Part shown: positions 1 through 64,000 of the stretch, piece by piece
Layout: each line of letters opens with the position of its first letter
Position numbering within the stretch: the first letter of the stretch is position 1
From: Selenomonas sp.
GTDB lineage: Bacteria; Bacillota; Negativicutes; Selenomonadales; Selenomonadaceae
NCBI GenBank assembly: GCA_022482925.1
Contig: JAKVOG010000001.1
Location: 186,001-250,000 of the forward strand
DNA: 64,000 nt
Direction of reading: 5' to 3'
Notes under the pieces: generated by a model
Database searches by the model: none
What the model was told of the DNA's origin: nothing
Seen by the model: the letters and a program-made list of their open reading frames with translations, nothing else
Made by a program: the position numbers and the translations under genes

Positions 1-94
1 CATTACTGAGTGTGCGGCTGATATGTTCCTGCCCGACAAGATCCTTGAAGCTGCCAGGGCGCCACTTCCGATATAATGCAATATAAGCCATCAT
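1..94 (-). CDS. dnaX: DNA polymerase III subunit gamma/tau, N-terminal fragment
   Basis: Only the first 30 or so codons are inside the window; the gene runs off the left edge. The reverse-strand translation starts M-MAYIALYRKWRP and continues with FKDLVGQEHISRTL, the conserved N-terminus of the clamp-loader subunit that leads into its AAA+ ATPase domain. A GGGGAGGG ribosome site lies just upstream; the start is the ATG at 94 or the next one at 91. The SRP RNA and a tRNA-Ser gene lie upstream on the same strand, a neighbourhood common for dnaX in Firmicutes. The identification rests on a short but very characteristic segment. Confidence 0.88.
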   Translation of the reverse strand, partial: MMAYIALYRKWRPGSFKDLVGQEHISRTLSN

Positions 95-133
95 TCATCC
101 CTCCCCGTAACCATCAACGAACTCAACAAAACA

Positions 134-159
134 ACAAAAAAGACAGCCTTACGGCTGCC
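134..159 (-). terminator. Rho-independent terminator of the SRP RNA
   Basis: The minus strand has the stem CAGCC-GTAA-GGCTG followed directly by TTTTTT. It lies just 3' of the SRP RNA and upstream of dnaX. Confidence 0.8.
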
Positions 160-171
160 AGATGATTCTTT

Positions 172-301
172 CTCACGTCGGACCACAGTCCCCAGGTGAC
201 CTTACGGCACATGAAGCGGCCTGCTTATCGCTGCTTCCTTCCGGACCTGACGAGGTTCGCAAGACTCCATTGCGTAAGACCCAGACACTGCAGCCCGACC
301 T
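172..301 (-). ncRNA. ffs: Signal recognition particle RNA (4.5S-like)
   Basis: The minus strand carries the SRP RNA domain IV signature GTCAGGTCCGGAAGGAAGCA at about 234-253, the Ffh-binding apical hairpin with the GGAA loop and the asymmetric AGCA bulge. The two ends pair: GTCGGGCTGCAGT near 287-299 is complementary, with G-U pairs, to ACTGTGGTCCGAC near 177-189, giving one long rod of about 130 nt. That size is nearer to the short bacterial form than to the 270-nt Bacillus form with an Alu domain. Exact ends are estimated from the closing helix. The RNA joins Ffh to target membrane proteins to SecYEG. Confidence 0.9.
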
Positions 302-348
302 GAAAAAGAATATCTGCTTCTTCCTATTTTTAAAAATAGATAAAAAAA

Positions 349-439
349 TGGCGGAGAGTGAGAGATTCGAACTCTCGGTACAGTATTACCGTACACACGC
401 TTTCCAGGCGTGCTCCTTCAACCACTCGGACAACTCTCC
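349..439 (-). tRNA. tRNA-Ser (anticodon GGA)
   Basis: Read on the minus strand, this 91-nt gene begins GGAGAGTTGTCCGAGTGG and ends with ACTCTCC-G-CCA, so the acceptor stem closes and CCA is encoded. The anticodon loop CTGGAAA has anticodon GGA, decoding UCC/UCU. A long variable arm is present, as expected for serine (class II) tRNA. TTCGAATC is the T loop. Confidence 0.95.
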
Positions 440-513
440 ACAATGCTCTACATAAAGAAGCTATTCAATTCAGCTGTTCGCGGCTCAGTAACTTGTCGCT
501 CACAACGATATAT

Positions 514-542
514 AGTTTACCACCCCCCGTCCTATCTGTCAA
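514..542 (-). promoter_or_regulatory. Sigma-70-type promoter for tRNA-Ser and SRP RNA
   Basis: Minus strand: TTGACA (537-542), 17-nt spacer, TAAACT (514-519). The -35 is perfect and the start would fall about 65 nt upstream of the mature tRNA. It is the only good promoter before the stable-RNA genes. Confidence 0.7.
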
Positions 543-570
543 CACTTTTTTGACAAACTTATTCCAGTCT

Positions 571-611
571 GCTCTGATTATCTGACGCAACAGGCATCAG
601 ACGATCAGAGC
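571..611 (-). terminator. Hairpin overlapping the CheX-like stop codon
   Basis: GCTCTGAT-C-GTCTGA pairs with TCAGAT-A-ATCAGAGC with an 11-nt loop. The stem includes the stop codon of the CheX-like gene. There is no clean T-run immediately after it, so it may stabilise the mRNA end or terminate weakly. Confidence 0.45.
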
Positions 612-1288
612 ATTAATCCAGCCAGTGGTCCATCCGCATGATTCGTCGTCTCCAGGAACTCATCTGCAGACAAGATGGCCTGAAATGGTCCCATAGCCGT
701 ATAGATGCGCAAACGCAGCTGCCGGCTGCCGCAAGGATGAATATTCATGGCTGAATGCGGTGTATCCAAATCAGCTTCCAGTTTCTGATTGGCCAATTCT
801 ATGCAAAACAGGCCATTCACCACATTAAGGAATTCTTCTACACTGTCTATGGCCAGTTCATCCATATCAGGCATTTCCTCCTGACTGTAACGTTCTGCCA
901 GTTTGAGATAGACTTGTTCCGAAGCGATCAACCCGATTGTCAGGTTAAAATCACCACTGATATGCTGCGACACTGCATAGGATGGCGTAACCTCGTCAAC
1001 AAAGACTGCTGCATTCCCCACTACAGCTTCAGTATGGGCAAGATCACGCAGACTGTCCGTAAACAGCTCCATATAATCGCTGTACGCATCAACTTCTGCT
1101 GCAAACTCACTGCCGGCTGCCCGCTTCACCGCTGTCCGGACTGGACGAGTATCCATCTCATCCTCCGGCAGCATTCGTGCCAATACCGACTCATCCTTCT
1201 CAGCCTGCCGCAGCAGTTCCTGTATCTGGCCAGCAGAATAATCCGCCTCATTGAACAGGCACTGCGCAATACTGAAATTATTTCTCAT
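605..1288 (-). CDS. CheX/CheC-like chemotaxis phosphatase domain protein
   Basis: A 227-residue soluble protein. The C-terminal half (about residues 90-215) looks like a CheX/CheC fold: it has an SVEEFLNVVNG segment matching the family's ExxN helix, whose acidic and Asn residues attack phospho-CheY, followed by a C-terminal beta stretch. The first 85 residues are helical and not recognised. The gene starts inside the end of the CheY-like gene (11-base overlap), so the two are translationally coupled and probably form a receiver/phosphatase pair. No CheA, receptor or motility gene lies nearby, so the input is unknown. The family assignment is moderate; a direct role in chemotaxis is inferred. 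Confidence 0.65.
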   Translation of the reverse strand: MRNNFSIAQCLFNEADYSAGQIQELLRQAEKDESVLARMLPEDEMDTRPVRTAVKRAAGSEFAAEVDAYSDYMELFTDSLRDLAHTEAVVGNAAVFVDEVTPSYAVSQHISGDFNLTIGLIASEQVYLKLAERYSQEEMPDMDELAIDSVEEFLNVVNGLFCIELANQKLEADLDTPHSAMNIHPCGSRQLRLRIYTAMGPFQAILSADEFLETTNHADGPLAGLML

Positions 1289-1664
1289 GACCAGTAACCT
1301 TCTTCCGGATCATTTCAACTGCCTTCACAATCTGCTCACGTGTATAGGGTTTCTGGATAAAATCAGCAGCCCCCATTTTTAACGTTGTCATCAATTTCTG
1401 TGGCGTACCAGCCGACGACAACATCACCACCGGCAAATTAGGATTGACTTCCCGAATGACCTGTAGTGCCTCAATTCCTCCCACTTCCGGCATAACAATA
1501 TCGAGGAATATGCCATCCAACGATTCCTGCAAATTGATCATCACAGCTTCTTTGCCATTCTGAGCCTCCAACACCTCACAGCCCAGAGCTTCCAATTCTT
1601 CCCGAAGCTTCCTCCGCAACAATTTGGAATCGTCTGTAATCAGTACTTTCAGTTTTTTAGCCAA
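1278..1664 (-). CDS. CheY-like single-domain response regulator
   Basis: A stand-alone receiver domain of 128 residues: VLITDDSKLLRR gives the acidic pair, GIFLDIVMPEVGG the phospho-acceptor Asp, VVMLSSAG the switch Ser/Thr region and FIQKPYTREQIV the conserved Lys. The frame is open further upstream to 1754, but a TTG at 1664 preceded at 8 nt by GAGGGGG is the better start because it places the first strand at the normal distance from the N-terminus. No output domain. It overlaps the downstream CheX-like gene, which probably dephosphorylates it. Confidence 0.85.
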   Translation of the reverse strand: MAKKLKVLITDDSKLLRRKLREELEALGCEVLEAQNGKEAVMINLQESLDGIFLDIVMPEVGGIEALQVIREVNPNLPVVMLSSAGTPQKLMTTLKMGAADFIQKPYTREQIVKAVEMIRKKVTGHEK

Positions 1665-1757
1665 AATGTCCGCCCCCTCAGCAGGAATATATGTAAAACG
1701 ATTTTCGCCTGTATTAATCTTATTCGTCGCTTTAGCGAATATTCCTTCATGCATGTC

Positions 1758-1800
1758 AAAAAAAAGACAGCCGACCGATCAATGAAGACCAGCCAGCTGC
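1758..1800 (-). terminator. Terminator of the deo/nup operon
   Basis: Downstream of the nupC stop, the minus strand forms a 13-bp GU-rich stem (CAGCTGGCTGGTC with GATCGGTCGGCTG) followed by TTTTTTTT. Confidence 0.65.
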
Positions 1801-1820
1801 TCATGGGTTTCAACATAGAG

Positions 1821-3023
1821 TTACCAGATAAACATACCAGCAATACCTGCCGACAGCAGGGATACCAGAATACCCGACAACAGCATATAGCCAACATTAC
1901 GGGAAATCAGCTCATTCTTGCTATCATCGACAAGCCCCTTGAAGCAGCCGATAATCATACCCAGCGTAGAGAAGTTTGCAAAGGAAGTAACAAATACCGT
2001 CAGTACGCCCTGCATATGGCGGCTGAAATCGCCCATGATATCCTGGACATTCAGCATGACAACAAACTCGTTGGTAACCAGCTTCGTCCCCATGTACTGA
2101 GCCAGCTGGAACGCCTCGCCCGTGTCCAGGCCCATAAGCCAGGCAAACGGGAACATGATGCATCCAAGGATGTTCTCCAGAGTAAGTGCCGGGTGCGCAA
2201 TGACCAGCAGCATATCAATCAATTTAGCCAGGGCGACAAAAGCGATGACGTTTGCACAGATGATAAGAATCAGACGGCCAGCGCCCAGGATTGAGTTGCC
2301 GAGGAACGAGAAGAATGGTTCTCTCTTCTGTCCGCCATCATTGACACGGGCAACCGTATCTTCTTCTTCCATAATTTTTACCGGATGAAGGATATTCGTG
2401 ACAATGAGTGCATTGATGACATTCAAAGGAATAGCCGTGATGATGAACTCGCCCGGCATCATTTTCGTGTAGATACCGACCATAGCCGCGGTAATGCAGC
2501 TCATGGACATCATCGCAAGCGTCAGGCAACGGTCTGCCTTCATACGCTTGAGCTGGAGGCTGGATACTGCCAGCGCCTCGGTATTGCCCAGAAACATCAT
2601 CTCAATGGCAAAGAACGACTCAAACTTCGGCTCACGCGTGATGAATGCCAGTGCCTTACCGACATATTTGATGATGAACGGCAGGATACCGATGTACGTC
2701 AGGATATCAAACATCGGAACAACCAGCAGGATTGGCAGCAGCTGCGGAGGTAAAGAAGTTCATCTGCGGTACATGTACCCAGTCCGGGAATGCAAACGCG
2801 AATGCCTTCATACGCTACACTGATCAGCCAGCTGAAACCAGCGGCTGCAGCCACGATGATCTCGCGGCCGACAGGAAACGACGTCAGGAAACCAGGCCAG
2901 GAAAACATTCAGGATAAGCAGCGCACCAACACTACGCCACTGAATCTCCTTACGTTTCTTTGAAAAAAGGACGCCAATTGCCAAAAAAACTGCAACGCCC
3001 AAAACGTTGATTGCAAAATACAT
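1821..3023 (-). pseudogene. nupC: NupC-type concentrative nucleoside transporter, frame broken
   Basis: The intact product would be a polytopic inner-membrane H+/Na+-nucleoside symporter of about 400 residues. The N-terminus (MYFAINVLGVAVFLAIGV) and the long C-terminal part, with FDILTYIGILPFIIK, FESFFAIEMMFLGNTEA and QLKRMKADRCLTLAMMSMS, are classic CNT-family motifs. Three extra bases break the frame, near 2889, 2798 and 2743; removing one base at each restores continuous, well-conserved protein across the breaks (for example the TSFPVGREI and PDWVHVPQMNFFTSA segments). No other decay is seen, so assembly error is as likely as real inactivation. It is the last gene of the deo operon and would import the nucleosides the others degrade. 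Confidence 0.85.
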
Positions 3024-3118
3024 AATAAAAAAACTCCTCTTTGAATGATTTGAAATAAGACACGTGTCCTATTCTCCCACAATCATCCCTGTCTTGTCAA
3101 TATCTTCAGGATTACAAA

Positions 3119-3505
3119 TCAAAGGTCCTTGTCGGAAAATGCATAGGGCAGAATCTCGTCCAGGGTAACCACTTTGACATCACCCTTAAGATTCGCCATG
3201 ATGATCTTATTGATATGGAACTCACCCATAACCTGACGGCAGGCACCACAAGGCGAGCACGGACCTTCCGTATCAGCGATCAGGGCAATGGCCTCAATCT
3301 CTTTTTCTCCTTCAGAAACCGCCTTGAAGATTGCGGTACGCTCTGCGCAGTTCGTCACCGGATAGCTGGAGTTCTCAATATTGCAGCCCCCATAGACATT
3401 GCCCTTCTTTGTCAGTACAGCAGCACCGACCTTGAATTTGGAATACGGGCTGTAGGAAAACTCCCGATATTTTCTGGCTACCTCAATTAGTTCTTTATCC
3501 TCCAC
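3119..3505 (-). CDS. cdd: Cytidine deaminase
   Basis: Converts cytidine and deoxycytidine to uridine and deoxyuridine. The zinc site is complete: NCAERTAIF supplies the first Cys and catalytic Glu, and PCSPCGACRQ the two further Cys ligands. YSPYSKFKVGAAV is the substrate-side signature. An upstream ATG at 3541 is open, but the GTG at 3505 behind GAGGGAG gives the usual family N-terminus (VEDKELIEVARKYREFSYSPYS) and 128 residues, matching the small tetrameric class. The frame is intact although its operon neighbours are broken. Confidence 0.95.
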   Translation of the reverse strand: MEDKELIEVARKYREFSYSPYSKFKVGAAVLTKKGNVYGGCNIENSSYPVTNCAERTAIFKAVSEGEKEIEAIALIADTEGPCSPCGACRQVMGEFHINKIIMANLKGDVKVVTLDEILPYAFSDKDL

Positions 3506-3597
3506 GATAAAACACTCCCTCAATACAAAATTTATCGACAATTCTCTTTATATATAGGAAGGAAGTCCGCAGACTTCCCCTTATATCTACTGACTGA

Positions 3598-4926
3598 TCA
3601 GTATTTTTCTACCTTATCTTTTTCTACCCGGGCATAAACCAGTGGTTCTTTCTCCGGCTGTGCATCGCCAATGATAACCGCTTCACGATACATGCGCTCT
3701 GCTTCCTTAAGCGATTCTTCCTTGGACGTATAAAGCGTTACCAGATTCTCACCCTTCTTGACCGCATCACCATATTTCTTATGCAGAATAAGGCCTGCTG
3801 AGAAATCGATGTCGCTTTCCTTAGTCTCACGACCTGCGCCCAGTACCACTGAGGTCACACCGACTTCTTCCGCATTCATCTTCACAATGTAGCCATCGCG
3901 ATCTGCCAGAACCTCCGCCTTGTATGGAGCCTTGGCAAACTTGTCATAGTCACGCAGGACTGCATCATCGCCGCCCTGCGCCTTGACCATCGTGCAGAAC
4001 GTCTCGAAAGCACTGCCATCAGCAATGACTTTCTCCGCCATCTCACGGCATTCCTCTGGCGTACCTTTGCCAACCAGATACAGCATGTTAGCCGCCAGCT
4101 GCAGCGACACTTCCGTAAGATCTGCCGGGCCATGTCCCTTGAGGACATCCATGGACTCCATGACCTCGATGCTGTTGCCGATACCAAAGCCCAGCGGCGT
4201 ATCCATATCCGTGATCAGTGCTACCGTGCGGCGGCCAGCGCCCTTCACCAATAGCAACCATCGTCTGAGCCAGCTTGATCGAGTCATCCAGCGTCTTCAT
4301 GAAGGCGCCGCTGCCCGTCTTGACATCGAGCAGGATGCAGTCCGAGCCAGCAGCCAGCTTCTTGCTCATGATGGAGGAAGCGATAAGTGGGAATGCTGTC
4401 GACCGTAGCCGTAACATCACGCAGTGCATAGAGCTTCTTGTCAGGCCGGAGCCAGGTTGCCGGACTGACCGATTACGCTGACGCCGCATTTATTGACCGT
4501 ATCGAAGAACTCCTTGCGGTCAAGTACCGTGCGGTAGCCCGGGAATGGCCTCAAGTTTGTCGACCGTTCCGCCCGTATGGACCAAGTCCACGGCCGGACA
4601 TCTTCGCTACCTTGCCGCCGCAGGCTGCCACGATTGGAGCTACAATGAGAGTCGTCTTATCACCGACACCGCCCGTGGAATGCTTATCCACCTTTCTTGC
4701 CGCTGATAGCCGACAGATCGATCATATCGCCCGATTTAGCCATGGTCTTCGTCAGTTCCGTGATCTCAAGGTCATTCATGCCCTTGAACCAGATGGCCAT
4801 CAGCATGGCAGACATCTGATAGTCCGGAATCTCGCCTTTGACATAACCATCAATCATGAACTGGATTTCCTGTTCCGTCAGGACTTCCCCATGCTTCTTC
4901 TTCATAATCAGATCATACATTCTCAT
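3598..4926 (-). pseudogene. deoA: Pyrimidine-nucleoside (thymidine) phosphorylase, frame broken
   Basis: Phosphorolysis of thymidine, uridine or deoxyuridine to base and (deoxy)ribose-1-phosphate. The start [20 protein letters not shown] and the blocks [44 protein letters not shown] and [16 protein letters not shown] all belong to this family, but they lie in different frames. Six single-base insertions explain it, near 4693, 4581, 4536, 4442, 4386 and 4252; with these removed the protein is about 440 residues and complete. No internal stop remains after correction. The pattern points to sequence error rather than to an old pseudogene. Pdp (broad pyrimidine) versus DeoA specificity cannot be decided here. 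Confidence 0.85.
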
Positions 4927-4966
4927 AATACTATCGCTCCTTTATCATTTGAGAGACTTACGGCTC

Positions 4967-6143
4967 TTATTTCACGAAACGCGGCAGCAGGCTTTCGCCT
5001 TTGGTCTTCAAATCAGCAGCCGAACATATCCGAAATCGTAGCGGCGATCATAGCGAAAGGTCGGATAGGTACCGAGGTTGACACCCGCTTTGACCTGCTT
5101 GCCATAAACCAGAATGGCACATACTCACGCGTGTGATCCGTTCCCGGTGCACCTGGGTCACAGCCATGGTCTGCGGTGATCATGAGGACATCATCCTCAC
5201 GCATCTTGCTCATGAACTCACCCAGCTGACGGTCAAATACCGTAGCCGCCTCAGCGTAGCCGTCAATATTACGGCGATGGCCATACTGCATGTCGAAATC
5301 AACCAGATTGACATAGCACAGACCAGTGAAATCCTCGTCCATGACCTTGAGCGTCTTCTCCATACCATCAACATTGTCTTTGTTGATGCCCAGACTGCGG
5401 CTGATGCTGCGGCCTGCGAAAATATCCGAGATCTTACCGACACCAATCGTAGCGAGACCCTTGCGCTGCAAAGCATCCATCATCGTATCCCCTGTCGGAT
5501 CAAGCGAAAAGTCATGACGGCGCGAGGTACGCGTATAGTTTGGATAGCTGCCTACATACGGGCGGGCAATAACACGGCCTACGCCATGCTCACCCTGCAG
5601 GATCTCACGGGCCGTCTTGCAGTAGCCATAGAGTTCCTCGACCGGAACATCGGCCTCATTGGCTGCAATCTGGAACACGCTGTCAGCCGACGTATAAACG
5701 ATCAGTCCACCAGTCTTTTCCTGTTCCTGACCATAATCCATGATTACCTTGGTGCCGGAATACGGTTTGTTGCAAAGGATCTTCTTACCGAAAGCCTTTT
5801 CGAGCTTCTCAATGAGATCGGCCGGAAAACCATCCGGATACGTCGGCATCGGACGCTCGGAAATGATACCTGCCATCTCCCAATGACCAGTTGTCGTATC
5901 CTTACCGCGCGAAAGTTCCCGCAAGCGGGCAAAGGAACCGATTGGCTGATCGACCGGCTGCCCACAGCCGACACCATCGATGTTAAAAAGCCCCATCCTG
6001 GCCATATTCGGCGTATCATATTTCGGTGATGCCACGATTGATTTCAGCGTATTGCAGTCTCCGTCGCCGAATTCTGCTGCATCCGGCTCCCGGCCGATGC
6101 CATAACTATCAAGAACAATGACAAATGCACGTTTGAATTTCAT
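4967..6143 (-). pseudogene. deoB: Phosphopentomutase, 3' end out of frame
   Basis: Interconverts (deoxy)ribose-1- and 5-phosphate, using a phosphothreonine and two Mn2+ ions (alkaline-phosphatase superfamily). About 340 residues are in frame: MKFKRAFVIVLDSYGIG holds the first metal Asp, SRGKDTTTGHWE the phosphorylated Thr and MITADHGCDPGAPGTDHTRE the His/Asp metal ligands. After EYVPF the frame is lost by one missing base (near 5112) and two extra bases (near 5053 and 5017). The corrected tail reads LVYGKQVKAGVNLGTYPTFA and ends LLPRFVK at a TAA at 4967, so the real gene is about 47 bases longer than the open frame. Sits between deoC and deoA. Confidence 0.85.
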
Positions 6144-6175
6144 TTTATGTTACCTCCCTATTGGATCTGTCCTGA

Positions 6176-6835
6176 TTATTGATCGAGCTCCTCATGCAGG
6201 ACCTTGACCGCTGCACTGGCTCCGAGCCGGGTGCAGCCAGCTTCCAGAAAAGCTTCCATTTCTGCACGGGTATGGATGCCGCCCGCAGCCTTCATGCCGA
6301 CGCCCGGACCGATATTGGCCTTGAAAAGTGCAATATCTTCCAGCTTAGCACCAGCACTGCCAAAGCCCGTCGAAGTCTTGATGATATCCGCACCAGCCTC
6401 AGTGACGCAATGACAGGCTGCGATCTTCTCCTCTTCCGTCAGGAAGCAGGTCTCTACGATGACTTTCAGGATGCGGTCTCCTACCAGGTTCTTCAACGCA
6501 CGAATCTCTTCTGTCACATAATTGGTCTCGCCAGCCTTCAGCATACCAATATTGATGACCATATCGATCTCACAGGCACCATCGGCCAGTGCCTGCGCCG
6601 TCTCTGCCAGCTTGGCAGCCGTGTTACAATTACCATTTGGGAAACCTACTACCGTAGCGATCTTGAGCTGATCCCCATATTTTGCCTGAATGCGTGGAAT
6701 GAAACAGGACGGAATCATTACCGTAGCTGCCTGATATTTCACTGCCTCATCACAAATTTCCTGGATTTCAGCCCAGGTGGCCGTCTGCTTCAAGTAAGTG
6801 TGGTCAACATGTGCCATAATCTCTCTTGCTTTCAT
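6176..6835 (-). CDS. deoC: Deoxyribose-phosphate aldolase
   Basis: Cleaves 2-deoxyribose-5-phosphate to glyceraldehyde-3-phosphate and acetaldehyde, feeding salvaged nucleosides to glycolysis. The 219-residue TIM barrel is the short DERA type. Lys153 in ADIIKTSTGFG is the Schiff-base residue and Lys182 in GVGMKAAGGIHT the second catalytic Lys. VDHTYLK near the start is the family N-terminal motif. ATG is preceded by TGGAGGC. It is the first gene of the deoC-deoB-deoA-cdd-nupC operon. Confidence 0.96.
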   Translation of the reverse strand: MKAREIMAHVDHTYLKQTATWAEIQEICDEAVKYQAATVMIPSCFIPRIQAKYGDQLKIATVVGFPNGNCNTAAKLAETAQALADGACEIDMVINIGMLKAGETNYVTEEIRALKNLVGDRILKVIVETCFLTEEEKIAACHCVTEAGADIIKTSTGFGSAGAKLEDIALFKANIGPGVGMKAAGGIHTRAEMEAFLEAGCTRLGASAAVKVLHEELDQ

Positions 6836-6953
6836 TTGAATGCCTCCATTATCTAGAAATTTATTCTTATGAAATACATACGTCCTTTTCTAAGTAACAA
6901 TCACAACATCGAGCTATTCTGTTTCGGGATAGTTTTCTATGTTTGTAATTGTC

Positions 6954-6968
6954 TGACGATTCTCGTCA
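6954..6968. promoter_or_regulatory. Palindromic operator candidate upstream of deoC
   Basis: TGACGA-TTC-TCGTCA is a perfect 6+6 bp inverted repeat in the otherwise AT-rich leader, about 120 bp before the deoC start. Position suggests a repressor site for the deo operon. No regulator gene is adjacent and I do not recognise the motif. Confidence 0.4.
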
Positions 6969-7020
6969 TATATGTTTCCCTTTGTTGTTATTATTGTAAA
7001 TCTTTTCCTCTTATAATAAA

Positions 7021-7081
7021 AGGACACATGTCTTGTATCATCGCTTCTTTGATGAAAGCAATGCCGTCAGACAGGTGTCCC
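7021..7081 (-). terminator. Long-stem terminator of the acetyltransferase gene
   Basis: On the minus strand GGACACCTGTCT pairs with AGACATGTGTCC (11 of 12 bp), with a second small hairpin inside the 35-nt loop, then TTTTATT. It separates the acetyltransferase from the deo operon leader. Confidence 0.7.
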
Positions 7082-7096
7082 CTGTGCAGTCTCAGA

Positions 7097-7639
7097 TTAT
7101 CGGAAAAGTTCCAGTCCCTGCTCTTTCCTGGCCTGGTATTCCCGGTCAAGAATCCCCAGCACAACCAGATTCTCATAGACGCCATTCGTAAGCAGTGTTT
7201 CCCGGATCAGGCCCTCACGCTGCATCCCCTCCGATTCGTACAGATGAAGCGCACGTTGATTATAGTCCTTGCAGTCCAGCCAGGCACGATGGAATTTCAG
7301 CTCATCGAAGGCCCAGGCTTTCAGGAGCTGCATTGCCTCATGTCCATAGCCTTTTCCCTTCCGATCGATAATCACATGCGTCCACTCGATCTCACGAGCT
7401 TCAGTAGTCAGTCCATTGATCATCAGATAACCGACCGGATCACCAGAGTCAATCTCCTCCACGATGACATCCATTGCAGACTTTCCCTCTTCGATGAGCT
7501 TCGTATGAAAGTCCCGATCAAACGGCACAATGAATGGCAGATTCGCCGGATCATATTCCAGCCGCATGATGTAGTCCAGATCAGCCAGCCCGGCCCGGCG
7601 CAGCCGAAGCCTGTTTCCTGTATATAAAATATCAGCCAT
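7097..7639 (-). CDS. GNAT-family N-acetyltransferase (RimJ/RimL-like)
   Basis: A 180-residue protein of the RimJ/RimL branch. LRLRRAGLADLDYIMRLE is the usual N-terminal strand-helix, and IDRKGKGYGHEAMQLLKAWAF is the acetyl-CoA pyrophosphate-binding motif A (R/Q-x-x-G-x-G/A). FHRAWLDCKDYNQRALHLYESEGM is the motif B region containing the N-x-R-A-x-x-x-Y signature. An in-frame codon seven residues upstream is open, but the ATG at 7639 has AGGAG at 6 nt. The acceptor (protein N-terminus, amine or antibiotic) cannot be told. It is divergently transcribed from the MscS gene. Confidence 0.85.
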   Translation of the reverse strand: MADILYTGNRLRLRRAGLADLDYIMRLEYDPANLPFIVPFDRDFHTKLIEEGKSAMDVIVEEIDSGDPVGYLMINGLTTEAREIEWTHVIIDRKGKGYGHEAMQLLKAWAFDELKFHRAWLDCKDYNQRALHLYESEGMQREGLIRETLLTNGVYENLVVLGILDREYQARKEQGLELFR

Positions 7640-7751
7640 ATAATACTCCTTTTTCAGCAATTCTCCTTTTCTTTCAGCTAACCTATAGTATAATAAGAAT
7701 GATTTTTAAGTTCAAGTCTGTTCATGGATTTGATTGAAGGAGGAATTCACT

Positions 7752-8825
7752 TTGCCGAATATGGAATGGATGACCTGGATCGACTGGGCACACTTTCTGA
7801 AAATGCTGATTATCCCGGGATGTATCCTGGTTGCTTCACTAACTGCCGGTATCACGCTGAACCGTGCCATCAAAAAACGAGTGGCATCCCATCTGACCAA
7901 TGATGAGATGAGCTGGCAATATATCTTCACCAATGCCCTGCAGGGCGTGCCGATTTCGCTTTGTCTGGTTGTCGGCCTGTACTGGATGGTCAATACGATT
8001 GATATCATCGAGCCATTGGTCAAGATCTTCTCCTATATCCTGTTCACTGTCATCATCTTCTCCATCACCCGGGTAATTGCCCGCACGGTCAATGGTGTCC
8101 TTGATATGCAGATTGAGCACTCACAGGAAAAGATGCCAAAGACCACTCTGCTCAATGCCATCGTCAATGGCATCATCTACGCAATGGGTATTCTGGTCGT
8201 ATTGCAGTACTATGGCATATCGATTGCACCAATCCTCACCGCTCTGGGAGTTGGTGGTATGGCCGTAGCCCTCTCCCTCCAGGAAACACTGGCGAATATC
8301 TTCTCGGGGCTGCACCTAATCCTGTCCAAACAGCTCCGACTGGGTGACTATATCCGCCTGAGCACAGGCGAGGAAGGCCGCGTAACCGATATTACCTGGC
8401 GCTTCACGACTATTGTCCCTTCCGGTGACAGCAACATGGTCGTCATCCCAAATCAGAAGATTGCTTCTTCCAATATCACCAATTACAGCATGCCCCGCCG
8501 CGATATCGCCATCAAGATTCCCGTCGGAGTCGCCTATGACAGCGATCTGGATAAGGTCGAGCGCGTCACGCTGGAAGTAGCCCGGACCGTGATTGAACAG
8601 GTAGATGAGGGTGTCCAGATTCCACCGGCCGTACGCTTCCATACCTTCGGCGAATCCAGCATCGACTTCAACGTAATCATGCATTCCAGCCGCTTTGACC
8701 ACCAGTTCCTGCTGAAACATGAATTCATCAAGGCTCTGACCCGACGTTATCGCGAAGAAGGCATCGATATTCCCTATCCGATCCGCACAGTCATTTCATC
8801 CTCATCCGTTGATGAGACAAGATGA
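7752..8825 (+). CDS. MscS-family mechanosensitive ion channel
   Basis: An inner-membrane channel that opens under hypo-osmotic stress. There are about four hydrophobic helices in the first 185 residues; the pore helix is VGGMAVALSLQETLANIFSG, with the Gly/Ala packing typical of TM3. The beta domain follows (LRLGDYIRLSTGEEGRVTDI, then NMVVIPNQKIASSNITNYS), then a C-terminal alpha/beta part ending near PIRTVISSSS. At 357 residues it is longer than E. coli MscS by one or two N-terminal helices. The chosen start is TTG at 7752, 8 nt after AAGGAGG; the ATG at 7761 is too far from that site. Confidence 0.9.
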   Translation: MPNMEWMTWIDWAHFLKMLIIPGCILVASLTAGITLNRAIKKRVASHLTNDEMSWQYIFTNALQGVPISLCLVVGLYWMVNTIDIIEPLVKIFSYILFTVIIFSITRVIARTVNGVLDMQIEHSQEKMPKTTLLNAIVNGIIYAMGILVVLQYYGISIAPILTALGVGGMAVALSLQETLANIFSGLHLILSKQLRLGDYIRLSTGEEGRVTDITWRFTTIVPSGDSNMVVIPNQKIASSNITNYSMPRRDIAIKIPVGVAYDSDLDKVERVTLEVARTVIEQVDEGVQIPPAVRFHTFGESSIDFNVIMHSSRFDHQFLLKHEFIKALTRRYREEGIDIPYPIRTVISSSSVDETR

Positions 8826-8864
8826 TGGGTTCACTTTTCCATTGAATACTAGATATGGTATACT

Positions 8865-8911
8865 GTTATCCACAAATCCTATTGAGGTAAATTTGTGGAT
8901 AACTTTTTTTT
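8865..8911 (+). terminator. Terminator after the MscS gene, built from two DnaA boxes
   Basis: GTTATCCACAAAT (8865-8877) and ATTTGTGGATAAC (8891-8903) form a perfect 13-bp stem with a 13-nt loop, followed by eight T. The stem is AT-rich, so termination may be modest. Each arm contains a perfect 9-bp DnaA box. Confidence 0.7.
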
Positions 8912-9052
8912 CGGGAATTTATTCAGTCACAGAAATTCATCCGATCGACGGTATACGGCCAGAACTTCCGGCCATTTCTTGCCTCAGTCTGTTTTCTTTT
9001 ATGCATGAATTTTCATTATGATGAATATTAATTGATCTTATCTTGTGGATAA
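8866..9052. other. Cluster of three perfect DnaA boxes in a gene-free stretch
   Basis: The 398 bases between the MscS gene and the NrdD-tail gene hold no protein gene. They contain TTATCCACA at 8866-8874 and TGTGGATAA at 8894-8902 and 9044-9052, all exact matches to the consensus DnaA box. The sequence between the second and third is AT-rich. dnaA, dnaN or rpmH are not nearby, so a replication origin is not supported; a DnaA-titrating or DnaA-reactivating site, or chance reuse in a terminator, are the alternatives. Confidence 0.5.
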
Positions 9053-9097
9053 CATTCCCCCGAAAACTATTCATGTCAACTATATGTAGTGTTGCTA

Positions 9098-9127
9098 TTG
9101 ACTTCAGTACCATAGATATTGTATAAT
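9098..9127 (+). promoter_or_regulatory. Promoter of the NrdD-tail/nrdG genes
   Basis: TTGACT (9098-9103), 18-nt spacer, TATAAT (9122-9127). Transcription would begin near 9134, giving a leader of about 90 nt. Confidence 0.75.
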
Positions 9128-9137
9128 TTGCTTACAC

Positions 9138-9184
9138 TCAAGGGGATCCTTGATGTTCGTTGCCTGATTAAACATACAACGAAC
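9138..9184 (+). promoter_or_regulatory. Two hairpins in the leader of the NrdD-tail/nrdG transcript
   Basis: TCAAGG-GGAT-CCTTGA (9138-9153) and GTTCGTTG with CAACGAAC (9155-9162 and 9177-9184, 14-nt loop) are both perfect and lie back to back in the short leader. They resemble a compact regulatory 5' UTR, or a protein-binding element, but match no riboswitch class I know. Confidence 0.4.
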
Positions 9185-9223
9185 CTTACATAGATTCCGA
9201 TAATAAAAGGACAGGTGATTCTT

Positions 9224-9508
9224 ATGTTAGTAAATGGTATTGATGTAACAATTGAGGGACTCCACGATGTCTCTGAACAGGAAATCACGAACTATATTGG
9301 CTATGTTGAGCAGCAAACCAACGAAAAATTGGAAAGTCTCAGCCTTTCTGCTGCCGCTGATGGCAATGTAGCCATCGATTATGTGCTCCAGCCGCAGAAG
9401 TTCGAGCGTATCCGCCGCATCACCGGCTATCTCGTTGGTACAATCGACCGCTGGAACAATGCAAAACGGGCAGAAGAACATGACCGCGTCAAGCATGGCA
9501 TGCACTGA
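9224..9508 (+). CDS. Small protein ending like the C-terminus of anaerobic ribonucleotide reductase (NrdD)
   Basis: A 94-residue protein. Its last 35 residues, KFERIRRITGYLVGTIDRWN followed by NAKRAEEHDRVKHG, closely resemble the C-terminal tail of NrdD (R-I-T-G-Y-L, D-R-W/F-N-x-A-K, E-x-x-D-R-V-x-H-G). The zinc-finger cysteines that normally precede this tail are absent, and so are the catalytic barrel and the glycyl-radical site. The N-terminal 55 residues are not recognised. ATG at 9224 follows AGGTG by 6 nt. It directly precedes nrdG (2-nt gap), where a full nrdD would be expected. A helper or docking subunit for the NrdD-NrdG pair is an inference. Confidence 0.6.
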   Translation: MLVNGIDVTIEGLHDVSEQEITNYIGYVEQQTNEKLESLSLSAAADGNVAIDYVLQPQKFERIRRITGYLVGTIDRWNNAKRAEEHDRVKHGMH

Positions 9509-9510
9509 TC

Positions 9511-10011
9511 ATGAAACTTCGGATTGCTGGTATCGTCGATGATTCCGTCGTCGATGGCGAGGGCATGCGATTGACCGTTTTTACCCAGGGGTGTCCGCAT
9601 CACTGCACTGGATGTCATAACCCCAATACCCATTCATTCGATGGTGGTCATGATGCCGATACCGATGACATTCTCGCCCAGGTTAAGGCCAATCCATTAC
9701 TTTCCGGCGTCACATTCAGTGGCGGCGAGCCCTTCATGCAGCCATCCCCACTTATAAAACTGGCCCGTGACATCCACGCACAGGGCCTGGACATCTGGAG
9801 CTACAGCGGCTTCACACTGGATGAACTGCTGGCCAAACACAATCCAGCCATTGATGCACTGTTGCAGGAAATCGATGTACTGGTTGATGGCCGCTATGAA
9901 GACTCCAAACGCGATTTGACGCTCTGTTTTCGTGGCTCTTCGAACCAGCGGGTCATTGATATGAACGCCTGGCGCCGGACCGGCCACATAAAACTTCTTT
10001 ATACAGAATGA
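9511..10011 (+). CDS. nrdG: Anaerobic ribonucleoside-triphosphate reductase activating protein
   Basis: A 166-residue radical-SAM activase that installs the glycyl radical on NrdD. TQGCPHHCTGCHNP gives the CxxxCxxC [4Fe-4S] site, and TFSGGEPFMQ the SAM-binding GGE motif. It is short, as NrdG is, without the extra ferredoxin domain of PflA. The gene follows the NrdD-tail protein by two bases and ends before a strong bidirectional terminator. The nrdD gene itself is not in the window. Confidence 0.92.
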   Translation: MKLRIAGIVDDSVVDGEGMRLTVFTQGCPHHCTGCHNPNTHSFDGGHDADTDDILAQVKANPLLSGVTFSGGEPFMQPSPLIKLARDIHAQGLDIWSYSGFTLDELLAKHNPAIDALLQEIDVLVDGRYEDSKRDLTLCFRGSSNQRVIDMNAWRRTGHIKLLYTE

Positions 10012-10014
10012 AAC

Positions 10015-10056
10015 AAAAGGGAGCCTTCCCAAGCACGTTGGGAAGGCTCCCCTTTT
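10015..10056. terminator. Bidirectional terminator between nrdG and the stress-protein gene
   Basis: AAAAGGGAGCCTTCCCAA pairs with TTGGGAAGGCTCCCCTTTT around a 5-nt loop. A-rich and T-rich flanks let it serve both converging genes. Confidence 0.88.
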
Positions 10057-10066
10057 GTTTCATTTT

Positions 10067-10483
10067 TTACTTAACGACCAATACCGGGCACTTCGACTGC
10101 TCAACGATGTACTGGCTGACACTGCCAAGAAGTACACCTTTGACTACGCCCAGGCCACGACTGCCCATTACGATGAGATCCATATCATTCGTAGCGGCAA
10201 AGTCCAGAATGACTACTGCCGGAGACCCGGTCTCGGAAAATGCCTCTTTACTGATACCCGATGGAACCATCTCCATCGCCCGGTCCAGAATGACATTCCC
10301 CGCTTTCGTTACAGCCTCCAGGATAGCATCAGACAAGCAGGCATTGATTGCAAGCTGATTGATGTTCGCTACATATAAGAAATTCAGTTTACCCTCACAA
10401 GCCTCTGCCAATGCGATTGCCTCAGCTACAGCACGATCAGAACCTTCAGAACCATCTACTGGTACAAGGATGTTTTTAATCAT
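10067..10483 (-). CDS. Universal stress protein (UspA family)
   Basis: A 138-residue single-domain Usp. ILVPVDGSEGSDRAV is the N-terminal strand and turn, and GSRGLGVVKGVLLGSVSQ is the G-x2-G-x9-G-S/T ATP-binding motif, so this is the nucleotide-binding type. The tail CPVLVVK is typical. GGGAGG precedes the ATG. A second Usp gene lies immediately upstream on the same strand, so the two probably act together, perhaps as a heterodimer. The specific stress is unknown. Confidence 0.92.
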   Translation of the reverse strand: MIKNILVPVDGSEGSDRAVAEAIALAEACEGKLNFLYVANINQLAINACLSDAILEAVTKAGNVILDRAMEMVPSGISKEAFSETGSPAVVILDFAATNDMDLIVMGSRGLGVVKGVLLGSVSQYIVEQSKCPVLVVK

Positions 10484-10511
10484 ATTAATTACCTCCCTTG
10501 ATCATAAGCAA

Positions 10512-10943
10512 CTATTTGGCGACTACTACGGAAGTAATCGCACGCTCCACAACGGCCTGGCTTACGCTTCCTAACAGGAAGCCCTCCATAAGTCCCAGCC
10601 CCCGACCGCCAACAACGATCAGGTCCGATGCGTTTTCCTCAGCAAAACGAAGAATCTCATCGGCAGGAATCCCGGTTCGGTGATGATAATCAGCCAGAAC
10701 GCCAGTCGAAACGTGTTCCCCTGCCCGTTCCAATATGTTCTGAGCCTTATCACCCACCGGTCCGGCGATACTGTCTGGCAGCCATGATTCCTCCTGTGCA
10801 TCTGTCTCGCGATCAAAATACGAAACATACAGGATGTCCAAAGCAGCCCCCACAATTTCCGCCAAATCTGAGGCCAGCGCTACCGCCCGCCCCGAACCAT
10901 CGGACCCATCCACAGGAACCAAGATACGGGCCAGCTTCTTCAT
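10512..10943 (-). CDS. Universal stress protein (UspA family), second copy
   Basis: A 143-residue Usp with ILVPVDGSDGSGRAV at the start and GGRGLGLMEGFLLGSVSQ as the ATP-binding loop. Identity to its neighbour is clear in the motifs but low elsewhere, and it carries an insertion with DAQEESWLPDS in the middle, so this is an old duplication rather than a recent copy. Only 28 bases separate the two genes, suggesting one transcript beginning here. Confidence 0.92.
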   Translation of the reverse strand: MKKLARILVPVDGSDGSGRAVALASDLAEIVGAALDILYVSYFDRETDAQEESWLPDSIAGPVGDKAQNILERAGEHVSTGVLADYHHRTGIPADEILRFAEENASDLIVVGGRGLGLMEGFLLGSVSQAVVERAITSVVVAK

Positions 10944-11046
10944 GAAACATTCCTCCCCGTAGTTCTTTTATGTATATAATTCGCTAAACTGTCGCAAAAT
11001 TCCTCTAAAATACCTTCATTCCCTAAAATTTTTTTATTTCCTTTCA

Positions 11047-11076
11047 TTGACAGCTTTTACTGGAAAGTGATACACT
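11047..11076 (+). promoter_or_regulatory. Promoter of the threonine ammonia-lyase gene
   Basis: TTGACA (11047-11052), 18-nt spacer, TACACT (11071-11076). The leader also holds a small hairpin, TGCGTG/CACGCA at 11142-11163, just before the ribosome site. Confidence 0.65.
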
Positions 11077-11188
11077 TTATAGAACACTTATCGTGTAATA
11101 AAAGCTTTATTTAAGCAATAATGTAAACATACATTCTATTATGCGTGCATTTTCATTCACGCACCTGCCTTAAGGAGGCCTAGCATTC

Positions 11189-12445
11189 ATGTCAAAAGAA
11201 AAAGCCACCCCAACTGCTGACCAGAATAAAGAAATCGTCGAAAATACGACCATTGCCGGCGTATATCAGGCAGCCCGCCAGCTGGAAGGTGTCGCCAGGA
11301 AAACAGCCCTGATTCCCAGTGACTACTTTTCCGAGATTTCTGGCAACCAGGTCTTCCTGAAACCGGAAAATCTGCAGCATACCGGTGCCTTCAAACTGCG
11401 TGGTGCTTACAATAAGATCAGCCAGTTGACCGAAGAGGAACGGAAGAAAGGTGTAATCACCGCCTCTGCCGGCAACCATGCACAGGGTGTGGCCTTCGCG
11501 GCGCAGCGCCTTGGCGTCAAGGCCGTCATTTGTATGCCGGCAACCACGCCGATTCTCAAGGTCGAGGGGACGAAGGCCCTGGGGGCGGAAGTCGTCCTGC
11601 ACGGCGATGGCTTTGACGACGCCTATGCCTACAGCCTGGAACTTCAGAAGAAACACGGCTATGTCTATGTTCATCCGTTCAATGATCTGCAGGTCCTGTT
11701 AGGGCAGGGCACTACGGCGCTTGAGATCATCGATGCCTGCAAGGATATCGATGCGATCCTCGTACCGATTGGCGGCGGCGGATTTGCCTCCGGTGTGGCA
11801 TTGGCCACCAAATTGGTCAACCCCAGCATCAAGGTTATCGGCGTAGAACCGGAGAATGCGGCCTGCATGAAGAAGGCCCTGGAAGCGGACAGGATCGTCA
11901 CACTGGGCAGCGCCGATACCGTGGCCGATGGCTGCGCCGTCAAGACGGCCGGTACCCTGACCTTTGAATTCTGCAAGAAATATCTGGATGACATCATCAC
12001 CGTATCCGAGATGGAAATCATGGGTGCCCTGCTTTCTCTCATCGAGAAGCATAAGCTCATCGCCGAAGGTGCCGGTGTACTCTCGCTGGCTGCCCTTTCC
12101 AAGCTGCCGTTCAAGGGCAAGAAGGTCGCCGCCATCGTCAGCGGTGGCAACATCGACATCTCCATGATCTCCGCCTTGATTGAGAAAGCTTTGATTGCCA
12201 GAAGCCGCGTCTTTTGCTTTGCTGTTCCGCTGCCGGACAAACCTGGTCAACTGTTCAACATCTCCCGCATCCTGGCTGAGCAGAATGCCAATGTCATCGA
12301 GCTCAACCACAATCAGGCGAAAGTCACCGACAGCTTCAAGAAGGTCATCCTTGAAGTCACTTGCGAAACGCATAATGAAGAACACGTCCAGCGCATCGTA
12401 GCTGCCCTCAACAAAAATGGCTACGAGGTCGAACGGATTTATTGA
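11189..12445 (+). CDS. ilvA: Threonine ammonia-lyase (catabolic type with C-terminal ACT domain)
   Basis: Deaminates L-threonine to 2-oxobutyrate and ammonia. PLP-dependent fold II: Lys69 in HTGAFKLRGAYNK binds the cofactor, SAGNHAQGVA is the substrate Asn loop and PIGGGGFASG the phosphate-binding glycine loop. The last 80 residues (RVFCFAVPLPDKPGQLFNIS onward) form one ACT-like domain, the arrangement of the shorter TdcB/IlvA hybrids of Firmicutes (about 400 residues) rather than the 514-residue biosynthetic enzyme. It may serve either isoleucine synthesis or threonine fermentation to propionate; acetolactate synthase genes lie 24 kb away. An N-terminal extension of about 20 residues is unusual. 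Confidence 0.92.
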   Translation: MSKEKATPTADQNKEIVENTTIAGVYQAARQLEGVARKTALIPSDYFSEISGNQVFLKPENLQHTGAFKLRGAYNKISQLTEEERKKGVITASAGNHAQGVAFAAQRLGVKAVICMPATTPILKVEGTKALGAEVVLHGDGFDDAYAYSLELQKKHGYVYVHPFNDLQVLLGQGTTALEIIDACKDIDAILVPIGGGGFASGVALATKLVNPSIKVIGVEPENAACMKKALEADRIVTLGSADTVADGCAVKTAGTLTFEFCKKYLDDIITVSEMEIMGALLSLIEKHKLIAEGAGVLSLAALSKLPFKGKKVAAIVSGGNIDISMISALIEKALIARSRVFCFAVPLPDKPGQLFNISRILAEQNANVIELNHNQAKVTDSFKKVILEVTCETHNEEHVQRIVAALNKNGYEVERIY

Positions 12446-12459
12446 TTCTGCGTGTTTCC

Positions 12460-12487
12460 GGACTCGATTTTTCGGGTCCTTTTCTTA
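12460..12487 (+). terminator. Terminator after threonine ammonia-lyase
   Basis: GGACTCG pairs with CGGGTCC (one G-U) around a 6-nt loop, then TTTTCTT. Confidence 0.75.
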
Positions 12488-12546
12488 TGTTTCCTTTTCA
12501 CGCTATATTCGAACTTTTTCTAAGATAGAACCTTTTTATCCATACA

Positions 12547-12576
12547 TTGACTTTACTTAGTACCTGCTTATATAAT
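12547..12576 (+). promoter_or_regulatory. Promoter of the lactate permease gene
   Basis: TTGACT (12547-12552), 18-nt spacer, TATAAT (12571-12576), about 45 bp before the start codon. Confidence 0.8.
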
Positions 12577-12622
12577 GAAGTATCTTATTCATCTTTTTTA
12601 CCTAAGAAAGGACTGAACTCAT

Positions 12623-14155
12623 TTGTTTTTGATCGCGCTTTCTCCGATCCTTTGGCTGGTCATTGCCCTGAGTATTCTTCATATGCCCGGACATAAAGCC
12701 TGTTCCCTCGCTCTGGTGATTTCATTCGTAGCCGGTATTCTGGCTTATGGAATGACCGCTATCCATGCCGTTCAGGCATTCCTCGAAGGTGTAGCCCTTG
12801 CCTGCTGGCCGATTCTTTTGGTCATCATCGCAGCCATCTTCACCTACAACCTGTCACTCCATACCAAGGGCATGGATGTCATCAAGAAAATGCTGACCTC
12901 CGTCAGCAATGACCGCCGCGTACTGATCCTGCTGATCGGCTGGGGTTTTGGCGGTTTCCTCGAGGGCATGGCTGGCTTTGGTACCGCCATCGCCATCCCG
13001 GCTGGCATGCTGGCTGGCATCGGCGTAAATCCGATCCTTGCAGCCAGTGTCTGCCTGATCGCCAACTCAGTGCCAACTGCCTACGGCTCGATTGGTATTC
13101 CACTCGTAACCCTCGGCAGCGTAACCGGCATCGATGCTACGACACTGGCTACCTATACGGCACTCCAGCTGTCGCCGCTGACCTTCATCTGCCCGTTCCT
13201 GATGACGATTGTCACCGGTGGCTCCTTGAAAGCGCTTAAGGGCATGGTAATCATGTGCCTGGCAGCTTCCTGCTGCTTCCTGATCCCGGAACTGATCGTT
13301 GCTTTCTTCATGGGACCTGAACTGGCTGTCGTCGCTGGTGCCATCGGCGCCATGGCCGGCATCGTTGCCTGCGCCAAACTGTTCCCGGTCCACGATCCGG
13401 AATATGCGATGCCGTCGCACGATGATGAAGCTCCGGTTACCGCAGCCAGCGGGTTCAAAGCCTGGCTGCCGTTCATCCTCATCTTCGTCTTCCTGCTGGC
13501 TACATCCAAGCTCATCCCGGCTATCCATGATCCACTGAATCTCATCAAGAGTTCCGTGCTCATCTATGACGGCCAGGGTGGCGCACCTTACACCTTCACC
13601 TGGGTTGCTACACCTGGTATCCTGATCCTGCTGGCTGCTTTCATCGGCGGCGGCGTTCAGGGTGCCGGCGTCGGCGAGATGGTTGGCGTCCTCAAGAAGA
13701 CGATCATCAACCTGCGTTTCACGATCCTGACGATCATCACAGTCATCGCTACGGCAAAAGTCATGGGCTATGCCGGCATGACCCATGAGATTGCTGAAAC
13801 CGCTGTAGCAGCAACGGGCACGGCTTATCCGGCTGTTGCTGCCTTCATCGGTTCGATCGGTACCTTCATCACCGGTTCCGCTACGTCCAGCTGCGTTCTC
13901 TTCGGCAAGCTGCAGACCGATTCCGCTATGGCTATCGGCGCCAGCCCGGCTGCGCAGGCCTGGATTGCCGCTGCCAATGCTACCGGCGCCTGCGCCGGTA
14001 AGATGATCTCACCGCAGAGCATCGCCATCGGGGCAGCCGCTATCGGCGTTACCGGGGTGGACGGCAAGCTCCTTCACTTCGCAGTAAAGGTCTATTTGCC
14101 ATTCATCATCGTCATGGGGCTGATTGTCTACTTTGGACAGCTGTTCATTGGCTGA
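12623..14155 (+). CDS. L-lactate permease (LctP family)
   Basis: A 510-residue inner-membrane protein with about 12-14 hydrophobic helices. Family landmarks are the GWGFGGFLEGMAGFGTAIAI segment, ANSVPTAYGSIGIPLVTLG, and near the end ITGSATSSCVLFGKLQ with GKMISPQSIAIG. Imports or exports lactate (and possibly glycolate) with protons. The start is a TTG behind AAAGGA. No lactate dehydrogenase is adjacent, so its metabolic partner is elsewhere. It has its own promoter and terminator. Confidence 0.93.
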   Translation: MFLIALSPILWLVIALSILHMPGHKACSLALVISFVAGILAYGMTAIHAVQAFLEGVALACWPILLVIIAAIFTYNLSLHTKGMDVIKKMLTSVSNDRRVLILLIGWGFGGFLEGMAGFGTAIAIPAGMLAGIGVNPILAASVCLIANSVPTAYGSIGIPLVTLGSVTGIDATTLATYTALQLSPLTFICPFLMTIVTGGSLKALKGMVIMCLAASCCFLIPELIVAFFMGPELAVVAGAIGAMAGIVACAKLFPVHDPEYAMPSHDDEAPVTAASGFKAWLPFILIFVFLLATSKLIPAIHDPLNLIKSSVLIYDGQGGAPYTFTWVATPGILILLAAFIGGGVQGAGVGEMVGVLKKTIINLRFTILTIITVIATAKVMGYAGMTHEIAETAVAATGTAYPAVAAFIGSIGTFITGSATSSCVLFGKLQTDSAMAIGASPAAQAWIAAANATGACAGKMISPQSIAIGAAAIGVTGVDGKLLHFAVKVYLPFIIVMGLIVYFGQLFIG

Positions 14156-14169
14156 CTCAGAATCCTACC

Positions 14170-14205
14170 ATACACCATCCGTTTAACGGATGGTGTATTT
14201 TCTTG
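14170..14205 (+). terminator. Terminator after the lactate permease gene
   Basis: ATACACCATCCG pairs with CGGATGGTGTAT around a 5-nt loop, followed by TTTTCTTG. Confidence 0.88.
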
Positions 14206-14291
14206 TTTATATGTATATTCCCATTATACGTCGCGGTTATTTATCACTTATGCTATACTTAAATGATAGCGAGCAAAGGAGCAAAAACGCA

Positions 14292-15233
14292 ATGATAGAC
14301 CTGACAAAACTCACCACCGAGCAGCGTAATCCGGCGACAATGCATATTGATGCACTGCCAACCCTGGACATGCTGACCATCATCAATGAAAATGACCAGA
14401 CCGTCCCCCTGGCCGTAGCCAAAGAGCTGCCGGCCATTGCCAGGGCTGTCGATACAATCACCAGTTGTCTGCGGACCGGCGGCCGGCTCTTCTATCTGGG
14501 CGCCGGTACTTCCGGTCGCCTTGGCATCCTCGATGCCGTAGAGTGTCCGCCTACCTACAGCACCTCTCCTGAGCTGGTTCAGGGACTCATTGCCGGTGGC
14601 ACACCAGCAATCTTCCGGGCCAAAGAAGGTGCCGAAGATGATCCCCGGCTCGCGCAGGCGGACCTCAAAGAGTCCGGCTTCAGCACCCACGATGTGCTGG
14701 TCGGCATAGCAGCATCCGGCCGCACGCCTTATGTACTTGGCGGCCTTCAATATGCCCACGAGCTGGGCGCTGCCACGATTGCCCTGTCCTGCAGTGCCGG
14801 ATCAAAGATTGCGGACTGCGCAGACATTGCCATCACCCCGATCACCGGCCCGGAAGTCATCACCGGTTCCACCCGGATGAAAGCCGGCACCGCCCAGAAA
14901 CTTGTGCTCAATATGCTTTCTACAGGTACAATGATCAAACTGGGCAAGGTCTATGGCAACCTGATGGTCGATGTAAAGACCTCCAATAAGAAACTTGAAG
15001 AAAGAGCCCGTCACATCGTCATGGAGGCCTGTGACTGTTCCCGTGAAGAAGCCATCACAGCACTCGGGAACGCGGCCGGCCAGACAAAGCTCGCGATCCT
15101 GCTGCAGCTCACCGGCTGCTCCGCCGAGGAAGGCCAGCAGCTGCTCCGCCAATCAGACGGACGACTGGGAAAGCTCCTGAAAGACCTCTCCCATGACAAC
15201 TCCACAGAAATTCGCACGACTATAAAAAATTAA
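14292..15233 (+). CDS. murQ: N-acetylmuramic acid 6-phosphate etherase
   Basis: Removes the lactyl ether from MurNAc-6-phosphate to give GlcNAc-6-phosphate, a step of cell-wall recycling. A SIS sugar-isomerase domain is evident: [19 protein letters not shown] is the MurQ signature holding the catalytic Glu, and [15 protein letters not shown] the second phosphate-binding block. [19 protein letters not shown] is a further conserved stretch. Frame is open upstream to 14190, but the ATG at 14292 follows AAAGGAGC and starts [14 protein letters not shown] as in other MurQ proteins. The product is 313 residues. Next gene is mupG, 13 bases on, so they form an operon. Confidence 0.95.
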
Positions 15234-15246
15234 AGAAGGAACGATT

Positions 15247-16329
15247 ATGGAAAACGGTATTTCCGTCTATCCCGGTCTCGACAACACCCTGGAAGAAAAC
15301 CTGGCGCTCATCGAATATGCTCATCAATGCGGCATACGCCGCATCTTCACCTCGCTGCATATCCCTGAGACAGATTACTCTGCCCTCAAAACTGAGCTGG
15401 CAGAAATCCTGCGAACGGCCCGTCATTACGATATGGAAGTCATCTCTGACATATCACCGGCAACGATGGACCTGCTCGGCATCCAGGAATTCAGTCCATC
15501 GGCTTTCCGCATGCTGGGTATCTCCACCCTGCGGCTGGACTATGGCTTTGGCCTGGAGGAGATCGCGGAGCTCACACGCAACAAGCAGGGCATCCACATT
15601 CAGCTTAATGCTTCGACGATAACCGGACATATGCTTAGCGCTCTGATGGAGCTTAAGGCAAATTTTCATCAGATTGATGCCCTGCACAATTTCTATCCCC
15701 GCACCGGAACGGGTATCAGCGAGGAATTCCTGGTCCGCAAAACCCTGATGCTCCACAAACTGGGCATCAAGGTTGGCGCCTTCGTCCCCAGCCAGAACCG
15801 CCGTCGCAGCCCTCTCAGAGACGGACTGCCGACAATGGAAGACCACCGGGATGAACCGACCAGTCTGGGTGCCCGGCATCTGGTCGCCCTCGGGATCGAC
15901 TCCGTATTCATTGCTGATTCGCTGCCCTCTCATGAGGAACTGGACGTAGTCGGTGAACTGCAGGATGACCTGGTCGTACTGCAGGCCAGGCTGCTGACGC
16001 AAAATATCTTCCAGCATAAACTGCTCCGTCATACCTTCACAGCCCGTCCGGATGAGGCCCGTGATGCGATCCGTGCCACCGAAAGCCGCGCACTGCTCAA
16101 GGAAATGGATGGCATCATCCAGCCGGATAATACGATTGTACGTCCAATTGGAGCGATCACCATCGACAACAAAAACTATCAGCGCTACATGGGCGAACTG
16201 CAGATCCTGCGGACTCCACAGGATGCTGATCCACGCACGAACGTGGCAGCCATCGTCGATGAAAGTGAAGTCAATCTGCTGCAATACATCACGCCCGGCC
16301 GAAAATTCTCATTCCGGTTTCATGAATAA
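15247..16329 (+). CDS. mupG: MupG-family 6-phospho-N-acetylmuramidase (formerly DUF871)
   Basis: A 360-residue protein with an N-terminal TIM barrel (ISVYPGLDNTLEENLALIEY, IFTSLHIPE, EVISDISPATMDLLG, FYPRTGTGISEEFL) and a C-terminal cyclophilin-like region (NTIVRPIGAITIDNKNYQRY). The family hydrolyses MurNAc-6P-GlcNAc disaccharide to MurNAc-6P plus sugar, which is the substrate of MurQ encoded just upstream. No MurP-type PTS transporter is beside them, unlike the Staphylococcus murQ-murP-mupG set. AAGGAACG precedes the ATG. Function is by family plus neighbour; assignment is firm. Confidence 0.9.
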   Translation: MENGISVYPGLDNTLEENLALIEYAHQCGIRRIFTSLHIPETDYSALKTELAEILRTARHYDMEVISDISPATMDLLGIQEFSPSAFRMLGISTLRLDYGFGLEEIAELTRNKQGIHIQLNASTITGHMLSALMELKANFHQIDALHNFYPRTGTGISEEFLVRKTLMLHKLGIKVGAFVPSQNRRRSPLRDGLPTMEDHRDEPTSLGARHLVALGIDSVFIADSLPSHEELDVVGELQDDLVVLQARLLTQNIFQHKLLRHTFTARPDEARDAIRATESRALLKEMDGIIQPDNTIVRPIGAITIDNKNYQRYMGELQILRTPQDADPRTNVAAIVDESEVNLLQYITPGRKFSFRFHE

Positions 16330-16376
16330 ACTGATATAATAGAAAGTAATAGATTTTGAGTTCTGGGGAGGATCCT

Positions 16377-16745
16377 ATGCAAGAAATCAATAATGACGAC
16401 CTTTGTGAAATACACCATACACATCCAGAAAAATTGCAGGACTGCTCCCTACATAAACTGGATGATGCCACCAGCCTTGAACTGGCTGATATTTTCAAGA
16501 TCCTTGGCGATAAGACCCGGATCAAGCTGCTCTCGCTGCTGGCAGCAGAAGAGGAGCTCTGTGTCTGCGACATCGCCGAATCACTGCAGATGGGGCAATC
16601 TGCCATATCACATCAGCTGCGGGTGCTGCGGGCGGCGCGCCTGGTCAAATTCCGTAAAGCAGGTAAAGAAGCTTTCTATTCCCTCGATGACGATCATGTC
16701 GTCAAGCTGATGCGTCAAGGACTGGAACACGTCCGCGAATCCTAA
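16377..16745 (+). CDS. ArsR/SmtB-family metal-sensing repressor, CadC-like
   Basis: A 122-residue winged-helix regulator. Two metal sites can be read. ELCVCD is the alpha3 Cys motif, accompanied by a His/Cys-rich N-terminus (LCEIHHTHPEKLQDCSLH) as in CadC alpha3N sites. Near the end DDHVVKLMRQGLEHVRE fits the alpha5 pattern D-x-H-x10-H-x2-E exactly, as in SmtB/CzrA zinc sites. QSAISHQLRVLRAARLVK is the recognition helix. ATG at 16377 follows GGGGAGG; a TATAAT lies at 16335-16340. No metal transporter is adjacent; the downstream gene is a cell-wall hydrolase. The likely ligand is Cd, Pb or Zn. Confidence 0.9.
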   Translation: MQEINNDDLCEIHHTHPEKLQDCSLHKLDDATSLELADIFKILGDKTRIKLLSLLAAEEELCVCDIAESLQMGQSAISHQLRVLRAARLVKFRKAGKEAFYSLDDDHVVKLMRQGLEHVRES

Positions 16746-16766
16746 TTCTATGAAAGGACAATGACC

Positions 16767-17543
16767 ATGAAAACATCCCGGTTCTTAAGTGCCGGCCTTG
16801 CTGCCGGCATATCTTTCCTGATAGTCACGAGCAATATGGCTGCGGCTTCGCCGATACTCCAGTCCGGTTCCCATGGCCATGATGTGCTCCTGCTCCAGAA
16901 GAAACTGCAAACGGTCGGCTATGAGATTCAGAGTGCTGACGGAATCTACGGTGAAGAGACCGAGCGGGCCGTAGCAGAATTCCAGCGCGACCAGAAGATC
17001 CGCATCACCGGAATCGTGAACAATGCCACCTGGCGGGCGCTCCAGACAGCCAAGAAACGCCAATGGGGCAGCGATGTCCCCCGTCCGTCCCATCAGTCCC
17101 TGGCTGCAGCCACTGCCTCCCGTCCCAGTCTGGACCGGTTAGCTCCGAACAATGAGCCGATTCTTTCCCGTGGAAAAGTCAACTCACTGCTGCAAACTGC
17201 CAAGTCTTACATCGGTGTCCCCTATAAATTTGGAGGAACGACCCCGAAGGCATTCGACTGCTCCGGCTACCTGCAATATGTGTTCGCCCAAAATGGCATC
17301 ACAATTCCCCGGACAGCCGATGAACAGTACAAACTTGGCCTGCGGACACAAAGCAGCCAGCAGCTTGTTCCGGGTGATCTGGTCTTCTTCACGACCTATG
17401 CTCCTGGTGCCTCACATTGCGGCATCTATCTGGGTGATGGCAACTTCATTCATGCCAGTTCCAGTAAAGGCGTTCGCGTGGATAGCCTGTCCAACACGTA
17501 TTGGGCACCAAAATTCCTTGGTGGCAAGCATATCGTAAAATAA
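16767..17543 (+). CDS. Secreted peptidoglycan-binding NlpC/P60 endopeptidase
   Basis: A 258-residue exported protein. A signal peptide (MKTSRFLSAGLAAGISFLIV, cleavage near AAA-SP) is followed by a peptidoglycan-binding type 1 domain at about 35-95 (GHDVLLLQKKLQTVGYEIQS, DGIYGEETERAVAEFQ) and a Pro/Ser linker. From about 145 comes the NlpC/P60 catalytic domain, with Cys in AFDCSGYLQYVF, His in GASHCGIYLGDG and a third residue in NFIHASS. It would cut stem-peptide bonds in the periplasm. ATG at 16767 is used since AAAGGA lies 8 nt before it; the ATG at 16761 is too close. It follows the ArsR gene by 21 bases. Confidence 0.92.
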   Translation: MKTSRFLSAGLAAGISFLIVTSNMAAASPILQSGSHGHDVLLLQKKLQTVGYEIQSADGIYGEETERAVAEFQRDQKIRITGIVNNATWRALQTAKKRQWGSDVPRPSHQSLAAATASRPSLDRLAPNNEPILSRGKVNSLLQTAKSYIGVPYKFGGTTPKAFDCSGYLQYVFAQNGITIPRTADEQYKLGLRTQSSQQLVPGDLVFFTTYAPGASHCGIYLGDGNFIHASSSKGVRVDSLSNTYWAPKFLGGKHIVK

Positions 17544-17587
17544 AAAAAGACGTTGCAGTCAATTCCACGACTGCAACGTCTTTTTTA
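17542..17587. terminator. Strong bidirectional terminator
   Basis: AAAAAAAGACGTTGCAGTC pairs with GACTGCAACGTCTTTTTT around an 8-nt loop, between the convergent NlpC/P60 and sigma-factor genes. Confidence 0.9.
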
Positions 17588-17604
17588 TCTATCTATAATT
17601 CAAT

Positions 17605-18124
17605 TCAGGCAATCGACTCACGCAGTAAATCGACCATATCCTGCCAGCCTTCCTGATCAATCTTCGGCTCTTCCTTCTCACGCAGGATCAACTGCTGGAT
17701 AATCAGATAATTGCGGAACATCCCCACAGACATATCCTGCTTACTCATGATATGCCGGCGCAGTTTCCGCTTGGAACGCTGCAGAGCATTATCCGCACTC
17801 TTCACATTCCCATTGATCTCTTCCGCAATCTGCTGATAGGATTTGCCACATACATACCCCATGAATACGCGAAAATCAAATGGAGACAACTCCTGCTGCA
17901 CAATCTCATGACAATATGCATAATCTTCCTGCCGGATCAAGTCCTCAGCCGGATCTGCATCTGGCTCATCCGCCGTAAGAATATCCATCATCGTATAGGT
18001 ATCTTCCTCGCTGGCCATTGGCCGCTCCAACGAAAGTGCCGTATTGAGCGGCTGATGCTTCAATCGCTGAACTGCCTTGATAGCCGTAATGAACTGACAG
18101 CGGACGCAGCGCTGTGCAAATACA
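17605..18124 (-). pseudogene. SigH-like sigma factor, C-terminal part cut off by an IS
   Basis: From the target-site duplication onward the frame reads VFAQRCVRCQFITAIKAVQR, then LKHQPLNTALSLERP, followed by a linker and a sigma region 4 (LSPFDFRVFMGYVCGKSYQQ, IAEEINGNVKSADNALQRSK). This matches the rest of a SigH/sigma-30-type factor. Fusing it to the fragment at 19492-19759 through one copy of the 8-bp duplication gives an uninterrupted frame of about 259 codons. The open frame continues into the IS end as a short chimeric leader, so a fragment holding regions 2.3-4 could still be made, but it lacks most of region 2. Confidence 0.85.
18117..18124. repeat. Target-site duplication, copy 1 (CAAATACA)
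   Basis: Identical to 19492-19499 and immediately outside the IS inverted repeat. Confidence 0.92.
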
Positions 18125-19491
18125 GGGACTGTCAAGTAAAGTGTGTAAATTAATTTAAATTGATGCCTGATATTTCTGTACCATAGCGCCGATCCGTTCA
18201 TCAATGATTAGCTGATTCATCACCATAGCCCAGTTACGAATGGCGTGGCCCTGCCATTTCTGGTAAAGCTCTTTAATCCGTAGGTAGAATACCTTAAATA
18301 CAGCTGTTTCGCTGCTGAAAGCGCCTTTCTTTGTTACCTTGCGAAAGCTCGAGTTGACGCTCTCTATCGCATTCGTCGTATACATGACACGACGTACATC
18401 GCTGCCGTAGTTAAACAGCTGCTCAATGTGCCGGAAATTGGTTTTCCATACGCGAACGGCCCCCGGGTACTTGCTCCAATCATCGCAAAAACGTTCAAAC
18501 TCTGCCTGCGCGGCTTTCAGGTTTATTGCTCCGTAGATTTTCTTGAGCTGTGCCGTAAAGGCTTTGTAATCCTTGCTTGGTACGTATTTCAGCGAATTGC
18601 GGACCAAATGCACGATGCAGCGCTGCACTACAACATTCTTGAAGATTGATTTCGCGCCGTCTTCCAGGCCGCTTACGCCGTCCATGGAAATGAAGCCTAT
18701 ATCCTGAACACCGCGAGATTTGATTTCATCGAACACCTGCATCCAGCGATGCTTGCTTTCGGTATCGCCCATCCATAAGCCCAGTACGTCTTTCTCGCCC
18801 TTTAAATCATATCCCAATACAACGTACACAGGCTGGTCAGAAACACCTTTCTCCGTACGCATGGAAACATATATACAATCGACGAATATAAAGGGATAGA
18901 AGGCCTTCAATGGTCGATTCTGCCACTCATTCAGTTCATCCAGAACACAGTCTGTGATATTAGAAATCTGTCCTGCAGACAACTTAAAGCCATAGATGTC
19001 ATCAATCGTCGCAGAGATGTCTCTCTGGCTCATGCCACGGGCATACATGGCCAGCACCTTGCCCTCAATGGAGGATACATCCTTCTGGCGCTTTTGCACG
19101 ACCTGTGGCTCAAAGGAGCCGTCGCGATCCCGTGGAACATCAATGGGGACTTCTCCTGCTGAGGTCTTAATCGTCTTATGCAGATAGCCGTTACGGCGAT
19201 TATCCGTTGCTTTCTCGCTGCGTTCATTATTGTCATAACCCAGATGATTTTCCATCTCACCATTCAGCATGGCCTCAAACATGGGACCGAAAACATCTTT
19301 AAGGGCATTTTGCATATCTTCAACGGTCTTTGGCTTATATTCACCGATGATAGCCTTAGCCAGGGTCTGACCACGTGTGGGTTGTTTCTTAGACATAGAT
19401 TTCATTACCTCCGCATGTGTTTGATATCCCCGACAGGGGAGCATATTTTAAACTGCCGTTAACTCACTTACACAGTTTATTATACACTCCC
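18125..19491 (-). mobile_element. IS256-family insertion sequence
   Basis: A complete element of 1367 bp with imperfect terminal inverted repeats. The left end starts GGGACTGTCAAGTAAAGTG and the right end, read inward, GGGAGTGTATAATAAACTG, matching at about three quarters of positions over roughly 30 bp. It is bounded by an 8-bp direct repeat, CAAATACA, and carries one full-length transposase gene. Both the intact transposase and the perfect duplication argue for a recent insertion. It splits a sigma-factor gene, and its transposase is on the same strand as the broken gene. Confidence 0.95.
18155..19396 (-). CDS. IS256-family (Mutator-type) transposase
   Basis: About 413 residues. The DDE residues are visible in FVDCIYVSMR, FISMDGVSGLEDG and TNAIESVNSSFRKVTKKGAF. 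The region between has the inserted helical domain with the C/D(2)H signature, VVVQRCIVHLVRNSLKYV. RDRDGSFEPQVVQKRQ is the family N-terminal block. The frame opens at 19444, but ATG at 19396 (MSKKQPTRGQTL) behind GGAGG is favoured. The enzyme moves the element by a copy-out circle route in this family. Confidence 0.95.
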   Translation of the reverse strand: MSKKQPTRGQTLAKAIIGEYKPKTVEDMQNALKDVFGPMFEAMLNGEMENHLGYDNNERSEKATDNRRNGYLHKTIKTSAGEVPIDVPRDRDGSFEPQVVQKRQKDVSSIEGKVLAMYARGMSQRDISATIDDIYGFKLSAGQISNITDCVLDELNEWQNRPLKAFYPFIFVDCIYVSMRTEKGVSDQPVYVVLGYDLKGEKDVLGLWMGDTESKHRWMQVFDEIKSRGVQDIGFISMDGVSGLEDGAKSIFKNVVVQRCIVHLVRNSLKYVPSKDYKAFTAQLKKIYGAINLKAAQAEFERFCDDWSKYPGAVRVWKTNFRHIEQLFNYGSDVRRVMYTTNAIESVNSSFRKVTKKGAFSSETAVFKVFYLRIKELYQKWQGHAIRNWAMVMNQLIIDERIGAMVQKYQASI

Positions 19492-19499
19492 CAAATACA
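19492..19499. repeat. Target-site duplication, copy 2 (CAAATACA)
   Basis: Direct repeat of 18117-18124 on the other side of the element. Confidence 0.92.
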
Positions 19500-19759
19500 C
19501 TGAAAGGAATATCCTTGCTGATATCATACCCCTGCATCGCCTTAAAGAAACCGATTCGGCCTTCCTGAAGCAGATCTTCCCGTGTCGTATTCCGTTCAAA
19601 CAGACACCTGGTCTGACCGGCAACCATTCGCCCATAGCGTGAAAGCATAAGCTCCACCAGCCGTTCCTCCCTACTCAGCTGATAAAGCCCAACAATCTCT
19701 TCATCGATCATTTCATCGAAGATCTTCATGTCCAAGCCCCATTCACTCCTTGTCCCCAT
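19492..19759 (-). pseudogene. SigH-like sigma factor, N-terminal part
   Basis: About 89 native residues with sigma region 1.2/2.1-2.2: ELMLSRYGRMVAGQTRCLF and TTREDLLQEGRIGFFKAMQG with the core-binding DLLQEGRIG motif. The frame passes into the IS and stops at 19448. The start could be the ATG at 19759 or a TTG/ATG ten codons later behind AAGGAG. In Bacillus SigH drives competence and early sporulation genes; in this non-sporulating lineage its regulon is unknown. The break after DIPFSV removes regions 2.3-4, so this fragment cannot recognise promoters. Confidence 0.85.
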
Positions 19760-20086
19760 ATTGCCTTATTCCTCTTATCTCTATATCCTCTTACCATTCT
19801 ATCTTAACACTTCTTTAATCTATTTTACAATATGACTATTTTCCTAAATTTGATAATCGTACCGCAAAGTCTTCGTTTACGCAACACCAGTACCGTACTT
19901 AGCTCACGCATATTTTCTTTTACCAGATTATAACCGTTTCCATCGCATAAGTGGTATTGGTTTCATGTGAGACTATAGACCTATCCCGCCTTACACTTAT
20001 ATGCCAATTATGTCCTATTATTATATTGTTTGTAATTGTTTATTATCGTCAATAATAGAAAATCATTAAAAAATACCACTTGTAAC
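19760..20086. other. AT-rich gene-free stretch
   Basis: Upstream of the broken sigma gene and downstream of hemL. I see no convincing ORF, RNA or repeat. It should hold the sigma-gene promoter on the minus strand, but no clear -35/-10 pair stands out. Confidence 0.6.
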
Positions 20087-20116
20087 AAAAAAAAACGCCT
20101 GATCTCACTTCAGGCG
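20087..20116 (-). terminator. Terminator of the tetrapyrrole operon
   Basis: Minus strand CGCCTG pairs with CAGGCG around a 9-nt loop, then nine T. It follows the hemL stop by about 25 bases. Confidence 0.85.
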
Positions 20117-20140
20117 CCTAAAAAATTAAGATTCCATGAG

Positions 20141-21460
20141 TTAGCAACGACTGTCAGCAACAGCCTGGAAGGCTTTTGCTGCTGCTGCTATCGTACGATC
20201 GATGTCTTCCTCGCTGTGCGCACCACTCATAAACAAGGTCTCAAACTGCGACGGTGCCAGATAGATGCCCTGTTCCAGCATGCATTTGAACCAGATCTTG
20301 AATGATTCCTGATCCGAGCGGCAGGAATCCTCATAGTCATAGACTTCATGTTCATTGAAGAAGATGCCGAACATCGAACCAGCCTGATGCGCCTGGATGG
20401 TGACTCCGGCTTCTTTCGCCTTTGCCTGCCAGCCCAGCAGAAGCTTCTTCGTCTTGAGCGTCAGACTGCGGCTGTAGTCAGCCTCGCCAGCTTCCGGCTC
20501 TTTCGTGATGATCTTCAGCGTCTCCAGTCCAGCGGTCATGGCCAGTGGATTACCCGAGAGGGTTCCGGCCTGGTAGACCGGACCAGCCGGCGAGACCTTC
20601 TGCATGATATCGCGGCGTCCGCCATAGGCAGCAACTGGCAGTCCGCCACCAATGATCTTGCCCAGGCACGTGATATCCGGCGTGATGCCATAGGCCGCCT
20701 GTGCGCCGCCCAGCGAAGCGCGGAATCCGCACATCACTTCATCAAAGATGAGCAGGGCGCCATGTTTAGCCGTCAGGTCACGCAGGGTACGCAGATAGCC
20801 CTGTTTCGGCAGCACACAGCCCATATTGCCAGCCACTGGCTCCACGATGATAGCGGCAACCTCATCGCCCAGTTTATCCATCACTTCCGTGATGGCAGCA
20901 GCATCATTGTACGGTACCGTGATCGTATCCTGGGCGGTGCCCTTCGTGACTCCCGGCGAGCTCGGTACACCGAACGTCGCCATGCCCGAACCGGCATTCA
21001 CGAGCAGACTGTCGCTGTGCCCATGATAGCAGCCGATGAACTTGATGATCTTTTCCCGTCCCGTATAGCCGCGGGCCAGGCGCAGCGCACTCATGGTCGC
21101 TTCCGTACCCGAATTGACCATACGGATGGTCTCGATCGACGGATAGACCGACATGACCAGCTTGGCCAGCTCGGACTCGATGACCGTCGGTGCACCATAG
21201 CTCGTACCACGCGTCACCGCTTCCTGCAATGCCTTTACCACATTCGGATGCGCATGGCCGACGACCATAGGTCCCCAGGAGCCGACATAATCGATGTACT
21301 CGTTGCCATCGATGTCATAGATCTTATCACCCTCAGCACGGGCAATGAACGGCGGATTGCAGTCCACATTAGCATACGAGCGGACCGGACTGTTCACGCC
21401 GCCCGGCATCAACGTCTTCGCCTCTGCAAAAGCAGCAGCGGATTTTTCCAGATTCAGCAT
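20141..21460 (-). CDS. hemL: Glutamate-1-semialdehyde 2,1-aminomutase
   Basis: Converts glutamate-1-semialdehyde to 5-aminolevulinate, the last step of the C5 route. A 439-residue fold-I PLP enzyme: MVNSGTEATMSALRLARG is the family signature, HGALLIFDEVMCGFR holds the PLP Asp, and TCLGKIIGGGLPVAAYGG the Schiff-base Lys. MPGGVNSPVRSY near the start is diagnostic. It is the last gene of the operon, 3 bases after the hemB stop. Confidence 0.97.
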   Translation of the reverse strand: MLNLEKSAAAFAEAKTLMPGGVNSPVRSYANVDCNPPFIARAEGDKIYDIDGNEYIDYVGSWGPMVVGHAHPNVVKALQEAVTRGTSYGAPTVIESELAKLVMSVYPSIETIRMVNSGTEATMSALRLARGYTGREKIIKFIGCYHGHSDSLLVNAGSGMATFGVPSSPGVTKGTAQDTITVPYNDAAAITEVMDKLGDEVAAIIVEPVAGNMGCVLPKQGYLRTLRDLTAKHGALLIFDEVMCGFRASLGGAQAAYGITPDITCLGKIIGGGLPVAAYGGRRDIMQKVSPAGPVYQAGTLSGNPLAMTAGLETLKIITKEPEAGEADYSRSLTLKTKKLLLGWQAKAKEAGVTIQAHQAGSMFGIFFNEHEVYDYEDSCRSDQESFKIWFKCMLEQGIYLAPSQFETLFMSGAHSEEDIDRTIAAAAKAFQAVADSRC

Positions 21461-21462
21461 CT

Positions 21463-22443
21463 TCAGTTCTCCTCTTTCAACCAGCGGGCAGCATCGATTG
21501 CATGATAGGTGATGATGATATCGGCACCTGCACGCTTCATGCCCGTAAGCGTCTCGAGCACGATACGCTTCTCATCGATCCAGCCATTCTGAGCTGCCGC
21601 CTTGACCATTGCATACTCGCCACTGACATTATAGACAGCCACCGGATGATGGATATGATCCCGGACCTGACGGACGACATCGAGATATGCCATAGCCGGC
21701 TTGACCATGATGATATCGGCACCTTCCTCGAGGTCAAGGTCCACTTCCTTAAGTGCCTCACGGGCATTGGCTGGATCCATCTGATACTGACGGCGGTCAC
21801 CGAAGGACGGTGCACTGTCAGCCGCATCACGAAACGGACCATAATAGCCGGATGCATACTTGACCGCATAGCTCATGATGGAGACATTCTGGAATCCATT
21901 CTCATCCAGCGCCTCGCGGATCGCCGCTACACGGCCATCCATCATATCCGACGGTGCAATGATATCCGCACCAGCCTGAGCCTGCGATACCGCAACCTTC
22001 TGCAGCAGCGCCAGCGTCTTGTCATTGTCGACATAGTGGCCTTCCAGATGACCGCAATGACCATGTGTCGTATACTGGCAGAGGCATACATCCCCGACAA
22101 TCATAAGCTCCGGGATCTCTTTCTTGATGGCCATGATGGCACGCTGCACCGGGCTCGTCATATCCCAGGCGCTGGAACCATCGGCATCCTTATATTCCGG
22201 CAGGCCAAAGACTTCGACGGACGGAATGCCGAGTTCCCAGCACTCTTTGGCCACTTTCACAGCATTCTCGACGGACAGATGATAGCAGTTCGGCATGCTC
22301 GGAATCTCTTCGCGTACATCCTTGCCCGGTACGACGAACAACGGATAGACAAAATCCCTGACTGAAAGAGAATTCTCACAGACCATGGCACGCATTGCCG
22401 GACTGATACGCATACGACGCGGACGAAGTTTCTGGTTATACAT
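21463..22443 (-). CDS. hemB: Porphobilinogen synthase (delta-aminolevulinate dehydratase)
   Basis: Joins two 5-aminolevulinate molecules into porphobilinogen. About 326 residues; the Schiff-base lysines lie in MSYAVKYASGYYGPFRDAA and GADIIMVKPAMAYLDVV. VGDVCLCQYTTHGHCGHL carries the Cys/His metal-site residues, so this is a zinc-type enzyme. ATG at 22443 (MYNQKLRPRRMR) follows AGGAG at the right distance; the ATG three codons earlier is too close to that site. Confidence 0.97.
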   Translation of the reverse strand: MYNQKLRPRRMRISPAMRAMVCENSLSVRDFVYPLFVVPGKDVREEIPSMPNCYHLSVENAVKVAKECWELGIPSVEVFGLPEYKDADGSSAWDMTSPVQRAIMAIKKEIPELMIVGDVCLCQYTTHGHCGHLEGHYVDNDKTLALLQKVAVSQAQAGADIIAPSDMMDGRVAAIREALDENGFQNVSIMSYAVKYASGYYGPFRDAADSAPSFGDRRQYQMDPANAREALKEVDLDLEEGADIIMVKPAMAYLDVVRQVRDHIHHPVAVYNVSGEYAMVKAAAQNGWIDEKRIVLETLTGMKRAGADIIITYHAIDAARWLKEEN

Positions 22444-22487
22444 GAAATACATCTCCTATGATAAGGGCATCTTAGCAGCCCCAAAAC

Positions 22488-24002
22488 TCAAAAATCCTGC
22501 TTGATCGTTTCCACCAGACCGTCGATGGTATAGGTATCGGCGACCATATCCGGTTCCACTCCATTCTGGCGGGCCGTATCGGCCGTCACCGGACCGATGC
22601 AGGCCGTCTTCACCGTCTGCAATGGTGCAGCCGAGCCCAGGATCTGGATCAGATTCCTGACGGTAGAGGAACTCGTGAAGGTAACCAGATCGATGACACC
22701 ACCCGCGAGCTGCTCGCGCAGTGCCTCACCGTCCACATCGCCGCAGACCGTCTGATAAGCCGGAGCGACATCGACTGCAGCGCCCAGTTCACGCAGCTTT
22801 TCCGGCAGGATCTCACGCGCTTCCTGCGCCCGTGGCAGCAGGATCTTCGCATGCGGTGGCAGTTTCCCCTTCAAAGCCTCAATGATCCCCTCCGCCCGAA
22901 ATTCCTGCGGAATGACATCAGCCATCAGGCCATATTGTTTCAGTTTCTCAGCTGTCGCCGTTCCGATTGCCGCCAGTTTTGCATAGCCGAGCGCACGCGC
23001 ATCCCTGCCAGCTGCCAGCAGCCGGTCGAAGAACCGCTCTACACCATTCGCACTCGTAAAGATCAGCCACTGATAATCGGCCAGCCGGGCAATCGCCTCG
23101 TCCAGGGCCTTGTAACCATCCGCCGGTGCTTCCAGCCGGATTGCCGGCGTCTCGATCACCTTGGCCCCCAGCTGCTCCAGCCGGGCCGTAAGCTTCGATG
23201 CCTGGCTGCGGGCCCGCGTGACCAGAACCGTCTTGCCAAATAACGGATGCGTCTTGGGTTCATCGAACCACTGCAGTTTCTCCCGCAGCCGGACGACCTC
23301 ACCGACAATGAAGATGGCTGGCGGCTTGAGCTGCGCCTTCGCCACATCCTCAGCAGCAGTCCCTACGGTAGTCATGAGCACACGCTGCTCAGGCTTCGTA
23401 CCCCAGCGGATCACCGCAGCCGGCGTATCCGCCGGACGGCCGTTCTCGATGAGCTTCTTCGTGATATGCGGCAGATTGGCCACACCCATGAGGAATACCA
23501 GCGTATCGACGCCGGTTGACAGATGCTCCCAGCGCATATTTGACTTGGCCTTGGTCGGGTCTTCATGGCCGGTCACGACCGCAAAAGACGTCGCTACCGC
23601 CCGATGCGTGACCGGGATGCCGGCATAGGCTGGTACCGAGATGGCCGACGTAATACCCGGCACGATCTCGAACGGCAGCCCATTCTGCTGAAGCAGCAGG
23701 CCTTCTTCGCCGCCGCGGCCGAACACAAACGGATCGCCGCCCTTGAGACGCACGACACACTTGCCTTCCGCCGCCTTGTCCACCAGCAGCTGATTGATAT
23801 CTTCCTGCTTCATGGTATGATTGCTGGACGCTTTGCCTACATAGATATACTCGGCATCATCCGGAGCCCATTGAAGGATGCGGTCGTCAGCCAGCCGGTC
23901 GTATACCACGACATCGGCCATTTTCAGGCAATCCACTGCCTTGATGCTGATAAGCCGGTAGTCTCCGGGGCCTGCGCCTACTAAATATACCATTCCTGCC
24001 AT
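22488..24002 (-). CDS. cobA-hemD: Fused uroporphyrinogen-III C-methyltransferase / uroporphyrinogen-III synthase
   Basis: 504 residues in two enzymes. Residues 1-245 are the SAM-dependent methyltransferase (VYLVGAGPGDYRLISIKAVD, VVRLKGGDPFVFGRGGEE, GIPVTHRAVATSFAVVTGHE) that makes precorrin-2 from uroporphyrinogen III. From about 255 comes HemD (GKTVLVTRARSQASKLTARL, WLIFTSANGVERFFDRL, VTFTSSSTVRNLIQIL), which cyclises and inverts ring D of hydroxymethylbilane. The fusion commits flux to siroheme/cobalamin, agreeing with a precorrin-2 dehydrogenase at the operon start and with no hemE or later haem genes in view. Confidence 0.96.
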   Translation of the reverse strand: MAGMVYLVGAGPGDYRLISIKAVDCLKMADVVVYDRLADDRILQWAPDDAEYIYVGKASSNHTMKQEDINQLLVDKAAEGKCVVRLKGGDPFVFGRGGEEGLLLQQNGLPFEIVPGITSAISVPAYAGIPVTHRAVATSFAVVTGHEDPTKAKSNMRWEHLSTGVDTLVFLMGVANLPHITKKLIENGRPADTPAAVIRWGTKPEQRVLMTTVGTAAEDVAKAQLKPPAIFIVGEVVRLREKLQWFDEPKTHPLFGKTVLVTRARSQASKLTARLEQLGAKVIETPAIRLEAPADGYKALDEAIARLADYQWLIFTSANGVERFFDRLLAAGRDARALGYAKLAAIGTATAEKLKQYGLMADVIPQEFRAEGIIEALKGKLPPHAKILLPRAQEAREILPEKLRELGAAVDVAPAYQTVCGDVDGEALREQLAGGVIDLVTFTSSSTVRNLIQILGSAAPLQTVKTACIGPVTADTARQNGVEPDMVADTYTIDGLVETIKQDF

Positions 24003-24062
24003 AAGTATTCCTCTCCCTTAGCTCTATAGATTCAGTATTTGAACTGCTGCCAGCTTCCCGTC

Positions 24063-25004
24063 TCAGCGGTCCAGCAGCAGACCTATCTCGTGCATGATCT
24101 GGAGTCCGCCCATATCCAGCAGACGGTCAGCCAGCTGGATTCCCAGATCCTCAGCATCGGCTGCACGGCCATCGATCCGGTCGCGGTAAAGCCTTACGCC
24201 ATCCAGCGAGGCAATGACCGCCTCGACCTGAAGCTTTCCTGCTCCGGCCGGTGTCGCATAGACACCTACCGGAACCTGACAGCCGCCCTCGACACGTCCC
24301 AGGAACGCCCGCTCCGCTGTCGCACACCGGGCCGTTTCCGGATCATTGAGGAAGCCGATCAGCTCACGGACTTTTGCATCATCCGCACGGGTCTCAATGG
24401 CCAGTGCTCCCTGCCCGACAGCCGGCAGAACCATCGTCTGCGGCAGGATATCCGTGATGCGGTCACCGAATCCCAGCCGTTTGAGTCCGGCCACCGCCAG
24501 AATGATGGCATCGAAATGCTCTTCCTCCAGTTTTCGGAGACGCGTATTCACATTCCCGCGCAGATCCTGGATACTGAGATCCGGCCGTGCATGCAGCAGC
24601 TGTGCCTTGCGGCGCAGGCTCGATGTCCCGACCTTTGCCCCCTGCGGCAGCTTATCAAACGTCTGGTAGGAAGGGCTCACTACCGCATCCCCCGGATCGA
24701 ACCGCTTGGTAATTGCGGAAATAACCAGCCCCTCCGGCACTTCGGTCGGCATATCTTTCAGGCTGTGGACCGCAATATCGATCCCGCCAGCCAGCATATC
24801 CATCTCCAGCTCCTTGGTAAAGAGCCCCTTGCCCCCGATCTTGGCGAGCGGTGCATCGAGGATCTTGTCCCCCTTGGTCGTCATGAGCTTCAGCTCAACG
24901 GTAAGTGCCGGATATTCCTTTTCCAGACAGCTCTTCACGTATTCTGCCTGCCAGAGCGCGAGCTTACTGCTGCGCGTACCGATAATGATTGTGTCTTTCT
25001 TCAC
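24063..25004 (-). CDS. hemC: Hydroxymethylbilane synthase (porphobilinogen deaminase)
   Basis: Polymerises four porphobilinogens. 313 residues with IGTRSSKLALWQAEYVK at the start, HSLKDMPTEVP (active-site region), GTSSLRRKAQL, and ERAFLGRVEGGCQVPVGVYA holding the Cys that carries the dipyrromethane cofactor. Start is GTG at 25004, inside the end of hemA (41-base overlap), so translation is coupled. Confidence 0.96.
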   Translation of the reverse strand: MKKDTIIIGTRSSKLALWQAEYVKSCLEKEYPALTVELKLMTTKGDKILDAPLAKIGGKGLFTKELEMDMLAGGIDIAVHSLKDMPTEVPEGLVISAITKRFDPGDAVVSPSYQTFDKLPQGAKVGTSSLRRKAQLLHARPDLSIQDLRGNVNTRLRKLEEEHFDAIILAVAGLKRLGFGDRITDILPQTMVLPAVGQGALAIETRADDAKVRELIGFLNDPETARCATAERAFLGRVEGGCQVPVGVYATPAGAGKLQVEAVIASLDGVRLYRDRIDGRAADAEDLGIQLADRLLDMGGLQIMHEIGLLLDR

Positions 25005-26286
25005 TGGTTGCCGTCTCTCCTATCATATCAAGCTTAAACAAGGCCCGCATCGCATCGATATAGAACTGTTCCTGTGCCGTCCCGGCTGCCGCATTCAGTT
25101 TCATCATTGGCATCCGCAGGATCTTACGCACGATCATACGGCTCATATGCTCGACCTGACGCCACTCATCCTCCGTGAGCTCCGGCAGCTTCGAACTGGC
25201 CCGCTTCACCTCACGCTGGCGGATACGGTCGCAGCGGTCGGATAGCAGCGCCATGAGCGGCCGGAAGGACAGGTATTGGAACTTGTCCTCGATCGACTCC
25301 ACTTCATCTTCGACGATCTTCTCAGCCTGTCTGGCTTCTTCCTTGCGTTCCTGGATGTGTTCATCGACCACTTCTTCCAGCGCGTCGATATTGTATAAGG
25401 TCACGCCCTTGATCTCACCGACCTCCGGGTCCACATCACGAGGTACCGCGATATCGATCAGGAACAGGTGCCGTCCCTTGCGCTTGGTCATGAGCTGCCG
25501 CGTCTCCCACGGCTTGATGACATAGTGCGGCGCACCGGTCGAGGTCACGATGACGTCGACATCTACGGCCTGCTTCATCGCCTCTTCAAACGGCACCGCT
25601 TCACCGCCGAATTTGGCCGCCAGCTGCTCCGCCTTGTCCTTATGCCGGTTCGCGACATAGATCTTCCTGACGCCCCGCGCCACCAGATGCTGCGCTGTAA
25701 GCTCAGCCATCTTGCCCGCAGCCGAAGATCAGGGCATTGGACTGGTCAAGCTCGCCCAGTTCCTCACGTGCCAGCTCCACTGCGGCATAGCTTACCGATA
25801 CCGAGTTGAACTGGATGCGCGTCTCAGGTGCGCACCCGCTTGCCCGTAGCGATTGCCCGGTGAAAGAGCGTATTGAGCACCGTGCTGGTCGTTCCTTCTT
25901 CGCGTCCCATCGCATACGCATCCTTGACCTGCGACAGGATCTGCCCTTCCCCCAGCACGAGTGAATCCAGACTGGACGACACCCGGAACAGATGCCGGAT
26001 GCAGTCCTCATTGGCAAAATGATAGAGATATTCGTCAATATCCTCCTCATTTCCCGGTCAGATCGAACAGGAACTGCTTCAACGTCGGCAGATCCCGCTC
26101 CGCATCATCGACCACGACATACATCTCACTGCGATTACAGGTAGACAGAACCACCGCTTCCGACAGCCCTTCATATTCATTCAGATTGGCCAGGCCGCTC
26201 TTGATTGCCTGCTTTGTGATTGCGAACCGCTCCCGCACGTCTACCGGTGCAGTCTTATGATTCAGCCCCAGCATCAATAATTCCAT
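24964..26286 (-). pseudogene. hemA: Glutamyl-tRNA reductase, frame broken
   Basis: Reduces glutamyl-tRNA to glutamate-1-semialdehyde, the first committed step. MELLMLGLNHKTAPVDVRER and VVLSTCNRSEMYVVVDD (catalytic Cys) are at the N-terminus. SVSVSYAAVELAREELG and NALIFG-GKMAELTAQHL form the NADPH domain, and the long C-terminal helical region ends EERHNHYRYAQQ. Three single-base insertions, near 26054, 25827 and 25714, split it into three frames. With them removed the protein is continuous at about 440 residues and has no internal stops, which suggests sequence error. It is essential for the pathway genes that follow, another reason to doubt true inactivation. Confidence 0.88.
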
Positions 26287-26905
26287 GTCGTACTTCTTCC
26301 TCCGCCTGATCGAGCTGACCAGCTCTCACCAAATCGATAATATGTTTATTCATGACCTGCCGCCAGAACCGCTGATGTGCCCCGCTGCCACCAGACTGCG
26401 TCAGGACCTCCTCACGAATCTTCGACAAGCGTTCCAGGAACAGACCGAACGTCTCAGGATAGTCCTCTTCCAGCTGATGCCGCAGCTAAGCGCTGAAAAC
26501 GCCGGACTACGTCCCCCTGTAGACACCGTCAGCAGAAAATCATCATGCTGAACCTGGGACGGCACCTGAAAATCCGATACCTGCGGCTGCGTCGCCTGCA
26601 TTGACCAGCGCCCCCAGTTCCTCAGCCTCAGACATCGCCAGCATATTAGCCTGCTCATCATCGGCCGTGCAGAACACCAGCAAGGGATGGAGGGACACCA
26701 GCATACCAGGCCGGTACCCCACGGACTCCCAGTCGATGCGGCCGGCTATGACCAGGGCCTGCAGGCCAGCCGTCATCTCTGGTGCAATCACCGTCACGAG
26801 CGCCCCCGCCTCAAGCAGTGACCGGACCTTGCGTTCCGCTACATGCCCACCGCCAATAACGACGCAGCAACGACCACTGATGTTCAGATTCAGCGGATAA
26901 AGCAT
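26255..26905 (-). pseudogene. Precorrin-2 dehydrogenase / siroheme ferrochelatase-like, frame broken
   Basis: NAD-dependent oxidation of precorrin-2 to sirohydrochlorin. MLYPLNLNISGRCCVVIGGGHVAERK and ALVTVIAPEM form the Rossmann start; SDFQVPSQVQHDDFLLTVST and GGRSPAFSA are the SirC/Met8p dimer-domain block. The frame slips near 26572 (one extra base) and again near 26488. The corrected tail (LEEDYPETFGLFLERLSKI onward) runs to a TAA at 26255, so the gene overlaps the start of hemA by about 32 bases. ATG at 26905 follows GGAAGGTGG. First gene of the tetrapyrrole operon. Confidence 0.82.
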
Positions 26906-26994
26906 CGTTCCACCTTCCATTTCCTGAATGAATCTCAATTACGAATCTGATTCACGTTTCAAAATACTTCTTTAATTATACTCCATCAAGAAAC

Positions 26995-27034
26995 AAAAAA
27001 AAAGAAGGGACTCACGAAAGAATTCCTTCTTTTT
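26995..27034 (-). terminator. Terminator of the NarL-type regulator gene
   Basis: Minus strand AAGAAGGAA...CCCTTCTT stem followed by a run of T; lies 36 bases after the stop codon. Confidence 0.7.
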
Positions 27035-27070
27035 ATCCGCCCTGATTATGCGATGTTCAGGATCACAAAG

Positions 27071-27742
27071 TCAGTCCAGCGAAATGATCTTATTCTTAAG
27101 GACATAGACCAACGCCTGCGTACGATCGTTGACCTTCAGCTTGTGGAAGATGCTCGTCAGATGGTTCTTGACCGTCTTCTCTGAAAGCCCCAACGCCTTG
27201 CCGATATCCTGATTGGAAAAGCCCTTGGCAATGCACTCGAGCACATCCATCTCCCGGGCCGTCAGACGCTCGCCGCGGCTCTCGTCAAGCATCTCACGTG
27301 CCTTGCTCTCCACATCATCGGCGGCCGACAGATTGCCGAAAAGACGCTCCGCAAGCATCGGATAGACAAATGCGTTGCCTTCATTGACTACATGAATAGC
27401 TTTTACGAGCACCGATGGTTCTACGTCTTTCAATAAATAGCCCAGTGCACCATTCTTCAGGAGTTCCAGGACATAGTTATCACTGTCATGGATCGTCAGT
27501 GCAATAATTTTCGTCGGACTTTCCGCCTGCTTGAGCTGACGGGCCACTTCCAGTCCGCTAAGCCCCGGCATGTTGAGATCCAGCAGCAGCACATCTGGCT
27601 GCAGCATCAAGGTTCGGGCCAGCGTCTCCTGACCATCCTCTGCCTCTCCGATAACCTCCAGATCATCCTCGAAATTCAGCACACGCTTAATTCCCTGCCG
27701 TAGCAGTGCATGGTCATCTGCTATCAAGATTTTTATCGCCAT
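27071..27742 (-). CDS. NarL/FixJ (DegU-like) response regulator, orphan
   Basis: 223 residues. Receiver domain at 1-120: IKILIADDHALLRQGIKRVL, phospho-acceptor in VLLLDLNMPGLSG, and LLKDVEPSVLVKAI. LuxR-type helix-turn-helix at about 155-215: LTAREMDVLECIAKGFSNQD then IGKALGLSEKTVKNHLTSIF. The order and the linker resemble DegU. No sensor kinase is within the window beside it, so its signal is unknown. AAGGAG precedes the ATG. Confidence 0.92.
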   Translation of the reverse strand: MAIKILIADDHALLRQGIKRVLNFEDDLEVIGEAEDGQETLARTLMLQPDVLLLDLNMPGLSGLEVARQLKQAESPTKIIALTIHDSDNYVLELLKNGALGYLLKDVEPSVLVKAIHVVNEGNAFVYPMLAERLFGNLSAADDVESKAREMLDESRGERLTAREMDVLECIAKGFSNQDIGKALGLSEKTVKNHLTSIFHKLKVNDRTQALVYVLKNKIISLD

Positions 27743-27835
27743 AATGTAACTCCTTTACTATCTCACGGTCATTTATTATCCGTACCATCAGAATCATCTC
27801 AACTATACACAGCCAGGAAAATCACGGGATTCCCC

Positions 27836-28021
27836 TTGAACGGCTGCGTTTCAACTTACGGAAGAACACCTAAGACAGGCGGATCACCAGAACACTCCTG
27901 GATCCCCGCCTCGCTATTATCGATTTACTCCACGTGCTTGCTCTTCTTGGTATCATTCTTCTTATTCGACATAGAAAACGATTTTCCTGCTTTCTGATGG
28001 GATAATTTTATTACTTTTGCA
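27836..28021 (-). pseudogene. Deleted copy of the adjacent secretin gene
   Basis: Read on the minus strand, 27914-28021 closely matches the intact secretin at about 29015-29125 (AGKSFSMSNK-NDTKKS), then jumps directly to sequence matching the secretin C-terminus near 28190-28230 (PPVLGV followed by a VETQ/LKRS-like stretch). The middle, about 270 codons, is missing, and stops occur in frame. It lies just downstream of the intact gene, so it is a tandem-duplication remnant after internal deletion. Not expressed as a useful protein. The rest of 27743-28115 shows nothing else. Confidence 0.75.
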
Positions 28022-28115
28022 TAGATATTCGCTTATACACTGACAAATGAATAATAAGACCTTACAATTGTGGCAATTCCCCTGATATGTTCCCAGAAAC
28101 TATAGAAACGTACGC

Positions 28116-29492
28116 TCACTTACATTCTGTACTGCCGACATCATCCAGGATATGTGCCGTCAGAAAGATCATGATTTCTGATTCGGAATGACTGCGTTTC
28201 AGATTGCGGAAAAATACCCCTAAAACAGGCAGGTCGCCCAGGAACGGCACCTTGCTGAACGTTTTGGATTCTTCGCTGCCGATCAGGCCGCCAATAACCA
28301 TCGTCTCGCCGTCACGCAGGCGGACCGTAGTATCTGCGCTTCGCTTCTGGAATCGGTACGCCTTGATATCCTCTACAAACAGCGGCGAACTCACCTCGGT
28401 ATGCACCTCCGCCGTGATATGCCCATCCGCATTGACCCGCGGGGTATAGCGGAGGATGATTCCCGCCTGCCGGTAGGTAAGCGAGGTGGTGGTCGTCGAA
28501 TTCGTCACCGACTGGGTCGGTACAGGGACCTCACCACCAATATTGATCACTGCCTCATGCCCCTGTATGGTCGTGATATTCGGTCGGGCCAGAATTTTGG
28601 CTTTCCCTGAGTTCACGAGCGCATTGAGCTGCGCACTGAAATAAAACTCGAATGGCTGGCCTTCCGGCCCATGCCCGAACTGGATAATGCCCGGCACCTG
28701 TTCATTCCCCTGCCATTGGCGGCGTACCTCCTGTTCTACCCGTTCATTGCTCTCCCCTTCATTCCGATAGGTCTTGCGCTGCTGCGGATACTGCGGCAGT
28801 TTGGACCACTGCCATTCCACGCCCAGGTCTTTGGATGCCTGTTTGGATATCTCCACAACCTTCGCTTCCAGTGATACCTGCGGGGTCGGCACATCAAGCT
28901 GACGGGCCAGCAGTTCTACGTCCTGTGCCTCTGCTTCTGTACCATAGAAAAGAACAGATCCAGCTGACTCATTTACGATTGTGCGCCCCTCCGGATATCC
29001 TGTATCTCCTGCCCTGCCATTATCGATTTTCTCCAAGCGATTGCTCTTCTTGGTATCATTATTCTTATTCGACATAGAAAATGATTTTCCTGCCCCCTGT
29101 AGGGATAAATTTATTGCTTTTGCTAAATCGGTTGGGTTTGCATACTTAACTGTATAGACATGTACACGACTTAAGGCCTCTGATTTTGCCTGTGTCGTAA
29201 TGATATAGGTCTGCCCATCCCGGATCATGACCAGCCCCTGTGTGGCAGTCACCATCTGCATGATGTGCTCCGGTTCATCATAAAGGCTCACCGTGACCTG
29301 TCCTGTCACGGTGTCATCCAGCACCAGTTCCAGCCCACCCAGTCTGGCTGCCGATAGCAATACAGCCCGCACATCCCCCTCCACGACCTGCATACGTACC
29401 GGAGCCGCCTCAACCGAAAACGCTCCATACCAGCTGCCCAGCAAAAACAGCCCCATCACAATAAAACGGACCAAACGACAAAACCTGACCAT
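28116..29492 (-). CDS. Secretin (GspD/PilQ family) outer-membrane pore protein
   Basis: 458 residues. A signal peptide (about 30 residues, ending VEAAPVR) is followed by a short N-terminal region with a secretin/TonB-like subdomain (VEGDVRAVLLSAARLGGLEL). An N1-type fold follows (VHVYTVKYANPTDLAKAINL) with a polar linker rich in Asn/Lys, then the secretin core from about 215. The core shows VSLEAKVVEISKQASKDLGV, LARPNITTIQGHEAVINIGG, VPTQSVTNSTTTTSLTYRQA, and the C-terminal MVIGGLIGSEESKTFSKVPF and LGDLPVLGVFF. It would form a ring in the outer membrane for a type II/type IV pilus-like machine. It is shorter than most, with few N-domains. Upstream is a PilP/GspC-like partner. Confidence 0.92.
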   Translation of the reverse strand: MVRFCRLVRFIVMGLFLLGSWYGAFSVEAAPVRMQVVEGDVRAVLLSAARLGGLELVLDDTVTGQVTVSLYDEPEHIMQMVTATQGLVMIRDGQTYIITTQAKSEALSRVHVYTVKYANPTDLAKAINLSLQGAGKSFSMSNKNNDTKKSNRLEKIDNGRAGDTGYPEGRTIVNESAGSVLFYGTEAEAQDVELLARQLDVPTPQVSLEAKVVEISKQASKDLGVEWQWSKLPQYPQQRKTYRNEGESNERVEQEVRRQWQGNEQVPGIIQFGHGPEGQPFEFYFSAQLNALVNSGKAKILARPNITTIQGHEAVINIGGEVPVPTQSVTNSTTTTSLTYRQAGIILRYTPRVNADGHITAEVHTEVSSPLFVEDIKAYRFQKRSADTTVRLRDGETMVIGGLIGSEESKTFSKVPFLGDLPVLGVFFRNLKRSHSESEIMIFLTAHILDDVGSTECK

Positions 29493-29530
29493 AACACGAT
29501 CCCCTTCCCAATCTTATCTGTACTCCCTCA

Positions 29531-30106
29531 TCAAAGCTGCCTAAGCTGCAGGCTCTCTGTCTCTGTGCCATCATCAAGTACGACTGCCGTATCCGTGATT
29601 TCCCGGACCTGCCAGGAGCCTGCCCATTCCCCTACTCCTGCGGTAACGGTCTGGGATCCAATCCGGATCATGACCAGCTTCCCATGGTTTCCCTGGGCCA
29701 GCCCACAGAGCACCGGACGGCTGGATATGGCTGTCGTCGGCGTATAGGCACTATTTCCAGCCCCGCTGCCATCCATACGGTTTTCCGGTCCCGATACTGC
29801 CGGGCGTTCACCAGGCGCCGCGGGCAGTTTCACCGCCTGTTCTGCAGTGACCGGCAATACCGGCTCTGTCTCTGTCTCATGCATGATCGAAAACGGGTTG
29901 CGCAGATCCCGCTGCGCTTCTGCCTGCTCCAAGCCAGCAATCGGCTTGATGCCGGGATCTTTCCCACACACCTCTTCGGTCGCCACTGGTCGTTCCGTTG
30001 CCTGCAGCTGCGAATCCGTCAGGCAGCAGCAGCTGATTCCCGCTCCAGTCAGCAGAGCCAGCCCTCCACCCAGCAACAATTTTTTCCGCCGTTCATGTCC
30101 ATCCAT
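29531..30106 (-). CDS. Inner-membrane protein, probable PilP/GspC-like secretin partner
   Basis: 191 residues. An N-terminal membrane segment (LLLGGGLALLTGAGISCCCL, residues 10-29) is followed by a long, Pro/Glu-rich disordered stretch containing RNPFS, the motif that commonly precedes the HR/PilP domain. A small beta domain occupies the last 60 residues (LCGLAQGNHGKLVMIRIGSQ, then TVTAGVGEWAGSWQVREI). This layout is like PilP or GspC, which link the secretin to the inner-membrane platform. AAGGAGG precedes the ATG and the secretin follows 38 bases later. Sequence similarity was judged by eye only. Confidence 0.6.
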   Translation of the reverse strand: MDGHERRKKLLLGGGLALLTGAGISCCCLTDSQLQATERPVATEEVCGKDPGIKPIAGLEQAEAQRDLRNPFSIMHETETEPVLPVTAEQAVKLPAAPGERPAVSGPENRMDGSGAGNSAYTPTTAISSRPVLCGLAQGNHGKLVMIRIGSQTVTAGVGEWAGSWQVREITDTAVVLDDGTETESLQLRQL

Positions 30107-30202
30107 AACATTCGCCTCCTTTTATTATCCGTTCTCAGTAGACACTACCCTAATTATAACGAATGCTTTTCAGAATGTATAGTATTTTCTAATATCTGTT
30201 CA

Positions 30203-30237
30203 ATAAAAGAAGACCTTCCTAAAAAGGAAGGTCTTCT
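30203..30237 (-). terminator. Terminator of pgi
   Basis: AGAAGACCTTCC/GGAAGGTCTTCT, 12-bp perfect stem with a short AT loop, then TTTTATTG on the minus strand. Confidence 0.88.
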
Positions 30238-30256
30238 GAAAATCCCTGAACTATTC

Positions 30257-31717
30257 TTATTTCTGGTTCATAGCCTTGCGCTCAGCAAGTCTCGGTCCCA
30301 TGATACTCTTATATGACTCAACACCCGGCTGGTTGAAGGCATCAACATCTGCGAGCTCACCCTCATACGCGATGGACATTGCGAGCATATAGAGCAGTTC
30401 GCCGAGATGATACGGCGTAAGCTCCGGCAGCGTGAAGCATGCATTGAAGCGCTTGTTGGAAGCCAGTGCATCTGCATTGGACTGACGAGCTACTTCCAGT
30501 GCCTGTCCCATCGTCACACCCGAGATGTCAGCCAGCTTGGCTGCCTCCGGGAATACGTTCGGGATCTCGAGATCGTTCTGCCAGTTCTCCAGACGGATGA
30601 ACTGGACGATCTTGTTCAGCTTGCCTTCCTGATGCTGCTGCGTCTGGGAATGCATGTCCGTAGTACCAACGGCAACGCACGGCGTACGGCCATAGCATAC
30701 TTCCTTGCCTTCCTTGTTGTACTGCTTGCCCAGTGACTCTGCGAGCAGCTGAATGTACCACTCGGAAACGGACTTGAGGTAGTCACCATACGGCATCATG
30801 ACTTCGATATCACGGCCATGTTTCTCAGAAGCAGCAAATTTCAGGGCTGCATTGAGCATAGCCGGGTTCTGCCACATATCTTCATTCTGGCAGACCTGAT
30901 CCATATCGCGGGCACCCTTGAGGAAGGACTCGATATCAAAGCCAATGCAGGCTGCCAGCGTCAGACCGACTTCGCAGAAGATCGAGAAACGTCCACCTAC
31001 GCCGTCCGGGACAGCGTACTGCGGCCAGCCTTTTTCGATGGCCAGCTTCTTGAGCAGCGTCTGCTTCTCCATGTTCGGATCCGTGACCGCAACGACCTCA
31101 ACATCGATATCGGCAAATTTCTGCAGGGCTTCATAGATGACCATGAAGTTCGACATCGTATCGAGCGTGCCGCCCGACTTGGAGATGACCAGCAGCAGCA
31201 CCTTCAGGTTGCGCTTCTCGTGAGATTTCGTGACCTTAGCAGAGTTCTCCAGATAATGGATGAGATCGCCCGTCCGGCGCGGATCGATATTGTTGCCGCT
31301 GAAGAGGACTTTCGGGAAGCCATTACGCTCTTCTTTCGGCAGAGCGTTCCAGAACTCACCGCAATGTACATCAAACAGGACCTTATCGCCAAGATAAGAA
31401 CCACCAATACCGAGCGATACGACAACATCAACATTATCCTTGACATGATCCGTCAGTTCCTGCAGATGTTTCATGGAGCTCGGGCTGTTCAGATGGCCCT
31501 CTTCGATATACGGCAGCTCACTGAAAAGGACCTTCTCCGGCTCGCCATCTTTGGACAGATGGGCCTTAATGAAGCCTTTATCGCGCATAACCTTCATAGC
31601 CTCGTGGGCTTTCTTCAGGTCTTCTTCGTAAGATTTCAAATCAGCATCCGTAACTTTGCCTTCGCCATACAGATTGTCATAATCAAACGTAAAGCCGGAT
31701 TTCAATTTCAAACTCAT
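30257..31717 (-). CDS. pgi: Glucose-6-phosphate isomerase
   Basis: Interconverts glucose-6-P and fructose-6-P. About 486 residues with two SIS domains: VVSLGIGGSYLGDKVLFD, VISKSGGTLDTMSNF and GGRFSIFCEVGLTLAACIG. The catalytic Glu/His region is GTTDMHSQTQQHQEGKLNKI. The frame opens 20 codons earlier, but the ATG at 31717 (MSLKLKSGFTFDYDN) follows AAGGAG. A good promoter and an unusual inverted repeat lie upstream. Neighbouring gene is a phosphomannomutase, so both serve sugar-phosphate supply. Confidence 0.96.
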   Translation of the reverse strand: MSLKLKSGFTFDYDNLYGEGKVTDADLKSYEEDLKKAHEAMKVMRDKGFIKAHLSKDGEPEKVLFSELPYIEEGHLNSPSSMKHLQELTDHVKDNVDVVVSLGIGGSYLGDKVLFDVHCGEFWNALPKEERNGFPKVLFSGNNIDPRRTGDLIHYLENSAKVTKSHEKRNLKVLLLVISKSGGTLDTMSNFMVIYEALQKFADIDVEVVAVTDPNMEKQTLLKKLAIEKGWPQYAVPDGVGGRFSIFCEVGLTLAACIGFDIESFLKGARDMDQVCQNEDMWQNPAMLNAALKFAASEKHGRDIEVMMPYGDYLKSVSEWYIQLLAESLGKQYNKEGKEVCYGRTPCVAVGTTDMHSQTQQHQEGKLNKIVQFIRLENWQNDLEIPNVFPEAAKLADISGVTMGQALEVARQSNADALASNKRFNACFTLPELTPYHLGELLYMLAMSIAYEGELADVDAFNQPGVESYKSIMGPRLAERKAMNQK

Positions 31718-31760
31718 GCTGGTCAACACTCCTTTTCTCATCCTGTATCCATTCCCATAA

Positions 31761-31828
31761 AAAAAGGATGCAGTCATACAAAATTACATATACATTCATA
31801 CGTAATTATTATAACATGCATCCTTTTT
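31761..31828. repeat. 12-bp inverted repeat spanning the pgi promoter
   Basis: AAAAAGGATGCA (31761-31772) and TGCATCCTTTTT (31817-31828) are perfect complements 44 bp apart. One arm lies in the spacer between the -35 and -10 boxes of pgi, the other in the early transcribed leader. That placement suits a looping repressor or a weak attenuator. Confidence 0.6.
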
Positions 31829-31836
31829 ACTGTGAA
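31808..31836 (-). promoter_or_regulatory. Promoter of pgi
   Basis: Minus strand TTCACA (31831-31836), 17-nt spacer, TGT-TATAAT (-10 at 31808-31813, extended -10). Confidence 0.75.
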
Positions 31837-31932
31837 GAATCTTTTCAGCCTGGTTTTCGCTGGATTCGTTCTTATTTTTCTTTATTTGTTCGTTTTTGAC
31901 TGATTATAACCGGGTCTGACCGGCTTGTAGTC

Positions 31933-33288
31933 TCAACGACGAATTTCAGCCAGCAGTTCCTGCGTCTTCTCGTCACAGAGTTTCTGATCCTGACGTGTCT
32001 CAACATTGAGGCGGATTACCGGCTCCGTGTTGGATTTACGCAGATTAAAGCGCCAGTTGTCGAACTCGACGGACAGTCCATCGATCTTGGTGACCTTGCC
32101 ATCCGCACCATACTTGGCTTCGATGCGATCCAGGACTTCCTGAGCATCCTTTACCTTGCTGTTGATCTCGCCCGAGATCGGATAGCGGGCCATACGCTCT
32201 TTCATAAGCTCGGACAGGCTGCGGCCATCGGCCTGGGACAGAAGTTCCAGTACCAGCAGCCATGGAATCATGCCGCTGTCGCAGTAGGAGAAGTCACGGA
32301 AATAATGATGGGCGCTCATCTCGCCGCCATAGATGGCATTGACCTGGCGCATCTTGTCTTTGATGAAAGCATGACCGCTCTTACAGATGACCGGCTCGCC
32401 GCCATTTTCCTCAGCCAGTTCGATCGTGTTCCAGATGAGGCGTGGATCATAGATGACCTTAGCCCCCTTGTTCTTCTTCAGGAAGGCCTGAGCCAGGAAA
32501 CCGACCATGTAATAACCCTCGATGAAACCGCCGTTCTCATCGAACAGGAAGCAGCGATCGAAGTCACCATCCCAGGCCACGCCGATATCCGCTCCGCTTT
32601 CACGGACAACCTTAGCCGTAGCTTCACGGTTCTCCGGCAGAATCGGGTTCGGTACACCATTCGGGAAATTACCGTCCGGAATGTTGTTGACCTTGATGAG
32701 CTCAAACGGCAGATGTTTCTCCAGCTCGTTGATGATTGGGCCGGCTGCGCCGTTGCCGGTATTCGCTACGACCTTAAACGGCTTGAGCTGCTTGAGGTCT
32801 ACATAGGACAGGATATGCTGGACATAATCCTCCATGATGTCAATCTGCTCGATCTTGCCCGTCGCGCCGCCAGCCGGTTTGAAGTCGCCTTCCATTACCG
32901 CTTTTTCGAGCTCTTTGAGCCCCGTATCGCTGGAGATTGGACGCGACTCTTTGCGAACGAACTTCATGCCATTATATTCTTTCGGATTGTGGCTGGCCGT
33001 GATCATGATACCGCCATCCAGCTTCAGATGTGCCGTAGTGAAATAGATCATCTCTGTACCGCACTGTCCGATATCTACCACGTCGCAGCCAGCCTCGGTG
33101 AGGCCTTTCTCCAGTGCATCACGGATGGATGGACCGGACAGACGGATATCGTGGCCTACTGCCACCTTCTTTGCATCGAACAGCGATGGGAAGGTCCGGC
33201 CAATACGATAAGCCAGTTCTTCATTGACGTCTTCTGGATAGATGCCCCGGATATCATAAGCACCAAACCCTTTGTTGCTGATTTTCAT
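31933..33288 (-). CDS. Phosphomannomutase/phosphoglucomutase (AlgC/ManB family)
   Basis: 451-residue four-domain alpha-D-phosphohexomutase. The phosphoserine loop is GGIMITASHNPKEYNGMKF, the metal loop VAWDGDFDRCFLFDE, the sugar-recognition loop YGGEMSAHHYFRDF and the phosphate-binding loop RKSNTEPVIRLNVE. GEMSAHHYFRD is typical of dual mannose/glucose enzymes. Product feeds nucleotide-sugar and LPS precursor synthesis. Own promoter upstream. Confidence 0.93.
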   Translation of the reverse strand: MKISNKGFGAYDIRGIYPEDVNEELAYRIGRTFPSLFDAKKVAVGHDIRLSGPSIRDALEKGLTEAGCDVVDIGQCGTEMIYFTTAHLKLDGGIMITASHNPKEYNGMKFVRKESRPISSDTGLKELEKAVMEGDFKPAGGATGKIEQIDIMEDYVQHILSYVDLKQLKPFKVVANTGNGAAGPIINELEKHLPFELIKVNNIPDGNFPNGVPNPILPENREATAKVVRESGADIGVAWDGDFDRCFLFDENGGFIEGYYMVGFLAQAFLKKNKGAKVIYDPRLIWNTIELAEENGGEPVICKSGHAFIKDKMRQVNAIYGGEMSAHHYFRDFSYCDSGMIPWLLVLELLSQADGRSLSELMKERMARYPISGEINSKVKDAQEVLDRIEAKYGADGKVTKIDGLSVEFDNWRFNLRKSNTEPVIRLNVETRQDQKLCDEKTQELLAEIRR

Positions 33289-33337
33289 ACAAAAACACCT
33301 CTATCACATGTACTATCTACTGAGAGTTCCACTCAAT

Positions 33338-33367
33338 AGTATAAAGTATTCGTGATAAAGGTGTCAA
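33338..33367 (-). promoter_or_regulatory. Promoter of the phosphomannomutase gene
   Basis: Minus strand TTGACA (33362-33367), 18-nt spacer, TATACT (33338-33343); about 50 bp before the start codon. Confidence 0.8.
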
Positions 33368-33419
33368 TTTCCTGTAGGAATTCGTTGATTTCTCAAAAAT
33401 TTATTGCAAGACGCAAGAA

Positions 33420-34766
33420 TCACTCGGTCAGCGTGTGCATCCGTTTAAAGGTCCGCTTGGTCCACCAGAACGCAATGGCGAGCGGGATGCAGGACCCCGC
33501 CCAGGCCATCGGGTTGGCTACACAGGCCCCCAGGAACCCCCAGGCCGTGCAGAGGAAAATGGCCGCAGCAGAACGCATGAGCAGTTCCATGACCCCGGCA
33601 ATCGTCGGCACCACACTCTGGCCCAGCCCCTGCAGGGTATAGCGGAAAATAAAGAGCAGCGACAGGATCCAGTAGGTCGCACCGTTGACTACCAGATATT
33701 CATGCCCGTAGGCAATGACCTGCTCCTGCCCGTCGCCTACGAAGAGATGCATGATATTGGTACCGAACAGGATCAGCAGGATTCCGGCCAGAACGCTGAA
33801 AGCAACGGACATATAGGTACATTTCCGCACGCCGTCGGCAATTCGCTCATACTGCTGAGCCCCGTAATTCTGAGCCGTGTAGGCTGCCATCGCCAGTCCG
33901 AAGGACATCATCGGCATCATCGCTACCGAGTCCACTTTCTGGGCCGCTGCATAAGCAGCTACCGCCGTCGGTCCAAGATTATTCAGGGCAATCTGCAGGA
34001 TGATCGCACCAATGGCAATGATTGAAGACTGGAACCCCATTGGCAGGCCGATATTCAGATGCTGCTTAAGCACCGCCCAGCTGACATGCCAGTCCTCCCG
34101 ATGCGTATGCAGCATCGGAACCCGTTTGCGGATATAGATATAGCAGACCACATTGCCGATGAACTGGGACACGACCGTCGCAATAGCAGCGCCAGGAATC
34201 CCCCATTCCAATACCAGGATAGCCACTGGCTCCAGGATGATATTGATGCAGAGTGCCACTGCCAGAATCACCGTCGGCATGCGGCTGTCGCCCAGAGCGC
34301 GCAGAATATTCGTCTGCATCTGCAGGAATACGAACATCACGATACCGCCATAGACAATGCTGATGAACGCTACCGCACCGTCCAGTATTTCAGCCGGTGT
34401 CTGCATCCAGATCAGCAGCTGGCGGCACATGGCAACGCCAATGACCGTGAGCACGACCGATACCACGATTGACAGGATTGTACAGGCCGCCGCGCTCTGC
34501 CGGACACCATGCTCATCCCGGGCCCCATAGCGCTGCCCTGTATAGATCGTGATGCCCGTCGAGAAACCGATCACAAACCCCAGCATCAGGAACATCAGGC
34601 TGCCCGTACAGCCCACGGCAGCAAGTGCTTCCACCCCAAGGAAGCGTCCCACGATCAGTGTATCCACAAACGCATACAGCTGTTGGAAGATGTTGCCCGC
34701 AATAAGCGGCAGGGTAAACATCAGGATCAGCTTCGCCGGCTCCCCCTGTGTCAGATTCTTTGTCAT
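33420..34766 (-). CDS. MATE-family multidrug/Na+ efflux transporter
   Basis: 448 residues, 12 hydrophobic helices in two halves. LTQGEPAKLILMFTLPLIAG NIFQQLYAFVDTLIVGRFLG is the canonical MATE N-terminus, and PMGFQSSIIAIGAIILQIAL opens the second half. Belongs to the NorM/DinF-like branch common in Firmicutes. Substrate unknown. Start overlaps the end of the YdcF gene by four bases, so they are coupled. Confidence 0.92.
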   Translation of the reverse strand: MTKNLTQGEPAKLILMFTLPLIAGNIFQQLYAFVDTLIVGRFLGVEALAAVGCTGSLMFLMLGFVIGFSTGITIYTGQRYGARDEHGVRQSAAACTILSIVVSVVLTVIGVAMCRQLLIWMQTPAEILDGAVAFISIVYGGIVMFVFLQMQTNILRALGDSRMPTVILAVALCINIILEPVAILVLEWGIPGAAIATVVSQFIGNVVCYIYIRKRVPMLHTHREDWHVSWAVLKQHLNIGLPMGFQSSIIAIGAIILQIALNNLGPTAVAAYAAAQKVDSVAMMPMMSFGLAMAAYTAQNYGAQQYERIADGVRKCTYMSVAFSVLAGILLILFGTNIMHLFVGDGQEQVIAYGHEYLVVNGATYWILSLLFIFRYTLQGLGQSVVPTIAGVMELLMRSAAAIFLCTAWGFLGACVANPMAWAGSCIPLAIAFWWTKRTFKRMHTLTE

Positions 34767-35521
34767 TCCAGGTACCTCGTCACCATGGTGCGCATCGTCT
34801 CCTGCAGCACCGTCACATTATCCAGCAAAGCCTCCGTCTGCGGCCGAAGCTTCGTATAGTGGAATACCGGATGATGGCTGACCCGATAATCCGACGGGTA
34901 CGCCATCACCGCTACTCCCTGCTTCTCGAAATTCAACACCGAACGCTTCATGTGGAAGGCCGATGTCACCAGCAGTGGCTGGCTCAAGCCATGCTCCTGC
35001 AGGATCCGGGCCGAGAACTTCGCATTCTGCGTCGTATTGATGCTCCTGGTTTCCACCAGGATCTTATCTTCGGGAACACCAAGCGACATCAGAACCCGTT
35101 TGGCGATCTGTGCCTCCGGCCCGGAATCGCTGTATACCTGTCCGCCCGATACCAGGATCGGTACATCCAGTTTCCGCTGCAGTCGTACCGCCGTCAACAG
35201 CCGGTTGGCCGGGCTTGCGCAGAGCGCCCCCGTTCCATCTACATCCGGACTATCCGGCATAGCACCGCCCCCGAGCATAATGATGACATCTCCCTGCGGC
35301 GTTTCCGGTGGCTCGTAAGCTGATTCCAGCCAGCCCATCGTCTGCTCCGACACCAGGCTGGTGCAAAGCAGGTAGAACACGAAAGTAATTCCGGCCAGTA
35401 TCGCCGCCACCTTCTTCTCCCCCCGGCAACGCCAGCAATAGAATGCCAGTCCCCACAGGGCCAGAATAAAGATTCCCGGCGGCAGCACCCAACTGGCACC
35501 AAATTTCAAGAAATAAACCAT
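34763..35521 (-). CDS. YdcF/ElyC-family (DUF218) membrane protein
   Basis: 252 residues: two N-terminal membrane helices (WVLPPGIFILALWGLAFYCW and VAAILAGITFVFYLLCTSLV) and a periplasmic DUF218 domain. The domain has GDVIIMLGGGAMPDS, PILVSGGQVYSDSGPEAQIA, ETRSINTTQNAKFS and LLVTSAFHMKRSVLNFEKQG. The family includes ElyC and SanA, linked to envelope polysaccharide integrity; the reaction is not established. Stop overlaps the MATE start. Confidence 0.88.
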   Translation of the reverse strand: MVYFLKFGASWVLPPGIFILALWGLAFYCWRCRGEKKVAAILAGITFVFYLLCTSLVSEQTMGWLESAYEPPETPQGDVIIMLGGGAMPDSPDVDGTGALCASPANRLLTAVRLQRKLDVPILVSGGQVYSDSGPEAQIAKRVLMSLGVPEDKILVETRSINTTQNAKFSARILQEHGLSQPLLVTSAFHMKRSVLNFEKQGVAVMAYPSDYRVSHHPVFHYTKLRPQTEALLDNVTVLQETMRTMVTRYLE

Positions 35522-35673
35522 AAATTGCAGCTCCCCAAAGTATCAACAGAAAAATAAAACGCGCAAACTCCTTTCATCCTGAAGGAATCCCCGCATTTAT
35601 CTTGAATCCGATAAGTTGTATAATGTTATTGTAGCAAATAAATCTGGAAAAGAAAAGAAGGAGCATCTCTATT

Positions 35674-36018
35674 ATGGCATTTATTGAACCGAATCCCATC
35701 CAGGCCACGAACAAGGCCGACGGCAAAGGAACCATCACGATTGTGAAACTCCTGACTCCATCCGAACTTGATGGCAAATGCGATATGTATGCCAAAGTCA
35801 TCATACCGCCACTCTGCTCCATCGGTGTCCATGAACACCATGGCAATACGGAGACCTATCATATCCTCCAGGGCACAGCCTGCTATAATGACAACGGCAA
35901 GGAAGTCACCCTTGGTGCCGGTGCTACGACCTTCTGTCCGGATGGCGAGAAGCACGGCATTGCCAACACGTCAAAAACCGAAGACCTGGTATTCATGGCA
36001 CTCATCATAAAAAAATAA
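35674..36018 (+). CDS. Small cupin-domain protein
   Basis: 114 residues, one conserved beta-barrel cupin. Motif 1 is GVHEHHGNTETYHILQGTA (His-x-His-x3-Glu metal ligands) and motif 2 FCPDGEKHGIANTS (final His). Metal binding is therefore expected, but no substrate can be assigned. AAGGAG precedes the ATG, and a TATAAT lies in the upstream AT-rich gap. It stands alone on the plus strand. Confidence 0.85.
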   Translation: MAFIEPNPIQATNKADGKGTITIVKLLTPSELDGKCDMYAKVIIPPLCSIGVHEHHGNTETYHILQGTACYNDNGKEVTLGAGATTFCPDGEKHGIANTSKTEDLVFMALIIKK

Positions 36019-36040
36019 GGATTAATCCCATGCAATATCC

Positions 36041-36078
36041 AAAAGAGGTTGCCGCAAGCTGCGACAACCTCTTCTTTT
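36041..36078. terminator. Bidirectional terminator between the cupin gene and ilvH
   Basis: AAAAGAGGTTG pairs with CAACCTCTTCTTTT around GCCGCAAGCTGCGA, which itself folds (GC-rich loop). Confidence 0.85.
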
Positions 36079-36087
36079 ATTTGTTTT

Positions 36088-36594
36088 TTACATCCGCTTG
36101 ACCGGTATCGGGCCACGGGACAGTGCAATCGATCCGGTACGGGCAATCTCCAGAATCTCATATTCCGATAAGACCTCAATGATTCCATCGATCTTGCTCT
36201 GGGATCCCGTCAGTTCCACGACCACATCCTCCGGTCCCACATCAACGATCTTGGCACGGAATATCTCGACAATGTTGATGATATCCGCCCGGTTCTTACG
36301 ATCAGCCCTGACCTTGATCATCACAAGTTCCCGCTCAATGGATTCGCTTTTGCTGAGGTTGACGATCTTGATGACATCGATCAGTTTGGAAAGCTGGGTC
36401 ACCACCTGGTCCAGCTCATTCTCAGATTCGACCGAAACCACAATATTGATGCGGGTAATCGCTGGTTCCTCGGTATAGCCGGCGGATATGCTCTCGATGT
36501 TGAACGCCCGGCGACTGATCAGCCCGGATACATGCGTCAGGACGCCCGGTTTATTATCCACCAGCACGGCCAGTAAATATTTCTTCATCATCAC
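36088..36594 (-). CDS. ilvH: Acetolactate synthase small (regulatory) subunit
   Basis: 168 residues with an N-terminal ACT domain (YLLAVLVDNKPGVLTHVSGL, ISRRAFNIESISAGYTEE) and the conserved C-terminal domain. NKPGVL and RRAFNIESI form the valine-binding site, so feedback inhibition by valine is expected. Start overlaps the ilvB stop by four bases. Confidence 0.95.
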   Translation of the reverse strand: MMMKKYLLAVLVDNKPGVLTHVSGLISRRAFNIESISAGYTEEPAITRINIVVSVESENELDQVVTQLSKLIDVIKIVNLSKSESIERELVMIKVRADRKNRADIINIVEIFRAKIVDVGPEDVVVELTGSQSKIDGIIEVLSEYEILEIARTGSIALSRGPIPVKRM

Positions 36595-38285
36595 TTATTC
36601 CCTCCCAGTACCATCTGATCCAGACGCTTGCCGCCCGGAACCATCGGCAGTACATCCTCATCTTCCGGTACCCAGACATCCACCAGAGCCGGCCCTGCCG
36701 TCTGCATGATCTTCGGCAGTTCTGTCTCCAGTTCCTCCTTCCTGGTCAGACGGTAGCCACGCAGGCCAAATGCTTCAGCCATTTTGACAAAATCGGTCTT
36801 GCCCTTGAGCTCGGACTGCGAATAATGATTATTATAGAACAGGCGCTGCCACTGTCCAACCATCCCCAGGATGCAGTTATGAATGATGATGACCTTGACA
36901 TCGATATCATTGTCGGCAATCGTAGCAAACTCCTGACAGTTCATCATGATACTGCCATCGCCGGTGAACAAAACCACCTTACTGTCCGGCTGACCAATCT
37001 TCGCTCCCATGGCTGCCGGCAGGCCATAGCCCATCGTCCCCTGTCCGCCAGAAGTCAGGAAATGCCTCGGCTTATATACGTCAAAGAACTGGGCCGCCCA
37101 CATCTGATGCTGTCCCACATCTGTGACCGCAATCGTATCTTCATCCGAAAGCTCGCTGATCTTGCGGATCAGTGCTCCCGGCTTGATTGCATCGCCATCC
37201 GGCTGATAACTGAATGGATGCTCCTTGCTCCGATCAATGGCTTTTTCCAGCCAGGATTCATTCTCAGCTGCATAAGCACGGCCAGACTGTTCCAATTTAG
37301 CCTGCAGAAGAGGCAGTGACCAGCGCAAATCGCCCAATACCCGATAGTCAGCCGCGACATTCTTATTCACTTCCGCTTCATCCAGCTCAAAATGAACGAT
37401 CTTCGCCTTCGGTGCAAACCCGGAGACCACTCCCGTCACGCGGTCACTAAACCGCATACCGATACAGAGCAGCAGATCGCACTCCTGGATCGTCATATTT
37501 GCCGCATAGGAACCATGCATCCCGGCAAAGCCCAGGAAACCTTTTGTATCGGCAGCAACAGCGCCCAGCCCCAGCAAGGTAGTTGTCACCGGCGCTCCCA
37601 GCCGGCTCACGATTGACCGCATCGTCTCCGACACATTGGCGCCGATCACACCACCGCCAACAAAGAGCATCGGCCGGCTGGCATGATTGATTGCCTCGAC
37701 AACCGCATCAATTTCGGCCTCATCGCCGATGTATTCGCCGGAATACCCACGCAGATGGACTGATTCCGGATAGGCATAATCAAACTTCGTGTCGAATACA
37801 TCCTTGGCAACATCAATGACAACCGGCCCCGGCCGCCCTGTACGCGCAATAAAGAAGGCTTCTTTTATGACACGTGGCAGTTCCCTGACATCCTTGACCA
37901 GATAATTATGCTTCGTAATCGGGGTCGTAATGCCAAAGACATCCGCCTCCTGGAATGAATCCTTGCCAATATAGGGATTCGCCACCTGTCCCGTAATACA
38001 GACCAATGGCACGGAATCAGTGCAGGCCGTAGCAATACCCGTGATCAGGTTCGTCGCACCAGGGCCGGAGGTCGCAAACACGACGCCGACCTTGCCCGTG
38101 GCCCGGGCATAGCCGTCCGCGGCATGGACAGCCCCCTGCTCATGCCGCGTCAGGACATGCGGGAACTTCATCTTATAAACTGCATCATACAATGTCAGAA
38201 CGGCTCCCCCCGGATAGCCGAACACAACATCAACGCCCTCTTTTTTCAGGCTTTCGAGTACAGCCTGCGCTCCATTCATCAACAA
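36591..38285 (-). CDS. ilvB: Acetolactate synthase large (catalytic) subunit
   Basis: Makes 2-acetolactate or 2-aceto-2-hydroxybutyrate for valine, leucine and isoleucine. 564 residues with three TPP-enzyme domains: VVFGYPGGAVLTLYDAVYK, catalytic Glu in LTRHEQGAVHAADGYARATG, SGPGATNLITGIATA, and the TPP/Mg loop VVLFTGDGSIMMNCQEFATI. GSYAANMTIQECDLLLCIG belongs to the FAD domain. 2-Oxobutyrate for isoleucine could come from the threonine ammonia-lyase earlier in the window. The other ilv genes are not here. Confidence 0.96.
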   Translation of the reverse strand: MLMNGAQAVLESLKKEGVDVVFGYPGGAVLTLYDAVYKMKFPHVLTRHEQGAVHAADGYARATGKVGVVFATSGPGATNLITGIATACTDSVPLVCITGQVANPYIGKDSFQEADVFGITTPITKHNYLVKDVRELPRVIKEAFFIARTGRPGPVVIDVAKDVFDTKFDYAYPESVHLRGYSGEYIGDEAEIDAVVEAINHASRPMLFVGGGVIGANVSETMRSIVSRLGAPVTTTLLGLGAVAADTKGFLGFAGMHGSYAANMTIQECDLLLCIGMRFSDRVTGVVSGFAPKAKIVHFELDEAEVNKNVAADYRVLGDLRWSLPLLQAKLEQSGRAYAAENESWLEKAIDRSKEHPFSYQPDGDAIKPGALIRKISELSDEDTIAVTDVGQHQMWAAQFFDVYKPRHFLTSGGQGTMGYGLPAAMGAKIGQPDSKVVLFTGDGSIMMNCQEFATIADNDIDVKVIIIHNCILGMVGQWQRLFYNNHYSQSELKGKTDFVKMAEAFGLRGYRLTRKEELETELPKIMQTAGPALVDVWVPEDEDVLPMVPGGKRLDQMVLGGNK

Positions 38286-38427
38286 GAAAAATCCCCCTCG
38301 TCATCGCCTATATGTTTACATGTTTCCATTTTTATATTGTTACATTATACACCATTTGTATACAAAGTTACAACTCAGTGAAACATATTTTTTGTTCAGG
38401 GACATCAACGTCAGGATATCCTGCTGA

Positions 38428-39087
38428 TTAACGGTGATCGCTGGCCAGAACGATGGCCGTCACCGACGCGGCTCCACTCTGCCGCAGTTCCCTGGCGCAG
38501 GCGTATAAAGTCGCCCCCGTAGTCATGATATCATCCACCAGCAGAATCCGTTTCCCCGCCAGCGCAGTCCCCTCCTTTACCCGGAATGCCCCTTGCAGAT
38601 TGTGCTGCCGTTCTTCAGCCGATAGCTGATACATGGGACGCGTCGCCCTGGTCCTCAATAATACGTTCTGCATGACAATTCCCCGGGTCTGAAGCCAGTC
38701 CCGGAAAATCAGTTCCGTCTGATTGAAGCCACGCTGCTTTTCCTTTGACTTGTGCAATGGTACAGGAACAGCCAGGCTGACTGATGCCAGCAAAGCTGCC
38801 ACAGCCGGACTCTCCCCCGCCCGGTCCAATAGCGTACGGATATAAGGCAGGCTGCTCCTGCGGCCATGATACTTAAGTCCGCGGATCAGATCCTGTGTGC
38901 CTTCCCGATATACACTAAGCGCCCATGCATTGTCGATCACGACCTGCACAGGCACTGATAATGGCAGACGCTGCGGCTGCAACGCCTTTATGAGGCACTG
39001 CGGACACCAGCTGCCTTTTTCTTCTACATAAGCCCCACACAACGGACAATGCGGTGGGAACATGAAATTCAATATCGCTTTAATCAC
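38428..39087 (-). CDS. comF: ComF-family phosphoribosyltransferase-like protein
   Basis: 219 residues. An N-terminal zinc finger (CPLCG...CPQC) precedes a type-I PRTase domain: AVPVPLHKSKEKQRGFNQTE and PRPP loop ILLVDDIMTTGATLYACARE. ComF/GntX proteins are needed for DNA uptake in Bacillus and Haemophilus; the precise reaction is unknown. Start is GTG at 39087 behind AAGGAG, overlapping the upstream yqeB-like gene by eight bases. Confidence 0.9.
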   Translation of the reverse strand: MIKAILNFMFPPHCPLCGAYVEEKGSWCPQCLIKALQPQRLPLSVPVQVVIDNAWALSVYREGTQDLIRGLKYHGRRSSLPYIRTLLDRAGESPAVAALLASVSLAVPVPLHKSKEKQRGFNQTELIFRDWLQTRGIVMQNVLLRTRATRPMYQLSAEERQHNLQGAFRVKEGTALAGKRILLVDDIMTTGATLYACARELRQSGAASVTAIVLASDHR

Positions 39088-39922
39088 GATGGAAGAATCT
39101 CCTTCTGGGACGCTTCGTATCCCAGGCCATCACAGCCTCAAGGACCGATCCCGCAATGCAACGTGCTTTATCCGAAATCGTAAAGCATTCTTCCTGCCCC
39201 ATCGTCGGATGGATATCCGCGACCTTCTGCCCCTTGACCACCTGACTCCCGGTATGCAACGCACCGCGCAGCACTCCATCAATCGTCGCCTTGAGTTCAA
39301 TGATCTGTCCATCCTTCGTATGTAAATGCGCCAGCGATTCCCCGCGCTTCACCATCAGGGAAATACTGCGCAGCATCTCCAGTTGCCCATCCTCAGGCGC
39401 AAAAAGCAGATGCTCCACATTGCGGGCATACCCCACAGTGCTGTTCTCGATATCCTGCTCACGCGCGGAAAAGCCTTCGTAGATCAGCCGGCCAAGATTA
39501 TGACCACGCATCGTCTCTACAACGACATCCACATCGCGGCCGGCACAAAACCCCGGTCCCAGACCAATCGTATGATCAGCCATGTCCCGCCTGGTGCCTT
39601 TATTCTGATGTGCCGTAATCGCATCAACCAGTATCTGAGGCCGCAGAGCCCGCACACACTTCGCTGCCGGATCCTCCAGCATAACCAGTTCCCCGTTCTT
39701 CAGTCGCTTCTTCGCGTCTTCGAGGTTCTGCGCCCGATAACAGGTCACACGCTCTACCGTCGCCTCACCGCGATACATGGCATCTGAGAACGTGACCCGC
39801 CGCCTCGTAGCCGATGGTCTCGCCTGTTCCAGGATCAACACGCGGAAGCCGGACCGATACAAAGTATGGACAATCCCGCTGGCCAGCTCGCCACCGCTGC
39901 GTACGACAATCAGATGTTTCAT
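39080..39922 (-). CDS. yqeB: YqeB-like selenium-dependent molybdenum hydroxylase accessory protein
   Basis: 280 residues. VVRSGGELASGIVHTLYRSG is a Rossmann-type start and IGLGPGFCAGRDVDVVVETM RGHNLGRLIY is characteristic of the EF2563/YqeB family, which is genetically tied to selenium-dependent molybdenum hydroxylases. The C-terminal half has a lipoyl/biotin-like fold (GVLRGALHTGSQVVKGQKVA). No xdh, selD or molybdopterin gene is in the window, so here it is an orphan coupled to comF. AAGGAG precedes the ATG. Confidence 0.82.
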   Translation of the reverse strand: MKHLIVVRSGGELASGIVHTLYRSGFRVLILEQARPSATRRRVTFSDAMYRGEATVERVTCYRAQNLEDAKKRLKNGELVMLEDPAAKCVRALRPQILVDAITAHQNKGTRRDMADHTIGLGPGFCAGRDVDVVVETMRGHNLGRLIYEGFSAREQDIENSTVGYARNVEHLLFAPEDGQLEMLRSISLMVKRGESLAHLHTKDGQIIELKATIDGVLRGALHTGSQVVKGQKVADIHPTMGQEECFTISDKARCIAGSVLEAVMAWDTKRPRRRFFHRD

Positions 39923-40024
39923 AGCATCTTCTCCTTTTCTATTCGTCTTTCTTTATTATACTATAGAATCGGATTCATGAAAGACAATAATTTCATCTCG
40001 TCTTAATTTTATTATTCCAAAGTA

Positions 40025-40053
40025 TTGCAATTATCTGAACACTATGCTATTAT
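40025..40053 (+). promoter_or_regulatory. Promoter of the large noncoding RNA
   Basis: TTGCAA (40025-40030), 17-nt spacer ending TGC, TATTAT (40048-40053), an extended -10 arrangement. Start predicted near 40060. Confidence 0.75.
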
Positions 40054-40059
40054 ATAGAT

Positions 40060-40651
40060 GTAAAGAAGAGATAGATAAATAAACCATCAGATCAGTAGTC
40101 CTGGAGGTCGAAAGTCTGGAAGGTATTTATCCAGCCGAAACAGGCTCTCTTCAACAAACTTACATATCTCGTAATTACGAAAGGATGTGAGTGTTTATTG
40201 AAGATATCGCTATGCAGAAGTTCTTTCGGAACTGACTAGCAAGTGCATTGGTGGAGCAAGCGAATATCCATGAGGCGAGGATGCGTCGTGATGATGACCA
40301 AATGGTCGCCAGTCGTACGCAAAGCTATTGGAAGTCAGGCGCACAGCGTCAGGTAACGAAAGAATCAAATGCAGCCCTGGGTAAATCTTTACAGATCATC
40401 TAAGAATCAATCGAGACTTTAGGAACCCCTATCGTTATCGATAACGGCAAGATGACACTTAGCAAGATGTGCACAGATCGTGATTGACTATCACAAGGTT
40501 TCAGCTGAACGTGAATATACGTGTTTAAAACGTGTAGTAAGATTCCTGCTCGAGAGGGGATCTTGCAGACAAGTGAATAAGAAGGACAACTTATATCTAT
40601 GTTTATCAACGATTAAAGCCGACCCGCAATCAAGATTGTGAGTCGGCTTTT
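40060..40651 (+). ncRNA. Candidate large structured noncoding RNA, about 590 nt, family not recognised
   Basis: The stretch lies between yqeB and a radical SAM gene and has no credible protein frame, yet it has a strong promoter and a terminator on the same strand. Many helices can be drawn: CTGGA/TCCAG (40116-40134), AGTTC/GAACT (40219-40233), GACC-AAAT-GGTC (40296-40307), CGTTA-TCGA-TAACG (40433-40446), AAGATTCC/GGGGATCTT (40539-40564). A long-range pair, CTGACT/AGTCAG with AGC/GCT (40232-40240 with 40324-40338), encloses a multi-hairpin domain. Size is like ROOL, GOLLD or OLE RNAs, but I cannot match it to any. RNase P RNA and tmRNA signatures are absent. A 54-codon frame at about 40235-40400 lacks a ribosome site and is the main alternative. 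Confidence 0.62.
40615..40651 (+). terminator. Terminator of the large noncoding RNA
   Basis: AAAGCCGACCCGCAA pairs with TTGTGAGTCGGCTTTT (one mismatch), loop TCAAGA, ending in T4. Also usable by the convergent radical SAM gene. Confidence 0.85.
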
Positions 40652-40673
40652 ACTATGCCCTTATTTATAAGAA

Positions 40674-41333
40674 TTACGAGTCCTCATACTCACGAACCCG
40701 CAACGTCAGACCTCTTTCCTTACAGATTGCCTGGCACCTGGCAATCTCATCCGGGCCTTCGACCTTATCGACGATCGTCAGAACGACATTCGGAACATAC
40801 TTCTTGCTATGCTCCGCAAAAGCCAGCATGGCTTCATAGGACTGAAGCCCGTATTTGGCCCGGGTCAGCTCATAATAGCGCTCCGCATTTGAAGCATTGA
40901 GACTGATGGAAATCGTATCCAGGATTCCTTTGAAATCCACAGAGATCTCACGACCGTATTCCAGCTCGCCCAGCCCATTCGTATTGAGACGAGTCGGCAT
41001 GCCGGGATGCTGTTCCTTGACATAACGCATCAACTCAAGCAGGACATCCAGACGCATGGTCGGTTCCCCAAAGCCACAGAACACGACCTCCTGGATATAG
41101 GACCATGGCACATCATCCAGCGCAGCCTTGAATTCAGCCAGCGTCGGTTTATTCTTCAGCCAGAGCGACGACTCTTCTGCCATCTTCTTCATATTGCGCA
41201 GGCAGAATGTGCAGGCGCAGTTGCATTCATTCGTAATATTGACATAGAGATTCCGCCTGCCTGCCGGCTGGATCTTCAGGCTCTCCGATAACGGCAGGTA
41301 ACGCCCGCCTTTATGCGTTGCATAAACTAACAT
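40674..41333 (-). CDS. TatD-linked-type radical SAM protein
   Basis: 219 residues. NITNECNCACTFCLRN carries the CxxxCxxC cluster motif; VVFCGFGEPTMRLDVLLELM is the GGE-like SAM-binding block (here GFGEPT); RLNTNGLGELEYGREI and SISLNASNAERYYELTR follow. The overall pattern resembles the small radical SAM proteins found next to TatD nucleases, but no tatD is adjacent. Substrate unknown. It directly follows the pyridoxal kinase gene (no gap). Confidence 0.8.
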   Translation of the reverse strand: MLVYATHKGGRYLPLSESLKIQPAGRRNLYVNITNECNCACTFCLRNMKKMAEESSLWLKNKPTLAEFKAALDDVPWSYIQEVVFCGFGEPTMRLDVLLELMRYVKEQHPGMPTRLNTNGLGELEYGREISVDFKGILDTISISLNASNAERYYELTRAKYGLQSYEAMLAFAEHSKKYVPNVVLTIVDKVEGPDEIARCQAICKERGLTLRVREYEDS

Positions 41334-42158
41334 TTATTTCAACTCCCTAAGATATTCTTCAAATGGCAGGCCATAGTTCCACGGCAAGTCAAGCTCTACC
41401 GCATAAGCCAGGCATTTACTGATGAATCCGGCCGCCTTGTGTGCCGCCTGTTCCAGATTCTCGCCATTGATCAGACTGCCTGCCACAATAGCCATAAACG
41501 CATCACCGGAACCAGACCGGTCGCCACCAACCTTCTCTACCTGCAGGACCGTTCCCCGCCCGGCTTCGTAGATGAAGTTGCGGATATGGTCACCCTCACT
41601 CAGTCCCGTAATAATGACCTGGGACGGGCCGCAGGCAGCCAGGGCGCTGGCCATATACTCAAGATCACGATCAGATACCTGTCCGCCTGCCGGATAAGGA
41701 ATATCCAGCAGCTGACAGGCTTCTGTCAGGTTCGGTGTCACCAGATCTGCATAAGGAAGGAGCTGCCGCATATCATCACACATCTCCTGTGTATAGGAAC
41801 TGTACAGCCGCCCATAATCGCCCATGACCGGATCCACCATGACCCTGGTCGATGGCTGCTTGAACCGGCGGATGAATTCCGCTACAATCTCGATCTGCTG
41901 TGCCGATCCCAAAAATCCTGTGCAGATACCATCAAAGGACAGCTGGTTCTTCTCCCAGCTGTCCATATAAGGCCGCATGCGGTCCGTATAATCATCCAGA
42001 TAATGATCCGGAAACCCGGTATGTACCGACAAAATTGCCGTCGGCAACGGACAGACCTGAATCTTCATCGCCGACAACAGAGGAAGCTCTACCGTCACCG
42101 AACAGCGGCCAAAGCCCGTAATATCATTGATCAGGGCTATGCGCTTCTGACGCTTCAT
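41334..42158 (-). CDS. pdxY: Pyridoxal/pyridoxamine kinase
   Basis: 274 residues, ribokinase (PfkB-like) fold. ALINDITGFGRCSVTVELPL is the substrate lid, TAILSVHTGFPDHYL, VMVDPVMGDYGRLY and GTVLQVEKVGGDRSGSGDAF carry the ATP and catalytic loops (GSGD, Asp base). Phosphorylates vitamin B6 vitamers for salvage. PdxK versus PdxY class not resolved. Immediately followed by the radical SAM gene, so probably co-transcribed. Confidence 0.88.
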   Translation of the reverse strand: MKRQKRIALINDITGFGRCSVTVELPLLSAMKIQVCPLPTAILSVHTGFPDHYLDDYTDRMRPYMDSWEKNQLSFDGICTGFLGSAQQIEIVAEFIRRFKQPSTRVMVDPVMGDYGRLYSSYTQEMCDDMRQLLPYADLVTPNLTEACQLLDIPYPAGGQVSDRDLEYMASALAACGPSQVIITGLSEGDHIRNFIYEAGRGTVLQVEKVGGDRSGSGDAFMAIVAGSLINGENLEQAAHKAAGFISKCLAYAVELDLPWNYGLPFEEYLRELK

Positions 42159-42219
42159 CGAAATCTCCCTTCCATCCTACATGCTGCTATACTGGCACAT
42201 GTCATTGCAGCTATACCAC

Positions 42220-42714
42220 TCAACGATTATCGACTTTATCCATGCCAGCCATGTCATGCTCCTCAAAGCGATGCCAGGCCAACTGCTCGAACTTCGTCCC
42301 CGGCTGGCCATAGTTCGCATACGGATCGATGGAAATACCACCGCGTGGCAGAAACTTCCCCCACACCTCGATATATTTCGGATTCATCAGCTTGATTAGA
42401 TCCTTCATGATGACATTGACCACGTCTTCATGGAAATCGCCATGATTGCGGAAACTCACCAGATAAAGCTTCAACGACTTACTCTCCACCATCTGTTCCG
42501 ATGGTATATAGCTGATATAGATTGTCGCGTAATCCGGCTGACCTGTAATAGGGCAAAGCGCCGTAAACTCCGGACAATTGAATTTCACCCAATAATCATT
42601 CTCCGGATGCTTGTTCTGGAATGTCTCCAGGATCTCCGGACAATAATCATAATGATAATTGACCTTCTTCTTGCCTAATAATGTGATTTCTTCCTGCTCT
42701 TTTGTACGTGACAT
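42220..42714 (-). CDS. queF: NADPH-dependent 7-cyano-7-deazaguanine (preQ0) reductase
   Basis: Reduces preQ0 to preQ1 for queuosine tRNA modification. 164 residues, the short unimodular type. [20 protein letters not shown] holds the catalytic Cys and Asp, and [21 protein letters not shown] the QueF motif (E-S-K-S-x-K-L) with His. ATG at 42714 shares a base with the stop of the upstream GGDEF-EAL gene (TGATG), so it is translationally coupled to it. No other queuosine genes are beside it. Confidence 0.95.
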
Positions 42715-44414
42715 CAATGTTTCTCCATATGTAAAAATTTCTCTTCAAAGTTCTCGACGCTCTCCGGATGACCAAACAGATAGCCCTGAATCGAATCCGC
42801 CTTGCACTCTTTGGTCAGCAGCTCATACTCCGCTTCTTCCTCTACGCCCTCGATGCAGCACTTGATGCCGATGCTGTGACAAAGTGCCACAACATACTGA
42901 ACCAGCTGACGATCGAATTCGTTCTCGAGTATCTTTTTGACGAACTCCCGGTCAATCTTCACGATATCACAGGAAAGGTACTTCAGTGACGCCAAGGACG
43001 AATACCCTGTGCCAAAGTCATCCATGGCAATCGCAATGCCCTGACTCCGGAATGCATCGAACTGTTTATTAATGAAACTCCAGTCCGCAACGATCTTGCT
43101 TTCTGTCAGCTCCAGGATGACGGAATCGGCCGGCATGTCATAGCGCGCCAGACATTCCGTCACGAATTCCTTGAATGCCAGATCCTTGACCTGCTCATAA
43201 CTCATATTGACACTGACCTGAAACTCCGGTACCACATGGCGCCATTTCTGACAGACCTTCAGTGCCTCTTCAAAGACCCACTTGCCTACCGGAATAATGA
43301 GTTTCGTCTCTTCCAGGATCGGGATGAACTCCATCGGTGCCACCATACGGCCTTTTGGATTCTTCCAACGAAGCAGTGCCTCGGCTCCGATCAGTTTCTG
43401 ATCCTCTGCACTGATCTGCGGCTGGAAAAAGAGACTGAACCCGATGCAGCCGTTCTCTACACTGTCCCAAAGGCTGTCGCGCATCGAGATGGAGCGTACC
43501 CAACGATTATACTGGTCCTTGCTGAACAGGACACTGCGATTCTTGCCTTCACGCTTCGCGATATCCATCGCTGCTTCCGCATGCTTATGCAGCACCAGAT
43601 AATCCTTGCCAGCTGTTGGATAGAATACCGTACCACAGGAAGCCGTACAGAAATACTGATGACCGTTGATATCCTGTGGACGTGACAATGCGCTCTGCAC
43701 ACTGGCGAATATTTCCGCCACATCCTGCTCCGTAGCTTCCGGATAGATCACTGCAAACTGATCGCCATCCAGTTTGAAAAGCGTCAGCGGAGTCGGCAGC
43801 ACATTCTCGATAAGCTCGCCTACCCGTTTCAGGACGATATCGCCCACCACACGGTTATAGGTCTCATTGACGATCTTGAAATTATCCAGACCAAAAACCA
43901 TAATCGCGCCGCCTTCCCCGGTTGCACGATATTGATTCAAAGCCATCTTAACGGCATGTTCGAACTGATATTTGTTCAGCAGTCCGGTAACCTCATCCGC
44001 CTGGTTCCGCTGCGCCATCCGGGACATCATGCCCACAAACATGCTGGGGGAGCCATCCCGGTCATTGCCCACACGACCACGGCAACGGATCCAGACATAT
44101 TCCCCCTGACGTGTCCTGACCCGGTATTCCATATTATGCTCGAATATGGTCTGCGTCTTCATAAGCCCGCGTATCGAAGCCAGATAAGCACTGCGCTCCT
44201 CTGGATGGATCAGCGGTGCCCAATACGCATCGAAATCCTGCATAATCTCGCCCGGCAGGTCAAAATCCTGCACAAGGTTCGGCGAAACCATTACAACGTT
44301 TTCCTGTATGTCTGTAAAGAATAAATAGTTATCCGTTGTCTTCTTCAGCAGATCAAAGAAAAACTTGAAGCGCCGCAAACAAGGGCTCAAAGGTATACGT
44401 TCATTCTTTTTCAT
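42714..44414 (-). CDS. PAS-GGDEF-EAL protein with degenerate GGDEF, probable c-di-GMP phosphodiesterase
   Basis: 566 residues, no membrane helix. A PAS-like domain (about 20-135) includes [20 protein letters not shown]. The GGDEF domain (about 145-300) has [13 protein letters not shown] where GGDEF should be (DGDQF), so cyclase activity is unlikely. The EAL domain (about 320-560) has all catalytic blocks: [69 protein letters not shown] and IQGYLFGHP. It should hydrolyse c-di-GMP, with the GGDEF perhaps binding GTP as an activator. ATG at 44414 follows AGGA by 8 nt. Coupled to queF. Confidence 0.9.
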
Positions 44415-44511
44415 AGCTATCATCCTAATCGCCATTCTCTTATCTCTGAGGGCACTACGCCCATCTTGTATTTATCATATACCCAAACGACCTCAACAAT
44501 CAAGTCCTGTA

Positions 44512-44554
44512 AAAATAAAACGGGACCTGCTCTTTACTAAGAGCAGGTCCCGTC
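44512..44554 (-). terminator. Terminator of the fumarate reductase operon
   Basis: ACGGGACCTGCTCTT/AAGAGCAGGTCCCGT, 15-bp perfect stem, ACTA-type loop, then TTTTATTTTT on the minus strand. Confidence 0.92.
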
Positions 44555-44566
44555 ATTCTTACCGGA

Positions 44567-45319
44567 TTATTTGTCGAAGATGTTGCGCAGTGCCTGTTTA
44601 TTGACATCGCGATTCAGCTGGGCCAGATAGGTCGTCAGCTTGATATTCTTCGGGCAGGCTTCTACGCAGTTCTGGCTGTTGCCACAGCTGGTGATGCCGC
44701 CTTTCTCCATCAGTGCATTCAGGCGCTTCGGAGCGTCGAACTTTCCGAGCGGATGAAGATTGAAGAGATATGCCTGTACGGTCGGAGCCGGTCCGATGAA
44801 GTCCGACTGCGGGCCTACGTTCGGGCAGGCCTCAAGACAGCAGCCACAGGTCATGCAATGAGATATCTCATATGCCGTCTGGGCCGTATACGGATTCTGG
44901 ATCGGAGCATCCTTGACTTCCCATGTGCCATCAACCTCGACCCAGCCCTGGATACGTTTGAGGCTCTCAAACATAACCGAGCGATCGATCAGCAGATCGC
45001 GGATAACCGGGAACGTACGAGCCGGAGCCAGATGGATCGGCTGCTTGAGGTTATCGATCAGCGAGCAGCAGGCCTGACGAGCTTTGCCATTGATGACCAT
45101 CATGCAGGCACCGCAAACCTTCTCGAGGCAGTTGCATTCCCAGACAACTGGGGCAACTTTCTTGCCATCTGCCGTTACCGGATTCTTCTGGATTTCCATC
45201 AGGGCTGCAACAACGTTAAGGCCCGGACGATAGTCTACATCGAACTCCTGCGTATACGGCTTTTCTGTTGGGCCGTCCTGGCGTTCGATAACAAATCTGA
45301 CTTTTTTCTGTTCTGCCAT
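44567..45319 (-). CDS. sdhB: Fumarate reductase/succinate dehydrogenase iron-sulfur subunit
   Basis: 250 residues carrying three clusters. 2Fe-2S: ECNCLEKVCGACMMVINGKA and a later Cys (RQACC). 4Fe-4S: SHCMTCGCCLEACPNVG. 3Fe-4S: CGNSQNCVEACPKNIKL. It passes electrons between the quinone site and the flavoprotein. In an anaerobe with this gene content the complex most likely reduces fumarate. Last gene of fumA-fumB-sdhC-sdhA-sdhB. Confidence 0.95.
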   Translation of the reverse strand: MAEQKKVRFVIERQDGPTEKPYTQEFDVDYRPGLNVVAALMEIQKNPVTADGKKVAPVVWECNCLEKVCGACMMVINGKARQACCSLIDNLKQPIHLAPARTFPVIRDLLIDRSVMFESLKRIQGWVEVDGTWEVKDAPIQNPYTAQTAYEISHCMTCGCCLEACPNVGPQSDFIGPAPTVQAYLFNLHPLGKFDAPKRLNALMEKGGITSCGNSQNCVEACPKNIKLTTYLAQLNRDVNKQALRNIFDK

Positions 45320-45336
45320 TCTATTTGTCCTCCCTC

Positions 45337-47166
45337 TTACTCTTTCTTAGCTACAGCGTAGTTACGCAGACGCGGCTTGATGAGAGAGTGCTCAAACTCA
45401 CGATAGGAAACCTCTGGCTCCTCGTGTTCAGCCTCAAAGGTAACGATGGTCGTGCGCATGAAACGTGCATCATCACGTGGCATGAATACGAGATCACCCT
45501 TCTCATCCGTTACGCGCTCGCCCTTGTCATCGAGGACAATCTTAGCATGGGCACCGCGGCTCTCATCACGCAGCAAGGCAGATTTCGTGATTGCCATTGC
45601 ATAGATAATCATATTGCGGAGCTGACGGACAAACATTGCCTCCTGGTTTGCCCAGGTGCCATGGTCCGTTACGCCGATATTGTCCCAACGCTTGAGGATC
45701 TCATGGAGTTCCTTCATGCACTGAGCCAGGCCATTGTTATCGCGCTCAACCGATACATATTTGTACATGATATCGCCCAGTTCGTGATGCAGCTTATGTG
45801 CATTCTCCGGACCATTCATGTTACGGATCTTATCGAACTCAGCTACGCACTCTTTGCGGGCTGCTTCCAGCTCTGCTTCCGTAAGAGCCTCGCCAGTCTT
45901 GCCGCTGCGAGCCAGTTTGAGAGACTCCGGACCAGAGATCGTGCCCGAGTATGCTGCCGACAGCAGGGAGTTTGCACCCAGACGGTTGGCACCATGATAC
46001 TGGTAGTCACACTCACCAGAAGCCATGAGGCCCGGGATGTTCGTGTGATGTTCGCGGTCAACCCAGATACCACCCATGGAATAATGAATGGACGGGAAGA
46101 TCTCCATCGGAACCTTACGCGGATCTTTACCTACGAAATCATCATACATCTCGAGGATGCCGCCGAGCTTACGCTCGAGGTAATCTGCCGGGATGTGGGA
46201 CAGATCGAGGTATACGCGGTTCGGGTTATGCATGCCGAGGCCCATGTGGACAACGACTTTGTAGATTGCACGGGATGCAACGTCACGCGGTACGAGGTTG
46301 CCGTATGCCGGATACATATCCTCGAGGAAGTACCAACGCTCTTTCTCATGCGTCTCCGGATTCTCACGATAAACCCATACACGGCCACCTTCACCACGGC
46401 AGGCCTCAGACATCAGACGGTTCTTATCCGTACCCGGAATAGCCGTCGGATGGATCTGCAGGAACTCCGGGTTGCCGATTTCTGCGCCCTGCTGGTATAC
46501 AGCCGAAACAGCCGAACCATTGCAGATCGTGGAAGCCGTGCAACGACCATAGACCTGACCCGGGCCGCCGGTTGCCAGGATGACAACATCAGCCGGGAAG
46601 GATACGATCTCGTTGGAGTTCATATTCTGGGCAACGATACCACGGCAAACGCCGTCCTTGTTCTTGATGATCTTGATGAATTCCCAGAACTCATACTTCT
46701 TCACGCCGCCCTTGACTTCCCAACGGCGAACCTGCTCATCAAGAGCATACAGCAGCTGCTGACCAGTCGTAGAACCGGCGAAGCAGGTACGTTTATTCTT
46801 CTGACCACCGAAGTTACGGAGATCGAGGACACCTTCAGCCGTACGCGTGAACGGTACGCCCATGCGATCGAACATCTTGATGAGCTTTGGAGCAGCTTCA
46901 ACCATGCCTTTTACAGCCAGCTGATCAGCCAGGAAGTCACCGCCATATACGGTATCATCGAAATGCTCATAAATGCTGTCGTGCTCGCCTTTCGTATCCA
47001 TGCAGGCGTTGATGCCGCCCTGTGCACACAGCGAATGGGAGCGTTTGACCGGGCAGTAAGAGAACAGGTCAACCTTGCCGCCGTCTTCGCAGATCTTCAG
47101 CGCAGCCATGAGGCCGGAAAGACCGCCGCCTACGACAATAATCTTATTTTCTGGTTTATTAGCCAT
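45337..47166 (-). CDS. sdhA: Fumarate reductase/succinate dehydrogenase flavoprotein subunit
   Basis: 609 residues. FAD-binding IIVVGGGLSGLMAALKICED, the flavin-linking His in RSHSLCAQGGINACMD, and the catalytic Arg/His region in IHPTAIPGTDKNRLMSEACR and HYSMGGIWVD. The product resembles the Bacillus/Wolinella type B enzymes that pair with a single di-haem cytochrome b. The gene is intact. A 614-codon frame on the opposite strand is only a shadow. Confidence 0.96.
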   Translation of the reverse strand: MANKPENKIIVVGGGLSGLMAALKICEDGGKVDLFSYCPVKRSHSLCAQGGINACMDTKGEHDSIYEHFDDTVYGGDFLADQLAVKGMVEAAPKLIKMFDRMGVPFTRTAEGVLDLRNFGGQKNKRTCFAGSTTGQQLLYALDEQVRRWEVKGGVKKYEFWEFIKIIKNKDGVCRGIVAQNMNSNEIVSFPADVVILATGGPGQVYGRCTASTICNGSAVSAVYQQGAEIGNPEFLQIHPTAIPGTDKNRLMSEACRGEGGRVWVYRENPETHEKERWYFLEDMYPAYGNLVPRDVASRAIYKVVVHMGLGMHNPNRVYLDLSHIPADYLERKLGGILEMYDDFVGKDPRKVPMEIFPSIHYSMGGIWVDREHHTNIPGLMASGECDYQYHGANRLGANSLLSAAYSGTISGPESLKLARSGKTGEALTEAELEAARKECVAEFDKIRNMNGPENAHKLHHELGDIMYKYVSVERDNNGLAQCMKELHEILKRWDNIGVTDHGTWANQEAMFVRQLRNMIIYAMAITKSALLRDESRGAHAKIVLDDKGERVTDEKGDLVFMPRDDARFMRTTIVTFEAEHEEPEVSYREFEHSLIKPRLRNYAVAKKE

Positions 47167-47203
47167 TGAAATTCTCCTTTACTTAGCTATACTTCCACGA
47201 AAC

Positions 47204-47830
47204 TTACATTACGAAGTAGCTGCCCATGAATACCAGGGTAATCAGGCAGAGAACCACGCAAAGGCACATGCTCAGGCAATTGATGACCGTCTGGATACGC
47301 GGACCCTTGGCAATACCCCAGGTCATGCAGAATGTCGTAATACCATTGCTGAAATGGAAGATAGCAGCAAACATGCCGATGATATAAAGCACGGCATAAA
47401 GCGGATGTCCCGTGAAGTAGCTCTGAAGGAGCTCATAGGAAATCGGCGTGCCCGTGATACCCTTCGTGAACAGGCGGAGATAGCCGACATGCCATACGAG
47501 GAATACAACGAGGAACCATGCCGTCCAGCGCTGAAGCGCGAACTGCCAGTTACGGATGTAACCGAAACGGCCCGGATTGTTGTTTGCCTGCAGGGCAATA
47601 TAGATACCATAGATTGCATGGAACAGGAGCGGAACCGCAATGCCGCAGACTTCCAGCATAAGGAATACTGGTTTCGGGATAAGCTCCATCATAGCCAGTG
47701 CACCATTAAGTGCAGGAGCGCCGCCAAGGGCCATGGAATTGGTAAAGATATGCTCAAAGAGCACCATACCAAGAACCAAGAGGCCAACTAATGAATGCAG
47801 ACGCCGCAGATAAAAAGTTGTGTGAAACAT
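47204..47830 (-). CDS. sdhC: Succinate dehydrogenase/fumarate reductase cytochrome b558 subunit
   Basis: 208 residues with five membrane helices and well-placed His residues for two haems: RRLHSLVGLLVLGMVLFEHI, LLFHAIYGIYIALQANN, VVFLVWHVGYLRLF and FAAIFHFSNGITTFCM. Matches the B. subtilis-type SdhC, which holds the (mena)quinone site and anchors SdhAB to the membrane. Its haem requirement fits the tetrapyrrole genes of this genome. First of the three sdh genes. Confidence 0.93.
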   Translation of the reverse strand: MFHTTFYLRRLHSLVGLLVLGMVLFEHIFTNSMALGGAPALNGALAMMELIPKPVFLMLEVCGIAVPLLFHAIYGIYIALQANNNPGRFGYIRNWQFALQRWTAWFLVVFLVWHVGYLRLFTKGITGTPISYELLQSYFTGHPLYAVLYIIGMFAAIFHFSNGITTFCMTWGIAKGPRIQTVINCLSMCLCVVLCLITLVFMGSYFVM

Positions 47831-47918
47831 TCTATACCTCCTAAAATAATTCCTTTGAGAATCTGCAGGAACCGAAGTGTGAGAGAAACCTCAGTCCCTG
47901 TCATGTCCCATTTCTTTA

Positions 47919-48485
47919 TCAGTAGCCTTTCAGCGTACGATACTTAGCCTGATTCGTCTCGTAAAGGTTATTGCCTTCACAGTCGATTACGACAATAGCC
48001 GGGAAATCTTCAACCGTCAGACGGGCTACAGCCTCAGGACCGAGCTCCGGGTAAGCGAGGACTTCATAGTTCTTGACCGATTTCGCAATCAGGGCAGCAG
48101 CACCGCCGACAGCAGCAAAATACGTGACACCGTTCTTTTTCATGGAGTCAACGACTGCCTGGGAACGGGATCCTTTACCGATCATCCCTTTGATTCCCTG
48201 CTCCAGCATAGTCGGCGTATAGGCATCCATACGACCGGACGTCGTCGGGCCGCAGGAACCGATCGGATCGCCTGGTTTTGCCGGCGTCGGTCCGAGATAA
48301 TAAACCATCTGATTGGTCCAGTCAACCGGCAGCTTCTCGCCACGGGCAAGAGCTTCCGTCATCACTTTATGCGCCGCATCACGGGCAGCGATGATCGTAC
48401 CAGAGATAAGAACTGCATCCCCGACGTGCAGTTTACGGGACATTTCCTCCGTGAACGGAGTCTGAATCTTAATCTGTTCTGCCAT
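47919..48485 (-). CDS. Fumarate hydratase (class I) beta subunit
   Basis: 188 residues, equivalent to the C-terminal domain of class I fumarase or the beta subunit of tartrate dehydratase. Landmarks: LISGTIIAARDAAHKVMTEA, MVYYLGPTPAKPGDPIGSCG PTTSGRMDAYTP (split here for length) and YFAAVGGAAALIAKSVK. GSCGPTTSGRMD contributes to the substrate site. Acts with the alpha subunit 23 bases upstream to interconvert malate and fumarate. Confidence 0.94.
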   Translation of the reverse strand: MAEQIKIQTPFTEEMSRKLHVGDAVLISGTIIAARDAAHKVMTEALARGEKLPVDWTNQMVYYLGPTPAKPGDPIGSCGPTTSGRMDAYTPTMLEQGIKGMIGKGSRSQAVVDSMKKNGVTYFAAVGGAAALIAKSVKNYEVLAYPELGPEAVARLTVEDFPAIVVIDCEGNNLYETNQAKYRTLKGY

Positions 48486-48508
48486 TCTATTTTCCTCCTG
48501 TCCTCAAA

Positions 48509-49351
48509 TCAAAGTACACGCTGTTTATGACGCATTGCATGGCAGCAGATCGTGACTGCTACCGGCAGGCCGGCGATATGCGTCGGGCCCCACTCAATAT
48601 TGACAGCGAGTGCAGAGGTCGTACCACCAAGCTGCGGTCCGATACCCGTCTGATTGATGAGATCCAGAAGCTCACCCTCAAGTTTGGCGTACTCCGGCAT
48701 CGGATTACGCTCATCTACGGAGCGGGTCAATGCCTTCTTGGACATGAGAGCCGCACGGTCCATCGTTCCACCGATGCCGATACCGACTACCATTGGCGGG
48801 CACGGATTCATGCTGGCATGAAGAATGATCTCCATGACGGCTTTCTTTACACCCTCGACACCATCAGCCGGAACCAGCATCTTGACGCCGGACTTATTCT
48901 CCGAGCCAAAGCCTTTCGGTGCAACCGTGATCTTGAGCTTGTCGCCCGGTACGATCTGCGTATAGATAATGCCCGGCGTATTGTTCTTCGTATTCACACG
49001 GTTGAAGAGCGGCTCAGCAACTACTGATTTGCGCAGATAACCATCGGTGTAGCCCTTGGCAATACCGGCATTGACTGCATCTTCCAGCAGGCCGCCAGTG
49101 ATATGAAGATCCTGACCAACCTCAAGGAATACGATCGTCATGCCAGTGTCCTGACAATACGGACGATCCTCAGCCTTGGCAATCTCTGCATTCTTGATGA
49201 TCTGGTCCAGTACATTCTGCCCGACCGGGGATTTCTCCGTCTCGCGGCCCCGTTTCAGAGCATTATAGACATCATCCGGAAGATAATAAGCTGCTTCTTT
49301 GCACATCTGTGCTACGGTTTCCGTGATTTGTTTTGCGTCGAGTTCTCGCAA
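48509..49351 (-). CDS. Fumarate hydratase (class I) alpha subunit
   Basis: 280 residues, holding the [4Fe-4S] catalytic cluster: Cys in AEDRPYCQDTGMTIVF, in HASMNPCPPMVVGIGIGGTM and near the C-terminus (VTICCHAMRHKQ). The cluster makes the enzyme oxygen-sensitive, as expected in an anaerobe. A TTG at 49351 (6 nt after GGAGGG) is preferred to the ATG at 49366, which lies within the ribosome site. First gene of the fumarase-fumarate reductase operon, downstream of an FNR/CRP-like palindrome. Confidence 0.92.
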   Translation of the reverse strand: MRELDAKQITETVAQMCKEAAYYLPDDVYNALKRGRETEKSPVGQNVLDQIIKNAEIAKAEDRPYCQDTGMTIVFLEVGQDLHITGGLLEDAVNAGIAKGYTDGYLRKSVVAEPLFNRVNTKNNTPGIIYTQIVPGDKLKITVAPKGFGSENKSGVKMLVPADGVEGVKKAVMEIILHASMNPCPPMVVGIGIGGTMDRAALMSKKALTRSVDERNPMPEYAKLEGELLDLINQTGIGPQLGGTTSALAVNIEWGPTHIAGLPVAVTICCHAMRHKQRVL

Positions 49352-49501
49352 AGTAATCCCTCCCATAAATACGAATTATCACACATCTGTAGGCTCATCA
49401 TAGCACATTTTTTTACGTACTTCAAGCATTTCGAAAGTGCCGTGAACCCGCGTAAATAGTGAATTTCGTTCACTTTTATGTTGCTTCGATTTACCTATCC
49501 T

Positions 49502-49517
49502 TGTGATTATAATCACA
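49502..49517. promoter_or_regulatory. CRP/FNR-type palindrome upstream of the fumarase operon
   Basis: TGTGATTATAATCACA is a perfect 16-bp palindrome fitting TGTGA-N6-TCACA. It lies about 150 bp upstream of the fumarase alpha start; the only other neighbour reads towards it (gene end), so it can only serve this operon. A second, looser repeat, GTGAA-TTTCG-TTCAC, is at 49459-49473, closer to the gene. Confidence 0.6.
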
Positions 49518-49625
49518 TCACTATTTATATTTGCTACTCATCAAAAAAATCCTGCTTGTTTTCCATTTTTTTGTAAAAAAATATTATTATTTTTTATATG
49601 TATGTTATTGTAGCATTTATGAGAA

Positions 49626-50108
49626 TTATATTCTTATCAACTTAACAGTTGGTCTCTTGCCAGCAATAAGTTCTGCCACCATAAACGAACCTCTGCTCTC
49701 ATCACGAGGACGAGCCACACTACCCGGATTCAACACGGTGAGTTCACCTACGGACAAATCCGCTACATGCGTGTGTCCATAGATGACCAGATCCGCCCCC
49801 ACTTCATGTGCGGCCCGTTCGACGATATTCGTCGTATACTGAACGCCAAACCGATGCCCATGCGTCAGCAGGATGCGATGACCAGCCAGCTCGAACACCT
49901 GCGTATCGGAAAGTTCGATATCCGGCCAGTCATTATTGCCGGCTACCTTCGATACCGGAACATCTGACACCATAGCCAGATATTCCGCGTCCTCCGCGAT
50001 ATCCCCGGCGAAAAGCCAGTGCTCCACACCTTTGGCCTGCGGATGAGACAGCATTACGTCAATAGCATTCGTATCGCCATGACTGTCGCTTACGATTCCG
50101 ATCTTCAT
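49626..50108 (-). CDS. YfcE/MJ0936-family metallophosphoesterase
   Basis: 160 residues, calcineurin-like fold: IGIVSDSHGDTNAID, WLFAGDIAEDAEYL, VAGNNDWPD, LLTHGHRFGVQ and VIYGHTHVADL supply the two-metal site. Members hydrolyse phosphodiesters in vitro; the natural substrate is uncertain. Its start overlaps the rdgB stop by four bases, a common arrangement in Firmicutes. Confidence 0.92.
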   Translation of the reverse strand: MKIGIVSDSHGDTNAIDVMLSHPQAKGVEHWLFAGDIAEDAEYLAMVSDVPVSKVAGNNDWPDIELSDTQVFELAGHRILLTHGHRFGVQYTTNIVERAAHEVGADLVIYGHTHVADLSVGELTVLNPGSVARPRDESRGSFMVAELIAGKRPTVKLIRI

Positions 50109-50704
50109 TTCAGATAATCCTCCAGCTTGCTGACCATCTGACGCAGTGCCCGCCCCCGGTGGCTGATCCGGTCTTTTTCCTCAAAATTCAGCTCAGCCAT
50201 GGTCCGGCCGGCAAATTCACGGGTATAGAAATACGGATCATAGCCAAAACCATTATGCCCCTTCGGCCATTTCCGTATCGTACCGTTGCAGCGGCCGTTC
50301 GTCGTAAACACCGTGCCATCCGTATCCACGAACGTCAGCGCACAGCAATAACTGGCCGATGATTCCTCCACATCTGCGATACAGAGTTCCTCCAGCATCT
50401 TCTGGTTGTTTGTGGCATCATCCGCATGGTAACCGGCATAACGCGCCGAATAGATGCCCGGTGCCCCGCCCAGCGCTGCAATCTCCAGTCCGGAATCATC
50501 GGCCAGGCAGGCAAAACCAGTATGTTCCATATAGAACTTCGCCTTGATCCGCGCGTTCTCCGAGAAGGAGTCTCCATCCTCCACCGCATCCGGCAGCTCA
50601 CCGAAATCTGCCAGCGAAACGACTTCCACCGGCAGATGCTCAAAAGCTTCCATCATCTCCCGGATCTTTCCCTGATTCTTCGTTGCAATCACGATTTTCT
50701 TCAT
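50105..50704 (-). CDS. rdgB: XTP/dITP diphosphatase (Ham1/RdgB family)
   Basis: 199 residues. VIATKNQGKIREMMEAFEHL is the nucleotide-recognition start, FACLADDSGLEIAALGGAPGIYSARYAG (shown by position 65-92) the catalytic Asp and metal region, and FGYDPYFYTREFAGRTMAEL the base-specificity loop. Removes deaminated purine nucleotides from the pool. Cotranscribed with rph upstream and the phosphodiesterase downstream. Confidence 0.95.
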   Translation of the reverse strand: MKKIVIATKNQGKIREMMEAFEHLPVEVVSLADFGELPDAVEDGDSFSENARIKAKFYMEHTGFACLADDSGLEIAALGGAPGIYSARYAGYHADDATNNQKMLEELCIADVEESSASYCCALTFVDTDGTVFTTNGRCNGTIRKWPKGHNGFGYDPYFYTREFAGRTMAELNFEEKDRISHRGRALRQMVSKLEDYLK

Positions 50705-50779
50705 AGCGTCTTACCCTCATACTGCTTTCTAAAATACTTTCTATATCTTAAAAGGACCACAAACCCAATAACCACAGAA

Positions 50780-51526
50780 TCAACCTTCACGGCCGACTAA
50801 CCAGACCAGTTCTCCCCCGAGTATATCCTTCTGATAGGAGATCAGTTCCCGGCAGCCTTTCTCGCCCAGTTGCAGCAGCTGGCCAAGTTCCTCATGCGAA
50901 AACGGCCGGCCTTCGCCCGTTCCCTGTACCTCTACGAATTTGCCAGCCCCGGTCATGACCACATTCATATCCACGATGGCCTGCGAATCCTCCTCATAAC
51001 AGAGATCGAGGATAGGATCTTCCTCATGGCTTATGCCCACGCTGATCGCGGCCAGGAAATCCTTGACCGGGAACACCTTCCCCTTCTCGTAGAAAGTCGC
51101 ACAGGCCTCCACTAATGCGACAAAGGCTCCGGTGATTGAGGCAGTCCGGGTACCACCGTCAGCCTGGATCACATCACAGTCGATCATGATCGTACGCTCG
51201 CCCAAAGCTTTCGTATCCACAACCGAACGCAGGCTGCGGCCGATCAACCGCTCAATCTCCTGCGTACGGCCGGACTGCTTGCCACGCACCGCTTCCCGCT
51301 GCGTACGCGTTCCCGTAGCACTCGGCAACAGCGAATACTCTGCCGTGATCCAGCCTTCGCCCGATCCCTTCAGGAAAAATGGCACCCGCTCTTCAATCGA
51401 AGCCGCACAAATGACCTTTGTATTCCCCATCTCAATCAGCACGGAACCTGCCGGATATTTCTGGAAACGCCGCTGTATCGTATATGCCCTCAGCTCATCC
51501 GGCTGACGACGATCTGTTCTTTGCAT
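50780..51526 (-). CDS. rph: Ribonuclease PH
   Basis: A 3'-5' phosphorolytic exoribonuclease that trims tRNA 3' ends. About 248 residues: [58 protein letters not shown] (phosphate and RNA site), [20 protein letters not shown], and the C-terminal [21 protein letters not shown] at 51526 follows GTAGGAGGAG; the frame is open 17 codons further but without a ribosome site. Order rph-rdgB-yfcE is conserved in Firmicutes. Confidence 0.95.
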
Positions 51527-51545
51527 AATAAAAGCTCCTCCTACA

Positions 51546-51575
51546 GAAAAAGCCTTCCTCAAAGAGGGAGGCTTC
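51546..51575 (-). terminator. Terminator between the CofE-like gene and rph
   Basis: Minus strand AGCCTCCCTC/GAGGAAGGCT with a TTT loop (one mismatch), then TTTTTCTG. It overlaps the region just before rph and may act as partial terminator. Confidence 0.8.
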
Positions 51576-51589
51576 ACTTGAACCCACTA

Positions 51590-52249
51590 TTATTTGCTTT
51601 CCTGATACTGCTTATAATTCTTGATAATGCAGATCGGTGTCTTCTGGGATGCATTGCCGAACGGATTATCGATAAGCAGCTGGGCAGCCATCTGGCCATT
51701 GACCTTGTCCGTCACGCCAACCACACGCGAACGCTTGAGGTCATTGACATCAGCGATCATTGCGCCGAAGCAGCCCAGACGCTCCGCAATTTTCTTAACG
51801 ACCTCGTTCGGCTCGCCCGGCCCATAAACGATGCATTTATCGAACGGCGGCATCGTCCCCGTCACATCATCGATCATCGCCGTTTCCGTGCCGCCCCATT
51901 TATAGAACAGGCCATTCTGTCCGACAATCTTGCCGAGGAAGCCGGCAAACAAAGCGAATGCTACACGCCACTTGCCTTCGACATTCATCAGTGACTGCAT
52001 GCCATGCGGCGAAGCCAGCGAACCATAATCCGGAATGAACCGGCAGCAGAACTGTGCCACACTCGAGATCTGGAGATCCTCCGGACGCACAAAACGTCCC
52101 TGCGTGATTGCGACTACACTCTCTGCGCAGCACAACAGATCGTTCTCGCCAATCTTCCCTTTCGTATAGCGCTCAATGCTGTCTACGATATCATCTTTAT
52201 CCGTCAGGATGCGCGTCGGCACCGGGATAAGTTCTAATTCTTCTGCCAT
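51590..52249 (-). CDS. CofE-like (coenzyme F420 gamma-glutamyl ligase fold) protein
   Basis: 219 residues. LIPVPTRILTDKDDIVDSIE, NDLLCCAESVVAITQGRFV, GVTDKVNGQMAAQLLID and the Asp/Glu-rich blocks between recall the F420-0:gamma-glutamyl ligase fold (CofE). Nothing else suggests F420 in this organism, and Firmicute homologues have no proven F420 role, so the actual acceptor is unknown. It begins a small group with a membrane protein gene upstream (15-base gap). Confidence 0.72.
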   Translation of the reverse strand: MAEELELIPVPTRILTDKDDIVDSIERYTKGKIGENDLLCCAESVVAITQGRFVRPEDLQISSVAQFCCRFIPDYGSLASPHGMQSLMNVEGKWRVAFALFAGFLGKIVGQNGLFYKWGGTETAMIDDVTGTMPPFDKCIVYGPGEPNEVVKKIAERLGCFGAMIADVNDLKRSRVVGVTDKVNGQMAAQLLIDNPFGNASQKTPICIIKNYKQYQESK

Positions 52250-52264
52250 TATTTCGCTGCCTCC

Positions 52265-52816
52265 TTAGTCCTGCACCAGCTGAACATCAGCCAGCTTTGC
52301 AATCTCTTCCGCTGTGAACACCAGGCGGATCTTACGATAATGCCATGGCGTACGGCCCGTCTCCATCCAGATGAAGTCCAGCGGCAGGTCTACCATGTGG
52401 GCAAGGGCCGTCTTAAGATCTGCACCCTTACGCGGGGTCAATCTGACCTTGGCAAAGAGATTCAGCTTATCCTCTCCATTGCGATCGCCCTTCTTCTGGA
52501 TCAGTACTGCTTCAAAGTAATCATCCTCACGCGGCTCGCCTTCACGCTCAGCCTTGCCACGGACCTCAATGCCATCATACTGCTCATACGGCAGCTGGGA
52601 ACGGCAGATTGCATCCATGATCGTCGCACACTGTTTTCCTTCATTATAGAAGTTCAGCTGCTTGGAAAGGACAATGCTGCCCTCATCCTGCGACTCCACA
52701 ACCACCGGAGCACTGGTATCCACACGGATATCCTCAATACCAGCTGCAGCCAGATACAATTTGGCCAGCACCACAGCCAGCACGATCAGACCAATAATCA
52801 CATACAAAACGGTCAC
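52265..52816 (-). CDS. Membrane-anchored protein of unknown function
   Basis: About 183 residues. One N-terminal helix (VTVLYVIIGLIVLAVVLAKL) anchors a soluble domain with mixed beta/alpha pattern, ending in WMETGRTPWHYRKIRLVFTA. I recognise no family. The open frame begins at 52834, but the GTG at 52816 sits 7 nt after AGGAGG. It lies between a hotdog thioesterase and the CofE-like gene, all on the minus strand; shared function is possible but not shown. Confidence 0.75.
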   Translation of the reverse strand: MTVLYVIIGLIVLAVVLAKLYLAAAGIEDIRVDTSAPVVVESQDEGSIVLSKQLNFYNEGKQCATIMDAICRSQLPYEQYDGIEVRGKAEREGEPREDDYFEAVLIQKKGDRNGEDKLNLFAKVRLTPRKGADLKTALAHMVDLPLDFIWMETGRTPWHYRKIRLVFTAEEIAKLADVQLVQD

Positions 52817-52839
52817 AATGATTCCTCCTAGCACACGTC

Positions 52840-53268
52840 TCAGCCCTTCTGGGCTTTTTCCTTATTCATGGCGTCTTTTAATATCGTATAATATTTTTCC
52901 GGCAAACGGGTAATACTGCCCGTCTCCCTGCTCGTAAAGACATTCTGTGAATGTCCGGTCACCATGAGTTCGCCATTGGACTTACGCAGGATACGGTAAT
53001 CGAAAGCCATCTTCACCTTTGTAAGCGCCGTAGCCGTCGTCTCAATCAGCACCACATCGTCGAAACGCCCTGGTGAGACGTATTTCGCCCGCACTTCCGT
53101 AATGGGAAACACGAACCCGTCATCCATCAGCTGATTCAGCGTAATGCCGATTGAGCGCAGATACTCCACCCGTCCAATCTCAAACCAGCGGATATAATTG
53201 GAATGGTGCACCACCGCCATAGCATCTGTATCATAGAAATTCACATGATGCTCCGTAACGACTGACAT
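52840..53268 (-). CDS. YbgC-type acyl-CoA thioesterase
   Basis: 142 residues, hotdog fold. VNFYDTDAMAVVHHSNYIRWFE (positions about 9-30) carries the catalytic Asp/His and the 4-hydroxybenzoyl-CoA thioesterase signature; FPITEVRAKYVSPGRFDD and VKMAFDYRILRKSNGELMVT follow. Hydrolyses acyl-CoA esters, chain length unknown. First gene of the trio ending in the CofE-like gene. Confidence 0.88.
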   Translation of the reverse strand: MSVVTEHHVNFYDTDAMAVVHHSNYIRWFEIGRVEYLRSIGITLNQLMDDGFVFPITEVRAKYVSPGRFDDVVLIETTATALTKVKMAFDYRILRKSNGELMVTGHSQNVFTSRETGSITRLPEKYYTILKDAMNKEKAQKG

Positions 53269-53355
53269 AGGATCCCCTCCTGTCGGAAAAATTTTCTTTC
53301 ATTAGTATAAACGCACAATGTATAGCCTAGAACAATTAGCCCCTAAAGTCAAGGT

Positions 53356-54135
53356 TTAAATCGCGTAAACCTGATCCAAACGCCGCATGAACTGCCGGAT
53401 ACGTTCCAACTCGCCGGCCTCATGTACCGGCCGTCCCGAATAGAAATAATCGATCGTCTGTGGCAGCTCTTCGAGCTCATTGCGCTCCCTGAGACGACGA
53501 ATCAGTTCATTCACCGTTCCCTCATTCCCATCCACGAATCGGATATGGTCCGGCAGGATCTCCCGCATCGTATCCTTGAAATAGTTGAAATGCGTGCAGC
53601 CAAGCACCAGCGCGGAATAATCCGCAAAATCATAGGCGGCAAACTGCGTGCGCAGATACTCGGTCACCGCCGGCGACCGGAACTCCTGACGCTCAGCAAA
53701 GGTCACCAGTTCCGGCAGCGCCAGCCGGTCAACCAGATGATCCTTGTCCACTTTCTCGATCAAAAGCTCCATCTTGCGGCCCTTGACCGTAATCGGCGTA
53801 GCCGTCACCAGTACACGGTGCTCACCATCGAGATCCAAGGCCTTCTTGGCTGCCGGTTCCATTCCTATAATAGGAATGGAATAACGGTGGCGCATCTCCG
53901 CTGCCGCCACCGACGTCGCAGTATTGCAGGCCGTCACGATAGCCTTGACATCCTGCGTCATCAGAAAATCAAACGCCTGGCCGACATAGTCCATGACCTG
54001 CTCTCTCGATTTCGTACCATACGGCACATTATCCTCATCCGCATAGAACACAAACTGTTCATGCGGCAGTACCTTCATTGCATGATGCATGACGGACAAG
54101 CCGCCCATACCTGAATCAAAGAATGCAATCTTCAT
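53356..54135 (-). CDS. murI: Glutamate racemase
   Basis: Supplies D-glutamate for peptidoglycan. About 259 residues: IAFFDSGMGGLSVMHHAMKV with the substrate Asp-Ser, VTACNTATSVAAAEMRHRY with catalytic Cys1, and ALVLGCTHFNYFKDTMREIL with catalytic Cys2 and His. NVPYGTKSREQVMDYV is the usual spacer. The ORF extends far upstream through the tRNA region, but the ATG at 54135 behind AGGAG is the obvious start. Confidence 0.93.
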   Translation of the reverse strand: MKIAFFDSGMGGLSVMHHAMKVLPHEQFVFYADEDNVPYGTKSREQVMDYVGQAFDFLMTQDVKAIVTACNTATSVAAAEMRHRYSIPIIGMEPAAKKALDLDGEHRVLVTATPITVKGRKMELLIEKVDKDHLVDRLALPELVTFAERQEFRSPAVTEYLRTQFAAYDFADYSALVLGCTHFNYFKDTMREILPDHIRFVDGNEGTVNELIRRLRERNELEELPQTIDYFYSGRPVHEAGELERIRQFMRRLDQVYAI

Positions 54136-54258
54136 TGTTCTTGCTCCTAAGCGCATCGCGCTTTCTACGAATAACAATAACTCAAAAGTAATTATAACAG
54201 CGCGCCTGCTGTTTGACAAGCAAGCCATCTTCCTGCTATAATTATCATTGTCAGTAAC

Positions 54259-54347
<89 letters not shown>

Positions 54348-54351
54348 TAAT

Positions 54352-54442
54352 GGAGTGGTACTCAAGTGGCTTAAGAGGACGGTTTGCTAAATCGTTAGGC
54401 TGGGTAACCGGTGCGGAGGTTCGAATCCTCTCCACTCCGCCA
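54352..54442 (+). tRNA. tRNA-Ser (anticodon GCT)
   Basis: 91 nt, GGAGTGGTACTCAAGTGG to CACTCC-G-CCA with anticodon GCT (TTGCTAA), decoding AGC/AGU. Its 3' half from the anticodon loop onward is repeated exactly at 55256, so the gene has been an integration target and is now completed by the incoming copy. Confidence 0.96.
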
Positions 54443-54449
54443 CGCAGAA
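54384..54449. repeat. 66-bp direct repeat at tRNA-Ser(GCT), copy 1 (att-like)
   Basis: From TTGCTAAATCG in the anticodon loop through the tRNA 3' end and 7 bases beyond (CACGCAGAA). Identical to 55256-55321. Confidence 0.93.
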
Positions 54450-54454
54450 TAAGC

Positions 54455-54489
54455 AGAGGCTTCGGAAGAAATTCCGAAGCCTCTTTTTA
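54455..54489 (+). terminator. Terminator of the tRNA-Ser pair
   Basis: AGAGGCTTCGGAA-GAAA-TTCCGAAGCCTCT then TTTTTATA. The same 30-bp hairpin recurs at 55328-55357 without its T-run. Confidence 0.92.
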
Positions 54490-54522
54490 TATCACCAATT
54501 CTTAAATGACCAAGTTGATTGC

Positions 54523-54551
54523 TTTACATTGTAAACCGATTAGTCTATAAT
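54523..54551 (+). promoter_or_regulatory. Promoter and operators of the toxin-antitoxin genes
   Basis: TTTACA (54523-54528), 17-nt spacer, TATAAT (54546-54551). Two palindromes overlap it, TTTACA-T-TGTAAA on the -35 and CTATA-A-TATAG on the -10, as expected for autorepression by antitoxin and complex. Confidence 0.8.
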
Positions 54552-54574
54552 ATAGCTAGAAAGGTGGCGATATT

Positions 54575-54847
54575 ATGGCTACAGTACCTACTCAGGTCAG
54601 AATCGACCGGGATATAAAGGAACAGGCTTCAGCCTTATTCAATCAGTTGGGAATCGATATGTCTGGTGCCGTAAATCTATTCCTCCATCAGTGTCTCCTG
54701 CATGGCGGTCTTCCCTTCTCCGTTGAACTCCCTCGCTTTTCACAAAGCACATTGGATGCGATGGCAGAGGCAAGGCGTATATCGCACGATCCAACTGTAC
54801 CAAGCTTTGACAGCATGGATGAGCTAAAGAAGGCTTTAGACAAATGA
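54575..54847 (+). CDS. dinJ: DinJ/RelB-family antitoxin
   Basis: 90 residues. The N-terminal ribbon-helix-helix (TVPTQVRIDRDIKEQASALF, NQLGIDMSGAVNLFLHQCLL) binds DNA, and the C-terminal tail wraps the toxin. Family members neutralise YafQ/RelE toxins and repress their own operon. ATG follows AAAGGTGG. Overlaps the toxin start by four bases (ATGA). Lies inside the tRNA-bounded islet. Confidence 0.93.
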   Translation: MATVPTQVRIDRDIKEQASALFNQLGIDMSGAVNLFLHQCLLHGGLPFSVELPRFSQSTLDAMAEARRISHDPTVPSFDSMDELKKALDK

Positions 54848-55125
54848 ACTATCATCTGAAATTTACCTCTGCTTTCAAGAAAGCTTACAAACGCAGCCAG
54901 AAACGTGGCTTGAACATCCAAAAGCTGGATGCCATCATTGATGAATTACGCCAGGGCAATCCCTTACCTGCTAAGTACCGTGATCATGCATTGACAGGGA
55001 AAATGTCCTGCTTCCGTGAGTGCCACATTCAGCCAGACTGGCTGCTCGTCTACATGATTGAAAATGACATCCTGACTCTAACACTTGTTGATACCGGCAG
55101 CCATGCGGATATCTTTAAGATGTAG
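54844..55125 (+). CDS. yafQ: YafQ-family mRNA interferase toxin
   Basis: 93 residues, RelE-like fold. FTSAFKKAYKRSQKRGLNIQ, PLPAKYRDHALTGKMSCFRE, CHIQPDWLLVYMIENDILTL and VDTGSHADIF match YafQ, including the HALTG and RECHIxPDWLL blocks with the catalytic His residues and the C-terminal His. Cleaves mRNA on the ribosome when unbound. Both genes look intact. Confidence 0.93.
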   Translation: MNYHLKFTSAFKKAYKRSQKRGLNIQKLDAIIDELRQGNPLPAKYRDHALTGKMSCFRECHIQPDWLLVYMIENDILTLTLVDTGSHADIFKM

Positions 55126-55255
55126 CTCAAAATGGGGTATTTCGTGGGGTGATTCTAAAACAAACCAGATACTCTGCCTGTCTTATATGCTTTATAAAAC
55201 AGACAGAAGTACACTCTATACACTATAAATACTACCTGACAATCATAAGAACTAA

Positions 55256-55321
55256 TTGCTAAATCGTTAGGCTGGGTAACCGGTGCGGAGGTTCGAATCC
55301 TCTCCACTCCGCCACGCAGAA
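55256..55321. repeat. 66-bp direct repeat of the tRNA-Ser(GCT) 3' half, copy 2 (att-like)
   Basis: Exact copy of 54384-54449, without the tRNA 5' half, followed 6 bases later by a copy of the tRNA terminator hairpin. It is the displaced original 3' end of the tRNA gene. The rest of 55126-55414 has no gene. Confidence 0.93.
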
Positions 55322-55414
55322 CGCATCAGAGGCTTCGGAAGAAATTCCGAAGCCTCTGCTTATATCGCTAATGGAAGGATAAATAGAAGAATAACATTCT
55401 TTATCCCTGCCTGA

Positions 55415-56146
55415 TCACTTCATTCTCATTTCGGATCTCATCTTACGGAACAGGTACTCTCCATACCGTTTATGGAGCTCGCCATATCGTTTGCGTGCAA
55501 TCGGCACTTCCCGTTTGCTTTGCAGTATGATTGCGGTCTCCTCCACTACATCAATGTAATCTGCATTCACGACGATCCCGCGATAACAATCAATGAACTG
55601 ATCTTCCGCTTGCAGCTGCTCAGCAATACGCATCAAAGAAAGATTCGTATCGACCTGTCCCCCACCACGCAGATGCAGCCTGGTCTTATGCGCTACAGTC
55701 TCCATGTATTCGATATCATCGATAGGAATCCGGCGCTCCACATAATCCACATTCACATGCAGGCATTTCCGATCTTTCCTGAAGAACCGGGTCCGCCCCA
55801 GCGCCTCTGCCAGCTTTTCTCGTGTCACCGGCTTCAACAAATAATGCGACGCAGTGACCGCAAAGGCTTCCAGCGCATAGTCCTCACTGGACGTTACAAA
55901 TATCAACGCGCAATCGCTATTAAACTGACGCAAAATCCGGGCGGCATCCATTCCATTATACTTTCCCATGAAGATATCCAGTACCACGATATCAGCCCGC
56001 ACTCTGGCAGCATCCTGCAGAAAATCCTTATAGTCCGTGATTCCCTTAATCTCTGCCGAAACCTGCCGCTCCTCGCAAAACTCGCGAATGATCTGACAGA
56101 TCAGCTGTACCTCTGCCAGCTCATCATCACATACGACAATCCTCAT
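55415..56146 (-). CDS. LytTR-family response regulator, orphan
   Basis: 243 residues. Receiver: RIVVCDDELAEVQLICQIIR, phospho-acceptor in DIVVLDIFMGKYNGMDAARI, ALIFVTSSEDYALEAF and YLLKPVTREKL. LytTR DNA-binding domain from about 145: IPIDDIEYMETVAHKTRLHL, FIDCYRGIVVNADYID and VPIARKRYGELHKRYGEYLF. Such regulators usually pair with a quorum-type histidine kinase, but none is adjacent. It sits just beside the integrated islet. Confidence 0.92.
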   Translation of the reverse strand: MRIVVCDDELAEVQLICQIIREFCEERQVSAEIKGITDYKDFLQDAARVRADIVVLDIFMGKYNGMDAARILRQFNSDCALIFVTSSEDYALEAFAVTASHYLLKPVTREKLAEALGRTRFFRKDRKCLHVNVDYVERRIPIDDIEYMETVAHKTRLHLRGGGQVDTNLSLMRIAEQLQAEDQFIDCYRGIVVNADYIDVVEETAIILQSKREVPIARKRYGELHKRYGEYLFRKMRSEMRMK

Positions 56147-56290
56147 ATTTCCCTCCTGATAAATAACGCCTCCTGACTGCCGTACACGGCTGTCCCCAGG
56201 ATATTATATCATAAGGCATTCGTACGTGTCTCCTAATCCAACAGGAGCTGTCGTTAAGATCACAACAGCTCCTGTTTCATAGCAATAAAG

Positions 56291-57421
56291 TTATTTCATC
56301 TGGCCGGCATCTTTCACGATCTGCAGGGCCCATCTGGCGGCATCGTAGAGGTCTTTCTCTTCAATGTATTCTTCCTTGGTATGACAGTTCGTCATGCCCA
56401 CGCCCAGGACTACGGTTGGTACGCCGTAGGTGTTGAAATGATTCGCATCGGAGCCGCCACCGGACTCTTCGAGCTGAACGGTGAAGCCAAGGCTTTCCGC
56501 AGCCTGACGCGCCAGCCCGATAGCCGGGGAATCCGTTGCCAGCGAATACGGGCCATAGTCCGGGCTGACTTCGGTGATAACCTGACAGTTCAAGGCCTTG
56601 GCTCCCTGCTGAAAATGGTCCGTGATCTGGCGGGTGATCCGATCAAGCTTATCCTTGTCGCGGCTGCGGGATTCGTAGAAGATCTCACACATCTCAGCGA
56701 CGACATTCGTCGCACTGCCGCCCGTGATCCGCCCAAGGTTGCAGGTCGTCTCTTCATCGATGCGTCCCTGCGGCGCCGTTGCGATCAGCTTACCGGCTGC
56801 CTGGATCGCATTGATACCCTTTTCCGGCTCTACGCCGGCATGGGCCGCTTTGCCCTGCAGACGAATATAGATCTGATTCTTGCCCGGTGCCTTGAAGCTC
56901 ATCATGCCCGGATGTCCGTGCGTATCCATCGTATAGCCATAGTCTGCATGGAGCAGGCTGCTGTCCAGATGCTGAGAGCCATGGACGCCATTCTCTTCAG
57001 CAATCGTGAATACGACCTGCAGCGGACCATGCGGGATCGACTGCTCCCTGAGCTGACGCAGGGTCTCCAGGATAGCCGTCACACCGGCTTTATCATCTGC
57101 GCCGAGAATTGTCGTACCGTCGGAACAGATGATGCCATCCTCGATGACCGGATGGATGTCCACACACGGATCGACGCAGTCCATATGCGCCGTGAGCATG
57201 ATTGTCGGGGCTCCCGGCGCGGTTCCCGGGAAATCTGCGACCAGATTGCCGCAATTACCGCCCAATGCCTCACCGGCCTTATCCTCATGCACGATGCCGC
57301 CCAGAGCGGTCAGATGCCCGGTCAGCCAGTCGCCGACAGCCCGCTCATTCCGCGTCGGGCAGGGAATCCGGATCAGTTCCAGGAATTCCTGCAATACACG
57401 TTCTTTATTGATCATTTCCAT
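56291..57421 (-). CDS. M20-family metallopeptidase (PepT-like)
   Basis: 376 residues. MLTAHMDCVDPC (metal His and Asp), ILGADDKAGVTAILETL (bridging Asp), VVFTIAEENGVHGSQHLD (catalytic Glu pair) and GGGSDANHFNTYGVPTVVLG. The dimerisation domain is at about 180-290 (GKAAHAGVEPEKGINAIQAA). Resembles tripeptidase T-like proteins. Start is ATG at 57421 behind AAAGGCGG. Upstream on the same strand is a DcuC transporter, 67 bases away, probably in one operon: importer then peptidase. Confidence 0.9.
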   Translation of the reverse strand: MEMINKERVLQEFLELIRIPCPTRNERAVGDWLTGHLTALGGIVHEDKAGEALGGNCGNLVADFPGTAPGAPTIMLTAHMDCVDPCVDIHPVIEDGIICSDGTTILGADDKAGVTAILETLRQLREQSIPHGPLQVVFTIAEENGVHGSQHLDSSLLHADYGYTMDTHGHPGMMSFKAPGKNQIYIRLQGKAAHAGVEPEKGINAIQAAGKLIATAPQGRIDEETTCNLGRITGGSATNVVAEMCEIFYESRSRDKDKLDRITRQITDHFQQGAKALNCQVITEVSPDYGPYSLATDSPAIGLARQAAESLGFTVQLEESGGGSDANHFNTYGVPTVVLGVGMTNCHTKEEYIEEKDLYDAARWALQIVKDAGQMK

Positions 57422-57488
57422 AGAAAAACCGCCTTTCTATATCCTCATAAACTTTAAAGCGCAGACCTTCGCCCACGTACCAGAATGC

Positions 57489-58742
57489 TCAAAGCAGGAG
57501 CATCAATACGGCTGCTGCCGCCACACAGGGCAATGCATTCCGCTTAGCCAGCTCCATCGGATTGACTTTTGCCAGTCCGGCACAGATAATGGCTGCACCA
57601 GCAACTGGTGACATGGAACGCCCCATGGCCCCGGCAATCTGTGCCAGGGAGCCAAGGTCCATGATGGACAGGCCGAACTGTGCAGCAAATGGAGTAACGG
57701 CTCCATTGAATGCGAAGGCCGCGGCATCTCCGGAACCGGAAATCACAGCAATAAAGAACGGACCAAATGTACCGGCCGCTGCTGCCGCTGACTGGGAGCC
57801 CTTCATGATATCCGTAAGCGCTCCGGTAAGGCCAACGGCTGACATTCCCGTCGTGAACACGCTGGCGCAGACAATCAGGCCAATGACGCTGCCATAGGCA
57901 CTGCCCATACCATCAAAGAAGTTACGGCACACCTGCTGGGCATCCGACCAGGTAACCAGCAGCCCCAAAGCTACACCAATGAGCATAGAGAGCGGTACGC
58001 TGATCTCCGGCAATACCGCCACCTGTTTGGAACCGAGAATCAACAGGAACAATGGAACCAACGGAACAATCGCCCGCAGCGGGTTGACTCTTTTCCCGCT
58101 GCCAGGAGCACCCGCAGCTGCCTGCTGACGCTCTGCCGAAGCACCTTCCTTCTGCCAGAATGCATAGGCCGTCAGGACTGCCACGCAGGCCAGCGATGCC
58201 AGCACCGATGCCGGCGTCTCATTGATGATGACCGTCATCATATCCGTTCCAGCCAGATCGGCCACGAACGGATTATGGGCATTGCCCGGGCTGATTGCAC
58301 TCCCCCATGTACCTGCGAGCACAACAGCACCGGCCATTGCCGGATGCACGCCTGCCGCGATGAGTGTCGGAATCAGGATGCTGCCGACCGCAGCAGCACA
58401 GCCGGATGCCGACGGGATTGCCAGACTGATCCACCAGGTCAGGAAGAACGCCAATGGAACCAGCAATGCCCTTCCCTTATTCAGGACACCTGAAATCGAA
58501 TGGACCAGATGCTGATCGCATTCCGTAAGCTTCATGACATACGAAAAACCCATGACCGTACAGATCGTCGGGACCAGTGAATTATTGACCATTGCCTTGG
58601 TAAAGGCGGTCATGACATCTCCCGGCACCCCACCGATCAGACACATAAGCAAACCGGCAACAAATAACACCAGGCGTGCTTCGATTTTCTTGACAATAAG
58701 CACAAACGTCAGGATAACCAGTATGCCTCCAACTGCTAACAT
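57489..58742 (-). CDS. DcuC-family anaerobic C4-dicarboxylate or peptide/amino-acid permease
   Basis: 417 residues with about 12 membrane helices. SYVMKLTECDQHLVHSISGV, AIPSASGCAAAVGSILIPTL, GTWGSAISPGNAHNPFVADL and ISGSGDAAAFAFNGAVTPFA are DcuC-family landmarks. E. coli DcuC exports succinate in fermentation, which would suit the fumarate-reductase genes 11 kb away, but homologues beside M20 peptidases may carry other substrates. Strong promoter and AGGAGG upstream. Confidence 0.85.
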   Translation of the reverse strand: MLAVGGILVILTFVLIVKKIEARLVLFVAGLLMCLIGGVPGDVMTAFTKAMVNNSLVPTICTVMGFSYVMKLTECDQHLVHSISGVLNKGRALLVPLAFFLTWWISLAIPSASGCAAAVGSILIPTLIAAGVHPAMAGAVVLAGTWGSAISPGNAHNPFVADLAGTDMMTVIINETPASVLASLACVAVLTAYAFWQKEGASAERQQAAAGAPGSGKRVNPLRAIVPLVPLFLLILGSKQVAVLPEISVPLSMLIGVALGLLVTWSDAQQVCRNFFDGMGSAYGSVIGLIVCASVFTTGMSAVGLTGALTDIMKGSQSAAAAAGTFGPFFIAVISGSGDAAAFAFNGAVTPFAAQFGLSIMDLGSLAQIAGAMGRSMSPVAGAAIICAGLAKVNPMELAKRNALPCVAAAAVLMLLL

Positions 58743-58794
58743 AAAAAATACCTCCTAATGATTCCAGATATTGACTAAAAATTCAACTAAATCC

Positions 58795-58823
58795 ATTATA
58801 TATAGTTATTATTTATCTTTCAA
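58795..58823 (-). promoter_or_regulatory. Promoter of the DcuC-peptidase genes
   Basis: Minus strand TTGAAA (58818-58823), 17-nt spacer, TATAAT (58795-58800). A second TTGAAAG lies 10 bp further upstream. Confidence 0.8.
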
Positions 58824-58904
58824 TAGCTTTCAATAATAAATATGTATTTATTAGGCGGACAGCAATCATGTTGCAATTGTAACAGTGTTGCGCGATTATT
58901 GTAT

Positions 58905-60758
58905 TCAGCAGCAGGATGACCCATCCTTGTCTTTTTTCGCGACTTCTTTCAGGAAATCCCATAATTCCCGATCGTATGCCAGTGCCTGTTCCACCGCATC
59001 CGATAATGACGATGACCAGCCCAACGGTAAAAGCCATGCACCTAAAGCGGTAAGTGTGTGCAAAGGCAAGCTGTGCCGAAGCTGCCAGATCAATATCAAT
59101 ACTGCGGTCGGATCTTTACCGGGATACCGCAACGGCAGATTGCGCTGGTACAGCACCGAGGGCAGGATCGTATAGAATTTACCATGCCATACCGCCCAAA
59201 AATGCAACAGCCGCGCATCGATGACACTCTTTCCGCTAAACAATTCGCCCGGCATTTCATCAAATAAGGTTCGGCGATACAATTTCCCGCCCGGAAAGCC
59301 CCAGTCCGGATAGGAAAACTCAAAGGCCATCCGTTCCAGGGGTGTTCCTTGCAAATGAAGCTTTTGCCGGAATGCCAGTTGTTTCACGATCTTAGCCTGC
59401 TGCACCCAGGCAAAGCCACAACCGACTATATCTGCCCGCTCACTTACTGCCTGCCCATGCAGTTCAGACAGCAGATTATCCGTCATGACATCCCGGCTGT
59501 CCATGAATGTGATGTATCGGCCCCTGGCCTTTCTCAGGCTCTCTGCCAACAGGCTGCCTGATGCCGGAGCAATCAGCCGCAGCCGATTGCTCCATTGCCA
59601 GGTGTCCCTCAGTCTGGCAACCGCAGGAGAACCATCATCTGGTACGATCAGCTCAAAGTTACGCTTGGTTTGCCGCTGCAGACTGGCAATCGCCGCCGCC
59701 AGCGAGTCCCAATCAGCTCCCGGCTGAAGCAGCACGGAAATCTCCGGGGTCTGCTCCTCCGGTCTCCAGTCCGCCTCCAGCTCAGCAGCAAATTCCTTAC
59801 GCTGAAAGGCCTTTGCATCTCTAAGCAGCAGTTCGATTGCCTCCCAGGTCTCAGTTGTGAACCAGGTATGGTCCAGTTCCCCTCTGGCCTGAGCTGAACG
59901 GAATTCCTCCTGAAAATGCTGTACATATTCTTCTTTGCGATCCCATTTCAGCCGGTGCAGTGTAAATCGGTTATTCTCATATTTCCGTGTCCAATACATC
60001 CCTATGAATTTATGCAGTTCCGGATGATGGACCAGATAAGCATAGATCCAGGCATATTCCTCATTCATCGAAAAAATACGTCCCCGGTTCTTATTCGATG
60101 ACCCCGGATTATCCAGGCGATACATGTAACCGATCCGGGGTATGAAAACCACCCGCTCGGCCCGGCAAAAGAGCTGAAACCAGAAACCATTATCCTGATA
60201 AGCCGCTCCAGGCGATTCATGATGACGAATCCTCCATCTGTCCAGAAAAGCCCGTGCCATGATTCCAGTCCAGTTCATGACCGCACTATAGAACAGTTCC
60301 CGTTCCAGTTCCTGCGGATTACAAACCCGTCCATACAATTTTTCCACAGGTGCAACCTTGCGATTGCTGATTTCATCCCCCTGGCCTGTCTCATAAAATA
60401 CCGCATAGTCAGCGCGAACCAGTTCCGCCTGATACTTTTCAGCAGCCTCATAGAGAAACGATAGCATATCCAGCTGCATCCAGTCATCCGGCTCCAGTAT
60501 CCCCACATATTCACCAACAGCTGATTCCAGCCCGACATTCACCGAATGTCCATAGCCGGCATTCGCCTTGTGTATGACTCTCATCCGCTTATCCTGACCA
60601 GCATATTGGTCCAGTATCTCGCCGGACCCATCGGTCGATCCATCATCTACGGCAATGACTTCGATTTCCCCGAGAGTCTGTGACAACACACTATCCAATG
60701 CCTTGGGCAGATAGCTGGCAACGTTGTATACCGGTACGATCATAGATACCTTTATCAA
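58905..60758 (-). CDS. Two-domain family 2 glycosyltransferase
   Basis: About 617 residues. First GT-A domain (1-240): KVSMIVPVYNVASYLPKALD, EVIAVDDGSTDGSGEIL, ADYAVF and the DxD-like LEPDDWMQL. A middle helical part has WTRKYENNRFTLHR. A second, weaker GT2 domain starts near 325 (EISVLLQPGADWDSLAAAIA, FELIVPDDGSPAV, GRYITFMDSRDVMTDN). Both domains probably build a repeat of a surface polysaccharide. TTG at 60758, 7 nt after GGGAGG, overlaps the glf stop. With glf upstream a galactofuranosyl transferase is the natural guess. Confidence 0.88.
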   Translation of the reverse strand: MIKVSMIVPVYNVASYLPKALDSVLSQTLGEIEVIAVDDGSTDGSGEILDQYAGQDKRMRVIHKANAGYGHSVNVGLESAVGEYVGILEPDDWMQLDMLSFLYEAAEKYQAELVRADYAVFYETGQGDEISNRKVAPVEKLYGRVCNPQELERELFYSAVMNWTGIMARAFLDRWRIRHHESPGAAYQDNGFWFQLFCRAERVVFIPRIGYMYRLDNPGSSNKNRGRIFSMNEEYAWIYAYLVHHPELHKFIGMYWTRKYENNRFTLHRLKWDRKEEYVQHFQEEFRSAQARGELDHTWFTTETWEAIELLLRDAKAFQRKEFAAELEADWRPEEQTPEISVLLQPGADWDSLAAAIASLQRQTKRNFELIVPDDGSPAVARLRDTWQWSNRLRLIAPASGSLLAESLRKARGRYITFMDSRDVMTDNLLSELHGQAVSERADIVGCGFAWVQQAKIVKQLAFRQKLHLQGTPLERMAFEFSYPDWGFPGGKLYRRTLFDEMPGELFSGKSVIDARLLHFWAVWHGKFYTILPSVLYQRNLPLRYPGKDPTAVLILIWQLRHSLPLHTLTALGAWLLPLGWSSSLSDAVEQALAYDRELWDFLKEVAKKDKDGSSCC

Positions 60759-61879
60759 TACGATTCCTCCCGTTCTTTCAATCCGGTCACACATCGGCTG
60801 GCAACACAGGACAAAGCCTGACGGATGACATCATCCATATCATAATACTGGTAATCAGCCAGCCGTCCGCCAAATATGACATTCTTCTCCTTCGCAGCCA
60901 TAGCCTTATACTGCTGATGAAGTCTGCTATTCCGCCCATCCTGAACCGGATAATATGCTTCCCTGCCCACTTTCCATTCGAGCGGGTACTCATACGTCAC
61001 ATAGGTGACCGGCTGCCGCCCGGGCATGAAGTGCTTATGCTCAATACTTCGTGTATATGCTACATCCCGGTCGGTATAGTTGATTACCGCAGTCCCCTGA
61101 TGGTCCTGTTCCTCAAACCGGATGGTATCAAAATGCAAGCTCCGGTATTCCAGTGTCCCCAACGCATAATCAAAATATGCATCAAGCGGTCCTGTATAGA
61201 TGATTCTACGCGCCTGTTGCGCATAGCCACTGTTCCCGGGATGGAAATCCACATTGGTGATCACCTCACTGCCTGCCAGCAAAGCATCAATCAGGCGGTT
61301 ATAGCCATCAACCGGAATTCCCTGATACGTATCCGTAAAATAATTATCATCAAAAGTATACCGCACAGGAATCCGCTCAATGATGAATGCCGGCAGTTCC
61401 CGGCACTCGCGTCCCCACTGCTTCTCTGTATACCCTTTGATAAGTTTATCATAAAGTTCTCTTCCAACAAGAGCGATCGCTTTCTCTTCCAGATTCTGCG
61501 GCTTAGCCGGAAGCGCCCCGGTCTGTGCTGCAATCCTGGCAGCAGCCTGGGCAGGTGTCACGGTTCCCCATAGCTGCACGAACGTTTTCATATTGAAGGG
61601 AAGAGAATACTGCCGCCCCTGATAGCTGGCCACCGGAGAATGATGATAGGGACAGAATTCCGCAAACCGGTTGACGTAATCCCATACAGCCAGATCGGAT
61701 GTATGAAAGATATGTGCACCATAGGAATGGATCTGTATCCCCTCCTTTTCCGTGCAATGAACATTGCCACCAGTATGGCTGCGCCGTTCCAGTACCAGTA
61801 CAGATTTCCCGCGGTCCAAAAGTTCACGGGTACATACGGCACCAAACAATCCACTGCCTACTACCAGATAATCATACAA
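60755..61879 (-). CDS. glf: UDP-galactopyranose mutase
   Basis: Converts UDP-galactopyranose to UDP-galactofuranose with reduced FAD. 374 residues: YDYLVVGSGLFGAVCTRELL is the FAD fold, VLERRSHTGGNVHCTE and YGAHIFHTSDLAVWDYVNRF are the Glf signature, KGYTEKQWGRECRELPAFII and VTYVTYEYPLEW hold the substrate Arg/Tyr region, and GRLADYQYYDMDDVIRQAL the end. Coupled to the glycosyltransferase. A galactofuranose-containing surface glycan is inferred. Confidence 0.95.
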   Translation of the reverse strand: MYDYLVVGSGLFGAVCTRELLDRGKSVLVLERRSHTGGNVHCTEKEGIQIHSYGAHIFHTSDLAVWDYVNRFAEFCPYHHSPVASYQGRQYSLPFNMKTFVQLWGTVTPAQAAARIAAQTGALPAKPQNLEEKAIALVGRELYDKLIKGYTEKQWGRECRELPAFIIERIPVRYTFDDNYFTDTYQGIPVDGYNRLIDALLAGSEVITNVDFHPGNSGYAQQARRIIYTGPLDAYFDYALGTLEYRSLHFDTIRFEEQDHQGTAVINYTDRDVAYTRSIEHKHFMPGRQPVTYVTYEYPLEWKVGREAYYPVQDGRNSRLHQQYKAMAAKEKNVIFGGRLADYQYYDMDDVIRQALSCVASRCVTGLKEREESY

Positions 61880-61904
61880 GCGCTTTCACCACCTTCATAA
61901 ACAG

Positions 61905-61949
61905 ATTGGACCAGCGATGGAGCCTATTGCTCCACCGCTGATCCAATTC
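61905..61949 (-). terminator. Hairpin after the autotransporter gene
   Basis: TTGGA-C-CAGCG-A-TGGAGC pairs with GCTCCA-C-CGCTG-A-TCCAA (16 bp with two mismatches). The T-run is weak, so some read-through into glf is possible. Confidence 0.65.
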
Positions 61950-61977
61950 ATTTCTTTGCTGTAAAGTTCTTCCTGTA

Positions 61978-64000
61978 TCAGAAGCTGAGCCGGAAGCCCA
62001 GGTTCGCTTTCCAGGATTCCTTCATCTTATCTGCTCCGGCAGTCTGGGTGAACTCTCCATACAGGTTCTGGTTGCTGGCAAGCTTCTGGCTGAAGCCGAT
62101 GCCATACTCGAACCAGCTGTCCTTGAACGATTCGGAGCTGCGCTTGGAGTAGCTGCCATAACCAGCTGCCACGGCCGTGTCACCGGCAAATTCCCGCAAG
62201 TATGAGAGCTTCAGATAGACATTGCCTGCCTTCGTATCCCGACCGACATTGACGCCCAACCGACCTACGCAGGAATTCACCGAATCATTATGGATCCGGG
62301 CACCGGCGGCGCCGTTCTGCCGCATCGTGTAGTCATCGCTGCCGATATGGCTGTAGTTGAATTCTGCCTGCGGCTCAAGATAGAGTCCTGCCTTCAGGTC
62401 CTGACGGCGGCCATATTCGATGGACATATTGAGTCCATTGCTGGCGGTGTCGCTATCGTATCGGTTCGTCCCCGACCAGGTTTTCGTAGTACTGCTCATG
62501 CGGCCATATTTCACGATGGCATCGAGAAAATGTCCGCGTGCGCCCATGTAGCTGCCATAGATACCAGCCAGCTTGGAATCGGTGTCGCCGCTGACTCCGC
62601 TGCCAGAGATATCGCCATCCATGAAAGAAAGCGCTACGCCAGTAAAGAGCTTGCCATCGCCAGCCTTGATTCCCCGGTCATAGCCTGCCTGGATGCCATG
62701 ATAGCTGACATTCGATGGTGACGAGGTCCGTATCTCCGTCTTGCCGCCATAGATACGTCCCCAGGCGCCGGCATCCCCTGCATCATCGCGCAGGTCGCCC
62801 ATGCGGCGATGCAGGTCATTGTCTGCCGAACGCCAGGCAGCCACCGTGCCTTGCGAGCTGCTGCCGGCCACTTTGGCCATAACCATGGCCTTGCCTTCCT
62901 GCACTGCAGGCGTCTCCGTTCCCGGATCCGTGCCTGGTGCCGCAGCATTGCCACTGACGGTCAACGCTGTAAGCTTCGTCACTCCATCCGTCGTCACGAG
63001 GGTCGGGGTCAACGTAAGTTCTTTCGTCATGAGGCCGGCAGCCACGTCCTTCGTGGTCTTGTAGGCCTTGGCCGTCACGGTATCCTTGAGGTCGTCCGTC
63101 TTGAGCACGGTGATGCCAGCCTCTGAAGTATAGGTGCCATCAGTCGACATCGCCGGATCGTTGGCGATCTGGATGATATACTTATTGGCCTCCCCGGTCA
63201 CGCCGGTCAGGTTCACGAGATCTGCCTTGTTGCTCTTGATGTCGCTCGACAGGACAAAAGCCGCCCCATTCAGGGAACTGCCTGCACTGCTGATGTTCAG
63301 GGTACGCGTCCCCTGGCTGCCCGTCCGATAGCTGTTCGCATGCGCATGCCAGAGGTCGAGGACACCGCCGTCAGCAGCCAGGGTCAAGGTATCGCTCAGG
63401 CTGTAGTTGTCGCCTGATACATACCAGATGGCCCCGTTGCTGAGGTCCAGATTGATGGTCCCCAGCGCCGAATCCTGCTTCAGGGCGCCGGCCAGATAGG
63501 AATCTCCATTGGAGAGATTGGCCTGGACCTTTGCCTTGCCGGTGACCTGGATATCCCCATCCAGCTTCACAGTCTTATCCTTGTTCGGGTTGATGATGAG
63601 GGTTGCCGAATGATCCGAAGCCGCAGCTCCGCCCGTGACATGCAGACTATCCCCATCGCTATCCGGGCTGACCGTAAGATCGCCGTCATAGGTCTGGATG
63701 ATATCCGTGCCATCACCTGGCAAATCCAGCTTCAGTCCATCCTCTTTCGTAACCGCTCCCGATTCTTTATTGGAAACCGTATTCCCGCTGATGGTCAGTG
63801 CCGTAAGCTTCGTCACACCATTCGTGGTCACGAGCATCGGCGTCAGTGTGACCTTCGTCGTCACGAGGCCGGCCGCTGCATCTTTCGTCGTCGTGTAGGC
63901 CCTGGCCGCCACAGTATCGGTCGTCTTGTCTGTCGTGAGCACAGTGATGCCATTCGCCGCCGTATAGCTGCCATCTACGGACATCGCCGGATCGTTGGCG
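61978..64000 (-). CDS. Autotransporter adhesin, C-terminal part (runs off the window)
   Basis: At least 674 residues; the start is beyond 64000. The N-terminal visible part is a repetitive beta-helix passenger rich in Thr/Ser/Gly/Asp (TVSPDSDGDSLHVTGGAA, LDLSNGAIWYVSGDNYS, LADGGVLDLWHAHANSYRTG). From about residue 370 (AWRSADNDLHRRMGDLRDD) comes the autotransporter beta-barrel: AGAWGRIYGGKTEIR, YHGIQAGYDRGIK, GLYLEPQAEFNYSHIG, and it ends WKANLGFRLSF with a terminal Phe as BAM-recognised barrels do. It shows directly that the organism has an outer membrane. Ligand unknown. Confidence 0.92.
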   Translation of the reverse strand, partial: ANDPAMSVDGSYTAANGITVLTTDKTTDTVAARAYTTTKDAAAGLVTTKVTLTPMLVTTNGVTKLTALTISGNTVSNKESGAVTKEDGLKLDLPGDGTDIIQTYDGDLTVSPDSDGDSLHVTGGAAASDHSATLIINPNKDKTVKLDGDIQVTGKAKVQANLSNGDSYLAGALKQDSALGTINLDLSNGAIWYVSGDNYSLSDTLTLAADGGVLDLWHAHANSYRTGSQGTRTLNISSAGSSLNGAAFVLSSDIKSNKADLVNLTGVTGEANKYIIQIANDPAMSTDGTYTSEAGITVLKTDDLKDTVTAKAYKTTKDVAAGLMTKELTLTPTLVTTDGVTKLTALTVSGNAAAPGTDPGTETPAVQEGKAMVMAKVAGSSSQGTVAAWRSADNDLHRRMGDLRDDAGDAGAWGRIYGGKTEIRTSSPSNVSYHGIQAGYDRGIKAGDGKLFTGVALSFMDGDISGSGVSGDTDSKLAGIYGSYMGARGHFLDAIVKYGRMSSTTKTWSGTNRYDSDTASNGLNMSIEYGRRQDLKAGLYLEPQAEFNYSHIGSDDYTMRQNGAAGARIHNDSVNSCVGRLGVNVGRDTKAGNVYLKLSYLREFAGDTAVAAGYGSYSKRSSESFKDSWFEYGIGFSQKLASNQNLYGEFTQTAGADKMKESWKANLGFRLSF
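62960..64000. repeat. 834-bp-period repeat in the autotransporter passenger
   Basis: The block ending at 63166 and the block ending at the window edge (64000) align at a spacing of exactly 834 bp over about 206 bp; the last 16 bases are identical. In protein, ANDPAMS-DG-YT, GITVL-TD, DTV-A-AY-TTKD-AAGL and LVTT-GVTKLTAL recur. The unit is therefore 278 residues, and more copies may lie beyond the window. Confidence 0.8.

Follow-up and report, generated by a model that had tools for sequence, protein, structure and literature searches.

The window, a 64,000-nt stretch of Selenomonas sp. DNA taken as a whole, carries at 40025-40651 the sequence of a large structured RNA that has no match in Rfam 15, and sequence comparison supports its standing as an unrecorded RNA class of the Selenomonas family. 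The initial annotation had read the region as a large structured noncoding transcript with its own promoter and terminator; homologues and helix-level covariation support the structured transcript, which would be expressed from these signals. 'Noncoding' is probably partly wrong, because two micro-ORFs are conserved within it, and the RNA is thus probably not purely noncoding.

Locus, distribution and inheritance

All features of the RNA lie on the plus strand. Its promoter (40025-40053) consists of a -35 element TTGCAA (40025-40030), a 17-nt spacer and a TG-extended -10 element TATTAT (40048-40053), as first annotated, and the RNA is expected to start near 40060. An intrinsic terminator hairpin (40615-40650) followed by T (element 40615-40651), which had also been called, closes the locus; the stop codon of the second micro-ORF, ORF2, shares bases with the hairpin foot. 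Both signals are conserved across homologues. They enclose about 590 nt of folded sequence; the predicted fold of 40058-40652 has an energy of -177.9 kcal/mol (z -3.82), and none of 100 shuffles folded as well. Around the promoter (40020-40045 and its homologues), ATTGCAAT in the -35 region and TCTGA in the spacer are kept in several genera, a conservation that exceeds what a promoter needs and perhaps marks a regulator site.

The RNA is flanked by two minus-strand genes, a yqeB-like gene (39080-39922), from which it points away, and a radical SAM gene (40674-41333), towards which it points; both names derive from the translations. In many of 26 loci, whose neighbours were read by a script that also lists spurious ORFs, comF, yqeB or the radical SAM gene adjoins the RNA, and the chromosomal neighbourhood is unchanged in many relatives. 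The convergent radical SAM gene is next downstream in 7 of the 26, and the next gene varies between genera, with co-oriented downstream neighbours being exceptional (ilvB in locus L116 and an S2-like protein in L112). Because the neighbouring genes differ, we do not take the RNA as a leader.

At gathering scores, a cmscan of the window returned only one SRP RNA and three tRNAs, with no match at the RNA. The Rfam search that the initial annotation had proposed was negative for the region, with only two unrelated families listed for 39950-40720 at E 10, and six homologous loci searched against Rfam at E 1 gave nothing at the RNA. The annotation had left the choice between an unrecorded member of the OLE, ROOL or GOLLD kind and a new class. 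Homologues, helix-level covariation and the negative Rfam result favour the unrecorded class; membership of OLE, ROOL or GOLLD is not supported and was rejected on the covariance-model scans, which gave no match to any of the three at E 10. No such RNA is named in the literature searched, including passages of PMC11109978, PMC8632094 and PMC6429828; the candidates of PMC8040213 may include it.

By blastn, 20 of 22 genus genomes contain the RNA, with all 15 good genomes positive, and 45 of 151 family genomes gave a match. At most 44 of these 45 count, because the match in genome G089 is a T-box-like leader; by our own reading, this sequence (L150, G089:C37) precedes a glycyl-tRNA synthetase-like gene. 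Covariance model R1 matched 50 of 189 family genomes (13 of 30 genera) and R2 matched 70 of 189 (19 of 30 genera), several of the latter proving false once the sequences were read. R3 matched 52 of 380 class genomes (14 of 102 genera); about half of the 380 genomes (189) belong to the family, and every match lay within it. Reading the sequences one by one, we accepted members in 17 family genera: g1, g3, g4, g6, g9, g11, g12, g15, g16, g38, g43, g44, g45, g46, g47, g48 and g51. All 16 listed genomes of genus g42 were without an R1 match, and the RNA is either lost there or too diverged.

No members were found outside the family with R1 in 200 or R3 in 380 class genomes. On reading, the R2 matches outside the family (G274, G310 and G347) were gene ends or other sequence with a terminator. 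Within the family, the R2 matches in G164, G022, G120, G084:C56 and G173 were dropped as gene ends or terminators, as was G102:C10; G150, G182, G084:C51, G013:C42, G002:C6, G004:C70 and G018:C17:51474 were left out of the member count. Among 26 named contigs carrying the radical SAM gene, 14 had the RNA by blastn within the stretch examined. These 14 include Selenomonas ruminantium ATCC 12561, S. montiformis, S. ruminis and, with a short match, Mitsuokella sp. oral taxon 131.

In most genomes the RNA is single-copy. Another contig of the window's own assembly (L029, G000:C21:17040-17691) holds the same locus with an RNA 97% alike, while two alignments that take in the flanks are 90-91% alike. 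This locus may well come from a second strain, the stated contamination of the assembly being 4%, and the comparison indicates that the RNA is more constrained than its neighbouring sequence. Searches of 50,697 phage and 72,556 plasmid records gave no match to the RNA. The best reading is that it passes vertically with the chromosome in bacteria of the rumen and mouth, of which some are in culture.

Covarying helices and self-complementary tips

Covariation was scored on 41 of 64 aligned sequences, with 18 divergent or short sequences and 5 near-duplicates set aside, against 500 null alignments simulated on their tree with substitutions moved between columns (our own script, not R-scape). A 5' domain (40060-40392) is closed by P1 (40060-40066 with 40386-40392), whose score was reached by 1 of 500 nulls. 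Within it lie P2 (40074-40081 with 40124-40131), with an upper part extending to 40088-40091 with 40115-40118 (0/500), P3 (40133-40146; 7/500) and P4 (40148-40154 with 40198-40204; 1/500). In one g46 locus (L141, genome G091), about 130 extra bases compared with other g46 members occupy the P4 loop before the GGAAAGGATGTGG box.

The core domain (40232-40352), supported by covariation and by counts against shuffled and slid partners, begins with P7, which joins 40232-40236 to 40348-40352 (0/500). The initial annotation had paired 40232-40240 with 40324-40338, and the covarying partner lies instead at 40348-40352. P7 is CTGAC/GTCAG in the window and is exchanged in relatives for CTAGC/GTTAG, CCGG/CCGG and TTGGC/GCCGA; pairing is kept in 98.4% of cells for four of the pairs and in 77.4% for the fifth. 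Above it follow P8 (40243-40246 with 40341-40344), P8b (40267-40270 with 40329-40332), P9 (40283-40286 with 40317-40320; just 70% paired) and P10 (40296-40299 with 40304-40307).

No null reached the scores of P2, upper P2, P7, P8b, P9, P10, the stem of hairpin C, the terminator or the tip of hairpin B, the last being read as pairing between molecules. The scores of P1, P3, P4, P8, P11b and the stem of hairpin B were reached by 1-7 of 500; these helices rest on kept pairing, because they have no excess of double changes. Such an excess was clear (0-1 of 500) for P2, upper P2, P10, the hairpin C stem and the terminator, and moderate for P7 (13/500), P9 (23), the hairpin B tip (26) and P8b (43). 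Pairing was found in 93.3% of cells at the 3' end, against at most 46.9% with slid partners (24 sequences), and in 84.9% of cells in the core, against 39.6% (31 sequences). A blind test of all column pairs, which had almost no power, gave one significant pair, in the terminator, so the structural support stands at the level of helices.

Several hairpins fared less well. The CGTTATCGATAACG stem of the initial annotation has little support (41/500), and a pairing to 40410-40414 is in competition with it. Two further hairpins, GTTC/GAAC (40220-40232; 183/500) and GTGAT/ATCAC (40480-40494; 68/500), are unsupported. P2a (86), a hairpin reading of 40433-40446 (41), P5 (26) and P11 (24) were weak, with the counts giving nulls out of 500.

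Towards the 3' end stand two hairpins with self-complementary ends. Hairpin B, GTTTCAGCTGAAC (40498-40510), has the tip AGCT, which remains self-complementary when it changes: AGCT in most genera, GGCC in g3, CGCG or CTAG in g46, GATC in g51 and TCGA in L136, with the wobble-complementary GGCT in L111 and CTGG in L135. Hairpin C (40537-40566) corresponds to the hairpin first placed at 40539-40564, which is real and covaries; it has 10 pairs, and 0 of 500 nulls reached its score. Its loop contains CTCGAG (40549-40554), and in relatives CTTAAG or TCGCGA, these three covering most sequences; g51 has TCGCGG, and the loop is not palindromic in the ten g9 sequences or in g4. The tip test for hairpin C is weak, with 14 of 500 nulls reaching its score and slid partners pairing up to 0.89. 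In g9 (L125-L134), the 3' domain holds other palindromes: GCGCGC between short arms and, in most, GAGATCTC, besides TTCAGCTGAA.

Palindromes were also counted in 28 chosen, related sequences, using the last match of the anchor box in each, which is inexact in some. The 3' domains held 63 palindromes of at least 8 nt against 26.6 ± 5.1 in shuffles, and 30 of at least 10 nt against 7.1 ± 2.6. The corresponding counts in the 5' part were 33 against 31.4 ± 5.8 and, somewhat raised, 16 against 8.1 ± 2.8. Since adjacent loop bases are unable to pair within one chain, the switching of palindromes points to pairing between two copies, and we infer that the long forms pair with themselves through their hairpin tips. 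Short forms in g15 (L118-L120) and g48 (L148) are without hairpins B and C.

Two conserved micro-ORFs

The initial annotation saw no convincing reading frame. This holds for a protein gene, and two conserved micro-ORFs were missed. ORF1 (40198-40239) follows a nearly invariant Shine-Dalgarno-like box, GAAAGGA (40179-40185), and comprises a TTG start, 13 codons and TAG, its 3' part forming a strand of P7 and its stop lying just beyond. The start codon, TTG, is a weak one and in most sequences stands 12 nt from the box; of 50 distinct sequences having the TTG, 49 give an ORF1 of 12-14 codons. Where one-base shifts occur (the L019 group and L040), a stop is still found in frame. Other ORF1 frames were rejected for scatter, another open frame ranging from 2 to 38. 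The stop sits in a conserved motif having stops in two frames, and 13 of 66 sequences (L061, L105, seven of g46, two of g6 and two of g45) lack ORF1 or have it in altered form.

ORF2 (40599-40616) reads ATG TTT ATC AAC GAT TAA, with a Shine-Dalgarno sequence, GAAGGA (40581-40586), 12 nt before the ATG and four codons between start and stop. Among 51 distinct sequences, 40 have 5 codons, four have 4 and three have 6, so that 47 fall within 4-6; one each has 2, 7, 8 and 10, and the 7-codon ORF of L108 is not credible. L108 and L119 break the rule. The start is ATG, or TTG in g6; TTG was permitted in the count only in g6 and g12, after the sequences had been seen. In L125, the start is possibly one codon earlier. 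Stops are TAA (35), TAG (9) and TGA (7), the other two frames scatter, and in 61 of 66 sequences the last base of the stop lies 1-5 nt into the terminator stem. In a control of 196 terminator-like sites (loci L105-L147), 10 such arrangements were found, 8 of them this same RNA. A TAA can be supplied by the A-tract of the terminator, so stronger evidence for ORF2 comes from the exchange of stop codons, which is seen within g9 as well.

Much of the conservation in these counts is common by descent. Genus g48, which was used in no model and matched R3 at just E 0.002, has an ORF1 of 12 codons and, at the terminator foot, an ORF2 of 5 (ATG GTC ATT CAC GTG TAA). The peptide sequences of both ORFs vary, and varying peptides at fixed positions suggest that the presence of a ribosome at the site is what matters.

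The most substantial rival, possible yet short of probable, is a purely noncoding ornate RNA of the OLE, ROOL or GOLLD kind that forms homo-oligomers, its ORFs being by-products of conserved sequence beside helices. The size, the many covarying helices, the loss of ORF1 in some genera and the palindrome switching, which resembles that reported for the L9.3 tip of OLE in the relevant part of PMC12286853, all fit this. However, the ORF2 frame is kept despite its changing stop codon and length, also within g9, and ORF2 persists in short forms that have no palindromic hairpins. An RNA that binds 30S subunits or titrates ribosomes, in which the Shine-Dalgarno boxes are what counts and the ORFs arise by chance, is unlikely: it would account for the near-invariance of GAAAGGA and the second box before ORF2, but stop codons and frames are conserved too.

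We consider a leader-peptide attenuator, in which ribosomes on a micro-ORF control terminator read-through into a downstream gene, still less likely. A short ORF before alternative helices and a terminator, with a stop codon at the terminator foot, has the expected layout, but the next gene in the window is convergent, and across the 26 loci it differs between genera and is co-oriented only exceptionally. The remains of a protein gene, or intergenic sequence conserved by no function, to which the intergenic position and a single listed Pfam match below its cut-off (Cryptochrome_C, E 0.0067) might point, is highly improbable for a conserved, covarying, single-copy element of 17 genera, and the decayed gene was rejected on the absence of any Pfam match above cut-off among its ten stop-free frames of 35-70 amino acids.

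Proposed mechanism and known systems

We give an even chance to the reading that this is an undescribed trans-acting structured RNA on whose two micro-ORFs ribosomes load and whose long forms self-pair; its expression, translation, pairing and function are all inferred. The RNA would be transcribed from its own promoter and end at its own terminator. Ribosomes would load at the two Shine-Dalgarno sites and translate ORF1 (12-14 codons) and ORF2 (about 5), whose peptides would hardly matter. The strand closing the core domain is part of ORF1, whose translation would have to unwind P4 and free the P7 strand. A ribosome finishing ORF2 would cover the terminator foot. By opening or holding P4, P7 and the terminator foot, ribosomes would make the fold and lifetime of the RNA track translation. 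They could protect or expose the RNA, protection being the role proposed for a minigene in the part of PMC8708949 that treats it. Having two self-complementary tips, two copies of the long forms should pair.

A more elaborate version, which we put forward tentatively and regard as doubtful, is a new kind of self-pairing RNA device in which ribosomes set the fold by occupying the two micro-ORFs, each of which ends at the foot of a key helix. P7 would bring the end of ORF1 near the start of ORF2 in the short forms, and a ribosome might cross the folded core between the ORFs.

Like OLE (RF01071), the Selenomonas RNA is a single chromosomal RNA of about 600 nt. The tip of OLE hairpin L9.3 switches between the palindromes GGCC, GAUC and AGCU, which is argued in the passages concerned of PMC12286853 to reflect pairing between two copies. 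The hairpin B tips of the Selenomonas RNA (AGCT, GGCC, CGCG, CTAG, GATC and TCGA) are a likeness to this, not a sign of membership. The two differ in that no OLE covariance-model match occurs in this region of the window at E 10, and in that no ORFs are described for OLE in those passages of PMC12286853. An OLE model search found nothing in 31 genomes, with control genomes likewise silent. The protein OapA (DUF1646) goes with OLE RNA; DUF1646 was found in none of 31 genomes and in none of 14 controls.

ROOL and GOLLD are large ornate RNAs whose copies assemble via loop contacts, and phages and prophages are named as the carriers of ROOL (both from the same parts of PMC12286853). The Selenomonas RNA differs from both in having no Rfam match, and from ROOL in its absence from the phage and plasmid records searched. 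Bacterial minigenes, such as mg2 of axe-txe, are ORFs of two to six codons in leaders, for which translation rather than the peptide has the role (in the portion of PMC8708949 on minigenes). ORF2 resembles them in its Shine-Dalgarno sequence, start, few codons and stop, with 4-6 codons in 47 of 51 sequences, and would be translated likewise. Minigenes precede a regulated gene, whereas here a terminator follows and there is no fixed downstream gene. In the ribosome shunting of plant pararetroviruses, a short ORF terminates at the foot of a large hairpin. This is an analogy only, as shunting is eukaryotic and leads to translation of a coding ORF downstream.

Only a few large ornate RNAs are known from bacteria, and for most of them no function is known. 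Palindrome-switching tips together with conserved micro-ORFs and no fixed downstream gene form a combination not found in the classes compared here, and the Selenomonas RNA opens to direct test the idea that RNAs of this sort act in pairs and together with ribosomes.
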